Assembly: GCA_030263375.1 (NCBI GenBank)
Contig: SZOV01000014.1
Coordinates: forward strand, 1-48,556
Direction of reading: 5' to 3'
Length of the DNA: 48,556 bases
From: Deltaproteobacteria bacterium PRO3
GTDB taxonomy: Bacteria; UBA10199; DSSB01
Part shown: piece after piece, positions 1 through 48,556 of the stretch
Numbering within the stretch: the stretch's first letter is position 1
Layout: each line of letters opens with the position of its first letter
The notes under the pieces: generated by a model
What the model was told of the DNA's origin: nothing
Database searches by the model: none
Seen by the model: the letters and a program-made list of their open reading frames with translations, nothing else
Program-made: the position numbers and the translations under genes

Positions 1-291
1 GACGCCGTCGCCGATATATTCCCCCGCGGTCGCCACCGAGCGGATACCGCCGCCGACCTGCAGCCTGGCCGGGACCTCGCGGGCGATGCGGGCGATCAGC
101 TCGCGGTGGACGGGCTTGCCGGCCTTGGCGGCGTCCAAGTCGACGATGTGGATCCACTTCGCGCCCTCCTCGGCGAAGCGCCGGGCCAGGGCGAGCGGGT
201 CGTCGGAGTACTGGGTGACCTGGTCGTAGTCGCCCTGTTGGAGGCGCACGGCCTTGCCGTCTTTCAAGTCGATGGCGGGAAATAGGATCAT
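1..291 (-). CDS. hisA: HisA, phosphoribosylformimino-AICAR-P isomerase (partial, N-terminal part)
   Basis: Only the first 97 codons lie in the window; the gene runs off the left edge. The translation begins MILFPAIDLKDGKAVRL and contains HIVDLDAAKAG and QVGGGIRS, which are the N-terminal beta/alpha-barrel signatures of HisA, including the catalytic Asp of the AIDLKDG motif. HisA is a cytoplasmic enzyme that isomerises ProFAR to PRFAR in histidine synthesis, making the substrate for HisF-HisH. Its ATG overlaps the hisH TGA stop by four bases (ATGA), implying translational coupling. The family is normally about 240 residues, so roughly 60% is missing beyond the edge. hisF would be expected next, but this cannot be seen. 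Confidence 0.95.
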   Translation of the reverse strand, partial: MILFPAIDLKDGKAVRLQQGDYDQVTQYSDDPLALARRFAEEGAKWIHIVDLDAAKAGKPVHRELIARIAREVPARLQVGGGIRSVATAGEYIGDGV

Positions 292-890
292 AGTTTCACG
301 AAGCGTTTCAGCAGGCCCAGCCCCACCTTTTGGGATTTCTCCGGGTGGAACTGGGTCGCGAAGATGTTGTCGGACTCGAGGCTCGCCGCGAACTCGAGGC
401 CGTAGTCGCTGACGGCGGCGATCGCCTTCTTCTTTTCGGGCGCGACGTAGTAGCTGTGCACGAAGTAGACGTAGTCGCCCTCCATGCCCTCCAGCAGCCG
501 CGGCTTGCCCTTCAGCTTCAGCCGGTTCCAGCCCATGTGCGGGACCTTCAGGCCCAGCTCGGGCGAGAAGCGCCGGACCTTGCCGGGCAGGATGCCCAAG
601 CCCCGGTGACGCCCGCCTTCCTCGCTCTCGTCCATCAACAGCTGCATGCCCAGGCAGATGCCGAGGAAGGGCCGGCCGGAGGCGATGAACTCGCGGATGG
701 GCTCGATCAGGCCGTAGCTCTCGAGATTGGCCATGCAGTCCTTGAAGGCGCCGACGCCGGGCAGGATGAGCTTGTCCGCCTTCGCGGCCCGCTTGGGGTC
801 GCGGGTGACGGCGCATTTCCCCCCGACGTCCTCGACGGCCTTCGAGACGCTGCGGAGGTTGCCCATGTCGTAGTCTAAAATGGCGATCAT
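288..890 (-). CDS. hisH: HisH, glutamine amidotransferase subunit of imidazole glycerol phosphate synthase
   Basis: This 200-residue protein is full length for HisH. It is a class I glutamine amidotransferase that hydrolyses glutamine and passes ammonia to HisF, giving IGP and AICAR. Visible signatures are the N-terminal ILDYDMGNLRSV, the oxyanion strand PGVGAF, the nucleophile Cys79 in GICLGMQLL, and the His182/Glu184 pair of the triad in FHPEKS near the C-terminus. It lies 51 bp downstream of hisB and overlaps hisA by four bases, so hisB-hisH-hisA look like one operon on the minus strand. Confidence 0.96.
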   Translation of the reverse strand: MIAILDYDMGNLRSVSKAVEDVGGKCAVTRDPKRAAKADKLILPGVGAFKDCMANLESYGLIEPIREFIASGRPFLGICLGMQLLMDESEEGGRHRGLGILPGKVRRFSPELGLKVPHMGWNRLKLKGKPRLLEGMEGDYVYFVHSYYVAPEKKKAIAAVSDYGLEFAASLESDNIFATQFHPEKSQKVGLGLLKRFVKL

Positions 891-941
891 GCGAATCCGC
901 CGGGACCGTTTTCCCGCTTCGAGGACGGGTACGAACGGACC

Positions 942-1529
942 TTACAGCGCCCCTTTTGTCGATGGCACCCCGCGCACCCGAGCGTCCTTCTGCGTCGCCA
1001 TGTCCACGGCCTTGGCGAAGGCCTTGAACATCGACTCGACGATGTGGTGCCGGTTGCGGCCGTACCAGACGTTGATGTGCAGGTTGACCAGGGCGGCGTT
1101 GGTGAAGCCCTGGAAAAATTCCGGCACCAGCTCGACGTCGAAGGTCCCGATGCGCCCGGCCTTCAGCTTGGGGTTGTAGATCATGCAGGGCCGCCCGGCG
1201 AAGTCGACGGCGACGGTGGTCAGGACCTCGTCCATCGGCAGCGTGAAGTGCCCGTAGCGCCGGACGCCCTTTTTGTCGCGCAGCGCCTGGGTGAAGGCCT
1301 CGCCCAGGGCAATGCCGACGTCCTCGACGGTGTGGTGCAGGTCGACATGGACGTCGCCCTTGGCCTTGACCGTCAGGTCGAAGAGCCCGTGCTTGGCGAA
1401 GGCCTCGAGCATGTGGTTCAAGAAGGGGATGGGCGTGTCGACCTTGTACTTCCCCCTCCCGTCAATGTTGAGCTCGACGGAGATCTGGGTTTCTTTGGTA
1501 TTGCGGACGATTTTGGCCTTTCTGGGCAT
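942..1529 (-). CDS. hisB: HisB, imidazoleglycerol-phosphate dehydratase (monofunctional)
   Basis: This 195-residue protein is the monofunctional dehydratase, without the N-terminal HAD phosphatase found in the bifunctional enterobacterial HisB. It converts IGP to imidazole acetol phosphate. The metal-binding repeats are visible as [17 protein letters not shown] and [17 protein letters not shown] in the first half and as [17 protein letters not shown] in the second half. It is the first his gene visible and faces away from bioB, so the 152-bp gap 1530-1681 should hold two divergent promoters. A TAAAAT hexamer at 1594-1599 is a possible -10 for bioB, without a convincing -35. Confidence 0.96.
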
Positions 1530-1681
1530 GGGGAGGCGAAGCTAGGGGATTTTGGGGGGCTTGTCAAACCCGCCCCGCGCCCCTCTATCTAGTTAAAATG
1601 ACTCGCCCTTCCTAAAAGCCGTTGCCAGCCGGTCGGACCTTGTGTTTTAGGGACCGGCGGTGGGTGTGAAGAAGAGGACTT

Positions 1682-2719
1682 ATGGAAATCCTGCACGATA
1701 CCTGTGAGATCGCCCGACGGGGCATCGGCCCCGAGCAGGCCCTGGCCATCTTTCGCATGGGAGACGCGGAGTTCTTCGAAAAGATCCTCCCGCTGGCCAA
1801 GTCCCTCCGCGAACGCGCCTTCGGCAACCAGATCAGCTTCTGCTCCATCGTCAACGCCAAGAGCGGCGCTTGCGTCGAGAGCTGCAGCTTCTGCGCCCAG
1901 TCCAACTCCTATAAGGGCGCCCAGGCGCCGGTCTATCCCCTGATGTCCGCGGATAAGATCCTCGAGAAGGCGAAGGAGGCCGAGTCCTTCGGCGCCACCG
2001 AATTTTCCATCGTCACCAGCGGTCGCGGCATGACCAAGCAGAAAGAGCTCGACACCATGGTCGACGCCATCAAAAAGATCCGCGAGCAGACCGACGTCGA
2101 GACCTGCGCCTCGTTCGGCTTGATGAGCCGCGAGGACCTCCTGCGCCTCAAAGAGGCCGGGATGATCCACTACCACCACAACATCGAGACCGCGCGCTCC
2201 TACTTCCCCAACATCGTCCAAAGTCACAGCTGGGAGGACGAGGTCGCCACCGTCAAGAACGCCAAGGAGCTGGGCTTCGAGGTCTGCTGCGGCGGGATCT
2301 TCGGCATGGGCGAGTCGGTCGAGCAGCGGGTCGAGTTCATCTTTCAGTTGAAAGACATCGATCCCGATTCCATCCCGATCAACTTCCTCAACCCCCGCCC
2401 CGGCACGCCGCTGGCCGACAAGCACGACCTGACCCCGCTCGACTGCCTGAAGATCATCGCGGTGCTGCGCCTGGCCATGCCCGATAAAGAGCTTTTCGTC
2501 TGCGGCGGCCGCGAGGTCAACATGGGCGAGTGGCAAGACAAGATGTTCGACGCCGGGGCCAGCGGCACCATGCTCGGCAACTATCTCACCACCCAGGGTC
2601 GCAGCCCCGAGCAAGACCTGGCGCTGATTCGCAGCCAGGGCCTGGTGCCCGTGGCGCCGCACCGCAAGGCTAAGCCCGCAGAGGACGCCTCGGTGTCTTC
2701 CGCTGCAGTAGGTGCCTGA
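1682..2719 (+). CDS. bioB: Biotin synthase BioB
   Basis: This 345-residue radical-SAM enzyme inserts sulfur into dethiobiotin to make biotin, the last step of the pathway. The SAM-binding [4Fe-4S] cluster motif is C64-x3-C68-x2-C71 (ACVESCSFCAQ). Other family signatures are HHNIETARSYFP, VCCGGIFGMGE, NFLNPRPGTPL and GGREVNMG. The ATG at 1682 follows a GAGGA ribosome site. The last 25 residues are Ala/Ser-rich and unlike the core. It opens the bioB-F-A-D operon; no bioC or bioH for pimeloyl-ACP synthesis is visible nearby. Confidence 0.97.
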   Translation: MEILHDTCEIARRGIGPEQALAIFRMGDAEFFEKILPLAKSLRERAFGNQISFCSIVNAKSGACVESCSFCAQSNSYKGAQAPVYPLMSADKILEKAKEAESFGATEFSIVTSGRGMTKQKELDTMVDAIKKIREQTDVETCASFGLMSREDLLRLKEAGMIHYHHNIETARSYFPNIVQSHSWEDEVATVKNAKELGFEVCCGGIFGMGESVEQRVEFIFQLKDIDPDSIPINFLNPRPGTPLADKHDLTPLDCLKIIAVLRLAMPDKELFVCGGREVNMGEWQDKMFDAGASGTMLGNYLTTQGRSPEQDLALIRSQGLVPVAPHRKAKPAEDASVSSAAVGA

Positions 2720-2738
2720 GCGTTACGCTTTTGTGGTG

Positions 2739-2860
2739 CGAAATCCGCGACGGGCCTCGGAACGGGTCCTGTCCGGTCTGCACCCCCACCGTGCTCGCAG
2801 GCTGCGCGCGGCGGGGGGCCCCCGCCCGGCCACCCATTCCAAGGCCCGTCGCGGATTTCG
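2739..2860. repeat. 122-bp palindromic element between bioB and bioF
   Basis: The left arm at 2739-2767 and the right arm at 2832-2860 are complementary at 27 of 29 positions, and the outer 19 bp are perfect (arm begins CGAAATCCGCGACGGGCCT). The 64-bp centre is extremely GC-rich and contains the smaller palindrome CGGGGGGCCCCCG. The element fills most of the 179-bp bioB-bioF gap and would form a very stable RNA hairpin in the bio mRNA. Its reading-through frame creates a spurious 56-codon extension in front of bioF. It looks like a MITE- or REP-type insertion, which is an inference; no second copy was noticed in the window. Confidence 0.8.
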
Positions 2861-2898
2861 ATCCATTATGGTTTAGGGTAGTTCTTTTCCGAATTATT

Positions 2899-4119
2899 AT
2901 GGGATTCGAACGACTCCATAAAGCCCTCGCGGGCCTCGAGACGGCGGGATTGCGCCGGGACCTGAAAGAGATCCAGGGCGCGCAGGGCCGCGTCCTGCGC
3001 CATCAGGGGCGCGACTATCTCAATTTTTCCTCCAACAACTACCTCGGCCTGGCCGATCACCCCGCCCTGCGCGAGGCCGTGGAGCGGGGCCTGCGCGATT
3101 GGGGCCTGGGCTCCGGCGCGGCACGCCTGGTGACCGGCTCGCAGGGACCGGTGCACCGCCTGGAAGAGGCCCTGGCGGAGTTCAAGGGCACGGAGGCGGC
3201 GCTGGTCTTCAACTCCGGCTACCACGCCAACCTGGGCGCCCTGAGCTGCCTGCTGGGGGAAGGGGACCTGATCTTTTCGGACGAGCTGAATCACGCCTCG
3301 ATGATCGACGGGATGCGGCTGAGCAAGGCCGAGAAGCTCGTCTACCGGCACAACGATCTCGACGACCTGGGCGATCGCCTGCGCGCGGCGCGAAGGCGCG
3401 CGGCGCCGGGGGCGCAGTTTTTGATCGCGACCGAGACGGTCTTCTCGATGGACGGCGACCTGGCTCCCCTGGAATCTTTGCTGCGACTGGCCGAGGAGTT
3501 TGACGCGTGGCTTTACTTGGACGAGGCCCACGCCACCGGCGTCTTCGGCCCGACGGGCGCGGGGCTCTTCGAGACCCTGGCCGGGCGCGGGCGCCACGCG
3601 GACCGGGTGATCCAGATGGGGACCCTGGGCAAGGCCCTGGGCTGCTTCGGCGCCTACATCGCCGGGCCGCGGGTCCTGGTGGATTTTTTGGTGAACCGGG
3701 CGCGGCCCTTCATCTACACGACGGCCTTGCCGCCGGCCTTGGCCGAGGCCGCCCGCGAGGCCCTGCGAATCGTCGTCGGCGAGCCGGAGCGGCGGTCGGC
3801 GCTGTGGGATCGGGTGCGGGATTTTGACGCGGGCGCGGGACGGGCGCGGTCCCCGATCGTTCCGGTGCTGGTGGGCGCGGCCGAAGCGGCGGTGGCGATG
3901 AGCCGCGCGCTTGCGGAACGCGGGTTCTGGGTCTCGGCGATCCGCCCGCCGACGGTGCCGCCGGGGACGGCGAGGTTGCGGGTGACCTTGATGGCGACGC
4001 ATACCAAGGAAGACGTGGCGGCCTTAAGGTCGGCACTGCAAAATGTAGGGACGAACCTTGTGTTCGCCCCCGAGCACGGAGGGGAGGGCGAACACAAGGT
4101 TCGTCCCTACAAATCCTGA
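2899..4119 (+). CDS. bioF: 8-amino-7-oxononanoate synthase BioF with an IR-encoded C-terminal tail
   Basis: This PLP enzyme of the alpha-oxoamine synthase family condenses pimeloyl-ACP/CoA with alanine. Visible motifs are [26 protein letters not shown], the Asp-containing [13 protein letters not shown] and the PLP lysine K245 in [12 protein letters not shown]. The start was set at ATG 2899 ([10 protein letters not shown]) because upstream codons lie inside the palindromic element. The protein has 406 residues; the last 24 or so (beginning [11 protein letters not shown] and ending KVRPYKS) are encoded by a perfect inverted repeat and are probably not ancestral. The sequence alone does not exclude glycine C-acetyltransferase, but its place between bioB and bioA makes BioF very likely. 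Confidence 0.94.
4044..4111. repeat. Perfect 26-bp inverted repeat within the bioF 3' end
   Basis: Positions 4044-4069 and 4086-4111 are exact reverse complements (arm begins TGTAGGGACGAACCTTGTGT), separated by a 16-bp loop. The element lies inside bioF and ends 6 bp before the bioF stop, so it was inserted in frame near the end of the gene and now codes for its tail. One arm end (AAGGTTCGTCCCTAC) recurs with one mismatch at 13320-13334. A dispersed palindromic element is the best explanation. Confidence 0.9.
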
Positions 4120-5432
4120 TGCACTCGAACGCCCAACACCTCAAAGACCTCGACCGCCGCCTCGTCTGGCACCCCTTCACCCAGATGCAGGAGTACATGG
4201 CCGAAGAGCCGATGATCGTCGAGCGCGGCGAGGGCTGCCACTTGATCGACATCGAGGGGCGGCGCTACCTGGACGGCGTCTCCTCGCTGTGGGTGAACGT
4301 CCACGGCCACCGCCGCGCCGAGATCGACGCGGCGATCCGCGCCCAGCTTGACAAGATCGCCCACTCCACCCTGCTGGGCCTGGCCAACGTCCCCTCCATC
4401 GAGTTGGCCGAGCGCCTGCTGCAAGTCGCCCCGCGCAACCTGAAAAAGGTCTTCTATTCCGACAACGGCGCCACCGCCGTCGAGATCGCGCTCAAGATGG
4501 CGTTTCAGTATTGGCAGCAGCGGGGCGGCGCCGACGCGAAGAAGATCCGTTTCGTGACGCTGCGCGACGCCTATCACGGCGACACCCTGGGCTCGGTCAG
4601 CGTCGGCGGCATCGACCTCTTCCACAAGGTCTTCCGCCCGCTGCTCTTCGAGTCCCTGGTGATCGAAAACTTCAGCTTCGAGCAGGCCAGCGAGCTCTTC
4701 GCGAGACACTCGGGCGAGATCGCCGCCTGCGTCGTCGAGCCGATGATCCAGGGCGCCGCGGGGATGCGCACCCAGCCGCCGGGATTTTTGACGCACCTTC
4801 GGAAGCTTTGTGACGCGCACGGCGCCTTTCTGATCTGCGACGAGGTGGCGACCGGTTTCGGGCGCACGGGGAAGATGTTCGCGGTCGAGCACGAGGGCGT
4901 CGCGCCGGATTTCCTCTGCCTGGCGAAGGGGATCACCGGCGGCTACCTCCCGCTGGCGGCGACGCTCACCACCGAGCGGGTCTTCCAGGGCTTCTGCGGC
5001 GCCTACCGCGACTTCAAGACCTTCTTCCACGGGCACAGCTACACCGGCAATCCCCTGGCCTGCGCCGCGGCGCTCGCCAATTTGAAGATCTTCGAGGAGG
5101 AGCGGGTGATCGAGCGCCTGCAGCCCAAGGTAGCCTTGCTTAGCGAGGCCTTGCGGCGCTTCGCCGCGCACCCCCAGGTCCGCGAGGTGCGGCAGATCGG
5201 CCTGATGGCGGGGATCGAGCTGGTCGCCGATAAGGCCGCCGGGACGCCTTATCCGCTGGAGGCGAAGATGGGATTTCGGGTCTGCCGCGCGGCGCGCGAG
5301 CGGGGCGCCCTGCTCAGGCCGCTTGGAAACGTCCTGGTCGTCTTGCCGCCCCTGGCGATCGAGGCGCGGGACTTGCAGGCCCTGTTGGAAATTTTATGGG
5401 AATCGCTTGAGGAAACGACGCGCAATCTCTAG
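4119..5432 (+). CDS. bioA: Adenosylmethionine-8-amino-7-oxononanoate aminotransferase BioA
   Basis: This 437-residue class III aminotransferase makes 7,8-diaminopelargonic acid using SAM as amino donor. Signatures are [10 protein letters not shown] near the N-terminus, [29 protein letters not shown] for the PLP phosphate site, [27 protein letters not shown] with the cofactor-contacting Asp, the PLP lysine K270 in [13 protein letters not shown], and [17 protein letters not shown]. Its ATG overlaps the bioF stop by one base (TGATG), which suggests coupled translation. The overlap also means that the palindrome at the bioF end sits directly over the bioA ribosome-binding region. Confidence 0.97.
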
Positions 5433-6179
<747 letters not shown>

Positions 6180-6232
6180 GGCCGAAACCTTCCAGGGTTT
6201 GGAACGACAAGATTGGAATAACGGGTTAGGGA

Positions 6233-7327
6233 GTGACGACGAGTGCCGACAAGATGAATAAAGCCGAAACCAATTCCTCCGTCTGGATCGGCGGTCCCAA
6301 GACCGACCTGATCTTCTTCTGCTTCGGCTGGGTGCCGGTGTTTCTGGCCTTCGTCCTCGCCTTCGAGGCGGGGCGCAAGCAGGATCTGTGGCCCGCGTTG
6401 ATCGCCTTCGTCCTGATGATCAGCTTCATCCACCGCCATCTCACCTTTCCCTTGGTCTACGCCGACCCCGACCAGCTCGCCGCGCGCAAGAAGGCCTATG
6501 TCCTCTTTCCCTTCCTCTTCTTCCTGCTGACCCTGGCGGGCATCCTCTACGTCGAGCCGGGCCTGGGCCCCAAGGCGAGGCCGGTGCGGCCCTTGCTGGC
6601 GGTCTTGGTCTTCCTCTCGGTGGTCTGGAATATCTACCACACGCTGATGCAGAAGATGGGTATCCTGCGCGTCTACTCGCGCAAGGCGGGCTACGGCCGG
6701 CCCTGGATCGACAAGGCGATGATCTGGGTCTGGTTTCTGTTTCTGCTCCTGCAGCTGGCCTCGAGTCCCAAGGTGCAGCAGGAGGTGGTGCGCTTGAGCG
6801 CCGCCGGCAGGATGCTCAACCGCGTCTTCGAGCCGTTGCTGCCCGTCATGCCCTATTTGGCGGGCGCGGCCCTGGCCGCGGGCCTCGTCATCACCGGCTT
6901 TTACCTGAAGCAGGAATTCTCTCACCGCGGCCGCTTCCACTGGCCGAAGAACCTCTTCGTGCTGAGCGTCCTGCTGCTCTACGCCACGCTGGGCTACGAC
7001 TTCGTCGCGGGCTACGCGGCCTTCGGCTTCTCCCATGCCATCGAGTACATCGCCTTCGTCAACGTCTTCTCCCGGCGCAAGTACCTCGCGCGTCCCGCCG
7101 AGTCCTCGCCGCTGGCCGCCTGGATCCGCCGCCAGGGTTGGAGCTTCGGCGTCTTCGCGGCGGGGATGGTGACGATCTTCCTGCTTTGGCGCCATTGGTC
7201 CTGGACCACGCTGGGCTGGTACATCCTGGCGAGCAGCTTTCTGCACTTCCTCTATGACGGCTGGATTTGGAAGGTCCGCGACCCGAAGGTGGCCCAGCCG
7301 CTCGGCATCCGCCCGCAGGAGGCCTGA
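6233..7327 (+). CDS. Polytopic membrane protein of unknown function
   Basis: This protein has 364 residues and about nine hydrophobic helices. The GTG at 6233 follows TTAGGGA; an ATG six codons in is an alternative start. I do not recognise the family with certainty. Polar motifs embedded in or next to the helices are FIHRHLTFPLVYAD, WNIYHTLMQKMGILRVYSRK, FSHAIEYIAF and SFLHFLYDGWIWKVRDP, so several histidines lie at membrane borders, as in membrane-bound di-iron or haem enzymes. That comparison is only suggestive. It is 53 bp downstream of bioD on the same strand, but nothing ties it to biotin. Confidence 0.7.
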   Translation: MTTSADKMNKAETNSSVWIGGPKTDLIFFCFGWVPVFLAFVLAFEAGRKQDLWPALIAFVLMISFIHRHLTFPLVYADPDQLAARKKAYVLFPFLFFLLTLAGILYVEPGLGPKARPVRPLLAVLVFLSVVWNIYHTLMQKMGILRVYSRKAGYGRPWIDKAMIWVWFLFLLLQLASSPKVQQEVVRLSAAGRMLNRVFEPLLPVMPYLAGAALAAGLVITGFYLKQEFSHRGRFHWPKNLFVLSVLLLYATLGYDFVAGYAAFGFSHAIEYIAFVNVFSRRKYLARPAESSPLAAWIRRQGWSFGVFAAGMVTIFLLWRHWSWTTLGWYILASSFLHFLYDGWIWKVRDPKVAQPLGIRPQEA

Positions 7328-7349
7328 GAAAATTTTCGCTTCAAAAATA

Positions 7350-7383
7350 GAAAGAGGGAACCCCTCGCGGGATTCCCCCTTTC
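7350..7383. terminator. Bidirectional terminator between convergent genes
   Basis: The sequence GAAAGAGGGAACCC, a five-base loop CTCGC, then GGGATTCCCCCTTTC forms an imperfect hairpin between two genes whose stop codons face each other. On the minus strand it is followed by CTATTTTTG, giving a weak U-tract. Confidence 0.6.
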
Positions 7384-7401
7384 CTCTTCCAGGTCCAAAA
7401 C

Positions 7402-10122
7402 TTATTGCAGCGAAGCCAGGTCGGTGACCGCCGTGATCTCCTCTTCCTCCTCGGAAGTTTCCGGCGCTTGTCTGAAAAGGCCCAATTCGCGCTCGAAGAC
7501 CCGAGCGATGCCGTCGGAGCAGGAGAGGATCTTGTCGCCGCGGTCCACCGCGCTCTTCGGGCAGCGGACGCCGCGCAGCTGCTCGTAGACGAGGCGCTGG
7601 TCGACGCCGCTGCTCAGGCAGAGGCTGAGCAGGCGGGAAATGGTCTCGGTCTGCGCGCTGGCGCAGGTGCCGGTCGGGCCGAGCTGGGCGCGGACCTCGT
7701 AGGGGCCCCGCGCGTCGCGGGCGAAACTGACGTGCATCGGACCGCAGCCGGTGTGGATGAGGCGGTTGCTCGCCTGCAGGACCTCGGGCCGGGGGCGGGG
7801 CCGGATGCCGGGCGCGGCGCCGGACGCCGGGTCCGCGACGCCCAGGATGGAGGCGGCGAGGGAATGGGCGGCGGGTTCGGGGGAATCCGCAGTCTCGGAG
7901 ACCGAGGCCTCCGGTTCGAGGGCCGGCGAATTCTCGGCGGCGAGGCCTGCGGCGTCGGACGCCGCGGCCTCGTCGGAGACCGCTTCGTCCACCGCGGCGG
8001 CCAGGTCCTCGAGGCTCAAGACCAAGGAGGCCTCCGCCGCCTCGGCGGCGAGGGGGGCGGTCTCCGCCTCCGTCGCCTCGGGGATCGACGCTTCAGGGAG
8101 AAAATGGTGTTCTCCGGCGATGCGGACCTGGCTCAGGCCGTAGCCGCGGGCCGCTCGCAAGAGCTCGACCAGCGCCTCGTGGGTCAGGGCCTCGGGGAGC
8201 CCCAGCTCGCCCGTCACCGGCAGGTCGCAGTGTCGCTGGGCGGCGCCGAGGATCTTGAGGGGCCACTCCGGGGCGATCTCAGCGCGCTTGGCGAAAAGCC
8301 GGCGCAGCGGGCGGGGCGCGGACTCGGCCTCGCGGACGCTCTGCTTTTCGAGCACCTCCGCCGCGATGGTCTCGTTCCAGACCCGGCGGCGCTGCGCGAT
8401 CTGCTGCAAGAGAGCGAGCGGGCGCCCTTCCTCGACGACGGAATCGAGCGGCTCGAGTCCGGGGCTGACCTCGGCCAAGTCGGCCAGGCTGACCTCCGCG
8501 CGGATCGCCAGCAGGGCCTCGTGCCGCGGCGCGAGCTCGACGGGGCCTTCGGCGGGGGGCTCCCGTCGCTCGGTCAGGGCCGCGGCGGCGGCCTGCGCCT
8601 CTTGGCGCAGGAAGCGAAAGATCTTTTCGGCCAGGACCACGGCGTCCTCGCTATCGTAGGGGATGCCCAGCTTCAGCAGAAGCTCGGCAAAGCCCATCAC
8701 GCCCAGGCCCAGGCGCCGCGGCGTCTCGCGAGGGCTCTCATAGCCGGCGGCGGCGACCTCGAAGAGATTGTCGAGGAAGTGCACCGCGGTGCGCGTCATC
8801 CGGCGCAGCTTGGCCCAGTCGACGTCGTCGCCGGCCCCGACGATGGATAAATTAAGCGAGCCGAGACTGCCCCCCTCGTATCGGCTTAGCGCGGGAGTGC
8901 CGCCGGGATGGCCGGTCTCCAAATGGCTGAGGCGGGAGTTAGCGCGGGCGCCTGAGGCCTTATCGAAGCAGACCAGGCTCGGCTCGCTTTTCTTCCAGGT
9001 CACTAGCAAAACGTTTTCGAGGGCGGAGAGATCGGCTTCCTCCTCCGGGACCCGCCACTCGAAGCGAAACTTGGGATAGTATTTTCCCGAGAGGGCCAGC
9101 TCGGCCAAGGCCGCCGCGTCGGGATGGTCCGCGGCCAGGCGCAGGGCCACCGAGGCGGGCAGGGCCTGATCGTCGGGGAGCGCCATCAGGCAGCACTCGA
9201 CGCCCGAGAAGAAGCGCTCGAGGCTCGCGGTCGCGCTGGATGCGTAGGCCTTCGGCGCCTCGAGGGCGAAGACTACCTCGCCGCCCCTTCGCCACAACGC
9301 CGCGGCCTCGTCCAAGAGGGCGGGCAGCGCCTCGGCGTCCATCCGCCAGCGCAGGGCCGTCGGTCCCCAGCGGCGGGGCGGGGAGTCGGGGCCCTCGAGG
9401 AATTGGAAGAGGACGGGGAGCTGCGGGTAAAATTCTTGGTTGGCCATCGCGTTGAAGAACTCGACGGCCAGGATCTCCGGCTCGCAGGCCCCCGGCCCTT
9501 GGGCCTCGGCACCGGCGGCGAGCGTCGCGATCTCGTCGTAGAAGGCCTCGAGGCGCGCGGCGAGCTGCGGGTCGTCGAGGCCGAAGACCTCGCGCATCCG
9601 GCGCAGGGCGCGGGGCGAGACCTTGACGCCGGCCTTCGGCGGCAGGGGGCGCCCCGAGGGCGCCGCGCCGCGGGGCTGCAAAAATTTTTCGAGGGTGGGG
9701 AGTTGGGCGGCGGCGAGCTTGGCGGCCGGCGTTTCGGCGGAAGACTTCGCCTCGGGGGCGGGCTCCGGCGGGATCTCGGCGTCGGGATAGAGGGTGACGG
9801 TCGGCTCTTCCTCGGGCCGCGTTGCGACCTTGGAGCGGCGCCGGCGGATCTCGATCAGGCCGAGCTCCTCCAGTTTGAATTGCACGATCTCGCTGATGAG
9901 CTCGGGGCTTAAATGGGGGTTGGCGCGGCGCTTGAGTTCGGCCTCGACCTCTTCGCCGATCTGTTGGGCCAGCTCGGGGCGCAGCCGCTCGTTGCCCAGC
10001 GAGAGCAGCTCGCTGACCAAGCGTTGCCGGTCGAAGAGGGGGGCTTGGCTTTGGGGGGCGGGGCGAACCGTGGATAACTTCCTCCCCGAAAGGTCCTTTT
10101 TTACAGCCGAACTCGTTCGCAT
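7402..10122 (-). CDS. Class II ribonucleotide reductase-like protein with lost active site (RNR pseudoenzyme)
   Basis: This protein has 906 residues. Residues ~29-98 resemble an ATP-cone. The middle retains RNR landmarks: GGSLGSLNLS, RRLGLGVMGFAELLLKLGIP, SPGLEPL and IAPEWPLKILGAAQRHCD. The C-terminus (from ~790, HTGCGPMHVSF, through GVRCP to LSCSDGIARVFE) is the TSCPD-type domain of B12-dependent RNRs. The NPCGE motif has become HPGGT: the thiyl-radical Cys is Gly407 and the Glu is Thr409. The PTGTIS phosphate loop is AEVSLA (542-547), and the usual N-terminal LSAC cysteine is absent. An acidic Ala/Glu-rich linker precedes the C-terminal domain. The start at ATG 10122 was chosen for its GGAGGA site; a GTG at 10161 is also in frame. 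A nucleotide-sensing or RNR-partner role is inferred; the real reductase must lie elsewhere. Confidence 0.85.
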   Translation of the reverse strand: MRTSSAVKKDLSGRKLSTVRPAPQSQAPLFDRQRLVSELLSLGNERLRPELAQQIGEEVEAELKRRANPHLSPELISEIVQFKLEELGLIEIRRRRSKVATRPEEEPTVTLYPDAEIPPEPAPEAKSSAETPAAKLAAAQLPTLEKFLQPRGAAPSGRPLPPKAGVKVSPRALRRMREVFGLDDPQLAARLEAFYDEIATLAAGAEAQGPGACEPEILAVEFFNAMANQEFYPQLPVLFQFLEGPDSPPRRWGPTALRWRMDAEALPALLDEAAALWRRGGEVVFALEAPKAYASSATASLERFFSGVECCLMALPDDQALPASVALRLAADHPDAAALAELALSGKYYPKFRFEWRVPEEEADLSALENVLLVTWKKSEPSLVCFDKASGARANSRLSHLETGHPGGTPALSRYEGGSLGSLNLSIVGAGDDVDWAKLRRMTRTAVHFLDNLFEVAAAGYESPRETPRRLGLGVMGFAELLLKLGIPYDSEDAVVLAEKIFRFLRQEAQAAAAALTERREPPAEGPVELAPRHEALLAIRAEVSLADLAEVSPGLEPLDSVVEEGRPLALLQQIAQRRRVWNETIAAEVLEKQSVREAESAPRPLRRLFAKRAEIAPEWPLKILGAAQRHCDLPVTGELGLPEALTHEALVELLRAARGYGLSQVRIAGEHHFLPEASIPEATEAETAPLAAEAAEASLVLSLEDLAAAVDEAVSDEAAASDAAGLAAENSPALEPEASVSETADSPEPAAHSLAASILGVADPASGAAPGIRPRPRPEVLQASNRLIHTGCGPMHVSFARDARGPYEVRAQLGPTGTCASAQTETISRLLSLCLSSGVDQRLVYEQLRGVRCPKSAVDRGDKILSCSDGIARVFERELGLFRQAPETSEEEEEITAVTDLASLQ

Positions 10123-10141
10123 CCCTCGTTCCTCCATCGAG

Positions 10142-10173
10142 CTATCCACAGGTCCATTCACAAGTTATACACA
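10142..10173. promoter_or_regulatory. DnaA-box-like sites upstream of the RNR-like gene
   Basis: TTATACACA at 10165-10173 fits the DnaA consensus TTATNCACA at 9 of 9 positions. CTATCCACA at 10142-10150 fits TTATCCACA at 8 of 9. A third near-match (CGTGGATAA, 10069-10077, opposite orientation) lies inside the first codons. DnaA sites in front of a ribonucleotide reductase operon are known from E. coli nrdAB. One box overlaps the first NrdR-like site. Confidence 0.5.
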
Positions 10174-10216
10174 GTATATTGGGGCTGTGACTCCTAAACA
10201 CCACAAGATCTTGTGG
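10169..10216 (-). promoter_or_regulatory. Pair of NrdR-box-like operators
   Basis: ACACAGTATATTGGGG (10169-10184) matches the NrdR consensus ACACWATATATWGTGT at 13 of 16 positions. CCACAAGATCTTGTGG (10201-10216) matches at 12 of 16 and is a perfect dyad. Their centres are exactly 32 bp apart with a 16-bp gap, the spacing known for NrdR-controlled operons. A -10-like TATACT on the minus strand lies within the first box. This is independent evidence that the downstream pseudoenzyme belongs to the ribonucleotide reductase regulon. Confidence 0.7.
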
Positions 10217-10834
10217 TCTGTCAAACATTCGCGTCGGGGACCGGCGGGGGCAAAATTGAAAAGACTCGACATTTTGCGGGCTTGACCGGGAGAAAAAAAT
10301 TGCGGCGCTTAAGGCGCGGGCACGGGCTCGCGGCGGGTCGATTTTTAAGCCTTTGAAACTCCACAAAAAAATCCGAGGTGAATTTTTTAGGAGGGTCGCG
10401 GAGGCGCGAAAAAAAATCGGAGCCGAGGCCTTGTTTTCCGCCTTGCCGTCGCCACAGTGTAAAAAAAGAAAAAAACTCCCTGGGGTTTTTGCACTGAGAA
10501 GGGCGAGGCACGCGATCGCGGGGTTTTTGAGAGAGGTCTCGCGAGGGAAGGGAGCGCCTTTCCTCGTGAGATTGCGAGCGCCGTCGCGAAAGAAAAATCA
10601 TCACACGGCGCGTCAAGCGTCTTGACATTTTCGCTTGAAAGATCAAAGGCTTTGCTACGGGATTTTTCTTGCGATTTTTTTTTTGAATCGAGATAGAATC
10701 TTTTGGCGCCTTGGGCGTTAAGCGGAAAAGGCCCCGGACCTGGGCCTTTCCAAATCACAATCGAATTTTTTCTGCGCCGACGCGACGGATGTCGCGCGAA
10801 GGGCGCGGGTATTGTTCCGGAAGAAAGGCGCGCG
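10217..10834. other. 618-bp gene-poor region with A/T tracts
   Basis: No convincing gene is seen here; the reading frames present lack plausible starts or similarity. The stretch alternates GC-rich sequence with A- and T-runs of 5-9 bases. It holds an inverted repeat TCAAGCG/CGCTTGA (10613-10619, 10632-10638) enclosing TTGACA (10622-10627), and TAGAAT at 10694-10699 as a possible -10 for the downstream lipoprotein gene. A small RNA cannot be excluded. Confidence 0.4.
10724..10751 (+). terminator. Hairpin in the leader of the mltD-like gene
   Basis: GGAAAAGGCCC (10724-10734) and GGGCCTTTCC (10742-10751) pair around a seven-base loop, with a run of six T about 16 bases further on. If transcription starts at the TAGAAT upstream, this would be an attenuator-like structure in the 5' leader. 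It could equally end a short upstream transcript. Confidence 0.4.
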
Positions 10835-13315
10835 ATGCGACGAATACTCCTCCCGATCCTAGCTGCGGTCCTGCTGGTCAGCGCCTGCGGTTCCTCGCCC
10901 AAACAAGCCAAGCCCCATCACGCCAAGAGCAAAAAATACTCCGATCTCGCCGTCGACTCCGACGGCCGCCGCGGCGGATTTTCCAATGCTCGGGGCCGCT
11001 CCACTAGCGAAGACGAGGCCTTGAGCCTCGAGGACATCATCTACGACTCCTTGGGCCAGAAGCACGCCCCCGGCGTCCGCTACTCCCGCTCCTACGCGGT
11101 CGAGGAGGGCAAGTTCGACATCCCGATGACCTATAACGATCGGGTCCAGAAGTGGATCGACTACTTCACCGGCCGCGGGCGCGGCCACTACGAGCGCTAC
11201 CTCTCGCGCTCGGGCCGCTTCATCCCCTACATGCACGCGGTGCTCAAGAAGTACGGGATGCCCAAGGACATCGTTTATCTGAGCATGATCGAGAGCGGGT
11301 TCAACACCCGCGCCAACTCCTGGGCCTCGGCAGTGGGTCCCTGGCAGTTCATCAAGTCGACCGGGGCGCTCTACGGCCTCAACGTCGACTACTATGTCGA
11401 CGAGCGGCGCGACGTCGAAAAGTCCACGCACGCCGCCGCGCAGCACCTGAAAGATCTCTACGACGAGTTCGGCGATTGGTATCTGGCCTTCGGCGCTTAC
11501 AACGCGGGCGCGGGCAAGATTCGCAACGCGATCTCGCGGCACGGCCGAAATTTCTGGGACATGGCCGACGGCAACTACCTGCGGCAAGAGACCAAGGATT
11601 ACGTGCCGAAGATCCTCGCGGCCGCCATCATCGGGCACAATCCGGCGAAGTACGGCTTCCGCGACGTCAACTACCAGGCCCCCATCGACTACGAAAAAGT
11701 AAAGATGAGCTCGCCCACCGACCTCGAGGTCGCGGCCGAATGTGCGGGGGTCGACCCCGACCTGATCCGCCTGCTCAACTCCGAGCTTTTGCAAGACATG
11801 ACGCCGCCGCACATCCCGGGCTATACGCTCAAGATCCCGCGCGGCACGCGCGACCGGTTCATGCGCAAGTACGCGGCCTTGAGCCCTTCCCAGCGCATGC
11901 GCAGCATCGAGTACGTCGTGCAGCGCGGCGACTCGCTGGGCGAGATCGCCGACAAGTTCGGCGTCTCTGAGGCCCAGATCGCCAAGGCCAACCCGGGCGA
12001 CGTCGAGGTCCGCAACGAGAAGCGCACCGAGAAGGTCAAGGTCTACGGCAAGCGTGGCAAGGCCAAGTGGCAGAAGCGTACCTTTACTGTCGCGCGCTAC
12101 GAAGTCGATCCCGGCAGCCGCCTGACCATCCCGCGGGGCCGCGGCGGTCGCGGCGATTCGATGAGTGACGACGCGGCCGCGCACGCCGCCAAGGGACGCT
12201 TCGGCATCAACGTCGCTAAGCTCGGCAGTCCGGGCGACGAGAAGGCGAAAAACAAGAAGGACAAGAAGAAGGACAAGGCCAAGCCGGAGCAGGAGGAATT
12301 GCGGGTCGCCCAGCGCGAGCCCTTGCCGGCCGCGCCGGTCGAGGCGGCCAAGCCCCCCGTGCGTCACGACGACCTCGCGATCGAGGGCGATCCCTATGCC
12401 GGCCGCGAGGCGCGGCGGGCCAGCGCGGAACCGGCGGCTGCGGAGACACCCGAGGCGCCGGCCCTTCCGAAGAAAGATTCCCCCGGCGAGTTGGTCGCGG
12501 GCGGGCCTTCCGACGCGGTCGAAGGTGCCTCCGACAAGGCCAACGCAAATCGCGAGACGCCCTTGGCCTTCAACGACCGTCCCGCCGGCGCGGCGCCCGC
12601 CCCGGCGAGCGCCGAGGCGCCCAGCGACGCGCAGCTGCGCGAGGCGGTGGAAGGCGTCCGCAAGACCGACGATTTGGCCCTAAGCCCGGGCGAGGCCGCG
12701 GAGGCCTCCGCGCCGGCGGCCGAAGCCGCCGCGCCGGCCGCGGCCCAGCCGGTCAAGGCCGCTTCCTATCACACGGTCAAGCGCGGCGAGACCCTCGCGG
12801 GCATCGCGACGAAATACGGCGTCTCGGTGGCGGATCTCAAGGAGTGGAATCCCAAGCGCCTCAAGGGCGGGCTGAAGTCCGGGACCAAACTGGTGGTTTA
12901 CGGCGAAAAGGCCCCGGCCGTGGCCGCCCCCAAGGGTCGCACCGGCGCGGCGGCGAAATCTTCGCCGCTCTACACCGTGAAGCGCGGCGACACCCTCTCG
13001 GAGGTCGCGGCCCAGCACGGCGTCTCGGTGGCCGACCTCCAGCGCTGGAACGGCAAGAAGGTTGCCAACGGCTTGTTGACTGGGACCAAGATCGTCGTCA
13101 GCGATCCGGGCACGAAGGCCCCGGCCTCGACACGGGTGGCGAGCGCCGCCCCGGCCAAGGCGAAGGTCGTCAAGTATAAGGTCAAGCGCGGCGACAATCT
13201 CACCACCATCGCGCGCAAGCACGACACCACCACGCAGGAGATCCTCAAGCTGAACGGGCTGAAGAGCCCGAAGGTGTTGCCCGGGGCGATCCTCGTGGTG
13301 CGGCGGGGGAAATAA
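10835..13315 (+). CDS. MltD-type membrane-bound lytic murein transglycosylase, lipoprotein with four LysM domains
   Basis: This 826-residue envelope lipoprotein cleaves peptidoglycan glycan strands. The signal peptide MRRILLPILAAVLLVSAC gives lipidated Cys18. The SLT domain follows, with catalytic Glu153 in MIESGFNTRANSWASAVGP, then WQFIKSTGALYGL and AFGAYNAGAGKI. LysM domains start near residues 360, 645, 713 and 781 (for example YTVKRGDTLSEVAAQHGVS). Residues ~410-640 are a long Ala/Pro/Lys linker. The start was moved to ATG 10835 because upstream in-frame codons are not signal-like. With about 830 residues it is much longer than E. coli MltD (~450), owing to the linker and extra LysM copies. 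The gene converges with the kinase gene. Confidence 0.93.
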   Translation: MRRILLPILAAVLLVSACGSSPKQAKPHHAKSKKYSDLAVDSDGRRGGFSNARGRSTSEDEALSLEDIIYDSLGQKHAPGVRYSRSYAVEEGKFDIPMTYNDRVQKWIDYFTGRGRGHYERYLSRSGRFIPYMHAVLKKYGMPKDIVYLSMIESGFNTRANSWASAVGPWQFIKSTGALYGLNVDYYVDERRDVEKSTHAAAQHLKDLYDEFGDWYLAFGAYNAGAGKIRNAISRHGRNFWDMADGNYLRQETKDYVPKILAAAIIGHNPAKYGFRDVNYQAPIDYEKVKMSSPTDLEVAAECAGVDPDLIRLLNSELLQDMTPPHIPGYTLKIPRGTRDRFMRKYAALSPSQRMRSIEYVVQRGDSLGEIADKFGVSEAQIAKANPGDVEVRNEKRTEKVKVYGKRGKAKWQKRTFTVARYEVDPGSRLTIPRGRGGRGDSMSDDAAAHAAKGRFGINVAKLGSPGDEKAKNKKDKKKDKAKPEQEELRVAQREPLPAAPVEAAKPPVRHDDLAIEGDPYAGREARRASAEPAAAETPEAPALPKKDSPGELVAGGPSDAVEGASDKANANRETPLAFNDRPAGAAPAPASAEAPSDAQLREAVEGVRKTDDLALSPGEAAEASAPAAEAAAPAAAQPVKAASYHTVKRGETLAGIATKYGVSVADLKEWNPKRLKGGLKSGTKLVVYGEKAPAVAAPKGRTGAAAKSSPLYTVKRGDTLSEVAAQHGVSVADLQRWNGKKVANGLLTGTKIVVSDPGTKAPASTRVASAAPAKAKVVKYKVKRGDNLTTIARKHDTTTQEILKLNGLKSPKVLPGAILVVRRGK

Positions 13316-13319
13316 AGGA

Positions 13320-13330
13320 AAGGTTCGCCC

Positions 13331-13334
<4 letters not shown>
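13320..13334. repeat. Half copy of the bioF palindromic repeat
   Basis: AAGGTTCGCCCCTAC here differs at one position from the right arm end AAGGTTCGTCCCTAC at 4096-4110. It lies between two convergent genes and overlaps the TAG stop of the kinase/sigma-54 activator gene (13333-13331). No complementary arm is nearby, so it appears to be a decayed or solo half element. Confidence 0.6.
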
Positions 13335-18298
<4,964 letters not shown>

Positions 18299-18428
18299 TC
18301 CGCAACTCCGGGCCCCGGCGGGGCGATAATATATTGGAAGAAATCTTTTTCTTACGGGGGCCGTCGGGCACACGGCCTTAAATGTAATGAAAAATCAGGG
18401 GGTTGTTAATCCTACCCGCACCGTCATT

Positions 18429-18449
18429 ACAGAAATTATACATTTCTGT
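18429..18449. promoter_or_regulatory. Inverted repeat in divergent promoter region
   Basis: ACAGAAAT and ATTTCTGT (18429-18436, 18442-18449) form a perfect 8-bp dyad with a five-base centre, in the 308-bp gap between the divergent kinase/activator and lipoprotein genes. The size and placement are those of a regulator-binding site. Confidence 0.5.
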
Positions 18450-18470
18450 CCCCCGACCCGACTATCAAAA

Positions 18471-18485
18471 TTCTATAAAATAGAA
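18471..18485. promoter_or_regulatory. Second AT-rich dyad, possible promoter/operator
   Basis: TTCTATAAAATAGAA is a perfect 6+3+6 dyad that contains TATAAA, so it may combine a -10 element with an operator. It lies 22 bp beyond the first dyad. The rest of 18299-18606 shows nothing further recognisable, and in particular no TGGCA-N9-TTGC sigma-54 signature. Confidence 0.45.
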
Positions 18486-18606
18486 CAATTTCTTAAGGGA
18501 AGGGCCTCCTCTTCGGAGCCTGGCCACAAGCCGAGGCTTTCACAGGGGAATCAGGCCTGCTAAGGTTATCCGAGCGGGGGCGCGAGGGTATTTTGGAGCG
18601 TAGGGA

Positions 18607-20367
18607 ATGAAGCGGAACATGTGGCACATCTTGGGGTTCTTTCTGGCCGCCCTGCTTTGGGGCTGTGGCGGTGCGGGCGGTCCTGCCGCCGGCGCCGGCG
18701 GCGCCTTGGACGGCGGCGGGAATTTCGCCGCGGGGCCGGTGTCCCTGCCGGCGCCCAGCATCGTGGCGCCCGACGCGCCTGTCACCTGGACCAGCATCTC
18801 CTGCACCAACACCCCCGGCCCCAACTTCGAGTGCCGCGGGACCTCTCAGTCGGTCCTTCCCAACACCGAGATTCAATTTCGCATCTTCGCCCCCGCTGCG
18901 GCGGTGCCCCGCGACACCTTCACTACCGTCGCCGACGCCCAAGGCGTGTGGTCGGTGACCCGCGCCGGCGAGGCGGGCGAGTCCGTCGAGATCTGCCCCA
19001 AGGAAAACGGCGTCTGCGGCTCCTTCCGTCTCTACAAGCTGCCGCCGGAGGGTGGCGTGGTGGACGGCAATTCCGGGACGATGAAGAACTTAGTGATCGA
19101 CCCGCAGGGTGACAGTTGGCACTCGCGGCTCATGCCGAAGAGTTTTAGGTTGGGTCGTCTCGTCGCCTCCTGGTTCGTGCCGGAGGCGCGGGCCCAAGAG
19201 GCGCTGCGTCCCTACACCCCCATCTTTTGCGGGGACCTGACGTCTTTCGAGATCCTGGAGGCCGTCGGCACGGCTCCTGTCCCGAAGTGCGACCTGTTCC
19301 GGGCCCAACGCGGCGGCGGTCCTTCGATACGCGCCGTTACCTTCGACAATTGCCAGCAGAGCGACATCCGCTCGGTGGTCAGCCTGCGCCACCCGCGCAC
19401 CGGCCAGCCGGTCTTGCTGGTTGCGGTGAAGAACCGCGTCCACGTCGTGGAGACGCAGCCCTCGCCGCGCATCGTGTGGGCCTATAGCTTCCCGGGCGAC
19501 GTCGTTTCTATCTTGGATCAGGGAGATCGATTCGTCGCCGTCGTCAATGCCCCCACCGGCGTTGCGCACAATCTTTACTATGTTGATCTGAGGCAGAAGG
19601 CGCCGGAAGGCACGGGCTGCTACCCCGCCCTCGATTGGTTGAAGGGGACGGAGAACGTCACCTCGTCAGACAGCTTAAGCGAAACCTTCACGATGGTGGT
19701 CTACAAGCAGCCGGGCGTCTACCAGGTGATGCTGGGCCGGCACGTCCCGGGCAGCACGGCCTTTCGTAATCAGCCCTGGCCGCTGCTGCCGCCTTCCAAC
19801 ACGCCACTGGAGGCCCGAATCCTCAAGGTCGAGCAGAACTGGGTCTGGGTCGCGGTCCTGAACGCCGCGCAGAAGAACATCAAGATCGTGAAGCACTTCA
19901 TGCCCGACGCCGACGTCCTCGTCCTGGGCGGCGAGCCGGATCCAGTGCAGGAGATCGCCCTCGAGGGACTGTCGCTGGGAACCGGCAACCTGAGTGTCTT
20001 TCGCCCGCACCTCTTCAACGTCAACCGCGAGACCCGCGAGCTGGTCTTCGTCGACGTGTCGGAGCAGGGCTCGAAGTTCGTGGCGATCCCCTACGCCTGG
20101 GTGGACGGCAACGTCGGCCCCGTCCGCACGGCGAGCGTCACCGACTTGGGCGGCGCCAGCCCCGCCTCGTTGCGCCGGGACACCAGCGAGGCCGGCGCCG
20201 GCTGGGCCTACAACGACGGCACTTGGCAGATCCGCCGCGTACGCACGCAGCGCGAAAATTTGCAGATTCAGCTGCCCGCGCATCTTCTGACGGAGGGTGT
20301 GCCGGTACAATTCTACCTCCGGGACGGCGCCGCTCCGGCCCCTGCGACGGAAGAGGATGAGGAATAA
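18607..20367 (+). CDS. Lipoprotein of unknown function, first of a tandem paralogous pair
   Basis: This protein has 586 residues. The signal peptide MKRNMWHILGFFLAALLWGC ends in a lipobox with Cys20, followed by a Gly/Ala-rich spacer. The segment GNFAAGPVSLPAPSI reappears almost unchanged in the next gene, as do the following cysteine-containing domain (CTNTPGPNFECRG) and the pattern EGGVVDGNSGTMKNL. The remainder is beta-rich without a family I recognise. It probably sits in the outer membrane or periplasm. It is three bases upstream of its paralogue and divergent from the kinase/sigma-54 activator, which might regulate it. Confidence 0.8.
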   Translation: MKRNMWHILGFFLAALLWGCGGAGGPAAGAGGALDGGGNFAAGPVSLPAPSIVAPDAPVTWTSISCTNTPGPNFECRGTSQSVLPNTEIQFRIFAPAAAVPRDTFTTVADAQGVWSVTRAGEAGESVEICPKENGVCGSFRLYKLPPEGGVVDGNSGTMKNLVIDPQGDSWHSRLMPKSFRLGRLVASWFVPEARAQEALRPYTPIFCGDLTSFEILEAVGTAPVPKCDLFRAQRGGGPSIRAVTFDNCQQSDIRSVVSLRHPRTGQPVLLVAVKNRVHVVETQPSPRIVWAYSFPGDVVSILDQGDRFVAVVNAPTGVAHNLYYVDLRQKAPEGTGCYPALDWLKGTENVTSSDSLSETFTMVVYKQPGVYQVMLGRHVPGSTAFRNQPWPLLPPSNTPLEARILKVEQNWVWVAVLNAAQKNIKIVKHFMPDADVLVLGGEPDPVQEIALEGLSLGTGNLSVFRPHLFNVNRETRELVFVDVSEQGSKFVAIPYAWVDGNVGPVRTASVTDLGGASPASLRRDTSEAGAGWAYNDGTWQIRRVRTQRENLQIQLPAHLLTEGVPVQFYLRDGAAPAPATEEDEE

Positions 20368-20370
20368 GCG

Positions 20371-22098
20371 ATGAAATTTCCCCGCATCCATGGCGTCGCC
20401 GCGTTCTGCGGCGCCCTGATCCTGGCCGCCCTGCTTGCCTGCAGCGGCGGCGCGGGCCCCGGCGCCGAGGGAATGGCCGGCGGTCCGATGGACGGGAGCG
20501 GCAACTACGCCGCGGGCCCGATGTCCTTGCCCGCGCCCAGCATCATCAACAAAGGCCTGGTGAGCTGCGAAAACGTCCCCGGTCCGACGGTGCAGTGCCG
20601 CGGCACCGCGGGCGCGGTGCCGGCCAACGCGCGCGTCAAGCTGACCGTCTACGGCCGCCACATCGCGGCGGCCCCGCACTGGAGCGATTGGCTGGTGCCG
20701 AGCGCGCAGGCCGTTCCCGGCAACACCTCCATTTGCAACGCCAACGGGGCGGGCGCCTTCGGTCTGGCGGGCGAGTGCTCGGTGATCGCCGCCACCGGCG
20801 AGAAGATCGGTATCTGCGTCGCGAGCGGCGACGCCTGCGTCAGCGCCGAACTGCTGTTGACCGTCCCCGTCGAGGGCGGCGTCGTCAGCGGCGCCACCGC
20901 CACCATCAAAAGCATGTCGACGACGAGCGACGGCTACATCATCTTCGGACGCCGCGCCGAGCCGCGCAAGGAATCCGCATTTGCCTTCCGTTGGACCGAC
21001 CTGTTTTTCGGCACCGCCCGCGCCCAAGAAGTCGAGGGGGCGCCGAAGTTGACCCTGCCGCCGGCCGTCGCGGCGAGCTGTCCCGGAAATCCGAACGCGC
21101 AGGTGGATCTTGCGGAGACCTACAAGGCCCCCGAAGGGCAATGGCTGACGATCAAGGCGCAAAAGGGCGGTGCGGTGCAGGAGTTGTTCCAACTTCCCGG
21201 GACCCAGGACGACTTGCAGGCGATCAATGCCGACAAGATCGGCAACATTACTTATATCTCGGTGGCGATGAAGAATACTTTGGTGATTGTGCACCGTGAT
21301 TCGAAGCGGCCAATGACGCAGATCGTGTTTCCCGCCTCGATCAAGTCGATGCGCGGCGGCTCCACGATGGAAGTTTTTCTGGAGGTGCCGAAGGGTGAGC
21401 CGTCTTTATACGAGGTCAAGGCGGACAGCTTCGAGACCCAATGCGTCGATACCGTCGAGTCCAATTCCCTGACGCGCCCCATCTCCTTTTCCCGCTCCAT
21501 CGGGCAATACCGTCCGCCCGGCGAGGGCTTCCGGGTGCCGCAGCCCTTCGGTGTCTCCGGCGGGGTGGGCGAGAACGAGCCGACGGCGGATTTTCAGTTG
21601 GTGTATTCTCAAGAGGGGCAGGGCGATATCCCCGCCTTCGAAGGCGTGATCCACCGCCAGGCGACGCCCCTGAGGGATTTTTATATCCTGGCCGTGACGC
21701 AGGAGCGCGCGCAGATGGCGGTCTTGGATCCCGCCGCCAACCGTATCTTGTTCTTCAGCCGCGACTTGGTCTCGGGCGAGAACCACATGACGCCCTTGTC
21801 GTTGGAAGGGATCACCGTCAGTCCGGTCGCGATGAAGTATGTCAATCAGGACAGGTATCCCTATTTCTTCGTGGTGCTGGACTCCAACGAGCGCGGCGCC
21901 AAGGCCGTGATGATCCCGTTGAACCGCAGGGCCGAGGGCGGCGAGCTGCAGCCTTATCTGGCGGGCGTCCGCTCGGTCGACTTGGGGCCCATCGTCGCCG
22001 ACACGCTCGAGCTCAACCAGATGGCCTTTTGGGAGTGGGCCACCTTCGACCGCGTCGGCGGGCAGGTGAAGACCTTCGTCCTGGGTCCCCGCGATTGA
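20371..22098 (+). CDS. Lipoprotein of unknown function, second of the tandem pair
   Basis: This protein has 575 residues. The signal peptide MKFPRIHGVAAFCGALILAALLAC gives lipidated Cys24. GNYAAGPMSLPAPSI, CENVPGPTVQCRG and EGGVVSGATATIKSM match the upstream gene in the same order, so the two arose by tandem duplication and have since diverged strongly in their C-terminal halves. Only three bases separate it from the upstream gene, so they form an operon. smpB follows 43 bp later and may be partly transcribed from here. No enzymatic motif is visible. Confidence 0.8.
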   Translation: MKFPRIHGVAAFCGALILAALLACSGGAGPGAEGMAGGPMDGSGNYAAGPMSLPAPSIINKGLVSCENVPGPTVQCRGTAGAVPANARVKLTVYGRHIAAAPHWSDWLVPSAQAVPGNTSICNANGAGAFGLAGECSVIAATGEKIGICVASGDACVSAELLLTVPVEGGVVSGATATIKSMSTTSDGYIIFGRRAEPRKESAFAFRWTDLFFGTARAQEVEGAPKLTLPPAVAASCPGNPNAQVDLAETYKAPEGQWLTIKAQKGGAVQELFQLPGTQDDLQAINADKIGNITYISVAMKNTLVIVHRDSKRPMTQIVFPASIKSMRGGSTMEVFLEVPKGEPSLYEVKADSFETQCVDTVESNSLTRPISFSRSIGQYRPPGEGFRVPQPFGVSGGVGENEPTADFQLVYSQEGQGDIPAFEGVIHRQATPLRDFYILAVTQERAQMAVLDPAANRILFFSRDLVSGENHMTPLSLEGITVSPVAMKYVNQDRYPYFFVVLDSNERGAKAVMIPLNRRAEGGELQPYLAGVRSVDLGPIVADTLELNQMAFWEWATFDRVGGQVKTFVLGPRD

Positions 22099-22141
22099 CT
22101 TTCCCCGATATCTCTGATGTTTTTGCGCCCCGAGGTCCAAG

Positions 22142-22600
22142 ATGGGCGGAAAGCCGCTTTGCGAGAACCGCAAGGCACGATTCAATTACGAGATTTTGGA
22201 GAAGTTCGAGGCGGGCATCGCCCTGCTGGGCAGCGAGGTGAAGTCGCTGCGCGAGGGCGGCGGCAACCTCGCGGACGCCTACGCGCATTTCCAGCGCGGC
22301 GAGCTGTGGCTGGCCAACGCGCACATCGCGCATTTCAAGGCGGCGAACCAGTTCAACCACGAGCCGACGCGGCAGCGTAAGTTGTTGATGAAACACCAGG
22401 AGCTGGAACGCCTCCAAGGAAAAATCCAGGAGAAGGGCTTGACCCTGATCCCGATGAGCTTATATTTGAAGAACGGCCGCGTGAAGGTCGAGTTGGGTTT
22501 GGGGAAGGGCAAGAAGGCCCACGACAAGCGCGACACGATCAAGAAGCGCGAGAGCGACCGCGAGCTGAAGCGGGTGCAGAAGTCGCTCAAGAGGTTTTAG
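22142..22600 (+). CDS. smpB: SmpB, tmRNA-binding protein of trans-translation
   Basis: This 152-residue basic protein has the SmpB core: ENRKARFNYEI, GIALLGSEVKSLREG, NLADAYAHF, NAHIAHF, RQRKLLMKHQEL and LIPMSLYLKNGRVKVELGLGKGKKAHDKR, with a basic C-terminal tail (RELKRVQKSLKRF). SmpB binds tmRNA, takes the place of the missing anticodon arm in the ribosome and is required to rescue stalled ribosomes. It lies 158 bp upstream of ssrA, a common arrangement. Confidence 0.97.
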   Translation: MGGKPLCENRKARFNYEILEKFEAGIALLGSEVKSLREGGGNLADAYAHFQRGELWLANAHIAHFKAANQFNHEPTRQRKLLMKHQELERLQGKIQEKGLTLIPMSLYLKNGRVKVELGLGKGKKAHDKRDTIKKRESDRELKRVQKSLKRF

Positions 22601-22758
22601 TTCGGTCTTTTACAATGATGGCAAGCTCTTTTGATTCGTCGATGTATTCCCCATGCTGTTAATGATGAAGGTACCTTAACCGCTGGGGGTTGAAGGGGGA
22701 GGGCGGAGCCCGCCCCCTGGGCTTTAGCCGGGACGGACTTGCTCCGGCCCGGCGAATA

Positions 22759-23150
22759 GGGGCTGACATGGCTTCGACGGAGATTCGGAGGTGCCTGTGG
22801 CAGGCCGAGGAGTATGGACCTCGTCAAAACTATGCAAAACCACAATTGCCAACAGCAATGTGATCAAGGTGGACTTCGCTCGCAAGAGCGTTGCTCCCCT
22901 CGCCTTAGCGGCCTAATCCGCTTAGCTAAGCCGTCCCCCCCGTCGCGCCCATAAGCGGGGTCAGGGCGTCATTACTTGGGCTAGCGAGCGCCGGTGCTTA
23001 GGACGGCGTGAGCGAAACAACTCTTAGGCTGGTCCAGGGACGATCCTGTCGGCGGGGTCGAACTGGATAAGAATAAATACACCGAATAAGCCTGTAGAAG
23101 CATGTATCGAAGGTCTTCGGACGCGGGTTCGATTCCCGCCAGCTCCACAA
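22759..23150 (+). ncRNA. ssrA: tmRNA (ssrA)
   Basis: The 5' end GGGGCTGACATGGCTTCGACGG and the 3' end GCGGGTTCGATTCCCGCCAG plus CTCCA are diagnostic. The acceptor stem GGGGCTG (22759-22765) pairs with CAGCTCC (23140-23146), and the T-arm GGTTCGATTCC precedes it. The tag frame appears to run from GCC 22848 to TAA 22914-22916, giving about 22 residues ending VAPLALAA. The discriminator A is at 23147 and a full CCA is not encoded (CAA follows), so CCA is presumably added enzymatically. The 3' end has been used as an integration site. Confidence 0.95.
23136..23149 (+). repeat. attL: left 14-bp direct repeat of the ssrA island
   Basis: CCGCCAGCTCCACA, the last T-arm and acceptor bases of ssrA, recurs exactly at 27115-27128. 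Integration into the 3' end of tmRNA genes with duplication of the terminal bases is a classic behaviour of tyrosine-integrase elements. Confidence 0.85.
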
Positions 23151-23182
23151 AAAACCCACCTATTTGGTGGGTTTTCTTTTTT
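23149..23182 (+). terminator. Rho-independent terminator now serving ssrA (island-borne)
   Basis: AAAACCCACC and GGTGGGTTTT pair around TATTT and are followed by CTTTTTT. It lies just inside the island, so the element brought its own terminator for the regenerated tmRNA gene. Confidence 0.85.
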
Positions 23183-23242
23183 AGGAATAAAAAAATATAA
23201 AAAAGACGCAGGTATGAAAATCGGTCGAATTATCCCGATCTA

Positions 23243-23257
23243 GTTCGAAATTCGAAC
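23243..23257. promoter_or_regulatory. Perfect dyad at the island's left end
   Basis: GTTCGAAATTCGAAC is a perfect 7+1+7 inverted repeat about 95 bp inside the left boundary and 30 bp before the first small frame. It is a possible operator or a site for a recombination protein. The rest of 23183-23286 is AT-rich with nothing recognisable. Confidence 0.4.
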
Positions 23258-23286
23258 CTCCGTCTTCAGGGGTTTCATTAGACCTT

Positions 23287-23526
23287 TTGGAGATTTACTT
23301 GGATGAGACATACAGCCTGAATGGATTTCTGGATGCTGAAAAGAGGCTCCGTTTCATAATTGAACTTGTCAGCTCCACCATCTATCGCGTGAAAGATGAT
23401 ATCCAATACATTTTTAGGTTGGCAGACGAGGCCCGCAAAGCTCATGAAGTTGAGCAAGCTGCACAAGATGTACTGCAAAGAGCTGCTGGAAAGGTCGCTT
23501 CGACTCCAGAAATTGAGAAGGTCTAA
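23287..23526 (+). CDS. Small helical protein in the ssrA island, possibly 5'-truncated
   Basis: This 79-residue frame has no ATG (TTG is the only plausible start) and no ribosome site, so it may be a remnant. The segment STIYRVKDDIQYIFRLADEA resembles SISRINDDIVYISGLNE in the frame at 23639-23854, which suggests that both derive from one ancestor. No known family is recognised. A strong hairpin follows its stop. Confidence 0.4.
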   Translation: MEIYLDETYSLNGFLDAEKRLRFIIELVSSTIYRVKDDIQYIFRLADEARKAHEVEQAAQDVLQRAAGKVASTPEIEKV

Positions 23527-23538
23527 TTGTTCAAAGTC

Positions 23539-23572
23539 AAGCGGGCTCCGGGAAATTACCGGGGCCCGCTTA
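23539..23572 (+). terminator. Strong hairpin after the first island frame
   Basis: AAGCGGGCTCCGG and CCGGGGCCCGCTT pair around GAAATTA with one mismatch. The following ATTGTGT is a poor U-tract, so termination efficiency is uncertain. Confidence 0.55.
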
Positions 23573-23638
23573 TTGTGTCCTCAAGCAATATGGAAGTGTT
23601 TGATTACCCCCAATTTTCCAACCCCTAAGCTGAATGCG

Positions 23639-23854
23639 ATGGCCACCGCGGTGGGCGATATTGCCGAAATGAGCCTGAGCACACTACGCACGGTCAAAAA
23701 ATTCCTAGAGGACATATCGCCCGGTAATCCGGACTCGCAAGCTTTGCAGGATCTTCTCTTGCTTGTTGCTGACTCCATCAGTCGGATCAATGATGATATT
23801 GTGTATATTTCTGGTTTGAATGAGAAACCTAGCGATTGTAATGGAAAAATATGA
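23639..23854 (+). CDS. Small helical protein related to the preceding frame
   Basis: The ATG at 23639 gives 71 residues, predicted all-helical: MATAVGDIAEMSLSTL, a central helix, then DSISRINDDIVYISGLNE. The S-x-I-x-R-x2-DDI-x-YI-x2-L pattern is shared with the frame upstream. The open frame extends upstream to 23396, but those codons overlap the preceding frame and a hairpin, so I prefer the internal ATG. Function unknown. Confidence 0.4.
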   Translation: MATAVGDIAEMSLSTLRTVKKFLEDISPGNPDSQALQDLLLLVADSISRINDDIVYISGLNEKPSDCNGKI

Positions 23855-23941
23855 AACGCCTGAAATGGGGGTAGTGATGAGTGTCATGCTATTTAGAGGA
23901 TGTTATTGACTCTAACAATTTTAGCCGTTTAATTTATCCGA

Positions 23942-24409
23942 GTGAATTTCAACGTTGAAAAACTGTTGGGGTATTGGGGAGCCGGGCTTTCAACTGTCCT
24001 TGCCATCCTGAAGATTTATGATTTTTACTACGACAGAGTACACATCAAGGTGAAAGTGAAGGGCGGATGGAGAGCTGGGCCGGTCAGCCCTTATGGAGAT
24101 AAAGATCTTATTTTGATTTCAGTCTGTAACGAAGGAAGGAGATCGGCCACTATAACGAAAGCAGCCCTATTAATGCCGCGGACGATTGACCACAAGTATG
24201 TGGTTTGTCTTGATTCTATCACGGCGGTGAGGCCTGTAGACCTTACTGAAGGAAAAGCTCACGACTATGTGATAGTTGAAGATGAAGTCAAAAAGCTAGG
24301 AAGCATTAACCCTCAAAAATATGTAGCAGTTGTTTATGATGCCACAGGAAAAGGTTATTGGTCTCATGGTCCAATCAGAAGATTGTGGCGGGTAGGGAGA
24401 TGGGCATAG
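23942..24409 (+). CDS. Membrane-anchored protein of unknown function (island)
   Basis: This protein has 155 residues from a GTG start. One N-terminal membrane helix (YWGAGLSTVLAILKIYDFYY) is followed by a soluble beta-rich domain with LILISVCNEGRRSATITKAALL and YVAVVYDATGKGYW. The arrangement of a single helix and a small C-terminal beta domain is common among accessory-gene hypotheticals. No catalytic motif is seen. The AT-rich codon use fits the island. Confidence 0.6.
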   Translation: MNFNVEKLLGYWGAGLSTVLAILKIYDFYYDRVHIKVKVKGGWRAGPVSPYGDKDLILISVCNEGRRSATITKAALLMPRTIDHKYVVCLDSITAVRPVDLTEGKAHDYVIVEDEVKKLGSINPQKYVAVVYDATGKGYWSHGPIRRLWRVGRWA

Positions 24410-24471
24410 ACACAGACGCGGTCAACTACAGGAGGGTGAAACATCTCTTATTGGCTGTTGCCTAATTCTCC

Positions 24472-25125
24472 ATGAATATTGCTGAGGTAAAATTGAAAAT
24501 CGATGCTAGCCAACCTTCTCATATAGATTTGATAAGGTTAATGGTAGCGATTAACGATATTCAACGAGCAAACCGTTGCATGATTGCCGATATTGTTCCG
24601 CCACCAAATGTTCCAGTAATTGGTTTTGATAAGGATTCTAGAGGTTACAATTTATATTTTGTTCGTCTGGTTTGTGGTCACCTAAAAGAAGGATTGAATG
24701 CTTTTAGAAAACTTGTCCAGGACCCTATTGCGAGAAAAATTATTCTTAACTGGGAGGGAGAAAAAAAACGAGTTTACGAAGTTTTGTGTAAAGCTTCTGA
24801 CCCTAACGATCCTCAATGTTTTTTTAAAAAGGAACTTGCCGACTTGCGAGATGATGCCTGTTTTCATTATCCGTATGAAAAATTCCAAAACCAAATTACA
24901 AATGATTCTAAAGAAGGACTTCCTGCAATTATTTATGCAGGAGAAACTTATGGAGAAACTTATTATCGATATGCTGACGATCTCATTGCTAGAATCATTT
25001 TTAAAACCGCAAATGGAACTGAGGATGGATTTAAAGCTCTCATTGCACAGGTGAGAGATCTTCAAAGAGATTTAACTATATTTGTTGACGCCTATTTATC
25101 GGACTCCGGATTGATAGACGGATGA
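24472..25125 (+). CDS. Hypothetical protein, AT-rich (island)
   Basis: This 217-residue protein has no signal peptide and is mainly helical. It is among the most AT-rich genes of the window, in strong contrast to the GC-rich chromosome. The segments LIRLMVAINDIQRANRCMI, ELADLRDDACFHYPYEKF and DLIARIIFKTANG are probably conserved, but I do not recognise the family. The 'LR..ACFHY' pattern recalls hypothetical proteins from mobile and defence islands, which is only an impression. It follows the membrane-anchored gene by 62 bp on the same strand. Confidence 0.6.
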   Translation: MNIAEVKLKIDASQPSHIDLIRLMVAINDIQRANRCMIADIVPPPNVPVIGFDKDSRGYNLYFVRLVCGHLKEGLNAFRKLVQDPIARKIILNWEGEKKRVYEVLCKASDPNDPQCFFKKELADLRDDACFHYPYEKFQNQITNDSKEGLPAIIYAGETYGETYYRYADDLIARIIFKTANGTEDGFKALIAQVRDLQRDLTIFVDAYLSDSGLIDG

Positions 25126-25223
25126 TCCAGGTATTTCTAAATTAAAACTGCGCCTGCGATTGTCCTTATGTGAATTAGGCTAACAAAAATCCTGCTGAAA
25201 GATGGTCCTTTCTATTGAAAAAC

Positions 25224-25532
25224 TCATAGAGTTAGTTGCCCATGTATTTGTTTATATCCGGTACGAATTCCCAGTATTGCTGGAATGAATAAAATCAAAA
25301 AGGTTTTAATTCGAAATCCCATTCTTTGTTCCTCATGAATCCCAAGTAAGCCTGGCGCGAAGAAACTTATGATGAGGATAATCGCAAGCGTAAGAATGAA
25401 TATCGTTAGAACGGATGGAGGGCTTTCACTTTCCTCTTTTATTTTTGTAATGGGAAACCAATAGGCGGCGCTCATAATCAGCCAAAGTAAGACTGCTTGG
25501 ACCACCGAGCGCATGATTTCCCACCATTCCAT
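25224..25532 (-). CDS. Small membrane protein with three helices (island)
   Basis: This protein has 102 residues. Hydrophobic segments are VVQAVLLWLIMSAAYWF, VLTIFILTLAIILIISFF and IKTFLILFIPAILGI, separated by charged loops. It lies 36 bp downstream of the gene at 25569-26033 on the same strand and may be the last gene of the hicA-hicB-xre operon. Function unknown. Confidence 0.5.
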   Translation of the reverse strand: MEWWEIMRSVVQAVLLWLIMSAAYWFPITKIKEESESPPSVLTIFILTLAIILIISFFAPGLLGIHEEQRMGFRIKTFLILFIPAILGIRTGYKQIHGQLTL

Positions 25533-25568
25533 AGGAATTGTCCTTGTTGACTGCGTAGGTTCTTATTT

Positions 25569-26033
25569 TTATGCCTTGTGTTTCAAGGCAATTTCGAAGC
25601 CGGCAGGATCCTTTCCGATAATTTCGTCCCCAAAATAAGTATCGGTTTCGATTTGTCGAAGATGTCCGACGAGATAATCCCAGCTTCGCTTCGTCGTTCG
25701 TTGAACAATGCCAAAATAGGTGTAGTCCTCCGACCGTCGGGAAGGAGAAATGCAATCCACCAGTCGAACTTCGAGAAGCCCCGCTTCTTTTTCCCTACGA
25801 GGATGGATGTAAATCGTCTCGCCGATAAAATATTCCGGAGCATTCTCCCCCTTGGGCTTTTTCTTGCTCCGAGATTTTGGAGCTTCGAGTCCAAGCTCGA
25901 TCAACCGTTGATGAGTCAGTTTGTCGTCGATGCGTCTATGTTTCCGACTGAGTTGCTTGGCTTCTTGCCTGGGACCCCGAAAAGCGCCGCGGCCTTTCTT
26001 TGAACCACTATGTTCCGTCTTTAAGTATCTCAT
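25569..26033 (-). CDS. Basic hypothetical protein downstream of hicAB-xre
   Basis: The start was set at the ATG 26033 (MRYLKTEHSGSKKG), 16 bp after the stop of the xre gene; a longer frame overlapping that gene is possible. The protein has 154 residues. The N-terminal half is very basic (KKGRGAFRGPRQEAKQLSRK, SRSKKKPKG); the C-terminal half looks like a small beta-rich domain (EYFIGETIYIHPRREKEAG, TYFGIVQRTTKRSWDYLVGH). No family is recognised. Close linkage suggests that it is cotranscribed with the toxin-antitoxin genes. Confidence 0.5.
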   Translation of the reverse strand: MRYLKTEHSGSKKGRGAFRGPRQEAKQLSRKHRRIDDKLTHQRLIELGLEAPKSRSKKKPKGENAPEYFIGETIYIHPRREKEAGLLEVRLVDCISPSRRSEDYTYFGIVQRTTKRSWDYLVGHLRQIETDTYFGDEIIGKDPAGFEIALKHKA

Positions 26034-26049
26034 GGGTATTCTTTCTGAA

Positions 26050-26367
26050 TCATGCGACCGCACTGATGCCGTATTTCTCAACCAGTGAAAGTAATTTAAG
26101 GGCCGGGCCAGAAGGGCGCTTTTCTCCGCGCTCCCACTTGCTAACCAGGCTTATCGTGACGTTCAGATAATTGGCGAAGACTGCCTGGCTTACATGTTCC
26201 CTCTGGCGAAGCGCCTTGATCTTCTTCGGCGTCAGGGGCTGGATGGGCGTCAGGCACGATTCGTCAAAGCGGCGCATTGTTTGCTTGTCGATCATGCCGG
26301 CTTCATGAAGATCGCCTGCAGTTTCGTGAATGGCGGCTTTGACTCCTTTTTGGTACGTCTGATTCAT
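26050..26367 (-). CDS. XRE-family DNA-binding protein, HigA/NadS-like antitoxin
   Basis: This 105-residue protein has an N-terminal helical part (AGMIDKQTMRRFDESCL) followed by an XRE helix-turn-helix: SQAVFANYLNVTISLVSKWERGEKRPSG. The order and wording match antitoxin/regulators of the HigA/NadS type. Such proteins usually sit beside a RelE/HigB toxin; here no such toxin is visible and the upstream neighbour is hicB, directly abutting (stop 26368, start 26367). It may act as the operon's extra repressor. Confidence 0.8.
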   Translation of the reverse strand: MNQTYQKGVKAAIHETAGDLHEAGMIDKQTMRRFDESCLTPIQPLTPKKIKALRQREHVSQAVFANYLNVTISLVSKWERGEKRPSGPALKLLSLVEKYGISAVA

Positions 26368-26715
26368 CTAACCGACCGATTTCTCCAAAATCTCCTCGAC
26401 GAGACGATTCAACGACTTGCCGTTGCCTTCAGCCTTGAGGACCAGGGCCTTATGAATCTGAGGTCGGATGCGTGTCATGAACTTTCCTGAATATTTCTTC
26501 GTGGCTACCGGCTCCGGAATGGGATTTCCCGCCGCCTTGGCGCCCATGATCCAGGACTCGATGGCATCTTCGGCATTGCGAGCCGCTTCTTCAAAGGTCG
26601 TTCCGTGCGTGGCACAGCCCGGAAGTTCGGGGACCTCCGCGATATAGGCGTCATCTTCCGGAGACCAGTAGATTCTCACCCCGTATTTGTATCCGCTTTT
26701 CTTTTTTGCTTTCAT
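26368..26715 (-). CDS. hicB: HicB-family antitoxin
   Basis: This 115-residue protein has an N-terminal HicB fold (YGVRIYWSPEDDAYIAEVPELPGC, ATHGTTFEEAARNAEDAIESW) and a C-terminal ribbon-helix-helix-like part (SGKFMTRIRPQIHKAL, GKSLNRLVEEIL) that should bind DNA. It overlaps the end of hicA by four bases. HicB neutralises the HicA RNase and represses the operon. Confidence 0.9.
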   Translation of the reverse strand: MKAKKKSGYKYGVRIYWSPEDDAYIAEVPELPGCATHGTTFEEAARNAEDAIESWIMGAKAAGNPIPEPVATKKYSGKFMTRIRPQIHKALVLKAEGNGKSLNRLVEEILEKSVG

Positions 26716-26945
26716 AACAGCCCTCCTTTTTTCAGGACCGCCTTCACTTGCTTTTGCTGGTACGGCTTAATCTCTTTGCTGTGAGTCGCTATCGTTATTG
26801 GGTCGAAACCGGCTCGAAACCATACTTCGTGAGAGCCCTTTCCGCCTATTTTGTTGAAGCCAACCCGCTTTAGGAGCGTCTCCAGTTCCGCTTTTTTGAT
26901 CGTTTCATTTTCAAGTTTTGCCAGGAGTTTCTTGTTGTTGCCCAC
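26712..26945 (-). CDS. hicA: HicA-family mRNA interferase toxin
   Basis: This 77-residue protein has the double-stranded RNA-binding-like HicA fold. The catalytic histidine lies in GGKGSHEVWF and the C-terminal helix is KPYQQKQVKAVLKKGGLL. The N-terminus is some 15 residues longer than typical, so an internal start is possible. It is the first gene of hicA-hicB-xre-hypothetical; a dyad operator lies 11 bp upstream. Confidence 0.85.
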   Translation of the reverse strand: MGNNKKLLAKLENETIKKAELETLLKRVGFNKIGGKGSHEVWFRAGFDPITIATHSKEIKPYQQKQVKAVLKKGGLL

Positions 26946-26955
26946 TTCTGCATAG

Positions 26956-26969
26956 TATCAAAATTGATA
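26956..26969 (-). promoter_or_regulatory. Operator dyad of the hicA operon
   Basis: TATCAA-AA-TTGATA is a perfect 6+2+6 inverted repeat immediately upstream of hicA, where a HicB or XRE repressor would bind. Confidence 0.55.
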
Positions 26970-27033
26970 TTACTTGCAAGGGTCGATTGACGGGGATTTA
27001 TGAAACAAAATGTGAGGGGTAACGAGGCAGGCC

Positions 27034-27052
27034 GGGGGCATAATTGGGGGCA
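27034..27052. repeat. GGGGGCA repeats near the right attachment site
   Basis: GGGGGCA occurs at 27034-27040 and 27046-27052, 12 bp apart, about 65 bp inside attR. TAATTGGGGG at 27041-27050 recurs at 27841-27850, beyond the second hicAB pair. Short G-rich direct repeats near att sites can be integrase arm-binding sites. The remainder of 26970-27114 is AT-rich and featureless. Confidence 0.4.
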
Positions 27053-27114
27053 ATATTTAAAATCGTATAAATAAAATTTATTAATTACAATGACTTATGA
27101 TGGTTATTCCATAG

Positions 27115-27128
27115 CCGCCAGCTCCACA
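27115..27128 (+). repeat. attR: right 14-bp direct repeat of the ssrA island
   Basis: This exact copy of CCGCCAGCTCCACA from the ssrA 3' end marks the former chromosomal junction. It is followed at once by a strong terminator, as expected for the displaced original end of ssrA. Confidence 0.85.
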
Positions 27129-27130
27129 CC

Positions 27131-27156
27131 AAACCGCCGAAAGGCGGTTTTTTTTT
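27131..27156 (+). terminator. Displaced original ssrA terminator
   Basis: AAACCGCC and GGCGGTTT pair around GAAA, followed by TTTTTT. It reads in the ssrA direction although the next gene is on the minus strand, so it is probably the tmRNA terminator stranded by the island. Its T-run overlaps the stop codon of the second hicB. Confidence 0.8.
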
Positions 27157-27571
27157 AGCGCCTCACAATGGTCAGGCATAGACCGGACTTCGGATTGACC
27201 GTTTTAACAAAACGATCGATGAAATCGATTCCAGGCATGGATCGCCCCGTCTCATACTGGGCATATGCCCCATGTGCCGTATAATCCATCGCCTTGGCGA
27301 CTTCGCGAACCGACAGATTTTTGGCTTCTCTTTGCCGTTTGAGGAATAGCGCCATCAAACGAGCCGGCTCGTTGGAAGATACAAGAAAATCCTTTGGGCC
27401 TGTGGACTCCACGATAACCTTAAAACCGTTCTTGTTTGCCAGGGTCTCGATCGCATCGGCGATCATTTTTAGGGCTTCCTTTTTGCTTCTGCCTTGCGTC
27501 GCTAAGTCCAGTTCGGGGACTTCGACCATCCAAAACTTGCCATCCTTTTGCAGCTTACCCGTAAAATACAT
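27155..27571 (-). CDS. hicB: HicB-family antitoxin with XRE helix-turn-helix
   Basis: This 138-residue protein has a HicB N-terminus (MYFTGKLQKDGKFWMVEVPE, LATQGRSKKEALKMIADAIE) and a C-terminal XRE domain (REAKNLSVREVAKAMDYTAH). It therefore belongs to a different HicB subclass from the copy at 26368-26715, which has a ribbon-helix-helix-like C-terminus. It sits just outside attR, 8 bp after its toxin gene. Confidence 0.88.
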   Translation of the reverse strand: MYFTGKLQKDGKFWMVEVPELDLATQGRSKKEALKMIADAIETLANKNGFKVIVESTGPKDFLVSSNEPARLMALFLKRQREAKNLSVREVAKAMDYTAHGAYAQYETGRSMPGIDFIDRFVKTVNPKSGLCLTIVRR

Positions 27572-27579
27572 AGGACCTC

Positions 27580-27768
27580 CTATTTCCCCTTGGGCGGATT
27601 GTTCTCCGCCTTCTTCAAGATCTTCTTTGCGAGGATTTCTCCGATCTCGCTATGTCTAGGAACCGGTTCTTCCATATCGCCATTCGTCCAAACTTCGTGG
27701 TTTCCACCTTGCCTTTTTAGCCACCAGCCGAATGCTTTAAGCTTTCTTTCCACCTCCCGTTTTTTCAT
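27580..27768 (-). CDS. hicA: HicA-family mRNA interferase toxin
   Basis: This 62-residue protein has the catalytic His in GGNHEVWTNG and the typical VPRHSEIGEILAKKILKKA. Length and motifs are standard for HicA. A dyad (27776-27797) just upstream is the likely autoregulatory operator. With the downstream hicB it forms a second, unrelated toxin-antitoxin pair beside the ssrA island. Confidence 0.88.
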   Translation of the reverse strand: MKKREVERKLKAFGWWLKRQGGNHEVWTNGDMEEPVPRHSEIGEILAKKILKKAENNPPKGK

Positions 27769-27775
27769 TTGAGGA

Positions 27776-27797
27776 TTGTATATATATTTACATACAA
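27776..27797 (-). promoter_or_regulatory. Operator dyad of the second hicAB pair
   Basis: TTGTAT and ATACAA are separated by ten AT-only or nearly AT-only bases, directly in front of hicA. The spacing fits a dimeric repressor such as the HTH-type HicB. Confidence 0.5.
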
Positions 27798-27903
27798 ATC
27801 AAGTAATGAAAGGAGGGGGTAGGGTGTTAGGGTGGTGAAATAATTGGGGGTTAAACTCAGGGAGTTGATGTGAAAATAAGTAATTGCAGGCAATTATGTG
27901 TCC

Positions 27904-29298
27904 TCACCGCTCCACCACCACCTCAATCCTCCCCGCCCGAACCGCCTTTTTGAACAATCCGTAATCCCGCTCGTTCTGGTCGGCGTAGGCCTCCGCGAAA
28001 TCCGCCACGGCCTCGTCCAAGACGTCGCTTTTCCCCATGTAGCCGGAAAGGAGCGCCGCCGTTCCGGAGCGCGCGTGGGCCCGGGCCAGCGCCCAACCGC
28101 AGGCCCCGCCGTACTCCGCCAGGTGCTGGGCGTTGAAGATCTCCACCAAGGGCTTCAGCTTGAAGTCGCGCAATTGCCGAATGTAAAAATCCTTGCCCCG
28201 GCTCGAACGGGCCCATCCCAGGAAAATATCGCTGGCCGCCTGCATGATGCGCTGCCCGACCACCACCCGTTGTCCGTGATTTTTGAATGGGCTCTTCCCG
28301 GAGTAGGGCTCCAAAACTGAGGACCGCGCCTCCTTGATTTGCAAAATGAGGGGGTCGCCCTCCTGCGAAAGAAACAAGGCTACCATGCAAATCGTCCCCA
28401 CGCTCCCGATGCCGACCACCTTGATCGCAACGTCGGCGAGTGAATAGCGGTCGTACAAGATCCGCCGTTCGTGCGGCAGGGAGTCCCGATACATCTTGAA
28501 GCCGTCATGGACGCGACGGGCGATATCGGGAAATTTCTTTTTATCCGCGTGGTAAATGAAGGGCGGGTCGTCCTTGAACAGGGTTCGGCCGTCCTTCTCC
28601 TCCACCAATTTGGGAAAATCCGCCTCCGCGGAGGTCTTGCTGACGGCTTTCTTCAAGCGCTTGCGTCTCAACTTGAGCATTTCCGGGTCCTGGGTGGTTT
28701 CGATCAAGGCCTTGGCGTCTATCGAAGCGTACCAAGCCTCCAGCACATTCATCTCGGCGAGCTCGAGCATGCGCTCCCGATAGGATCGAACGGTCGCCAG
28801 GGCCGCCTCGCGGCATTGAGGCTTCGACAATCCATTGTTGCGCCCCGCGATGACGAAACTCGCCGCCAGGCGCTTTAGGTCCCACTCCCAGGGCGCGGGG
28901 TGAGTCTCGTCAAAGTCGTTGATGTCGAAAATCACCCGGCGTTCCGGGGTGCCGAATCCCCCAAAATTGAGCAGGTGGCAGTCCCCGCAGGCCTGCAGGG
29001 TGATTCCGTTGCGGGCCGTGTGCGCCAAATCCGCCGCCATAATCGCGGCGGCGCCCCGGTAAAAGGTGAAGGGAGAGGCGAGCATGCGACCGTATCGAAT
29101 GGGGATCAGCTCGGGAAGACGGCCTTTGCTGGACTTGGTCAAGATATCGACGGGGTCGGGGCGTGAGGCATGAACCTGGTATGTCGCTTGCGACTTTCGG
29201 GAGGTCTTTTGGCGCAATCGCTTGCCGGCATCGAATAATTCATGCCGGGCGATCAAGGCGGGTTGAGCGATCTCTTTGGGGGACATCTTTGGTGCCAT
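27904..29298 (-). CDS. DUF2252 family protein
   Basis: This 464-residue protein uses ATG 29298 (MAPKMSPKEIAQ); a TTG at 29325 is possible. The DUF2252 signatures are clear: RYGRMLASPFTFYRGAAAIM, CGDCHLLNFGGFGTPE, FDINDFDETHPAPWEWDLKR and VVGIGSVGT. The family has a protein-kinase-like fold and no established biochemical role. Codon use returns to the GC-rich chromosomal pattern, so the foreign DNA ends before this gene. It is divergent from the MFS gene. Confidence 0.88.
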   Translation of the reverse strand: MAPKMSPKEIAQPALIARHELFDAGKRLRQKTSRKSQATYQVHASRPDPVDILTKSSKGRLPELIPIRYGRMLASPFTFYRGAAAIMAADLAHTARNGITLQACGDCHLLNFGGFGTPERRVIFDINDFDETHPAPWEWDLKRLAASFVIAGRNNGLSKPQCREAALATVRSYRERMLELAEMNVLEAWYASIDAKALIETTQDPEMLKLRRKRLKKAVSKTSAEADFPKLVEEKDGRTLFKDDPPFIYHADKKKFPDIARRVHDGFKMYRDSLPHERRILYDRYSLADVAIKVVGIGSVGTICMVALFLSQEGDPLILQIKEARSSVLEPYSGKSPFKNHGQRVVVGQRIMQAASDIFLGWARSSRGKDFYIRQLRDFKLKPLVEIFNAQHLAEYGGACGWALARAHARSGTAALLSGYMGKSDVLDEAVADFAEAYADQNERDYGLFKKAVRAGRIEVVVER

Positions 29299-29518
29299 GT
29301 TTAGGCCTACAGATCCCTTCAACAACGCAAGGTATTAAAATGGTAGGCTTGGGGAACGTCTCATGCAAGCCGAGAATGAATGTATCCTGTGTCCTTATGA
29401 ATACTTCGGCGGCGGGTCGTGCCGCGCCGGTCCGCAGCAAAATCGTATCCCTTGCCTCCCGAACCTTTTCAAAATACCCTGAACCAGCCTCCAAGCCCCA
29501 CATCCCGGAGCCTGCTTC

Positions 29519-30958
29519 GTGAAAGCCCAGCCTAATTCCAACAATCTCTTCGGCCTCACGACCGTCATCGTCCTCCTCGTCTCCGTCGACGCGATGGACA
29601 GCATCATGGTGGGGACGGCCATGCCGACAATCCTCGCCAGCCTCGGCGGCATCGGTTGGTACGGTTGGACGGTGGGCGCCTTCGGGCTGGCCAGCTTCGC
29701 CGCGATTCCCATCTTCGGCCACCTCACCTCGCGCTGGAGATTGCGCAACGTCATCTTCCTAGCCCTGGGACTCTTCCTCCTCGGTTCCGTCGCCGCGGCC
29801 TTGGCGCCGAAGATGAAATTGCTCGTCGGCGCGCGGGTCCTGCAGGGACTCGGCATGGGCGGGATCACCGCGCTGCCCTTCGCCATCATCTCCACCCAAT
29901 ATCCCTCGCAGCACCGCGCCAAGCCGCTGGGCCTGATCTCGCCGGTCTTCGTGGTCTGCGGCCTGCTGGCCCCCTTCCTCGCCTCCCAGCTCCTCGAGCG
30001 CGCGGCCTGGCCCTGGGTCTTTTGGATCAACATCCCCTTGGTGCTGATCATCGGCGCCCTCGTGTTTCGCATGCTGCCGCCGACGCCGCCGGCCGCCGCC
30101 GCGGGGCCCGCAGCCAAGATGAATCTCTTGGGCCCCATCCTGTTCAGCGTCCTAGCCGGCTTCTCCCTCAAGGCCTTCACCTCGGTCTGGCCGGTGAACC
30201 TGATCCAATGGGGGGTCGCCGTGGCGGCCTTGGCCGTCTTCGTCTGGCACGAGCGCCGCCACCCCAATCCCTTCATCCCCGCCGACGCCTTCAGCCTCGC
30301 CAAGCCGCTCGGCGCAATCTTCCTGGCGGTGATTTTGGTGCGGGCCTGCTTCGGCGCGGCGCGCATCTACGTCCCGCTCCTGCTGGAAGGCGTCTGGGGC
30401 CTGAACGCCCTGGCCGCGGGCTTCAGCCTCACCCTGGCCTCGCTCACCTGGAGCGGCGGCGGATTTTTCGTCGCGGCCAAGCGGGCGACGCGAACGCCGC
30501 TCGCGAAGTGGGGGACCCTGCTCATCGTCGCGTCCCTCGCCATGCTCTTGGCGGTCCTGTGGACCCAAAGCGAGGTGCTGCTCGCCTACGGCCTCTGGGC
30601 CTTGGTCGGCTTAGGCATGGGCGTCGCCACCTCGATCTACAGCGCCGCCGCCATGCAGCTCGCCGAGGCCTACCCGCGGGGCGTGACCGGCTCGACCCTG
30701 CAGCTGGGCACGGCCCTCGGCAGCGCGCTGGGACCGGCCGCCGCCAACACCATCGCCCAGCTGGGATTTTCCAAGGGCTTCGACCCGAAGCTCTTGGACG
30801 AGGGCGCCTTGACCGGCGCCTCGCTGCGCTCGCTCCTGCTCGGCGCCAGTTTCGCGCAGGGGCTGGCGATTGTCTTGGCCCTCGCCAGCATCTTGATGGC
30901 TTGGCGCTTCTTTCGCTCGCAGCGGCCGGCGGCGGGGAAGGGAGGGGAGGCGGGGTGA
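29519..30958 (+). CDS. MFS transporter, DHA2-like (EmrB/QacA type)
   Basis: This 479-residue inner-membrane protein has about 14 hydrophobic helices. The DHA2 pattern is visible: VSVDAMDSIMVGTAMPTI in helix 1, motif A-like GHLTSRWRLRNVIFLAL after helix 2, and the LLVGARVLQGLGMGGITALPF segment. Such transporters export drugs or metabolites by proton antiport. The GTG start at 29519 follows GGAG. Its stop overlaps the GNAT gene by four bases (GTGA). Confidence 0.88.
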   Translation: MKAQPNSNNLFGLTTVIVLLVSVDAMDSIMVGTAMPTILASLGGIGWYGWTVGAFGLASFAAIPIFGHLTSRWRLRNVIFLALGLFLLGSVAAALAPKMKLLVGARVLQGLGMGGITALPFAIISTQYPSQHRAKPLGLISPVFVVCGLLAPFLASQLLERAAWPWVFWINIPLVLIIGALVFRMLPPTPPAAAAGPAAKMNLLGPILFSVLAGFSLKAFTSVWPVNLIQWGVAVAALAVFVWHERRHPNPFIPADAFSLAKPLGAIFLAVILVRACFGAARIYVPLLLEGVWGLNALAAGFSLTLASLTWSGGGFFVAAKRATRTPLAKWGTLLIVASLAMLLAVLWTQSEVLLAYGLWALVGLGMGVATSIYSAAAMQLAEAYPRGVTGSTLQLGTALGSALGPAAANTIAQLGFSKGFDPKLLDEGALTGASLRSLLLGASFAQGLAIVLALASILMAWRFFRSQRPAAGKGGEAG

Positions 30959-31506
30959 AAGAGCTCGTCGTGTCGCTCGAGACGCCGCGGCTGCGGCTGC
31001 GCCCCTGGAAGGACTCCGACCTCGAGCCCTTCGCGAGGCTCAACGCCGATCCCCGCGTCATGGAGTTTTTTCCGAAAACGCTGAGCCGCGAGGAGAGCGA
31101 CGCCGTGGCCGCGGCGATCCGCGCGCGCTTCGACGCCTGGGGCTACGGTTTCTGGGCGGCGGAATTGAAGTCGAGCGGCGCCTTTATCGGATTCATCGGC
31201 CTCTCCCACCCGAGCTTCCAGGCCCACTTCACGCCTTGCACCGAGATCGGCTGGCGGCTGGACCCCGCGTATTGGGGCCAAGGCCTCGCCACCGAGGGGG
31301 CGCGGGCCGCGGCGGCCTTCGCCTTCGACACCCTGCGATTGCCCGAGTTGGTTTCCTTTACCGTCCCCGCCAATCTCCGCTCGCGGGCCGTGATGGAGCG
31401 CCTGGGCATGCGGTGGGACCCCGCCGAAGACTTCGACCACCCCGGCCTGCCCGAGGGGCATCCGCTGCGACGCCACGTCCTGTATCGCCTGAAATCTCCC
31501 CAGTAG
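30955..31506 (+). CDS. GNAT family N-acetyltransferase (RimJ/RimL type)
   Basis: This 183-residue protein uses GTG 30955, preceded by GGAGGGGAGG, and overlaps the MFS gene. It begins ETPRLRLRPWKDSDLEPFARL and has the acetyl-CoA loop PAYWGQGLATEGARAAAAFAF and the C-terminal VPANLRSRAVMERLGMRW, typical of the Acetyltransf_3 group that modifies ribosomal protein N-termini or antibiotics. Translational coupling with the exporter suggests modification plus export of one substrate, which is an inference. Confidence 0.88.
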   Translation: MKELVVSLETPRLRLRPWKDSDLEPFARLNADPRVMEFFPKTLSREESDAVAAAIRARFDAWGYGFWAAELKSSGAFIGFIGLSHPSFQAHFTPCTEIGWRLDPAYWGQGLATEGARAAAAFAFDTLRLPELVSFTVPANLRSRAVMERLGMRWDPAEDFDHPGLPEGHPLRRHVLYRLKSPQ

Positions 31507-31509
31507 AAT

Positions 31510-32139
31510 TTATTTCCGGCTCACCACCGCCAGCCAGGGCTGCTCGTGCCGGGGCTTGCCGGCGGGGCGGTAATAATGACGCAGCACCGTGAAGCCGGCG
31601 GCCTCGAGGTAGCGGCGGTAGGCCTCGAATTCCATGAAGGTGCCGTAGCGGCCGCCCTGCCAGCCCTCGTCTTGGCCGCGGGGATTGGAAGAGAACAAGA
31701 CCCCGCCGGGGCGCAGGCTGGTCCAAAACTCGCGAAGGACCCGCGGCAGTTCCTGGGAAGGGACGTGGAAGAGGCTGGCGTTGGCGAAGATCCCGTCGAA
31801 ACCCTCCGCCGGCAGCTCCAATTTCAAGAAATCCTGCTGCCACACCTCGCAGCCGGAATGCTCGCGCGCCATTCTGCAGAAGGCGGGACAGCCCTCCAGG
31901 CCGACCGTGCGGTGGCCAAGGCGGGCGAAGGCGGCCAGGTCGCGGCCCGGGCCGCAGCCGAAGTCGAGGATGTCGTAGCGCTCCTTCGGCGGCAGCGCCT
32001 CCAAGAGGGCCTGGATGTTCTGCCGGACGTCGTGGTCCTTCGTGCCCTCCCAAAAATCCGCCGCGCGGCCCTCGTAGTCGGCGAGCGTCCGTTGAGAGAT
32101 CTCTTCTAAGGTTTGCGGGTCTAAGGTCGTTCGCACCAT
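31510..32139 (-). CDS. Class I SAM-dependent methyltransferase
   Basis: This 209-residue protein starts at ATG 32139, after GGAGG. Motif I is DILDFGCGPGRDLAAFARL, the acidic loop is GLEGCPAF, and FDGIFANASLFHVPS, LRPGGVLFSSNPRG and the C-terminal EAYRRYLEAAGF complete the fold. The substrate is unknown. It overlaps the end of the upstream isomerase gene by 19 bp, so the two are cotranscribed. It converges with the GNAT gene three bases away. Confidence 0.85.
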   Translation of the reverse strand: MVRTTLDPQTLEEISQRTLADYEGRAADFWEGTKDHDVRQNIQALLEALPPKERYDILDFGCGPGRDLAAFARLGHRTVGLEGCPAFCRMAREHSGCEVWQQDFLKLELPAEGFDGIFANASLFHVPSQELPRVLREFWTSLRPGGVLFSSNPRGQDEGWQGGRYGTFMEFEAYRRYLEAAGFTVLRHYYRPAGKPRHEQPWLAVVSRK

Positions 32140-32756
32140 GCCAAAGCATCCTCCAGGCGGTCGTCGCCCCAAAACAGCTCTTCGCCGACCACGAAGGAAG
32201 GCGCCCCGAAGATGCCCAGCGACTTCGCCCGTTCGGTCTGCGCGCGCAGCGCGGCCTTGTTTGCCTCGGCCTCGGCGCGCTTCAAGACCTCCGCGGGTTC
32301 TAGGCCCAGGCCGGCAAGCAGCGGGGATAAGACCTCAAGTCGGCCGATGTCCAAGTCCTCGACGAAATTCGCCGCGTAGACCCGGCGCGAAAATTCCGGC
32401 GCCCAGCCCTCGCCGGCGCCGAGCAGCGCGATGCGCGCGGCCGGCAGGCCGTTGCGCGGAAACTGCGAAGGCCTGCGGAAGGCCAGCCCGTAGCGCCCCG
32501 CGCGCCGCTCCAGGTCGCGCCACATGTAGCGGCCCTTGACCGGAAAGTGATTGAAGGGCGAATCCGTCCAGCCCTGCTCTTTAAAGATCGGCCCCAGCAG
32601 GAAGGGGCGCCAGCGCACCTCGATCCCGCGCGCTCGGGCGAGCGATTCGATGCGCAGCGCCGACAGGTAGGAATAAGTGCTGGCGAACTCGTAGAAAAAT
32701 TCCAAGGTCCTCACCGGGCCCACCGGGGTTTGACTATTTTGGGAAATCGGGTTCAT
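32121..32756 (-). CDS. 2-hydroxychromene-2-carboxylate isomerase family (DsbA-like fold)
   Basis: This 211-residue protein starts at ATG 32756; a longer frame would run into the divergent ogt gene. Kappa-class GST/HCCA isomerase signatures are present: [18 protein letters not shown] with the catalytic Ser region, [29 protein letters not shown], the [13 protein letters not shown] segment and [22 protein letters not shown]. The family uses glutathione and acts on aromatic degradation intermediates; the true substrate here is unknown. Confidence 0.88.
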
Positions 32757-32776
32757 CTGTAGGTGAGGATGTCTCA

Positions 32777-33310
32777 ATGACGCGAAAAAGTCTAATGCCT
32801 GTTCGGGAAGATTATATTTCGACACCCCTGGGCGTGATGAGTGTCGAGTACTCTCCGGAGGGGAATCTTCTAAGACTCGAGTTTATGCCGTCGGATTCGG
32901 AATCAAGCTCTGCTAGTCCCGTCGTTAGTTCCAAGGCCTCGTCCTTGTCCCTCCAAATAGGAGAATATTTCGCGGGGGCGCGCCGCGACTTCGACATCCC
33001 GCTCGCCCCCGAGGGCACCGAATTTCAAAGGCGGGTCTGGGAAGAGCTGCGCCGCATTCCTTGCGGGAGTACCATTTCCTACGCCGAGCTGGCGCGGCGC
33101 CTCGGCGACCCGCGGGCCGTTCGCGCCGTCGCCCGGGCCAACGCCCTCAACCCCATCGCCATCCTGATCCCCTGCCACCGCGTCATCGGCAGCGACGGGA
33201 CCCTGACCGGCTATGCGGGCGGGCTGGAGCGCAAGGCGCGCCTCTTGGAGTTGGAGGGCGCGATCGTGCCCCCGGAGCGACGACAAATTTCCTTGTTTCC
33301 CCAAGTTTAA
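32777..33310 (+). CDS. ogt: Methylated-DNA-protein-cysteine methyltransferase (Ogt/AGT)
   Basis: This 177-residue suicide repair enzyme takes the alkyl group from O6-alkylguanine. The acceptor Cys133 is in [11 protein letters not shown]. The DNA-binding and Arg-finger region [40 protein letters not shown] and the C-terminal [16 protein letters not shown] are all standard. GAGG precedes ATG 32777. It is divergent from the isomerase gene, with only 20 bp between the chosen starts, so their promoters must overlap the coding ends. Confidence 0.93.
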
Positions 33311-33358
33311 GTTCTAAACTAAGGGCCGCACGGGGCTCATTTTAACGGGAGGTTCGCC

Positions 33359-33880
33359 ATGAGAAGGTTCTCTATCTTCATTTTATTCTTGGCCGTCTCG
33401 GCCTTGCCGCTTGGCTCCGGCTTCGCGGCCAAGGCGAAAAAGTCCCCCGCGGACGCGCCCTTCGAGACCCTCAAGTCTCTCCAGGGCACCTGGAAGGGGC
33501 AGATCGAGATGGACGGAAAGAAGGAAGAGGCGACGCTGGTCTATAAGGTCACTTCGGGCGGGACCGCCCTCGAAGAGACTATCTTCGCCGGCAGTCCCAA
33601 GGAGATGGTTTCGGTCTACTTCCAAGATAAAGACCGCGTGATGATGACCCACTACTGCGCGCTCGGCAACCAGCCCCGCATGCAGGTCACCGAATCGGCC
33701 AAGGGCAAGATTCGTTTCGAGATGGTCGACGCCACCGGGATGAAGACGCCGCAGGACCCCCACATGGGCGGGCTGACCCTCACCCTCAAGGACAAGGATC
33801 GCTTCGAGCAGGCCTGGGTGCATTACAATCCCGACGGCACCAGCAACACCTCGGTCTTCGCCTGGGAGCGGGTAAAATAA
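33359..33880 (+). CDS. Exported protein, DUF1579-like/lipocalin-like
   Basis: This 173-residue protein has a signal peptide (MRRFSIFILFLAVSALPLGS, cleavage near GFAAKA). The mature part begins ETLKSLQGTWKGQIEMDGKK and alternates beta strands (ATLVYKVTSGGTALEETIF, MVSVYFQDKDRVMMTHYC), a pattern seen in small periplasmic beta-barrel families with a GTW motif. A good AGGTT-type ribosome site is lacking, but ACGGGAGG lies 8-15 bases upstream of the ATG. Function unknown. Confidence 0.7.
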   Translation: MRRFSIFILFLAVSALPLGSGFAAKAKKSPADAPFETLKSLQGTWKGQIEMDGKKEEATLVYKVTSGGTALEETIFAGSPKEMVSVYFQDKDRVMMTHYCALGNQPRMQVTESAKGKIRFEMVDATGMKTPQDPHMGGLTLTLKDKDRFEQAWVHYNPDGTSNTSVFAWERVK

Positions 33881-33990
33881 TCGCCGCGTTTGACCTGTTA
33901 CCGATTGCTCCTGCTCTGCCGAGAGAGGAAGATTCCGGTGATCGGCCTCAATATTTACTCCGGCGGGAATAAAATCAGTTTTTCAACAGC

Positions 33991-34422
33991 TTAATAGCCC
34001 CGGTCGCCGACGCGGCGGATGGCGCGACGCCCGAAGATCGCCGCGGGCGAGCGGTAGTGCTTGAACTCGAGCAGGTTGCCCGAGGGGTCTTGCAGGAAGA
34101 AGGTGCGGTGCTCGACGGGGGTGCCGGGGAAACGCACCTTCGGCTCTTGGTAGAATTTCAATTTTTTGCGTCGCGCCCGGGCGAGCAGCCGCTTCCAGGC
34201 CGCGAGGGTGGGGAAGACCAAACCGAAATGCCGCGGGTAGATCCCGCGCTGCGCCCGCGGCTCGCGGTCGCTGAGCTGGGCCACGATCTGATGGCCGCCC
34301 AGCTGGAGGATCAGCGAGTGCTTCGACTCGCGGCCGGCCTTGCAGCCCAAGGACAAGTAGAACTTCTTCGCCGCGGCCAGGCTGCGCACGGGAAAGGCCA
34401 GGTGGAAGCGAGGTTCAGCCAT
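33991..34422 (-). CDS. VOC superfamily (glyoxalase/dioxygenase-like) protein
   Basis: This 143-residue protein has paired beta-alpha-beta-beta-beta modules: FHLAFPVRSLAAAKKFYLSL at the start and HRTFFLQDPSGNLLEFKHY at the end, the last Glu being a usual metal ligand. It overlaps the start of the GST-like gene's end by eight bases and is presumably cotranscribed with it, which would fit a glutathione-related detoxification pair. Confidence 0.85.
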   Translation of the reverse strand: MAEPRFHLAFPVRSLAAAKKFYLSLGCKAGRESKHSLILQLGGHQIVAQLSDREPRAQRGIYPRHFGLVFPTLAAWKRLLARARRKKLKFYQEPKVRFPGTPVEHRTFFLQDPSGNLLEFKHYRSPAAIFGRRAIRRVGDRGY

Positions 34423-35173
34423 GGGCTCGGCCTCGCTTGCGGTAGTCGCGGTAAATTCGGTGCACGTAGCGCCCGAGGGCGGAGTCGGCCCATTGCGCGT
34501 TCAGCTTCCTCAATGGCTCCGGCAGGCTGTCGATCGCGGGCCAGGGATAGTCGTGCTCCGGTGGCGTGAAGAGCGGCGCCAGGAGCGCCGCGGCCGCCAT
34601 GTCGGCGCGGCCGAAGCGGCCGCCGACCAGAAATTCCCGGCGCGCCACCTCGCGGTCCAGGCGCCGCAGAGCCTCGTCGAGGGCCTGCTTCGAGCGCTTC
34701 ACCGGATCGGGGTAGATGTTCATACTCTTGCGCATCAGTCGCTTTACCAAGGGATAGGTGAAGAAATATAAATATTTTCCGTACCAGGCCTGCTGCTCCA
34801 AGATCAGCTTCGGCATCAGGCTGGGCTCGTCGAGCAGGTAGTGATAGAAGTAGCGCCGCAGGTGCTTGCCGACCTCGGCGTCGCAATATTCCTCCCACTC
34901 CAAGGCCTCCTTTTGCTCCCCGGCCTTCTCCGGGATCAGGGGAGGGGAGGGGATGGCCGTCTCGAGAAACTCGAGAATGTTCGTCGAGTCCTGCAGGATC
35001 TTGCCCTCGTAGTCCAGGATCGGGACGCAGGTGCGCTTGGCCAGGCGCTTGGTGGTGAGGATGTGCGGGCCGGGCAGGAGGTTGACGATCTCGTAGGGCA
35101 AGCCCTTGTAGTCGAGGGCCCAGCGGCTCTTCTCGCAGTAATGAGAGATGGGAAATTGGTAGAGTCGGATCAT
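34415..35173 (-). CDS. Glutathione S-transferase family protein
   Basis: This 252-residue protein has a thioredoxin-like N-terminal domain MIRLYQFPISHYCEKSRWAL with a Cys at the catalytic position, the cis-Pro turn CVPILDYEGKILQDSTNIL, which contacts glutathione, and a helical C-terminal domain with FLVGGRFGRADMAAAALLAP. It is longer than the ~210 typical, by an inserted helical stretch around residues 100-150. It is divergent from the oxidoreductase gene at 35281. Confidence 0.88.
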   Translation of the reverse strand: MIRLYQFPISHYCEKSRWALDYKGLPYEIVNLLPGPHILTTKRLAKRTCVPILDYEGKILQDSTNILEFLETAIPSPPLIPEKAGEQKEALEWEEYCDAEVGKHLRRYFYHYLLDEPSLMPKLILEQQAWYGKYLYFFTYPLVKRLMRKSMNIYPDPVKRSKQALDEALRRLDREVARREFLVGGRFGRADMAAAALLAPLFTPPEHDYPWPAIDSLPEPLRKLNAQWADSALGRYVHRIYRDYRKRGRAHG

Positions 35174-35280
35174 CCGGGATCCTTAGGAGACGAAGGCCTT
35201 GACGCCCGCCCTGATCTGATCTTGACTGGGCGTTCCAAGCGCATCATGGGCCCAAGCCCTCCGCATTTCAAGGGAGAAAC

Positions 35281-36873
35281 ATGCCGTCGCAAATCTACAA
35301 ACCCGAAAAGGTCCAAGGCCCCTTCGACGCTATCGTGATCGGCTCCGGCATCGGCGGGCTGGCCGCGGCCGGGCTGCTGGCCCGCGAAGGGCGCAGGGTC
35401 CTCGTCCTCGAGCGGCATTACGTCGCGGGGGGCTTCACCCACACCTTCTCCCGCAAGGGCTACGAGTGGGACGTCGGCCTGCACTACGTCGGTGAGGTGC
35501 ACCGGAAAAATTCGATCCTGGCGCGGGTCCTCGAGGCCCTGACCGGCGGCGCGCTGCAGTGGAACAAGATGCCGGCGGTCTACGACCGGGCCTGCTTCGG
35601 CGAAGAGGTCTTCGACTACGAGGCGCCGCGAGAGCGGCTTCGGCAGAGGCTAGAAGAAAGATTTCCCCGCGAGCATGGGGCCATCACCGAGTATTTCCGC
35701 CTGGTCGACGAGGTGAACGGCGCGGCGAAGAGCTTCTACATGGCCAAGGCCCTGCCCGCGGCGCTGGGCGCCCTGGCGGGTGGGCTGCTCTCGCGGCGTT
35801 TTCATCGGCTTTCCGACTGTACCACCTACGAGGTGCTCTCGGGCCTGACCTCCGACCCCAAGCTGATCGGCGTCCTGACCGCGCAGTACGGCGACTACGG
35901 CCTGCCGCCCAAGCAGAGCAGCTTCGCCATCCATGCCCTGGTGACCCGGCACTATTTCGACGGCGGGAATTACCCCGTCGGCGGCTCGGGCCGCATCGCC
36001 GAGACGATGGCGCCGGGCATCGAGGCGGCGGGTGGACAGATCCTGGTGAAGGCCGAGGTGCGCGAGATCTTGCTGCGTGGGGGACGCGCGGCCGGCGTGA
36101 GGCTGAGCGACGGCCTCGAGATTGCCGCGCCGCTCGTGATCAGCGACGCGGGGGCGGGCAACACCTTTATGCGCCTCATCCCCGAGTCGGAAGGGCGCGT
36201 CGCCAAGATTCGCCGGGCCCTGCGCGAGATCAGGCCCTCGGCCGGCCACCTCTGCCTCTACGCCGGGCTCAAGCACTCCGGCGCCGAGCTGGGGATCACG
36301 CCCACCAATTACTGGATCTACCCCGGCTACGACCACGACCGAAACCTCGAGCGTTTCCGCCGGGACCCGGAAGCCCCTTTGCCGGTCTGCTATCTTTCCT
36401 TTCCCTCCTTCAAGGACCCGGCCTGGGAGGCGCAGCATCCGGGGCGCTCCACGATCGAGGCCATCACCTTCGCGCCTTACGACTGGTTCCGGCGTTGGGA
36501 GGCGACCGAGTGGCGCAAGCGCGGCGCCGACTACGAGGCCCTCAAGGAGCGTTTCGCCCGGCGCCTGCTCGAGCAGTTGGACCGCTGGGTCCCGGAGGTT
36601 CGAGGCAAGATCGATTACTACGAGCTCTCCACGCCGCTCTCGACGCGGCACTTCGCCAACTACCCGGAGGGCGAGATCTACGGACTCGACCACACGCCGC
36701 GGCGCTTTCGCCAAACTTGGCTCAAGCCCCGCACGCCGATCCCGGGGCTCTTCCTCGCCGGACAGGACGTGGTCAGCGACGGCATTGCTGGGGCCTTGAT
36801 GGGCGGGGTCTTGGCGGCGGCCGCCGTCCTGCGACGCAATGTCTTGCAGGATTTAATGAAGCCGCGCCCCTGA
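35281..36873 (+). CDS. FAD-dependent oxidoreductase, retinol saturase/carotenoid desaturase-like
   Basis: This protein has 530 residues. The N-terminal dinucleotide-binding motif is DAIVIGSGIGGLAAAGLLAREG, followed by VLVLERHYVAGGFTHTFSRKGYEWDVGLHYVG, characteristic of the all-trans-retinol 13,14-reductase/CrtI group. The C-terminal FAD motif is TPIPGLFLAGQDVVSDGIAGALMGG. The family reduces or desaturates polyene or carotenoid substrates, and no carotenoid genes are seen nearby, so the substrate is open. Confidence 0.88.
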   Translation: MPSQIYKPEKVQGPFDAIVIGSGIGGLAAAGLLAREGRRVLVLERHYVAGGFTHTFSRKGYEWDVGLHYVGEVHRKNSILARVLEALTGGALQWNKMPAVYDRACFGEEVFDYEAPRERLRQRLEERFPREHGAITEYFRLVDEVNGAAKSFYMAKALPAALGALAGGLLSRRFHRLSDCTTYEVLSGLTSDPKLIGVLTAQYGDYGLPPKQSSFAIHALVTRHYFDGGNYPVGGSGRIAETMAPGIEAAGGQILVKAEVREILLRGGRAAGVRLSDGLEIAAPLVISDAGAGNTFMRLIPESEGRVAKIRRALREIRPSAGHLCLYAGLKHSGAELGITPTNYWIYPGYDHDRNLERFRRDPEAPLPVCYLSFPSFKDPAWEAQHPGRSTIEAITFAPYDWFRRWEATEWRKRGADYEALKERFARRLLEQLDRWVPEVRGKIDYYELSTPLSTRHFANYPEGEIYGLDHTPRRFRQTWLKPRTPIPGLFLAGQDVVSDGIAGALMGGVLAAAAVLRRNVLQDLMKPRP

Positions 36874-36953
36874 GGTATTTTCTTGATTCCATGAGGGAAT
36901 TTTTCTAGGGTCCCCGCGGGTTCTGAACCATTCTATACAATAAGGAGCATTCC

Positions 36954-38933
36954 ATGAGTGTGAAGCCTCTCAAAGGGGCGCTGGGCCTGAGTGTCCTCGC
37001 CGCCTTCAGCGTCGGAGCGATTTCCGCCTCGGCCCAAACCTTCGATACGCCGCCCAGCGATTTTATCCTCGAGCCGCCTCCGGTTTCGGGCGAGACCTTC
37101 TTTCTGCCGCCCCTCCCCACCACCTTGAATATCGGCAATTTCGATTCCAGCGTCACCTCATCCGTGACCGGCGCCGAGCTCAACGACGTGGTCGTCATGG
37201 GTTTTCCCGCTTTCAACGACGATCCCGAGTCCCTGACTCACCGGATCTGGACCATCGTTCACGACAGCGGCAGCAACACCCGTTCGCTCACTCAGAGCGA
37301 CCCCTCCGACATCGTGGTGACCTCCGAGGAGGAAACCTTCTATTTTCAGCCCTCCAGCGTCCAGGTCACCGACCTGAACGGCGACGGCCAGAATGACTTG
37401 GCCTTCATGGATCCTTCCAGCTTTTTCTTGAGAGCCGTCGAGCCCGTCCCCGAATTGTCGGCCCAATTCAAGTTCCAAAAGTCGGGCAGCGGCAATCCCG
37501 CGAGGGTCCTGGGTATCCCGGGGCAAGGCTCGGCGCCCTTCTTCGCCACCTCGATTAATGAGCTCGGTTCGCAAAGCGACGATGCCAGTGCGCCGGCGCC
37601 GTTTTTCTCCGAGATCTCCCAGCCGGTCCTGGCCATCGGGGATTTCGACGGCGACGGGGTCTCCGACCTGGCCTTCTATGACTTCATCGCCGCCCTTGCC
37701 CAAGGGGTGAACGGCGATCTCGCGGCGGTCCTGCAGAACAACGGCACCTTGAACCCCCTGCCGCGCACCGACACCGTCTTGAACGTCCCCAGCGACGTCG
37801 GCGACCAAAACGGCGGCTACAACGTGGCCGCGGCCGACCTCGACGGCGACGGTATCACCGACTTGGTCATCACCTTCGACGTCGACAACGGGGACACCGC
37901 GGGTCCGGACCGCCTCTTGGCCTTCTTCGGCAACGGCGACGGCACCTTCAACCCCGACCCCGCCGTCAATGTCGCCTTGAGCGACGGAGATCTGCACGGC
38001 TTGGTGATCGGCGACTTCGACGGCAATGCCTTTTTGGATTTCGCCCTCTCGAATGCCGGCCTCAGCGACGGACCCTCGACCGCCGGCGAAGTCTTCGTGA
38101 TCCTCTGCGGCCCCGGCACTCCCGCGGCTTGCAGCCTGACCACGCTGACCTTGCCTCAAACCGTCGTCACCAATCTGGCCTCGGCCGACTTCAATAGCGA
38201 CGGCTTGGACGACCTCGCCTTCACCCAGTTGAGCTGCACGACAGATCCCTGCGACAGCGGCTCGATCGTGGGTAATGTCGGCGTCTACCTCAACCAGGGC
38301 GGCGCCTTCGGCAATTCCCCGGACCAAACCCTGCTCTTGGGCGGGATCGAGACGCGTCAGTTTCTCCTCCAAGTCGTCGCGGGAGACATCGACGACTGCG
38401 GCGGGCCCGACCTGGCCTACATCGGCATCCAGATCCCCGAGGAAAGCCCCGAAGTCACGCCCACGATGAAGCTCGCGACGCTCGCCGGCGATGTCAAGCT
38501 GGGGCTTATCGGTACTACGACCAGCTACGCCTCGGTCGCCTTCAACGCCAACGAGGCCCCCGTCGCCGACGCCGGCGAAGGCACTCAAACCCCGGGCGGC
38601 ATCCTCGTGGGCGGCGATCCCACCTGCGCGGATCCCTCCGACGACACCCAGGCCATCCTCTGGGAAGTGGTCTCGGGCACTGCGACGATCAGCGATCCGA
38701 CCGCTGCCAACCCGGTGATCACCAACGCCAGCATCGGGGCGGTCCTGCAGGTCACCTGCACGGACGCCTGCGGCCTCTCCGACAGCGACACCGTGACCAT
38801 CACGAACCCGACGCTTCTGGAAGGTTCCGGCTGCAGCCTCGGCCTGACCTCGGCGGCGGTCTCCCCGGCCGCTTGGGCCCTGGGGTTGATCGGCCTCCTG
38901 CCGATGCTGGCCCTGCGGCGCCGCTCGCGGTAA
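36954..38933 (+). CDS. Secreted FG-GAP/VCBS-repeat protein with Cys-TM-Arg sorting tail
   Basis: This 659-residue protein has a signal peptide cleaved near ASA-Q. At least five FG-GAP/VCBS calcium-loop repeats are visible (VTDLNGDGQNDLAF, IGDFDGDGVSDLAF, AADLDGDGITDLVI, IGDFDGNAFLDFAL, SADFNSDGLDDLAF), suggesting a beta-propeller. An Ig-like segment (ANEAPVADAGEG) follows. The C-terminus GSGCSLGLTSAA, a hydrophobic helix and ALRRRSR forms a Cys-TM-Arg signal like the MYXO-CTERM/JDVT-CTERM tails processed by rhombosortase- or sortase-like enzymes. AAGGAG precedes the ATG. A terminator closes the unit. Confidence 0.85.
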   Translation: MSVKPLKGALGLSVLAAFSVGAISASAQTFDTPPSDFILEPPPVSGETFFLPPLPTTLNIGNFDSSVTSSVTGAELNDVVVMGFPAFNDDPESLTHRIWTIVHDSGSNTRSLTQSDPSDIVVTSEEETFYFQPSSVQVTDLNGDGQNDLAFMDPSSFFLRAVEPVPELSAQFKFQKSGSGNPARVLGIPGQGSAPFFATSINELGSQSDDASAPAPFFSEISQPVLAIGDFDGDGVSDLAFYDFIAALAQGVNGDLAAVLQNNGTLNPLPRTDTVLNVPSDVGDQNGGYNVAAADLDGDGITDLVITFDVDNGDTAGPDRLLAFFGNGDGTFNPDPAVNVALSDGDLHGLVIGDFDGNAFLDFALSNAGLSDGPSTAGEVFVILCGPGTPAACSLTTLTLPQTVVTNLASADFNSDGLDDLAFTQLSCTTDPCDSGSIVGNVGVYLNQGGAFGNSPDQTLLLGGIETRQFLLQVVAGDIDDCGGPDLAYIGIQIPEESPEVTPTMKLATLAGDVKLGLIGTTTSYASVAFNANEAPVADAGEGTQTPGGILVGGDPTCADPSDDTQAILWEVVSGTATISDPTAANPVITNASIGAVLQVTCTDACGLSDSDTVTITNPTLLEGSGCSLGLTSAAVSPAAWALGLIGLLPMLALRRRSR

Positions 38934-38957
38934 AGAAAGCAATAGCTTGTGAAAGCG

Positions 38958-38993
38958 AAAAACCCGGATCCGCGAGGATCCGGGTTTTTTTTT
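38958..38993 (+). terminator. Rho-independent terminator
   Basis: AAAAACCCGGATCC, loop GCGA, GGATCCGGGTTTTTTTTT: a perfect stem followed by a T-run, 25 bp after the FG-GAP gene. Confidence 0.92.
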
Positions 38994-39081
38994 AGGGGTA
39001 AAACGCCGGGCTCGCAGGGTTGAACTTTCATTTGGCAAGGATCCTCCCAAGGGTTAACCTGCGGCCCTCAAGGGAGGAACC

Positions 39082-39636
39082 ATGAAAAAACTCGCCGTTG
39101 CCGTCCTGTTTTCGCTGCTCGGTTTCCAAGCCTCGCTGCACGCCGCCCCGCCGGCCGGTCCCGCGGCCGACAAGGCCGCCGTGCAATTGATGTTCGTCCA
39201 ATCCGCGAAGGGCGTCGCCTTCGACGGAAACAAGATGACGCTCAAGGGCATCAGCCCCTCGACGCTCTTCTTCGCCGACCGGCCCGAGCGCATCACCGGC
39301 CACCTGACGGTGCCCGCCTTCCTGAAGGAATGGGACGCCGGCAAGGACAGCTTCAAGTCCGACCCTCCCAACGCCACGCTCTCGATCTTTTCCGACAACA
39401 AGGTGGACTACGTCGTGGTCGAGCTGATGAACCCGGTGCTGAACGGCGAGGATCTCACCTACGAGGTGCGCGTCCTGCAGGGCACGCCGCCCGCGAAGGG
39501 CGGGATCAGCTCGCTCTTCATCGACTGGTATTCCTATCGCTGGGGGGATTACTGCCACCGCAATTGGTATACGGGGGCGGTTTACTGCTATCGCCCCGGT
39601 TGGTACTATTATCCCGGCTACCGCTACTACTGGTAA
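39082..39636 (+). CDS. Exported protein with Tyr/Trp-rich C-terminus
   Basis: This 184-residue protein has a signal peptide MKKLAVAVLFSLLGFQASLHA. The mature domain contains TLKGISPSTLFFADRPERIT, GHLTVPAFLKEWDAGKDSF and DPPNATLSIF, a pattern I recall from widespread unnamed periplasmic proteins. The last 36 residues are dominated by Tyr, Trp and Arg (ending GWYYYPGYRYYW) with two Cys. GGAGG precedes the ATG. Function unknown. Confidence 0.75.
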   Translation: MKKLAVAVLFSLLGFQASLHAAPPAGPAADKAAVQLMFVQSAKGVAFDGNKMTLKGISPSTLFFADRPERITGHLTVPAFLKEWDAGKDSFKSDPPNATLSIFSDNKVDYVVVELMNPVLNGEDLTYEVRVLQGTPPAKGGISSLFIDWYSYRWGDYCHRNWYTGAVYCYRPGWYYYPGYRYYW

Positions 39637-39654
39637 AGCGGACCCCCTGGGGTT

Positions 39655-41304
39655 ATGATGATTTCCTGCGGCAATTCCTTGCCGTCGGGGAGGAATTTGG
39701 GGCGCTATTCCAAAATTTCGCTTACTTTATCCGTCTTGGCCTGTCTGTCCGCCTGCGGCGCCGGGGAGGCGCCCCAGGGACCTTCCGGGCCCCCGCCGGT
39801 TTCGGGAGGCAGCGACGCGCTTCCGCCGCGCTTGCAGAACGCCACGCCTGCCGCGGGTGCCGTCGAGGTGCCGGTGACGGCGGAGGTGTCCATCGTCTTT
39901 GACGAGACCCTGGATGAGGCAACGACCCGGTTGCGCGGCCTGCGCCTGTTTCGCGGCGGCGACGAGGTGACGGGGCAGATCGTCCCCTCGCCGGCGGGAG
40001 TGACCTTCGTGCCGCTGGAGACGCTGGAGTACGGCTCCGAATACGAGGCGGTGGTGGACGGCGGCGTCTCGGATCTCGCGGGCAATCCGCTGGGATCGGA
40101 AATCCGCTGGGGCTTTCGCACCGAAACATTTTCCAGCGAGCTGCCCCTCGTCTTCCTCGATCCGCTGGGCGTGACGATCCCGGACGAGCCGAAGATCCCT
40201 GCTCGTCTGCGCCTCGAGGGCGGCGACGGCAGCGTCGATTACGAAGGCTGGGCGGGCGTCGAGATCCGCGGGCACTCCTCGCAAAACGCGCCCAAGAAGC
40301 AGTACGGCTTCGAGACCTGGGACGAATTCCAAGACGAGGTCGAGGTGGAGTTGTTGGGCATGCCCGAGGAGAGCGACTGGATCCTCCAGGGAAATTATTT
40401 CGACTCGAGCCTGCTGCGCAATTACTTCGCCCTCGAGCTGAGCCGCGCGACGGGCCGCTACGCTCCTCGGATGCGCTTCGCCGAGCTGTTTTTGGCCCTC
40501 GCGCCCGGCGACCCCCGCTATTGGGGCGTCTATGCCGTGATGGAGAAAATCAAGCGCGACGCCAACCGCGTCAGTCTCAAGAAGCTGGAATCCGACGACA
40601 ACGCCGAGCCCGAAGTCACCGGGGGCTATCTCCTGGCGATGGACAAGCTGAATCCCGGAGACCTCTATTTCGAAACCGCGCTCGGCACCCGACTGCTCTA
40701 CGAGTACCCAAAGGGCGAGGACATCACCGCCGCCCAGGCGGCGTGGATCCAGGGCTACGTCGAGGGCTTCGAGGCCGCGCTCGCGGGCCCGGATTTCCGC
40801 GATCCAGTCTTGGGGTACCGGGCTTTCCTAGACGTGGAAGCCGCGGTGGATTTTTTCCTGGTGAACGAGCTGCTCAAGAACGTCGACGCCTTCGCCTTCA
40901 GCACCTTCCTGTCGAAGGAGCGCGGCGAGAAGCTGCGCCTGGGACCGGTGTGGGACTTCGACCTGGCCATGGGAAACCTGCTGGGCGGAGGCCTGGGCGC
41001 GCCGGAGGGTTGGCTGCTTTGCGAGGGGCGGTGGATCGGCCGCCTGCTGGAAGATCCGGATTTCGCCGCCGCCGTCGCGGATCGCTATCAGGAGCTGCGC
41101 GCGGGGGCCTGGAGCGATGCCGCCCTAGCCGCTGTCCTCGACGAGGCGACGGAGGCCCTGCGCGAGGCGGGGCCGCGCAACGACCGGCGATGGTATCGCC
41201 GTCAGGACTTCACCTTCGAGGGCCGCGGCGCGGAGCTGCGCGTCTGGCTGACGGCCCGCCTGGCCTGGGTCGATTCGCACATAGAAAACCTCTGCCTGCC
41301 GTGA
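39655..41304 (+). CDS. CotH-family lipoprotein with Ig-like domain
   Basis: This 549-residue protein has a signal peptide ending LSVLACLSAC (lipobox), so it is surface- or periplasm-anchored. An Ig-like (Big_5) domain follows: ATPAAGAVEVPVTAEVSIVF to YEAVVDGGVSDLAGNPLG. The CotH domain is recognised by AGVEIRGHSSQNAPKKQYGF, DWILQGNYFDSSLLRNYFALE, WGVYAVMEKIKRDANRVSL and GPVWDFDLAMGN. CotH is an atypical kinase of spore coats; in Gram-negatives it occurs in secreted proteins of unknown role. It is 18 bp after the preceding gene. Confidence 0.9.
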   Translation: MMISCGNSLPSGRNLGRYSKISLTLSVLACLSACGAGEAPQGPSGPPPVSGGSDALPPRLQNATPAAGAVEVPVTAEVSIVFDETLDEATTRLRGLRLFRGGDEVTGQIVPSPAGVTFVPLETLEYGSEYEAVVDGGVSDLAGNPLGSEIRWGFRTETFSSELPLVFLDPLGVTIPDEPKIPARLRLEGGDGSVDYEGWAGVEIRGHSSQNAPKKQYGFETWDEFQDEVEVELLGMPEESDWILQGNYFDSSLLRNYFALELSRATGRYAPRMRFAELFLALAPGDPRYWGVYAVMEKIKRDANRVSLKKLESDDNAEPEVTGGYLLAMDKLNPGDLYFETALGTRLLYEYPKGEDITAAQAAWIQGYVEGFEAALAGPDFRDPVLGYRAFLDVEAAVDFFLVNELLKNVDAFAFSTFLSKERGEKLRLGPVWDFDLAMGNLLGGGLGAPEGWLLCEGRWIGRLLEDPDFAAAVADRYQELRAGAWSDAALAAVLDEATEALREAGPRNDRRWYRRQDFTFEGRGAELRVWLTARLAWVDSHIENLCLP

Positions 41305-41397
41305 TATAAAGGGGCGAAACTTCCGGGGGCGCGCGGGACGATAAGGACCGCGGCTTGGGGTCGCCGCGTTACCGCGGATTAATAGAAAGGAATCCAA

Positions 41398-42642
41398 ATG
41401 CGTACATCTTCCTGTTTTCGTATCTCGGCCTTGTCAGTGATGCTTTTCACCCTCGCCGCTTGTGGCGGAGGCAGCGGTGGGGGTGGCGGTGGCGGTGGCG
41501 GCGGTAATCAGGGCCTCGCCAACTTGAATTTCGGGGCGCCGACTTCCTTGGTCGCCGGCAACGCGGCCTCCGTGCCAGCCAAGGCCCAGGCCCTCTACGT
41601 CGGCGATTTCACAGGCGACCAGAAGCTGGACTTCGCCGTCCTCAACACCGCGGTCGGGGTCTTCGTCGGCAACGGCAACGGGACCTTCCAAAATCGGCTG
41701 GACGCCACCTCCCTGGTCACGAGCCCGTCCGCACTGGCGGCCGGGGAATTCGACGGCCAACCCAATGTCGAATTGGCAGCGACCTTTCCGGGCACGACCC
41801 AAGTCGACATCTACTTCGATCCCAATCGCGATGGGCAATTCGCCGACAACGCCCCTTTCGCCATCCTCAACGGCAGCAGCCCCGAGGGATTGGCGATCGC
41901 CGATTTTACCGGCGACGGCAAGGACGACATCGCCGTCTCCAATTCGGACGGAAGCCTGACGGTCAAGGTGAACACGGGCTCCGTCACCTTCAACGATTTT
42001 TCCTTTTCCTCGGCCGGCAAGCTCAACAGCCCGCGCAACGTCGTTGCCGGAGACTTCAACGGCGACGGCCGTCCCGACTTGGCCTTTGCGAATTTCGGCG
42101 GGGACAGCCTGACGGTCTGGATGAATAGCGCCAATGCCAACCCGGCCTTTCTCTTTCCGGGCTCCAATGCCGACAATTCGCTGGCCCTGCCTACGGGCGC
42201 CGGCGTCCAGGGCGTGACCGCCGCCGACTTCAACGGCGACGGCAAGCTCGACTTGGTTGCCGCCAATCCCGGCACCAAGAACGGCAGCGTCTTCCTCAAC
42301 CAGGGCAACGGGACCTTCGGGAGCGCCGTGACGGTGCCCGCCGGCGCCGACGCCTTCGCGGCGGCCGCGGCGGATTTCAATCTCGACGGAAAGATGGATC
42401 TGGTCATCGCCAACGCCTTCGGCGTCAACGGGGTGGACGGAGACTTCTGCGTCTACCTCGGCAAGGGCGACGGCACCTTCGACGCCCCCAAGACCTTCAC
42501 CGCCGGCAAGGACGCGGCCGACCAACCCAACCACCCGCGCTCGGTGGCGGTGGGCGATTTCAACGGGGACGGCAAGCCCGACCTCGTCATGGCGGGTTCG
42601 CCGGGCGACACGGCGATCGTAGTCTTGAACACCTCCAATTGA
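41398..42642 (+). CDS. FG-GAP/VCBS-repeat lipoprotein (seven-repeat propeller)
   Basis: This 414-residue protein has a signal peptide ending VMLFTLAAC followed by a Gly-Ser tract. Seven repeats of the type IADFTGDGKDDIAV, AGDFNGDGRPDLAF, AADFNGDGKLDLVA, VGDFNGDGKPDLVM are spaced about 55 residues apart, the number expected for a seven-bladed beta-propeller with calcium-binding loops. There is no enzymatic domain, so it is probably an adhesive or binding surface lipoprotein. GAAAGGAATCC precedes the ATG, and a terminator follows. Confidence 0.88.
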   Translation: MRTSSCFRISALSVMLFTLAACGGGSGGGGGGGGGGNQGLANLNFGAPTSLVAGNAASVPAKAQALYVGDFTGDQKLDFAVLNTAVGVFVGNGNGTFQNRLDATSLVTSPSALAAGEFDGQPNVELAATFPGTTQVDIYFDPNRDGQFADNAPFAILNGSSPEGLAIADFTGDGKDDIAVSNSDGSLTVKVNTGSVTFNDFSFSSAGKLNSPRNVVAGDFNGDGRPDLAFANFGGDSLTVWMNSANANPAFLFPGSNADNSLALPTGAGVQGVTAADFNGDGKLDLVAANPGTKNGSVFLNQGNGTFGSAVTVPAGADAFAAAAADFNLDGKMDLVIANAFGVNGVDGDFCVYLGKGDGTFDAPKTFTAGKDAADQPNHPRSVAVGDFNGDGKPDLVMAGSPGDTAIVVLNTSN

Positions 42643-42661
42643 CCTTGCCGGTTTCGCGATA

Positions 42662-42689
42662 GGCGCCCGGCGGGGCGCCTTTTTTTTTT
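42662..42689 (+). terminator. Rho-independent terminator
   Basis: GGCGCCC, loop GGCG, GGGCGCC and nine or more T: a strong stem followed by a long T-run, 20 bp after the lipoprotein stop. Confidence 0.92.
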
Positions 42690-42815
42690 GGGCATTCCCG
42701 AGGATTTTCCCGGCCATCCCGCTTGCCACCGGCGGCGTCCGGACTCCCGCCTTGCCGCCTCCGCGGGGCCGTGATATTTCCCGAAATCGCCCCCAAGAAA
42801 AACATAGGAGGAAAT

Positions 42816-43487
42816 ATGAGCAACGCCACCGCCACCCCCGCCGCCCCCGAGGCAGCCCCCCGCATCGAGCTCAACGGACCGGCCCCAGACTTCGAGGCCA
42901 ACACCACCCACGGCCCCATCCGCCTCTCCCAGTGGGAGAAGGACAAGTGGGTGATCCTCTTCTCGCACCCCGCCGACTTCACGCCGGTCTGCACCACCGA
43001 GTTCATGGAATTCGCGAAGATGTACGAGGAATTCAAAAAGCGCAACGTCGCCCTGCTGGGCGACTCGATCGACAGCGTCTACAGCCACATCGGCTGGGTG
43101 AAGAACATCGAGAAGAATTTCGGCGTGAAGATCCCCTTTCCGATCATCGCCGACCTGGACCAGAAGGTCGCCCGGCTCTACGGCATGATCCACACGCCCA
43201 GCGCCGCGACCGCAACGGTTCGCTGCGTCTTCTTCATCGACCCCAAGCGCAACGTGCGCGCGATGGTCTACTATCCGCTCAACGTGGGCCGCAACTTCGA
43301 CGAGATCCTGCGCGTGGTCGACGCCCTGCAGACCGTCGACAAGCACGGCGTCGCCTGTCCCGCCAACTGGCGGCCGGGACAGGAGGTGATCGTGCCGCCG
43401 CCGGTGACCGCGCAGGCCGCCGACGAGCGTGTCGCCGACAAGTCCCTGCAGGTCACGGATTGGTATTTTTCGAAAAAGAAGATCTAG
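42816..43487 (+). CDS. Peroxiredoxin, AhpC/Prx6 type
   Basis: This 223-residue protein starts at ATG 42816, after AGGAGG; upstream in-frame codons are GC-rich leader. The peroxidatic Cys59 is in HPADFTPVCTTEF. RCVFFIDPKRNVRAMVYYP and the C-terminal GVACPANWRPGQEVIVPPP are typical of the long Prx6-like group, whose second Cys may resolve. It reduces hydrogen peroxide and alkyl hydroperoxides in the cytoplasm. The N-terminal 15 residues are an Ala/Pro-rich extension. Confidence 0.93.
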   Translation: MSNATATPAAPEAAPRIELNGPAPDFEANTTHGPIRLSQWEKDKWVILFSHPADFTPVCTTEFMEFAKMYEEFKKRNVALLGDSIDSVYSHIGWVKNIEKNFGVKIPFPIIADLDQKVARLYGMIHTPSAATATVRCVFFIDPKRNVRAMVYYPLNVGRNFDEILRVVDALQTVDKHGVACPANWRPGQEVIVPPPVTAQAADERVADKSLQVTDWYFSKKKI

Positions 43488-43532
43488 CCTCGGCACCGCT
43501 CGCCCCTCGCGGTTCGAGCGGGCTTTTCATGC

Positions 43533-43562
43533 AAAAACGCCGGTCCCTTGGACCGGCGTTTG
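43533..43562. terminator. Bidirectional terminator between convergent genes
   Basis: AAACGCCGGTCC, loop CTT, GGACCGGCGTTT form a perfect 12-bp stem between the peroxiredoxin and DUF4215 genes. T- and A-runs on either side let it work in both directions. Confidence 0.88.
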
Positions 43563-43566
43563 TCGT

Positions 43567-44283
43567 TTAGCGGTCCTTCCGGAATAAGCCCAGCAACCCC
43601 GCGGAAAGAAAAGCCAGGGCGGCGCAGGAAAGATAGGGCGGGCTCAGCCAGGTCTGCTCGACCATGCTGCAGCTCCAACCGCCGGTTCCTTCGGGGCCGG
43701 CCATCGCCTGGACAAAATCGTCACCGAGCGTCTCGTCGCCTTTCGCGGTCTCGGCCGCCGAGACGGGCGAGTTTGAGCGGTTCTCTTCGTCCTCGGGAAG
43801 GGAGGGCGCGATAGGCGCCTCCTCGGCCGCGGGTTTTGGCTCGATTTGGCAAAAGCGGTCGCAGCCGTCGCCGTCCGCGGTATTGCCGTCGTCGCATTGT
43901 TCGTCCTTGGTCGTGAAACCGTTGCCGCATCCCGGCTCGAGAGGAAAGATCGGCTTCATCTCTTGGCGGCATTGGGCGTCGCAGCCGTCGCCGTCCGCGG
44001 TGTTGCCGTCGTCGCATTGCTCGTCCTTGGCGTTCACGGCACCGTCGCCGCAATAAGTTTCCACCGGGAAGATCGGTTTGGGCGCCTCGATTTGGCAGAA
44101 GATGTTGCAGCCGTCGCCGTCCACGCCGTTGCCGTCGTCGCACTCTTCCGGCGCGGCGAGCATGCCGTCACCGCAGCCGGCGGGGACTTTAAATCCCCCG
44201 GCCTCTTGCCCCGACGCTTGCCGAGCCGCACCCCAGGCGATGAGGGCGAAGAGGGCGATGAGAATTATTTTTCCTAGCTTCAT
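43567..44283 (-). CDS. DUF4215 Cys-rich repeat surface protein with Cys-TM-Arg tail
   Basis: This 238-residue protein has a signal peptide ([20 protein letters not shown]). Three DUF4215 repeats follow the pattern CGDG...ECDDGN..DGDGC...C ([36 protein letters not shown]), each about 35 residues with disulfide-forming Cys and Ca-binding-like Asp clusters. After an acidic linker the C-terminus [11 protein letters not shown], hydrophobic helix, LFRKDR resembles the sorting tail of the protein at 36954. It is driven by a sigma-54 promoter and starts after AAGGAGGAAAT, the same ribosome site as the gene at 44517-44798. It is the only clearly exported product of the sigma-54 cluster. Confidence 0.88.
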
Positions 44284-44339
44284 ATTTCCTCCTTAAAGCA
44301 CGAGGCCTCCCTGCCTCGCGAATTCCATCTTTTGGTAAA

Positions 44340-44354
44340 GCAAGGCGTGTGCCA
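44340..44354 (-). promoter_or_regulatory. Sigma-54 promoter of the DUF4215 gene
   Basis: The minus strand reads TGGCACACGCCTTGC followed by TTTA, matching TGGCAC-N5-TTGC with GG and GC 12 bases apart. The expected start is near 44328, giving a leader of about 45 bases. Confidence 0.88.
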
Positions 44355-44405
44355 GGTTAATTTACTGATTTTATTGGATAAAATATTAGGAGGTCGACGG
44401 TATGT

Positions 44406-44439
44406 ACACAGGTTGGACTTGAATCCGCACAGCTTGAAC
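44406..44439 (-). promoter_or_regulatory. Tandem enhancer motif (UAS) for the DUF4215 promoter
   Basis: ACACAGGTTGGAC (44406-44418) and GCACAGCTTGAAC (44427-44439) are two copies of a CA-N3-TG motif 21 bp apart, 52 bp upstream of the -24 element. Equivalent pairs precede the other three sigma-54 promoters. Confidence 0.7.
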
Positions 44440-44443
44440 AAAG

Positions 44444-44477
44444 AAAAAAAACCGGGGCCCCCGATGGGGGCCCTCGG
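44444..44477 (-). terminator. Terminator of the 45621-44517 operon
   Basis: On the minus strand GAGGGCCCCC, loop ATC, GGGGGCCCCGG is followed by eight T. It lies 40 bp past the last stop and directly abuts the enhancer motifs of the next unit. Confidence 0.8.
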
Positions 44478-44516
44478 CCCGGGCCTTTGGCAAGGGGTCC
44501 TCCGGCCCTAAACGGA

Positions 44517-44798
44517 TTATTTTTTCAGGGGGGCCGCCGATTTGACGGCGAGGTGAGCGGCCGATTTCACCGCCAAGTGCTCCGCGGACTTGGTCTGAAG
44601 TTTTTTCGGCCCCGAAGCGGAACCGGCCTCGATCCCGCCCAGCAGGCGATAGGCATAGAAGCCCTCGCGCGTCTGGGAGGGGAGGGATCGCACCGGGAGT
44701 CCTCGCGTCGCGCCGGCGATTCCCCGATCGACTTTCCAAGATGGGCTTCGGCCCGAGTAGAGGCTGGGATCTCCGCGATCCACGGACATAGGTTTCAT
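44517..44798 (-). CDS. Small protein of unknown function, sigma-54 cluster
   Basis: This 93-residue protein starts at ATG 44798, after GGAGGAAAT; the longer open frame to 45086 overlaps the upstream gene and is not used. The N-terminus (MKPMSVDRGDPSLYSGRSPS) is polar, and the C-terminus ends in short Ala/Lys repeats (AEHLAVKSAAHLAVKSAAPL) of about nine residues. There is no signal peptide. It is 31 bp downstream of the coiled-coil gene and shares its promoter. A palindrome covers its ribosome-binding region. Confidence 0.65.
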   Translation of the reverse strand: MKPMSVDRGDPSLYSGRSPSWKVDRGIAGATRGLPVRSLPSQTREGFYAYRLLGGIEAGSASGPKKLQTKSAEHLAVKSAAHLAVKSAAPLKK

Positions 44799-44805
44799 AT
44801 TTCCT

Positions 44806-44819
44806 CCAAAATATTTTGG
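44806..44819 (-). promoter_or_regulatory. Palindrome abutting the ribosome site of the 93-residue gene
   Basis: CCAAAATATTTTGG is a perfect 14-bp palindrome whose minus-strand end (TTTTGG) runs into the GGAGG ribosome site. In RNA it could partly sequester that site; as DNA it could be an operator. Either would allow separate control of the second gene of the operon. Confidence 0.45.
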
Positions 44820-44829
44820 GTGGAATGTC

Positions 44830-45621
44830 TTAGGCCGCAATGAACACGAGCCCGTCCTTGACGCCGTCGTGCTTCGCGACGGGGATGTCGCCGTCGCTGA
44901 TCTTCCAAACCACCGGCGAGAGCTCGACTGGGGCGCTCTTCGGGGCGGCGGTCGCGGGCTTGGCGACCTTCGCGGCGGTGGGCTTCGCGACGGGGGCGTG
45001 CTTCGCGGCCAGCTCCTGCTTCTGCATCGCGTGCCACTTCGCCTGATGGGCGTTTTGCTCTTTGAAGCGCGCGGCGAGGGCGACATTCTCGGAGACGTGG
45101 CGCTTCTCGAGGGCCTGCTTCTCGCCGGCCTGCTTGTCCGCGAAGATTTTCTTGTCGGCGGCCTGGGTCTTTTCGAAGGAGGCGATCTGCTCGGCCGAGG
45201 GTTTCTTCGCGAGGAACTTGGCTTTCACCTCTTTTTGATGGGCCTCGAAGGCGCCCAGCTCGGCCTTCTGCTTCCCGCCGAGGGCCTTCTTCTCGTCCTC
45301 CTGCTTGCCGTAGAGGGCCTTGGACTCGCCGAGCTGGCGGCCCTTCAATTTGGCGACCTCGACGTCCTGCTGCTGCTTCAACTCGTCGGCCTCGCGCAGC
45401 GTGCCCTTGGGAGCGGTCTCCGCCTTCGCGCTGGTCTCGAGCTTGCCGAGGCCGACCGAGGCCTGCTTCGCGGCGCCGACGTCGCCGCCGGCGGGCTTCG
45501 CGGGCGCCGGCTTGGCGCTCTTGGCACCGAGGAGGCCGCCGAGGATCTGGGAGACCCCGGCCATATCCAGCATCATCTTCACGTCCACCGAACCGCTGCT
45601 TTTTCCCGCTCGATTGATCAT
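44830..45621 (-). CDS. Lys/Ala/Gln-rich coiled-coil protein, sigma-54 cluster
   Basis: The start was placed at ATG 45621, with GGAGGG eight bases upstream; an ATG 15 bases earlier is in frame. The protein has 263 residues. After a short Gly/Pro/Ala region, residues ~75-210 are a long charged helix (QDVEVAKLKGRQLGESKALY, FEKTQAADKKIFADKQAGEK) with repeated KQ.E.KAL units, likely a coiled coil. The C-terminus (ELSPVVWKISDGDIPVAKHD) looks globular. There is no signal peptide and no recognised family. The upstream promoter is of sigma-54 type. Confidence 0.75.
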   Translation of the reverse strand: MINRAGKSSGSVDVKMMLDMAGVSQILGGLLGAKSAKPAPAKPAGGDVGAAKQASVGLGKLETSAKAETAPKGTLREADELKQQQDVEVAKLKGRQLGESKALYGKQEDEKKALGGKQKAELGAFEAHQKEVKAKFLAKKPSAEQIASFEKTQAADKKIFADKQAGEKQALEKRHVSENVALAARFKEQNAHQAKWHAMQKQELAAKHAPVAKPTAAKVAKPATAAPKSAPVELSPVVWKISDGDIPVAKHDGVKDGLVFIAA

Positions 45622-45660
45622 TTTCGTGCCCTCCATTATTGCGTTCTGCAGCTATGTATT

Positions 45661-45675
45661 ACAATCGGGATGCCA
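45661..45675 (-). promoter_or_regulatory. Sigma-54 promoter of the coiled-coil operon
   Basis: The minus strand reads TGGCATCCCGATTGT. The -24 element and spacing fit; the -12 element is TTGT rather than TTGC, so this promoter may be weaker than the other three. Confidence 0.7.
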
Positions 45676-45738
45676 AATTTAAATACATGTAATTATTAAT
45701 AATTTTTAAAAAATCGCGCCGAAAACACCCCTGAACTG

Positions 45739-45773
45739 GCACAATATGTACCGAATGACGACACATCTTGAAC
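45739..45773 (-). promoter_or_regulatory. Tandem enhancer motif (UAS) for the coiled-coil operon
   Basis: GCACAATATGTAC (45739-45751) and ACACATCTTGAAC (45761-45773) are 22 bp apart, and the nearer copy begins 64 bp from the -24 element, exactly as at 47721. Confidence 0.7.
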
Positions 45774-45807
45774 AGTCGGGTTCCTGCCCGGGCTAGTGGC
45801 CTCGCGG

Positions 45808-47007
45808 TTAAAAATCCGGATCCGAGGCCTTTTGGGGCAGAGGCGTTTTGGGCAAGGGCTTGCCGGCCTTCGCGTAGAATTCCGGGTGCGCGCCCTTGTC
45901 GAGGCTCAGGAACTGGGCCTTGTTCAGCTTCAGGCGTTTGCCCTCGAAGACGGCGAGAAACTCGTCTTGCGACTTGTGCTTCCAGAGGTACACCGGCGCC
46001 TTCGCGGTGGGATAGCCCTCGACGGGGATGGTGTAGTTTGCCGCCTCCGCGTCGCTGACGCCGGTGAAGCTGGTCGGCCCGGAGCTCGCGGCGGCCGCGG
46101 GTGTTTCCGCCTTGGTTGCGACCGGCGCCTCGATTTGGACGGGCGCGGGCTTCGGCGGGACGGGCTTTGGAGCCGCGGGTGCCTCGGTCTTGAGGGCCGG
46201 GCCGGTCTCGCCTTTCGGCGCGCTGGGCGCCGGGGGGACTGGGACCTTGGGAACTTCAGGCGGCGTATGGATCGGCGCGGCGACTTTGGGAGCGGCTTTC
46301 TGCGACGGCGGAAGTTTTTTCGGGGCCGCGGCCTGGGGCTTCGAAACGACCGACGCGGTTTTAACCGGGGTCTTCTCGGGCTTGGGCACCGCGGCCTTCT
46401 TCGGCATTTTTCCCGCGAGCGTTTCGGCGGGCGCCTTCGTCGGCGCCGGGATCGCGACCAAGAGCGGCGCGCCGTAGGTCCTCGGAAATTTTTTCCCGAA
46501 GGCGCGGTAGCTGCCGGTGGCGTAATCGTAGGCCGGGGCGCGGTGCCGCGCCTTCATGAGCCTCTCGTAGACGCCGCGGTCGTGCTCGAGGCCCTTGCGG
46601 TAGGCGCAGAGCAGCGCGTCGGCGTTGTGATATTTTTGCTTGGCCTTCGCCGCGGTCGCCTCGAGCTTCGCGATCGTGCCCGGCTTCGCCTTGTCCTCGC
46701 GGGCCTTCGCGACCGCGGTCCGGGCCCTCTCGTAGCCGGAGAGCGCGGCGTTGTATTCCTTTGCCGCCTTGGCGTATTCCTGTTTCGAATTTTTCAGGTT
46801 CTCCCGCGCGGCCTGCAGGGCCTTGTCGGCCGCCGGATCCGCGGCGGGCTTCGCCTTCGGCTCATGCAGGCGGCGTAACTCGAGTCCCGCGACGAAGAAG
46901 TCGGGCTTGCCCTTCGCGTCGCGAGGCACGGTAACTTCCTTGCCGCTGAGGCTGTCGCGCAGTGCTAAGACCATCGGGGTTTTGGCGATCGCGGAGGAGC
47001 TCTTCAT
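45808..47007 (-). CDS. Helical and Pro/Ala/Lys-rich protein, sigma-54 cluster
   Basis: This 399-residue protein starts at ATG 47007, overlapping the upstream stop by one base; GTG 47010 is an alternative. It has an N-terminal small domain (MVLALRDSLSGKEVTVPRD), a helical charged stretch (~55-130, NLKNSKQEYAKAAKEYNAAL), a low-complexity Pro/Ala/Lys linker (~185-310), and a C-terminal globular domain with VEGYPTAKAPVYLWKHKSQD and EFLAVFEGKRLKLNKAQFLS. There is no signal peptide. It is translationally coupled with the gene at 47007-47600. The design (helical stalk, extended linker, end domain) suggests a structural or secreted protein; no family is recognised. Confidence 0.75.
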   Translation of the reverse strand: MKSSSAIAKTPMVLALRDSLSGKEVTVPRDAKGKPDFFVAGLELRRLHEPKAKPAADPAADKALQAARENLKNSKQEYAKAAKEYNAALSGYERARTAVAKAREDKAKPGTIAKLEATAAKAKQKYHNADALLCAYRKGLEHDRGVYERLMKARHRAPAYDYATGSYRAFGKKFPRTYGAPLLVAIPAPTKAPAETLAGKMPKKAAVPKPEKTPVKTASVVSKPQAAAPKKLPPSQKAAPKVAAPIHTPPEVPKVPVPPAPSAPKGETGPALKTEAPAAPKPVPPKPAPVQIEAPVATKAETPAAAASSGPTSFTGVSDAEAANYTIPVEGYPTAKAPVYLWKHKSQDEFLAVFEGKRLKLNKAQFLSLDKGAHPEFYAKAGKPLPKTPLPQKASDPDF

Positions 47008-47600
47008 CACGCCGCCCCCTTCCGCGTCGCGCTCAGCGCCGCGTGGTTTTTCGCGAGCGTCGCGCCGGTCGGACCGCTCAGCTCCTCGCCCGCCGGGGCG
47101 AGGCCCTTCGCCGGGAGCGAGGGCTTCGCCAGCTTGGCCCCGGATTTTTCCATTTGCTGTTGCGCGCCTTTGGCCGCGAGGGCCTTCTGCTCGTATTTTT
47201 TCTTCGCGACACTGGCCTTGGCCGAGAAGAGCTTGGCCTCTTTCACTTTGCCCATCGACTTGAAGGCCTTCGCCGTGTTCTCAAATTTCTCGTACTCGGC
47301 CTTGGCCTGGGCGAGCTCGGCCTCGGCCTTCGTGACGCGGCCTTTCGCGGCCTCGTATTCGCCCGGCTTTTTTCCGACGCCGGCGGTCGCCGCCTTGTCC
47401 ACGAAGAAGGAAGGCCTGGCGAGCGGCTTCGGCTGCCATTTCCCGTGGTGCAGCTGCTTCAGACCGTAGCTCGGTTTGTGGAAGGCATCGGCCTTGGGGC
47501 TCGACTCCTTGCCGGGCTTGAGGAAGCTGGGTTGCACCTCGATCGGGGTCGAGGGGGCCCGGGGGCCGAAGAATACCTTGGAAAAGCCGTCTAATGACAT
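47007..47600 (-). CDS. Lys/Ala-rich helical protein, first gene of a sigma-54 operon
   Basis: This 197-residue protein starts after AAGGAG. The N-terminal ~70 residues are polar and Pro-rich (MSLDGFSKVFFGPRAPSTPI); residues ~80-150 form a charged helix (AAKGRVTKAEAELAQAKAEY); the C-terminus is Ala/Gly-rich. Composition and organisation resemble the partner gene 45808-47007 and the gene at 44830-45621, so the three may be distant relatives or co-assemble. There is no signal peptide, and export by a specialised secretion system is possible but unproven. Confidence 0.75.
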   Translation of the reverse strand: MSLDGFSKVFFGPRAPSTPIEVQPSFLKPGKESSPKADAFHKPSYGLKQLHHGKWQPKPLARPSFFVDKAATAGVGKKPGEYEAAKGRVTKAEAELAQAKAEYEKFENTAKAFKSMGKVKEAKLFSAKASVAKKKYEQKALAAKGAQQQMEKSGAKLAKPSLPAKGLAPAGEELSGPTGATLAKNHAALSATRKGAA

Positions 47601-47642
47601 CGTGTGCTCCTTGAGGCCTAAGAAGCCTCGAGCTTAGATAAA

Positions 47643-47657
47643 GCAAGCGGGATGCCA
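47643..47657 (-). promoter_or_regulatory. Sigma-54 promoter of the 47600-45808 operon
   Basis: The minus strand reads TGGCATCCCGCTTGC followed by TTTA, with correct -24/-12 spacing. The leader to the ATG at 47600 is about 30 bases. Confidence 0.85.
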
Positions 47658-47720
47658 TAAATAACTATTTAAAATTATTAATGTTATTTAGATTTATTTC
47701 AAAAGGCAGTCTTCGAATCT

Positions 47721-47755
47721 GCGCAAGCTGCACGCCGAACCTGCGCAAGTTGTAA
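47721..47755 (-). promoter_or_regulatory. Tandem enhancer motif (UAS) for the 47600-45808 operon
   Basis: GCGCAAGCTGCAC (47721-47733) and GCGCAAGTTGTAA (47743-47755) are 22 bp apart; with flanking bases, CTGCGCAAG repeats exactly. The nearer copy begins 64 bp from the -24 element. Confidence 0.75.
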
Positions 47756-47764
47756 AGGCGGGCG

Positions 47765-47791
47765 AAAAAAAACCCGGCCGAAGCCGGGTTT
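47765..47791 (-). terminator. Terminator of the gene at 47816-48277
   Basis: On the minus strand AAACCCGGC, loop TTCG, GCCGGGTTT is followed by further T, giving a standard intrinsic terminator. It separates this gene from the next unit's enhancer. Confidence 0.88.
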
Positions 47792-47815
47792 CGAATGAGG
47801 AAGGGTTGAAAGAAA

Positions 47816-48277
47816 TTAAGCCTGTTTCTCCAGCGCCACGCAGGCGGCGGGGTTTAAGATCTCGTGCATCTTGGCCAGGAAGGGGCAGTCGGTCTGGGCC
47901 AGGTAATCCAGCATCAGCCGGTACTCGCGGTGGCCCTGCTTCTGCATCAGGTGCCGCGCGGTGGCGAGCGAGACGCCCTTGTTCTCCTCGACGATGCGCT
48001 CCAGGGCGTTGACGAAGCCGTTGAGGCGATTCAAATCCTCTTGGATCTGCTGCTCGGCGCTGAGCGAGCCCAGCTCCGGCAGCTGCTCGGGCGAGATTTC
48101 CAGGGCCAGGACGCTCATGTAGAAGTCGTAATCGGCGATCTGGCTGCGCAGCTCATGGATGTCCTCCATGGCCTCGAGATAGACCGAGATCTTCCGCTGC
48201 TTGGCCTCGCGGCGCTCCTGCAGGTCGATGATCTCGGCATTGCGGATGATCTGCGTCTCGTTCTGGAACCCGTTCAT
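47816..48277 (-). CDS. Small helical protein of unknown function, sigma-54 cluster
   Basis: This 153-residue, mostly helical, acidic protein starts at ATG 48277, after AAAGGGGG. Segments include NAEIIDLQERREAKQRKISV, MEDIHELRSQIADYDFYMSV and NALERIVEENKGVSLATARH; near the end YLAQTDCPFLAKMHEILNPA carries Cys. There is no signal peptide or membrane helix. It is a monocistronic unit with its own sigma-54 promoter and terminator. The size and fold would fit a chaperone or regulator for the neighbouring helical proteins, which is speculation. Confidence 0.75.
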   Translation of the reverse strand: MNGFQNETQIIRNAEIIDLQERREAKQRKISVYLEAMEDIHELRSQIADYDFYMSVLALEISPEQLPELGSLSAEQQIQEDLNRLNGFVNALERIVEENKGVSLATARHLMQKQGHREYRLMLDYLAQTDCPFLAKMHEILNPAACVALEKQA

Positions 48278-48336
48278 GCATACCCCCTTTGTGCCGCCTC
48301 GCCCGGAACCGTCAGGCGGCGCTACGGGCTAGTAAA

Positions 48337-48351
48337 GCAAGGGGAGTGCCA
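48337..48351 (-). promoter_or_regulatory. Sigma-54 promoter of the gene at 47816-48277
   Basis: The minus strand reads TGGCACTCCCCTTGC followed by TTTA, an essentially perfect -24/-12 promoter. The leader is about 50 bases. Confidence 0.9.
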
Positions 48352-48416
48352 GAATACTTTACCTTGAAATCATTAACTTATTTGGTTTTTTGCCCTGTCG
48401 CTTCAGTAGAAATCAT

Positions 48417-48449
48417 TCACATTGTGAGCACTCCGGTTACAAGTTTTCC
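48417..48449 (-). promoter_or_regulatory. Probable enhancer motif pair for the 48277 promoter
   Basis: TCACATTGTGAGC (48417-48429) keeps the CA-N3-TG core and begins 66 bp from the -24 element. The second copy, TTACAAGTTTTCC (48437-48449), is degenerate and 20 bp away. Nothing recognisable is seen in 48450-48556. Confidence 0.5.
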
Positions 48450-48556
48450 AAAAATTTCCCTGTAGAGAGTCAGGACATGTTGGAGGGTGAGGAGGTTTTT
48501 GAGCAGGAATGACGGGGTAAAAAAGTAGGTATCCTCGAGATTTTGGGTTAAAGGAT

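Follow-up and report, generated by a model that had tools for sequence, protein, structure and literature searches.

The window analysed here, 48,556 nucleotides that make up contig C14 of the 3.55-Mb genome assembly of Deltaproteobacteria bacterium PRO3, a member of a little-known phylum (G000, the host genome), carries on its minus strand, from 10122 to 7402, an open reading frame that is, judged by its sequence, a homologue of class II ribonucleotide reductase (RNR; NrdJ) with an erased active site. RNR is essential and under tight control. Our judgement is evenly balanced on whether this protein is a pseudoenzyme, an NrdJ paralogue no longer capable of ribonucleotide reduction but retained to serve dNTP supply without catalysis; on this reading it probably assists or regulates the genuine class II reductases as a partner.

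The gene starts with an ATG at 10122, preceded by a Shine-Dalgarno-like GGAGG (10135-10131), and encodes 906 amino acids. An upstream extension of the frame, VDSSMEERG, was rejected as coding, since its conservation is explained by a DnaA-like box and the Shine-Dalgarno sequence. Along the chain come cone-like helices (residues 28-92), an alpha domain (165-245), the barrel (246-670), a low-complexity linker (671-782), a TSCPD/IscU-like domain (783-880, encoded at 7483..7776 on the minus strand) and an acidic tail (881-906). The match to the B12-dependent RNR family PRK08665 (E=2.4e-71) is far above chance, as expected from the original prediction of a full-length class II homologue, and the RNR barrel (PF02867, E=1.6e-20) and TSCPD (PF12637, E=3.4e-12, 46.9 bits for a cut-off of 22.8) both pass their Pfam cut-offs; the profile built from the erased family in turn recovers T. 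maritima NrdJ (1e-81). On TIGR02504 the erased protein reaches 111 bits for a cut-off of 400, the comparison proteins scoring 683 (the host's short NrdJ), 579 (its canonical NrdJ) and 696 (the relative in G039). The N-terminus, also described beforehand as resembling an ATP cone, is helical (32-41, 49-65 and 73-86 in the structure model) with no strand predicted before residue 32, and its likeness to a cone is weak: PF03477 gives 14.7 bits against a cut-off of 25.8, and an E-value of 0.1 or less in five of 12 members (best 0.0026). Aligned by hhalign with the host's own NrdR, this domain yields an E-value of 0.034 but a probability of 1.5%, and a PDB profile search with the domain alone returned chance matches only, with no PDB cone among them. 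The ATP cones occasionally found in class II RNRs have no known role (PMC9669993).

The erasure was read from an alignment with 44 intact viral NrdJs, in which the protein matches 44 of the 122 columns that are at least 90% conserved among them. The active-site loop NPCGE, with its radical Cys, has become HPGGT at residues 405-409 (8896..8910, minus strand), so that this Cys, the Asn and the Glu are all replaced (C407->G, N405->H, E409->T). Both active-site redox cysteines are replaced as well (C254->P, C418->G). The substrate-phosphate loop PTGTIS reads AEVSLA at 542-547, with AEV for PTG at 542-544 (8491..8499, minus strand); the specificity-site loop QGGxRRGAN and the SKTxN and GxTxYR motifs are likewise replaced. 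What is left is LGSLNLS at 420, SPGLEPL at 553 and the structural core around 420-425, 449-451 and 469-489. The original prediction, made by eye, thus placed the two altered loops correctly, numbered Gly407 and Thr409 as we do and was right that the N-terminal redox Cys is gone; its statement that the TSCPD C-terminus keeps cysteines stands (Cys 793, 820, 854 and 868), with the qualification that the C-terminal six-Cys zinc finger/redox array of active relatives is lost, the six columns conserved in the viral set being gaps here. Erasure is also seen in G001, G002 and G004, HPGGT itself being conserved in the first two. With catalytic, redox, phosphate and specificity-site residues lost, the protein is very probably unable to reduce ribonucleotides, in line with the non-catalytic protein originally proposed.

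The fold, by contrast with these residues, is predicted to be retained in the alpha domain and barrel. The AlphaFold2 model was computed from an alignment deepened with intact, active NrdJs, which biases it towards the RNR fold; its mean pLDDT is 69.8, with disordered linkers and values that exceed 90 over large parts of 420-650 and within the TSCPD domain. Foldseek pairs it with T. maritima NrdJ (1xjf, E 1.6e-25), and VIA Z-scores are 34.7 to 6dqw and 32.1 to 1xjf, and 31-35 over some 470-490 residues to class II and class Id RNR alpha subunits.

A hint at the role comes from the promoter. Two NrdR-box-like palindromes, CCACAAGATCTTGTGG (10201..10216, minus strand) and CCCCAATATACTGTGT (10169..10184, minus strand), are separated by a 16-bp spacer, and TTGACA, the likely -35 element (10219..10224, minus strand), lies just upstream of the first. 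They are accompanied by DnaA-box-like 9-mers on the same strand, TGTGTATAA (10165..10173) and TGTGGATAG (10142..10150, a perfect TGTGGATAA in G003), which have one mismatch each here, as do most of them elsewhere, and weigh less as evidence than the NrdR boxes. The order TTGACA-GA-palindrome-16 bp-palindrome, the 32-bp distance from box start to box start and DnaA-box-like 9-mers, TGTGTATAA included, recur in G000, G001, G003 and G004, TTGACA being invariant in the four. This predicted tandem NrdR-box pair with DnaA-box-like 9-mers at an erased RNR gene is new. Boxes of this class also precede the canonical nrdJ genes of the phylum, often as two copies about 32 bp from each other of which one is weaker, and the host's own real nrdJ has a comparable pair; in most bacteria NrdR boxes have a 15-16-bp spacer and are both required (PMC12051234). 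The palindrome core, CACWANATNTWGTG, has its sole match in the host genome at box 1, and a single occurrence in the window, where none is expected by chance; across eight genomes there are 12, ten of which precede RNR-family genes (four the erased gene, six canonical nrdJ, G007 counting twice), and the reversed pattern used as a control has zero matches. The two sites away from RNR genes are G003:C55:10823 (L102:1501) and G010:C10:66234 (L105:1501), the latter within a long ORF. Clear in family f1, the boxes of the erased gene are weaker in G010, and within f1 they place the gene very probably in the NrdR regulon. NrdR senses ATP/dATP, and the host genome has its gene at G000:C24:19064, a 172-codon ORF with a CxxC N-terminus and an ATP cone scoring 87.5 bits.

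That the promoter still bears the sites of the real reductases' repressor suggests a non-catalytic helper in DNA-precursor supply; counting against this are the confinement of clear boxes to f1, the looser constraint on the gene and, in G003, the loss of the TSCPD cysteines, and the promoter could be an inheritance from the catalytic ancestor. Such a leftover is part of an alternative that we hold to be unlikely, while taking it seriously: a non-catalytic protein that has moved outside dNTP metabolism, its barrel being a scaffold and its TSCPD domain, N-terminal helices and acidic tail serving an unrelated role. It would account for the loss of nucleotide and substrate sites, for the long low-complexity linker and the acidic tail, and for the fact that no clear NrdR pair was found upstream of the more distant relatives in G007, G014, G019, G024 and G029. 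It is also in keeping with terminal domains that are more conserved than most of the barrel: the TSCPD domain, best conserved of all among the closest orthologues, is identical at 82 of 98 residues to that of G001 and at 72 of 98 to that of G004, and the N-terminal domain at 49 and 47 of 65, respectively, the barrel at 420-525 giving 64/100 and 68/95 and its remainder less. Yet the promoter block is the best-conserved stretch of a diverged upstream DNA, between proteins that are about 34-62% identical, which is unexpected of a leftover.

For a pseudoenzyme retained in dNTP supply, a mechanism may be sketched as follows. NrdR, perhaps with DnaA, would turn on the erased gene together with nrdJ; its product would bind working NrdJ as a hetero-oligomer, in contact through the RNR dimer surface and the conserved TSCPD (IscU-like) and N-terminal domains, and would tune the oligomeric state or the activity of NrdJ. 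The NrdR-box pair lends indirect support to the partner of the true reductase that was originally proposed. C-terminal CRD/IscU-like domains have been linked to class II oligomerisation (PMC5704485, PMC9669993). In this full form, that of a dedicated regulatory subunit without catalysis, transcribed with the real reductase under NrdR (perhaps DnaA) and hetero-oligomerising, hence a branch of dNTP homeostasis run by a pseudo-RNR, of a kind not known from bacteria, the proposal is put forward only tentatively. The other role once suggested, a dNTP sensor, is weakened and now disfavoured, because the known nucleotide sites (QGGxRRGAN and PTG loops) have been erased and the ATP cone falls short of its cut-off, no nucleotide-binding beta cap being predicted; with its loop lost, the class II specificity site is likewise disfavoured as a place for effector sensing.

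A true reductase was to be sought elsewhere in the genome, and there are two, the canonical NrdJ and a short NrdJ on contig C8, both with intact motifs; no class I or III RNR was found in the host genome. In f1 the short NrdJ is devoid of a TSCPD domain and occurs together with the erased gene in G000, G002, G003 and G004, and a split NrdJa/NrdJb is already known (PMC9669993), all of which would suit an erased protein that is an accessory subunit giving its TSCPD domain in trans to the short enzyme, as NrdJb does to NrdJa. We consider this improbable: the zinc finger and terminal Cys pair are gone from the erased protein, its TSCPD cysteines are lost in the G003 orthologue, G010, G014, G024 and G029 have the erased gene without an intact short NrdJ, and no NrdR box was found at the short nrdJ promoter. 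In G007 a short C8-type NrdJ is itself erased (G007:C33:1665-3308, minus strand; L043:1659-3332), with SPYGE for NPCGE and its redox Cys lost; it groups with intact C8-type NrdJs, which indicates an independent erasure.

Selection still acts on the erased gene. Its dN/dS against G002 is 0.214 (NG86; 95% CI 0.131-0.315), a purifying value that is nevertheless some fivefold higher than the 0.040 of the intact short NrdJ compared between these two genomes, which denotes looser constraint. The f1 orthologues are open frames of 34-93% identity, single in G000, G003 and G004 and in contig fragments in G001 and G002, where contig ends split the gene (the sample consists of MAGs); single frames exist beyond f1 in f2 (G007), f5 (G010), f9 (G014), f15 (G024) and f18 (G029). 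High GC might let the open frame of a slowly decaying pseudogene persist, as GC3 is 0.88 and each of the other five frames has just 6-20 stops, and the relative in G034 is frameshifted and that in G045 looks broken. With an upper confidence limit near 0.32, full-length frames in G003, G004, G007, G010, G014, G024 and G029, no frameshift in close relatives and a conserved promoter and start region, we nonetheless reject a pseudogene, giving decay very little credence; the protein is maintained, and the expectation that selection keeps it is upheld by these data. Scarcely credible, finally, is the idea that the protein is a reductase whose active site has moved or changed: the barrel fold is retained by prediction, but phosphate, specificity and redox sites are gone and none of the barrel cysteines (213, 310, 311, 385, 632) recurs in all of G001, G004 and G003, so that none took over the catalytic role. 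The two findings that the original prediction named as refuting it, an active site supplied from other parts of the chain and frameshifts in relatives, were thus both absent from the gene's own orthologues.

The wider record was searched in 46 genomes, the same set for the class as for the phylum. The erased-family profile matches every phylum genome with a completeness of 90% or more and a contamination of 5% or less, and in nearly all of these the matches include an NrdJ-type frame of about 950-1700 aa, taken as canonical nrdJ (an identity verified by motif and family for G000). Within f1, G005 and G006 are without the erased gene but merely 73% and 82% complete. The homologue of G024 retains the loop Cys (HPCHAQ), that of G019 (f13) is intermediate, its cysteines kept and DPCSGQ standing for NPCGEQ, and that of G039 (f13) has an intact active site. 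When intact NrdJs are taken as the outgroup, the tree has G034/G039 branching off first, then G019, then the erased proteins, its deep nodes being uncertain owing to long branches. The RNR-family gene adjoins mutY in G014, G024, G029, G034 and G039; as erased genes and an intact relative both sit beside mutY, erasure in some lineages occurred at the position of a still-intact relative. In G000, G001, G004, G007 and G010 the erased gene adjoins an mltD-like gene. In G034 the NrdJ (contig C40; L083:4781-6890) has NPCGE/PTGTIS intact and an N-terminus resembling a cone; it falls into two frames at a point where the specificity-site loop is some 14 residues short, which may be recent decay or an assembly error. 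More eroded RNR-like frames are found in f21, one of 502 aa in G044 (L086:3161-4666) and two overlapping ones in G045 (L087:5851-7172). Among the phage-record matches listed for the erased protein, only annotated ordinary RNRs appear.

Other genes of the window deserve a word. A 1680-aa protein (13331-18373, minus strand) combines a Ser/Thr kinase domain, TPR repeats, GAF and a sigma-54 activator domain, and G004 and G007 each have a homologue close to their erased gene. On the plus strand, two neighbouring ORFs of 586 and 575 aa (18607-22098) have no Pfam match, and a membrane-protein-like ORF of 364 aa (6233-7327), adjoining bio genes, is homologous to ORFs of G003 and G004, with no Pfam family above cut-off.

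Surveys of RNRs may discard homologues without catalytic residues as likely non-functional (PMC6370689), so that such proteins are easily missed; in the open-licence literature we found no inactive RNR large subunit from bacteria, the reported cases being viral. The nearest known system is NrdJ of the PRK08665/TIGR02504 type (T. maritima, 1XJE), with homologous alpha domain and barrel, a homologous TSCPD domain in those members that bear one, a similar predicted fold (Z of about 32) and an NrdR-type promoter; the erased protein differs in lacking the catalytic, redox, phosphate and specificity-loop residues and the C-terminal zinc finger, and in falling far below the TIGR02504 cut-off. The split NrdJa/NrdJb resembles it in that a separate TSCPD/IscU-like polypeptide could serve a reductase in trans (PMC9669993), whereas descriptions of NrdJb give it a zinc finger and an IscU-like domain, and the erased protein has an entire barrel, itself erased, and lacks the zinc finger. 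The inactive R1 of beta-herpesviruses, such as M45 of murine cytomegalovirus, is likewise the large subunit of an RNR, no longer catalytic but retained in a non-catalytic role (PMC12282084); unlike the bacterial class II paralogue it is viral, derived from class I, directed at host signalling proteins and not controlled by NrdR. If our reading is true, a vertically kept, NrdR-linked pseudo-RNR would mean that bacteria, too, recruit dead RNRs as these viruses do, and could reveal a mode of class II RNR regulation. The relatives, grading from an intact G039 via a partly erased G019 into the erased proteins, form a natural record of the birth of a pseudoenzyme.
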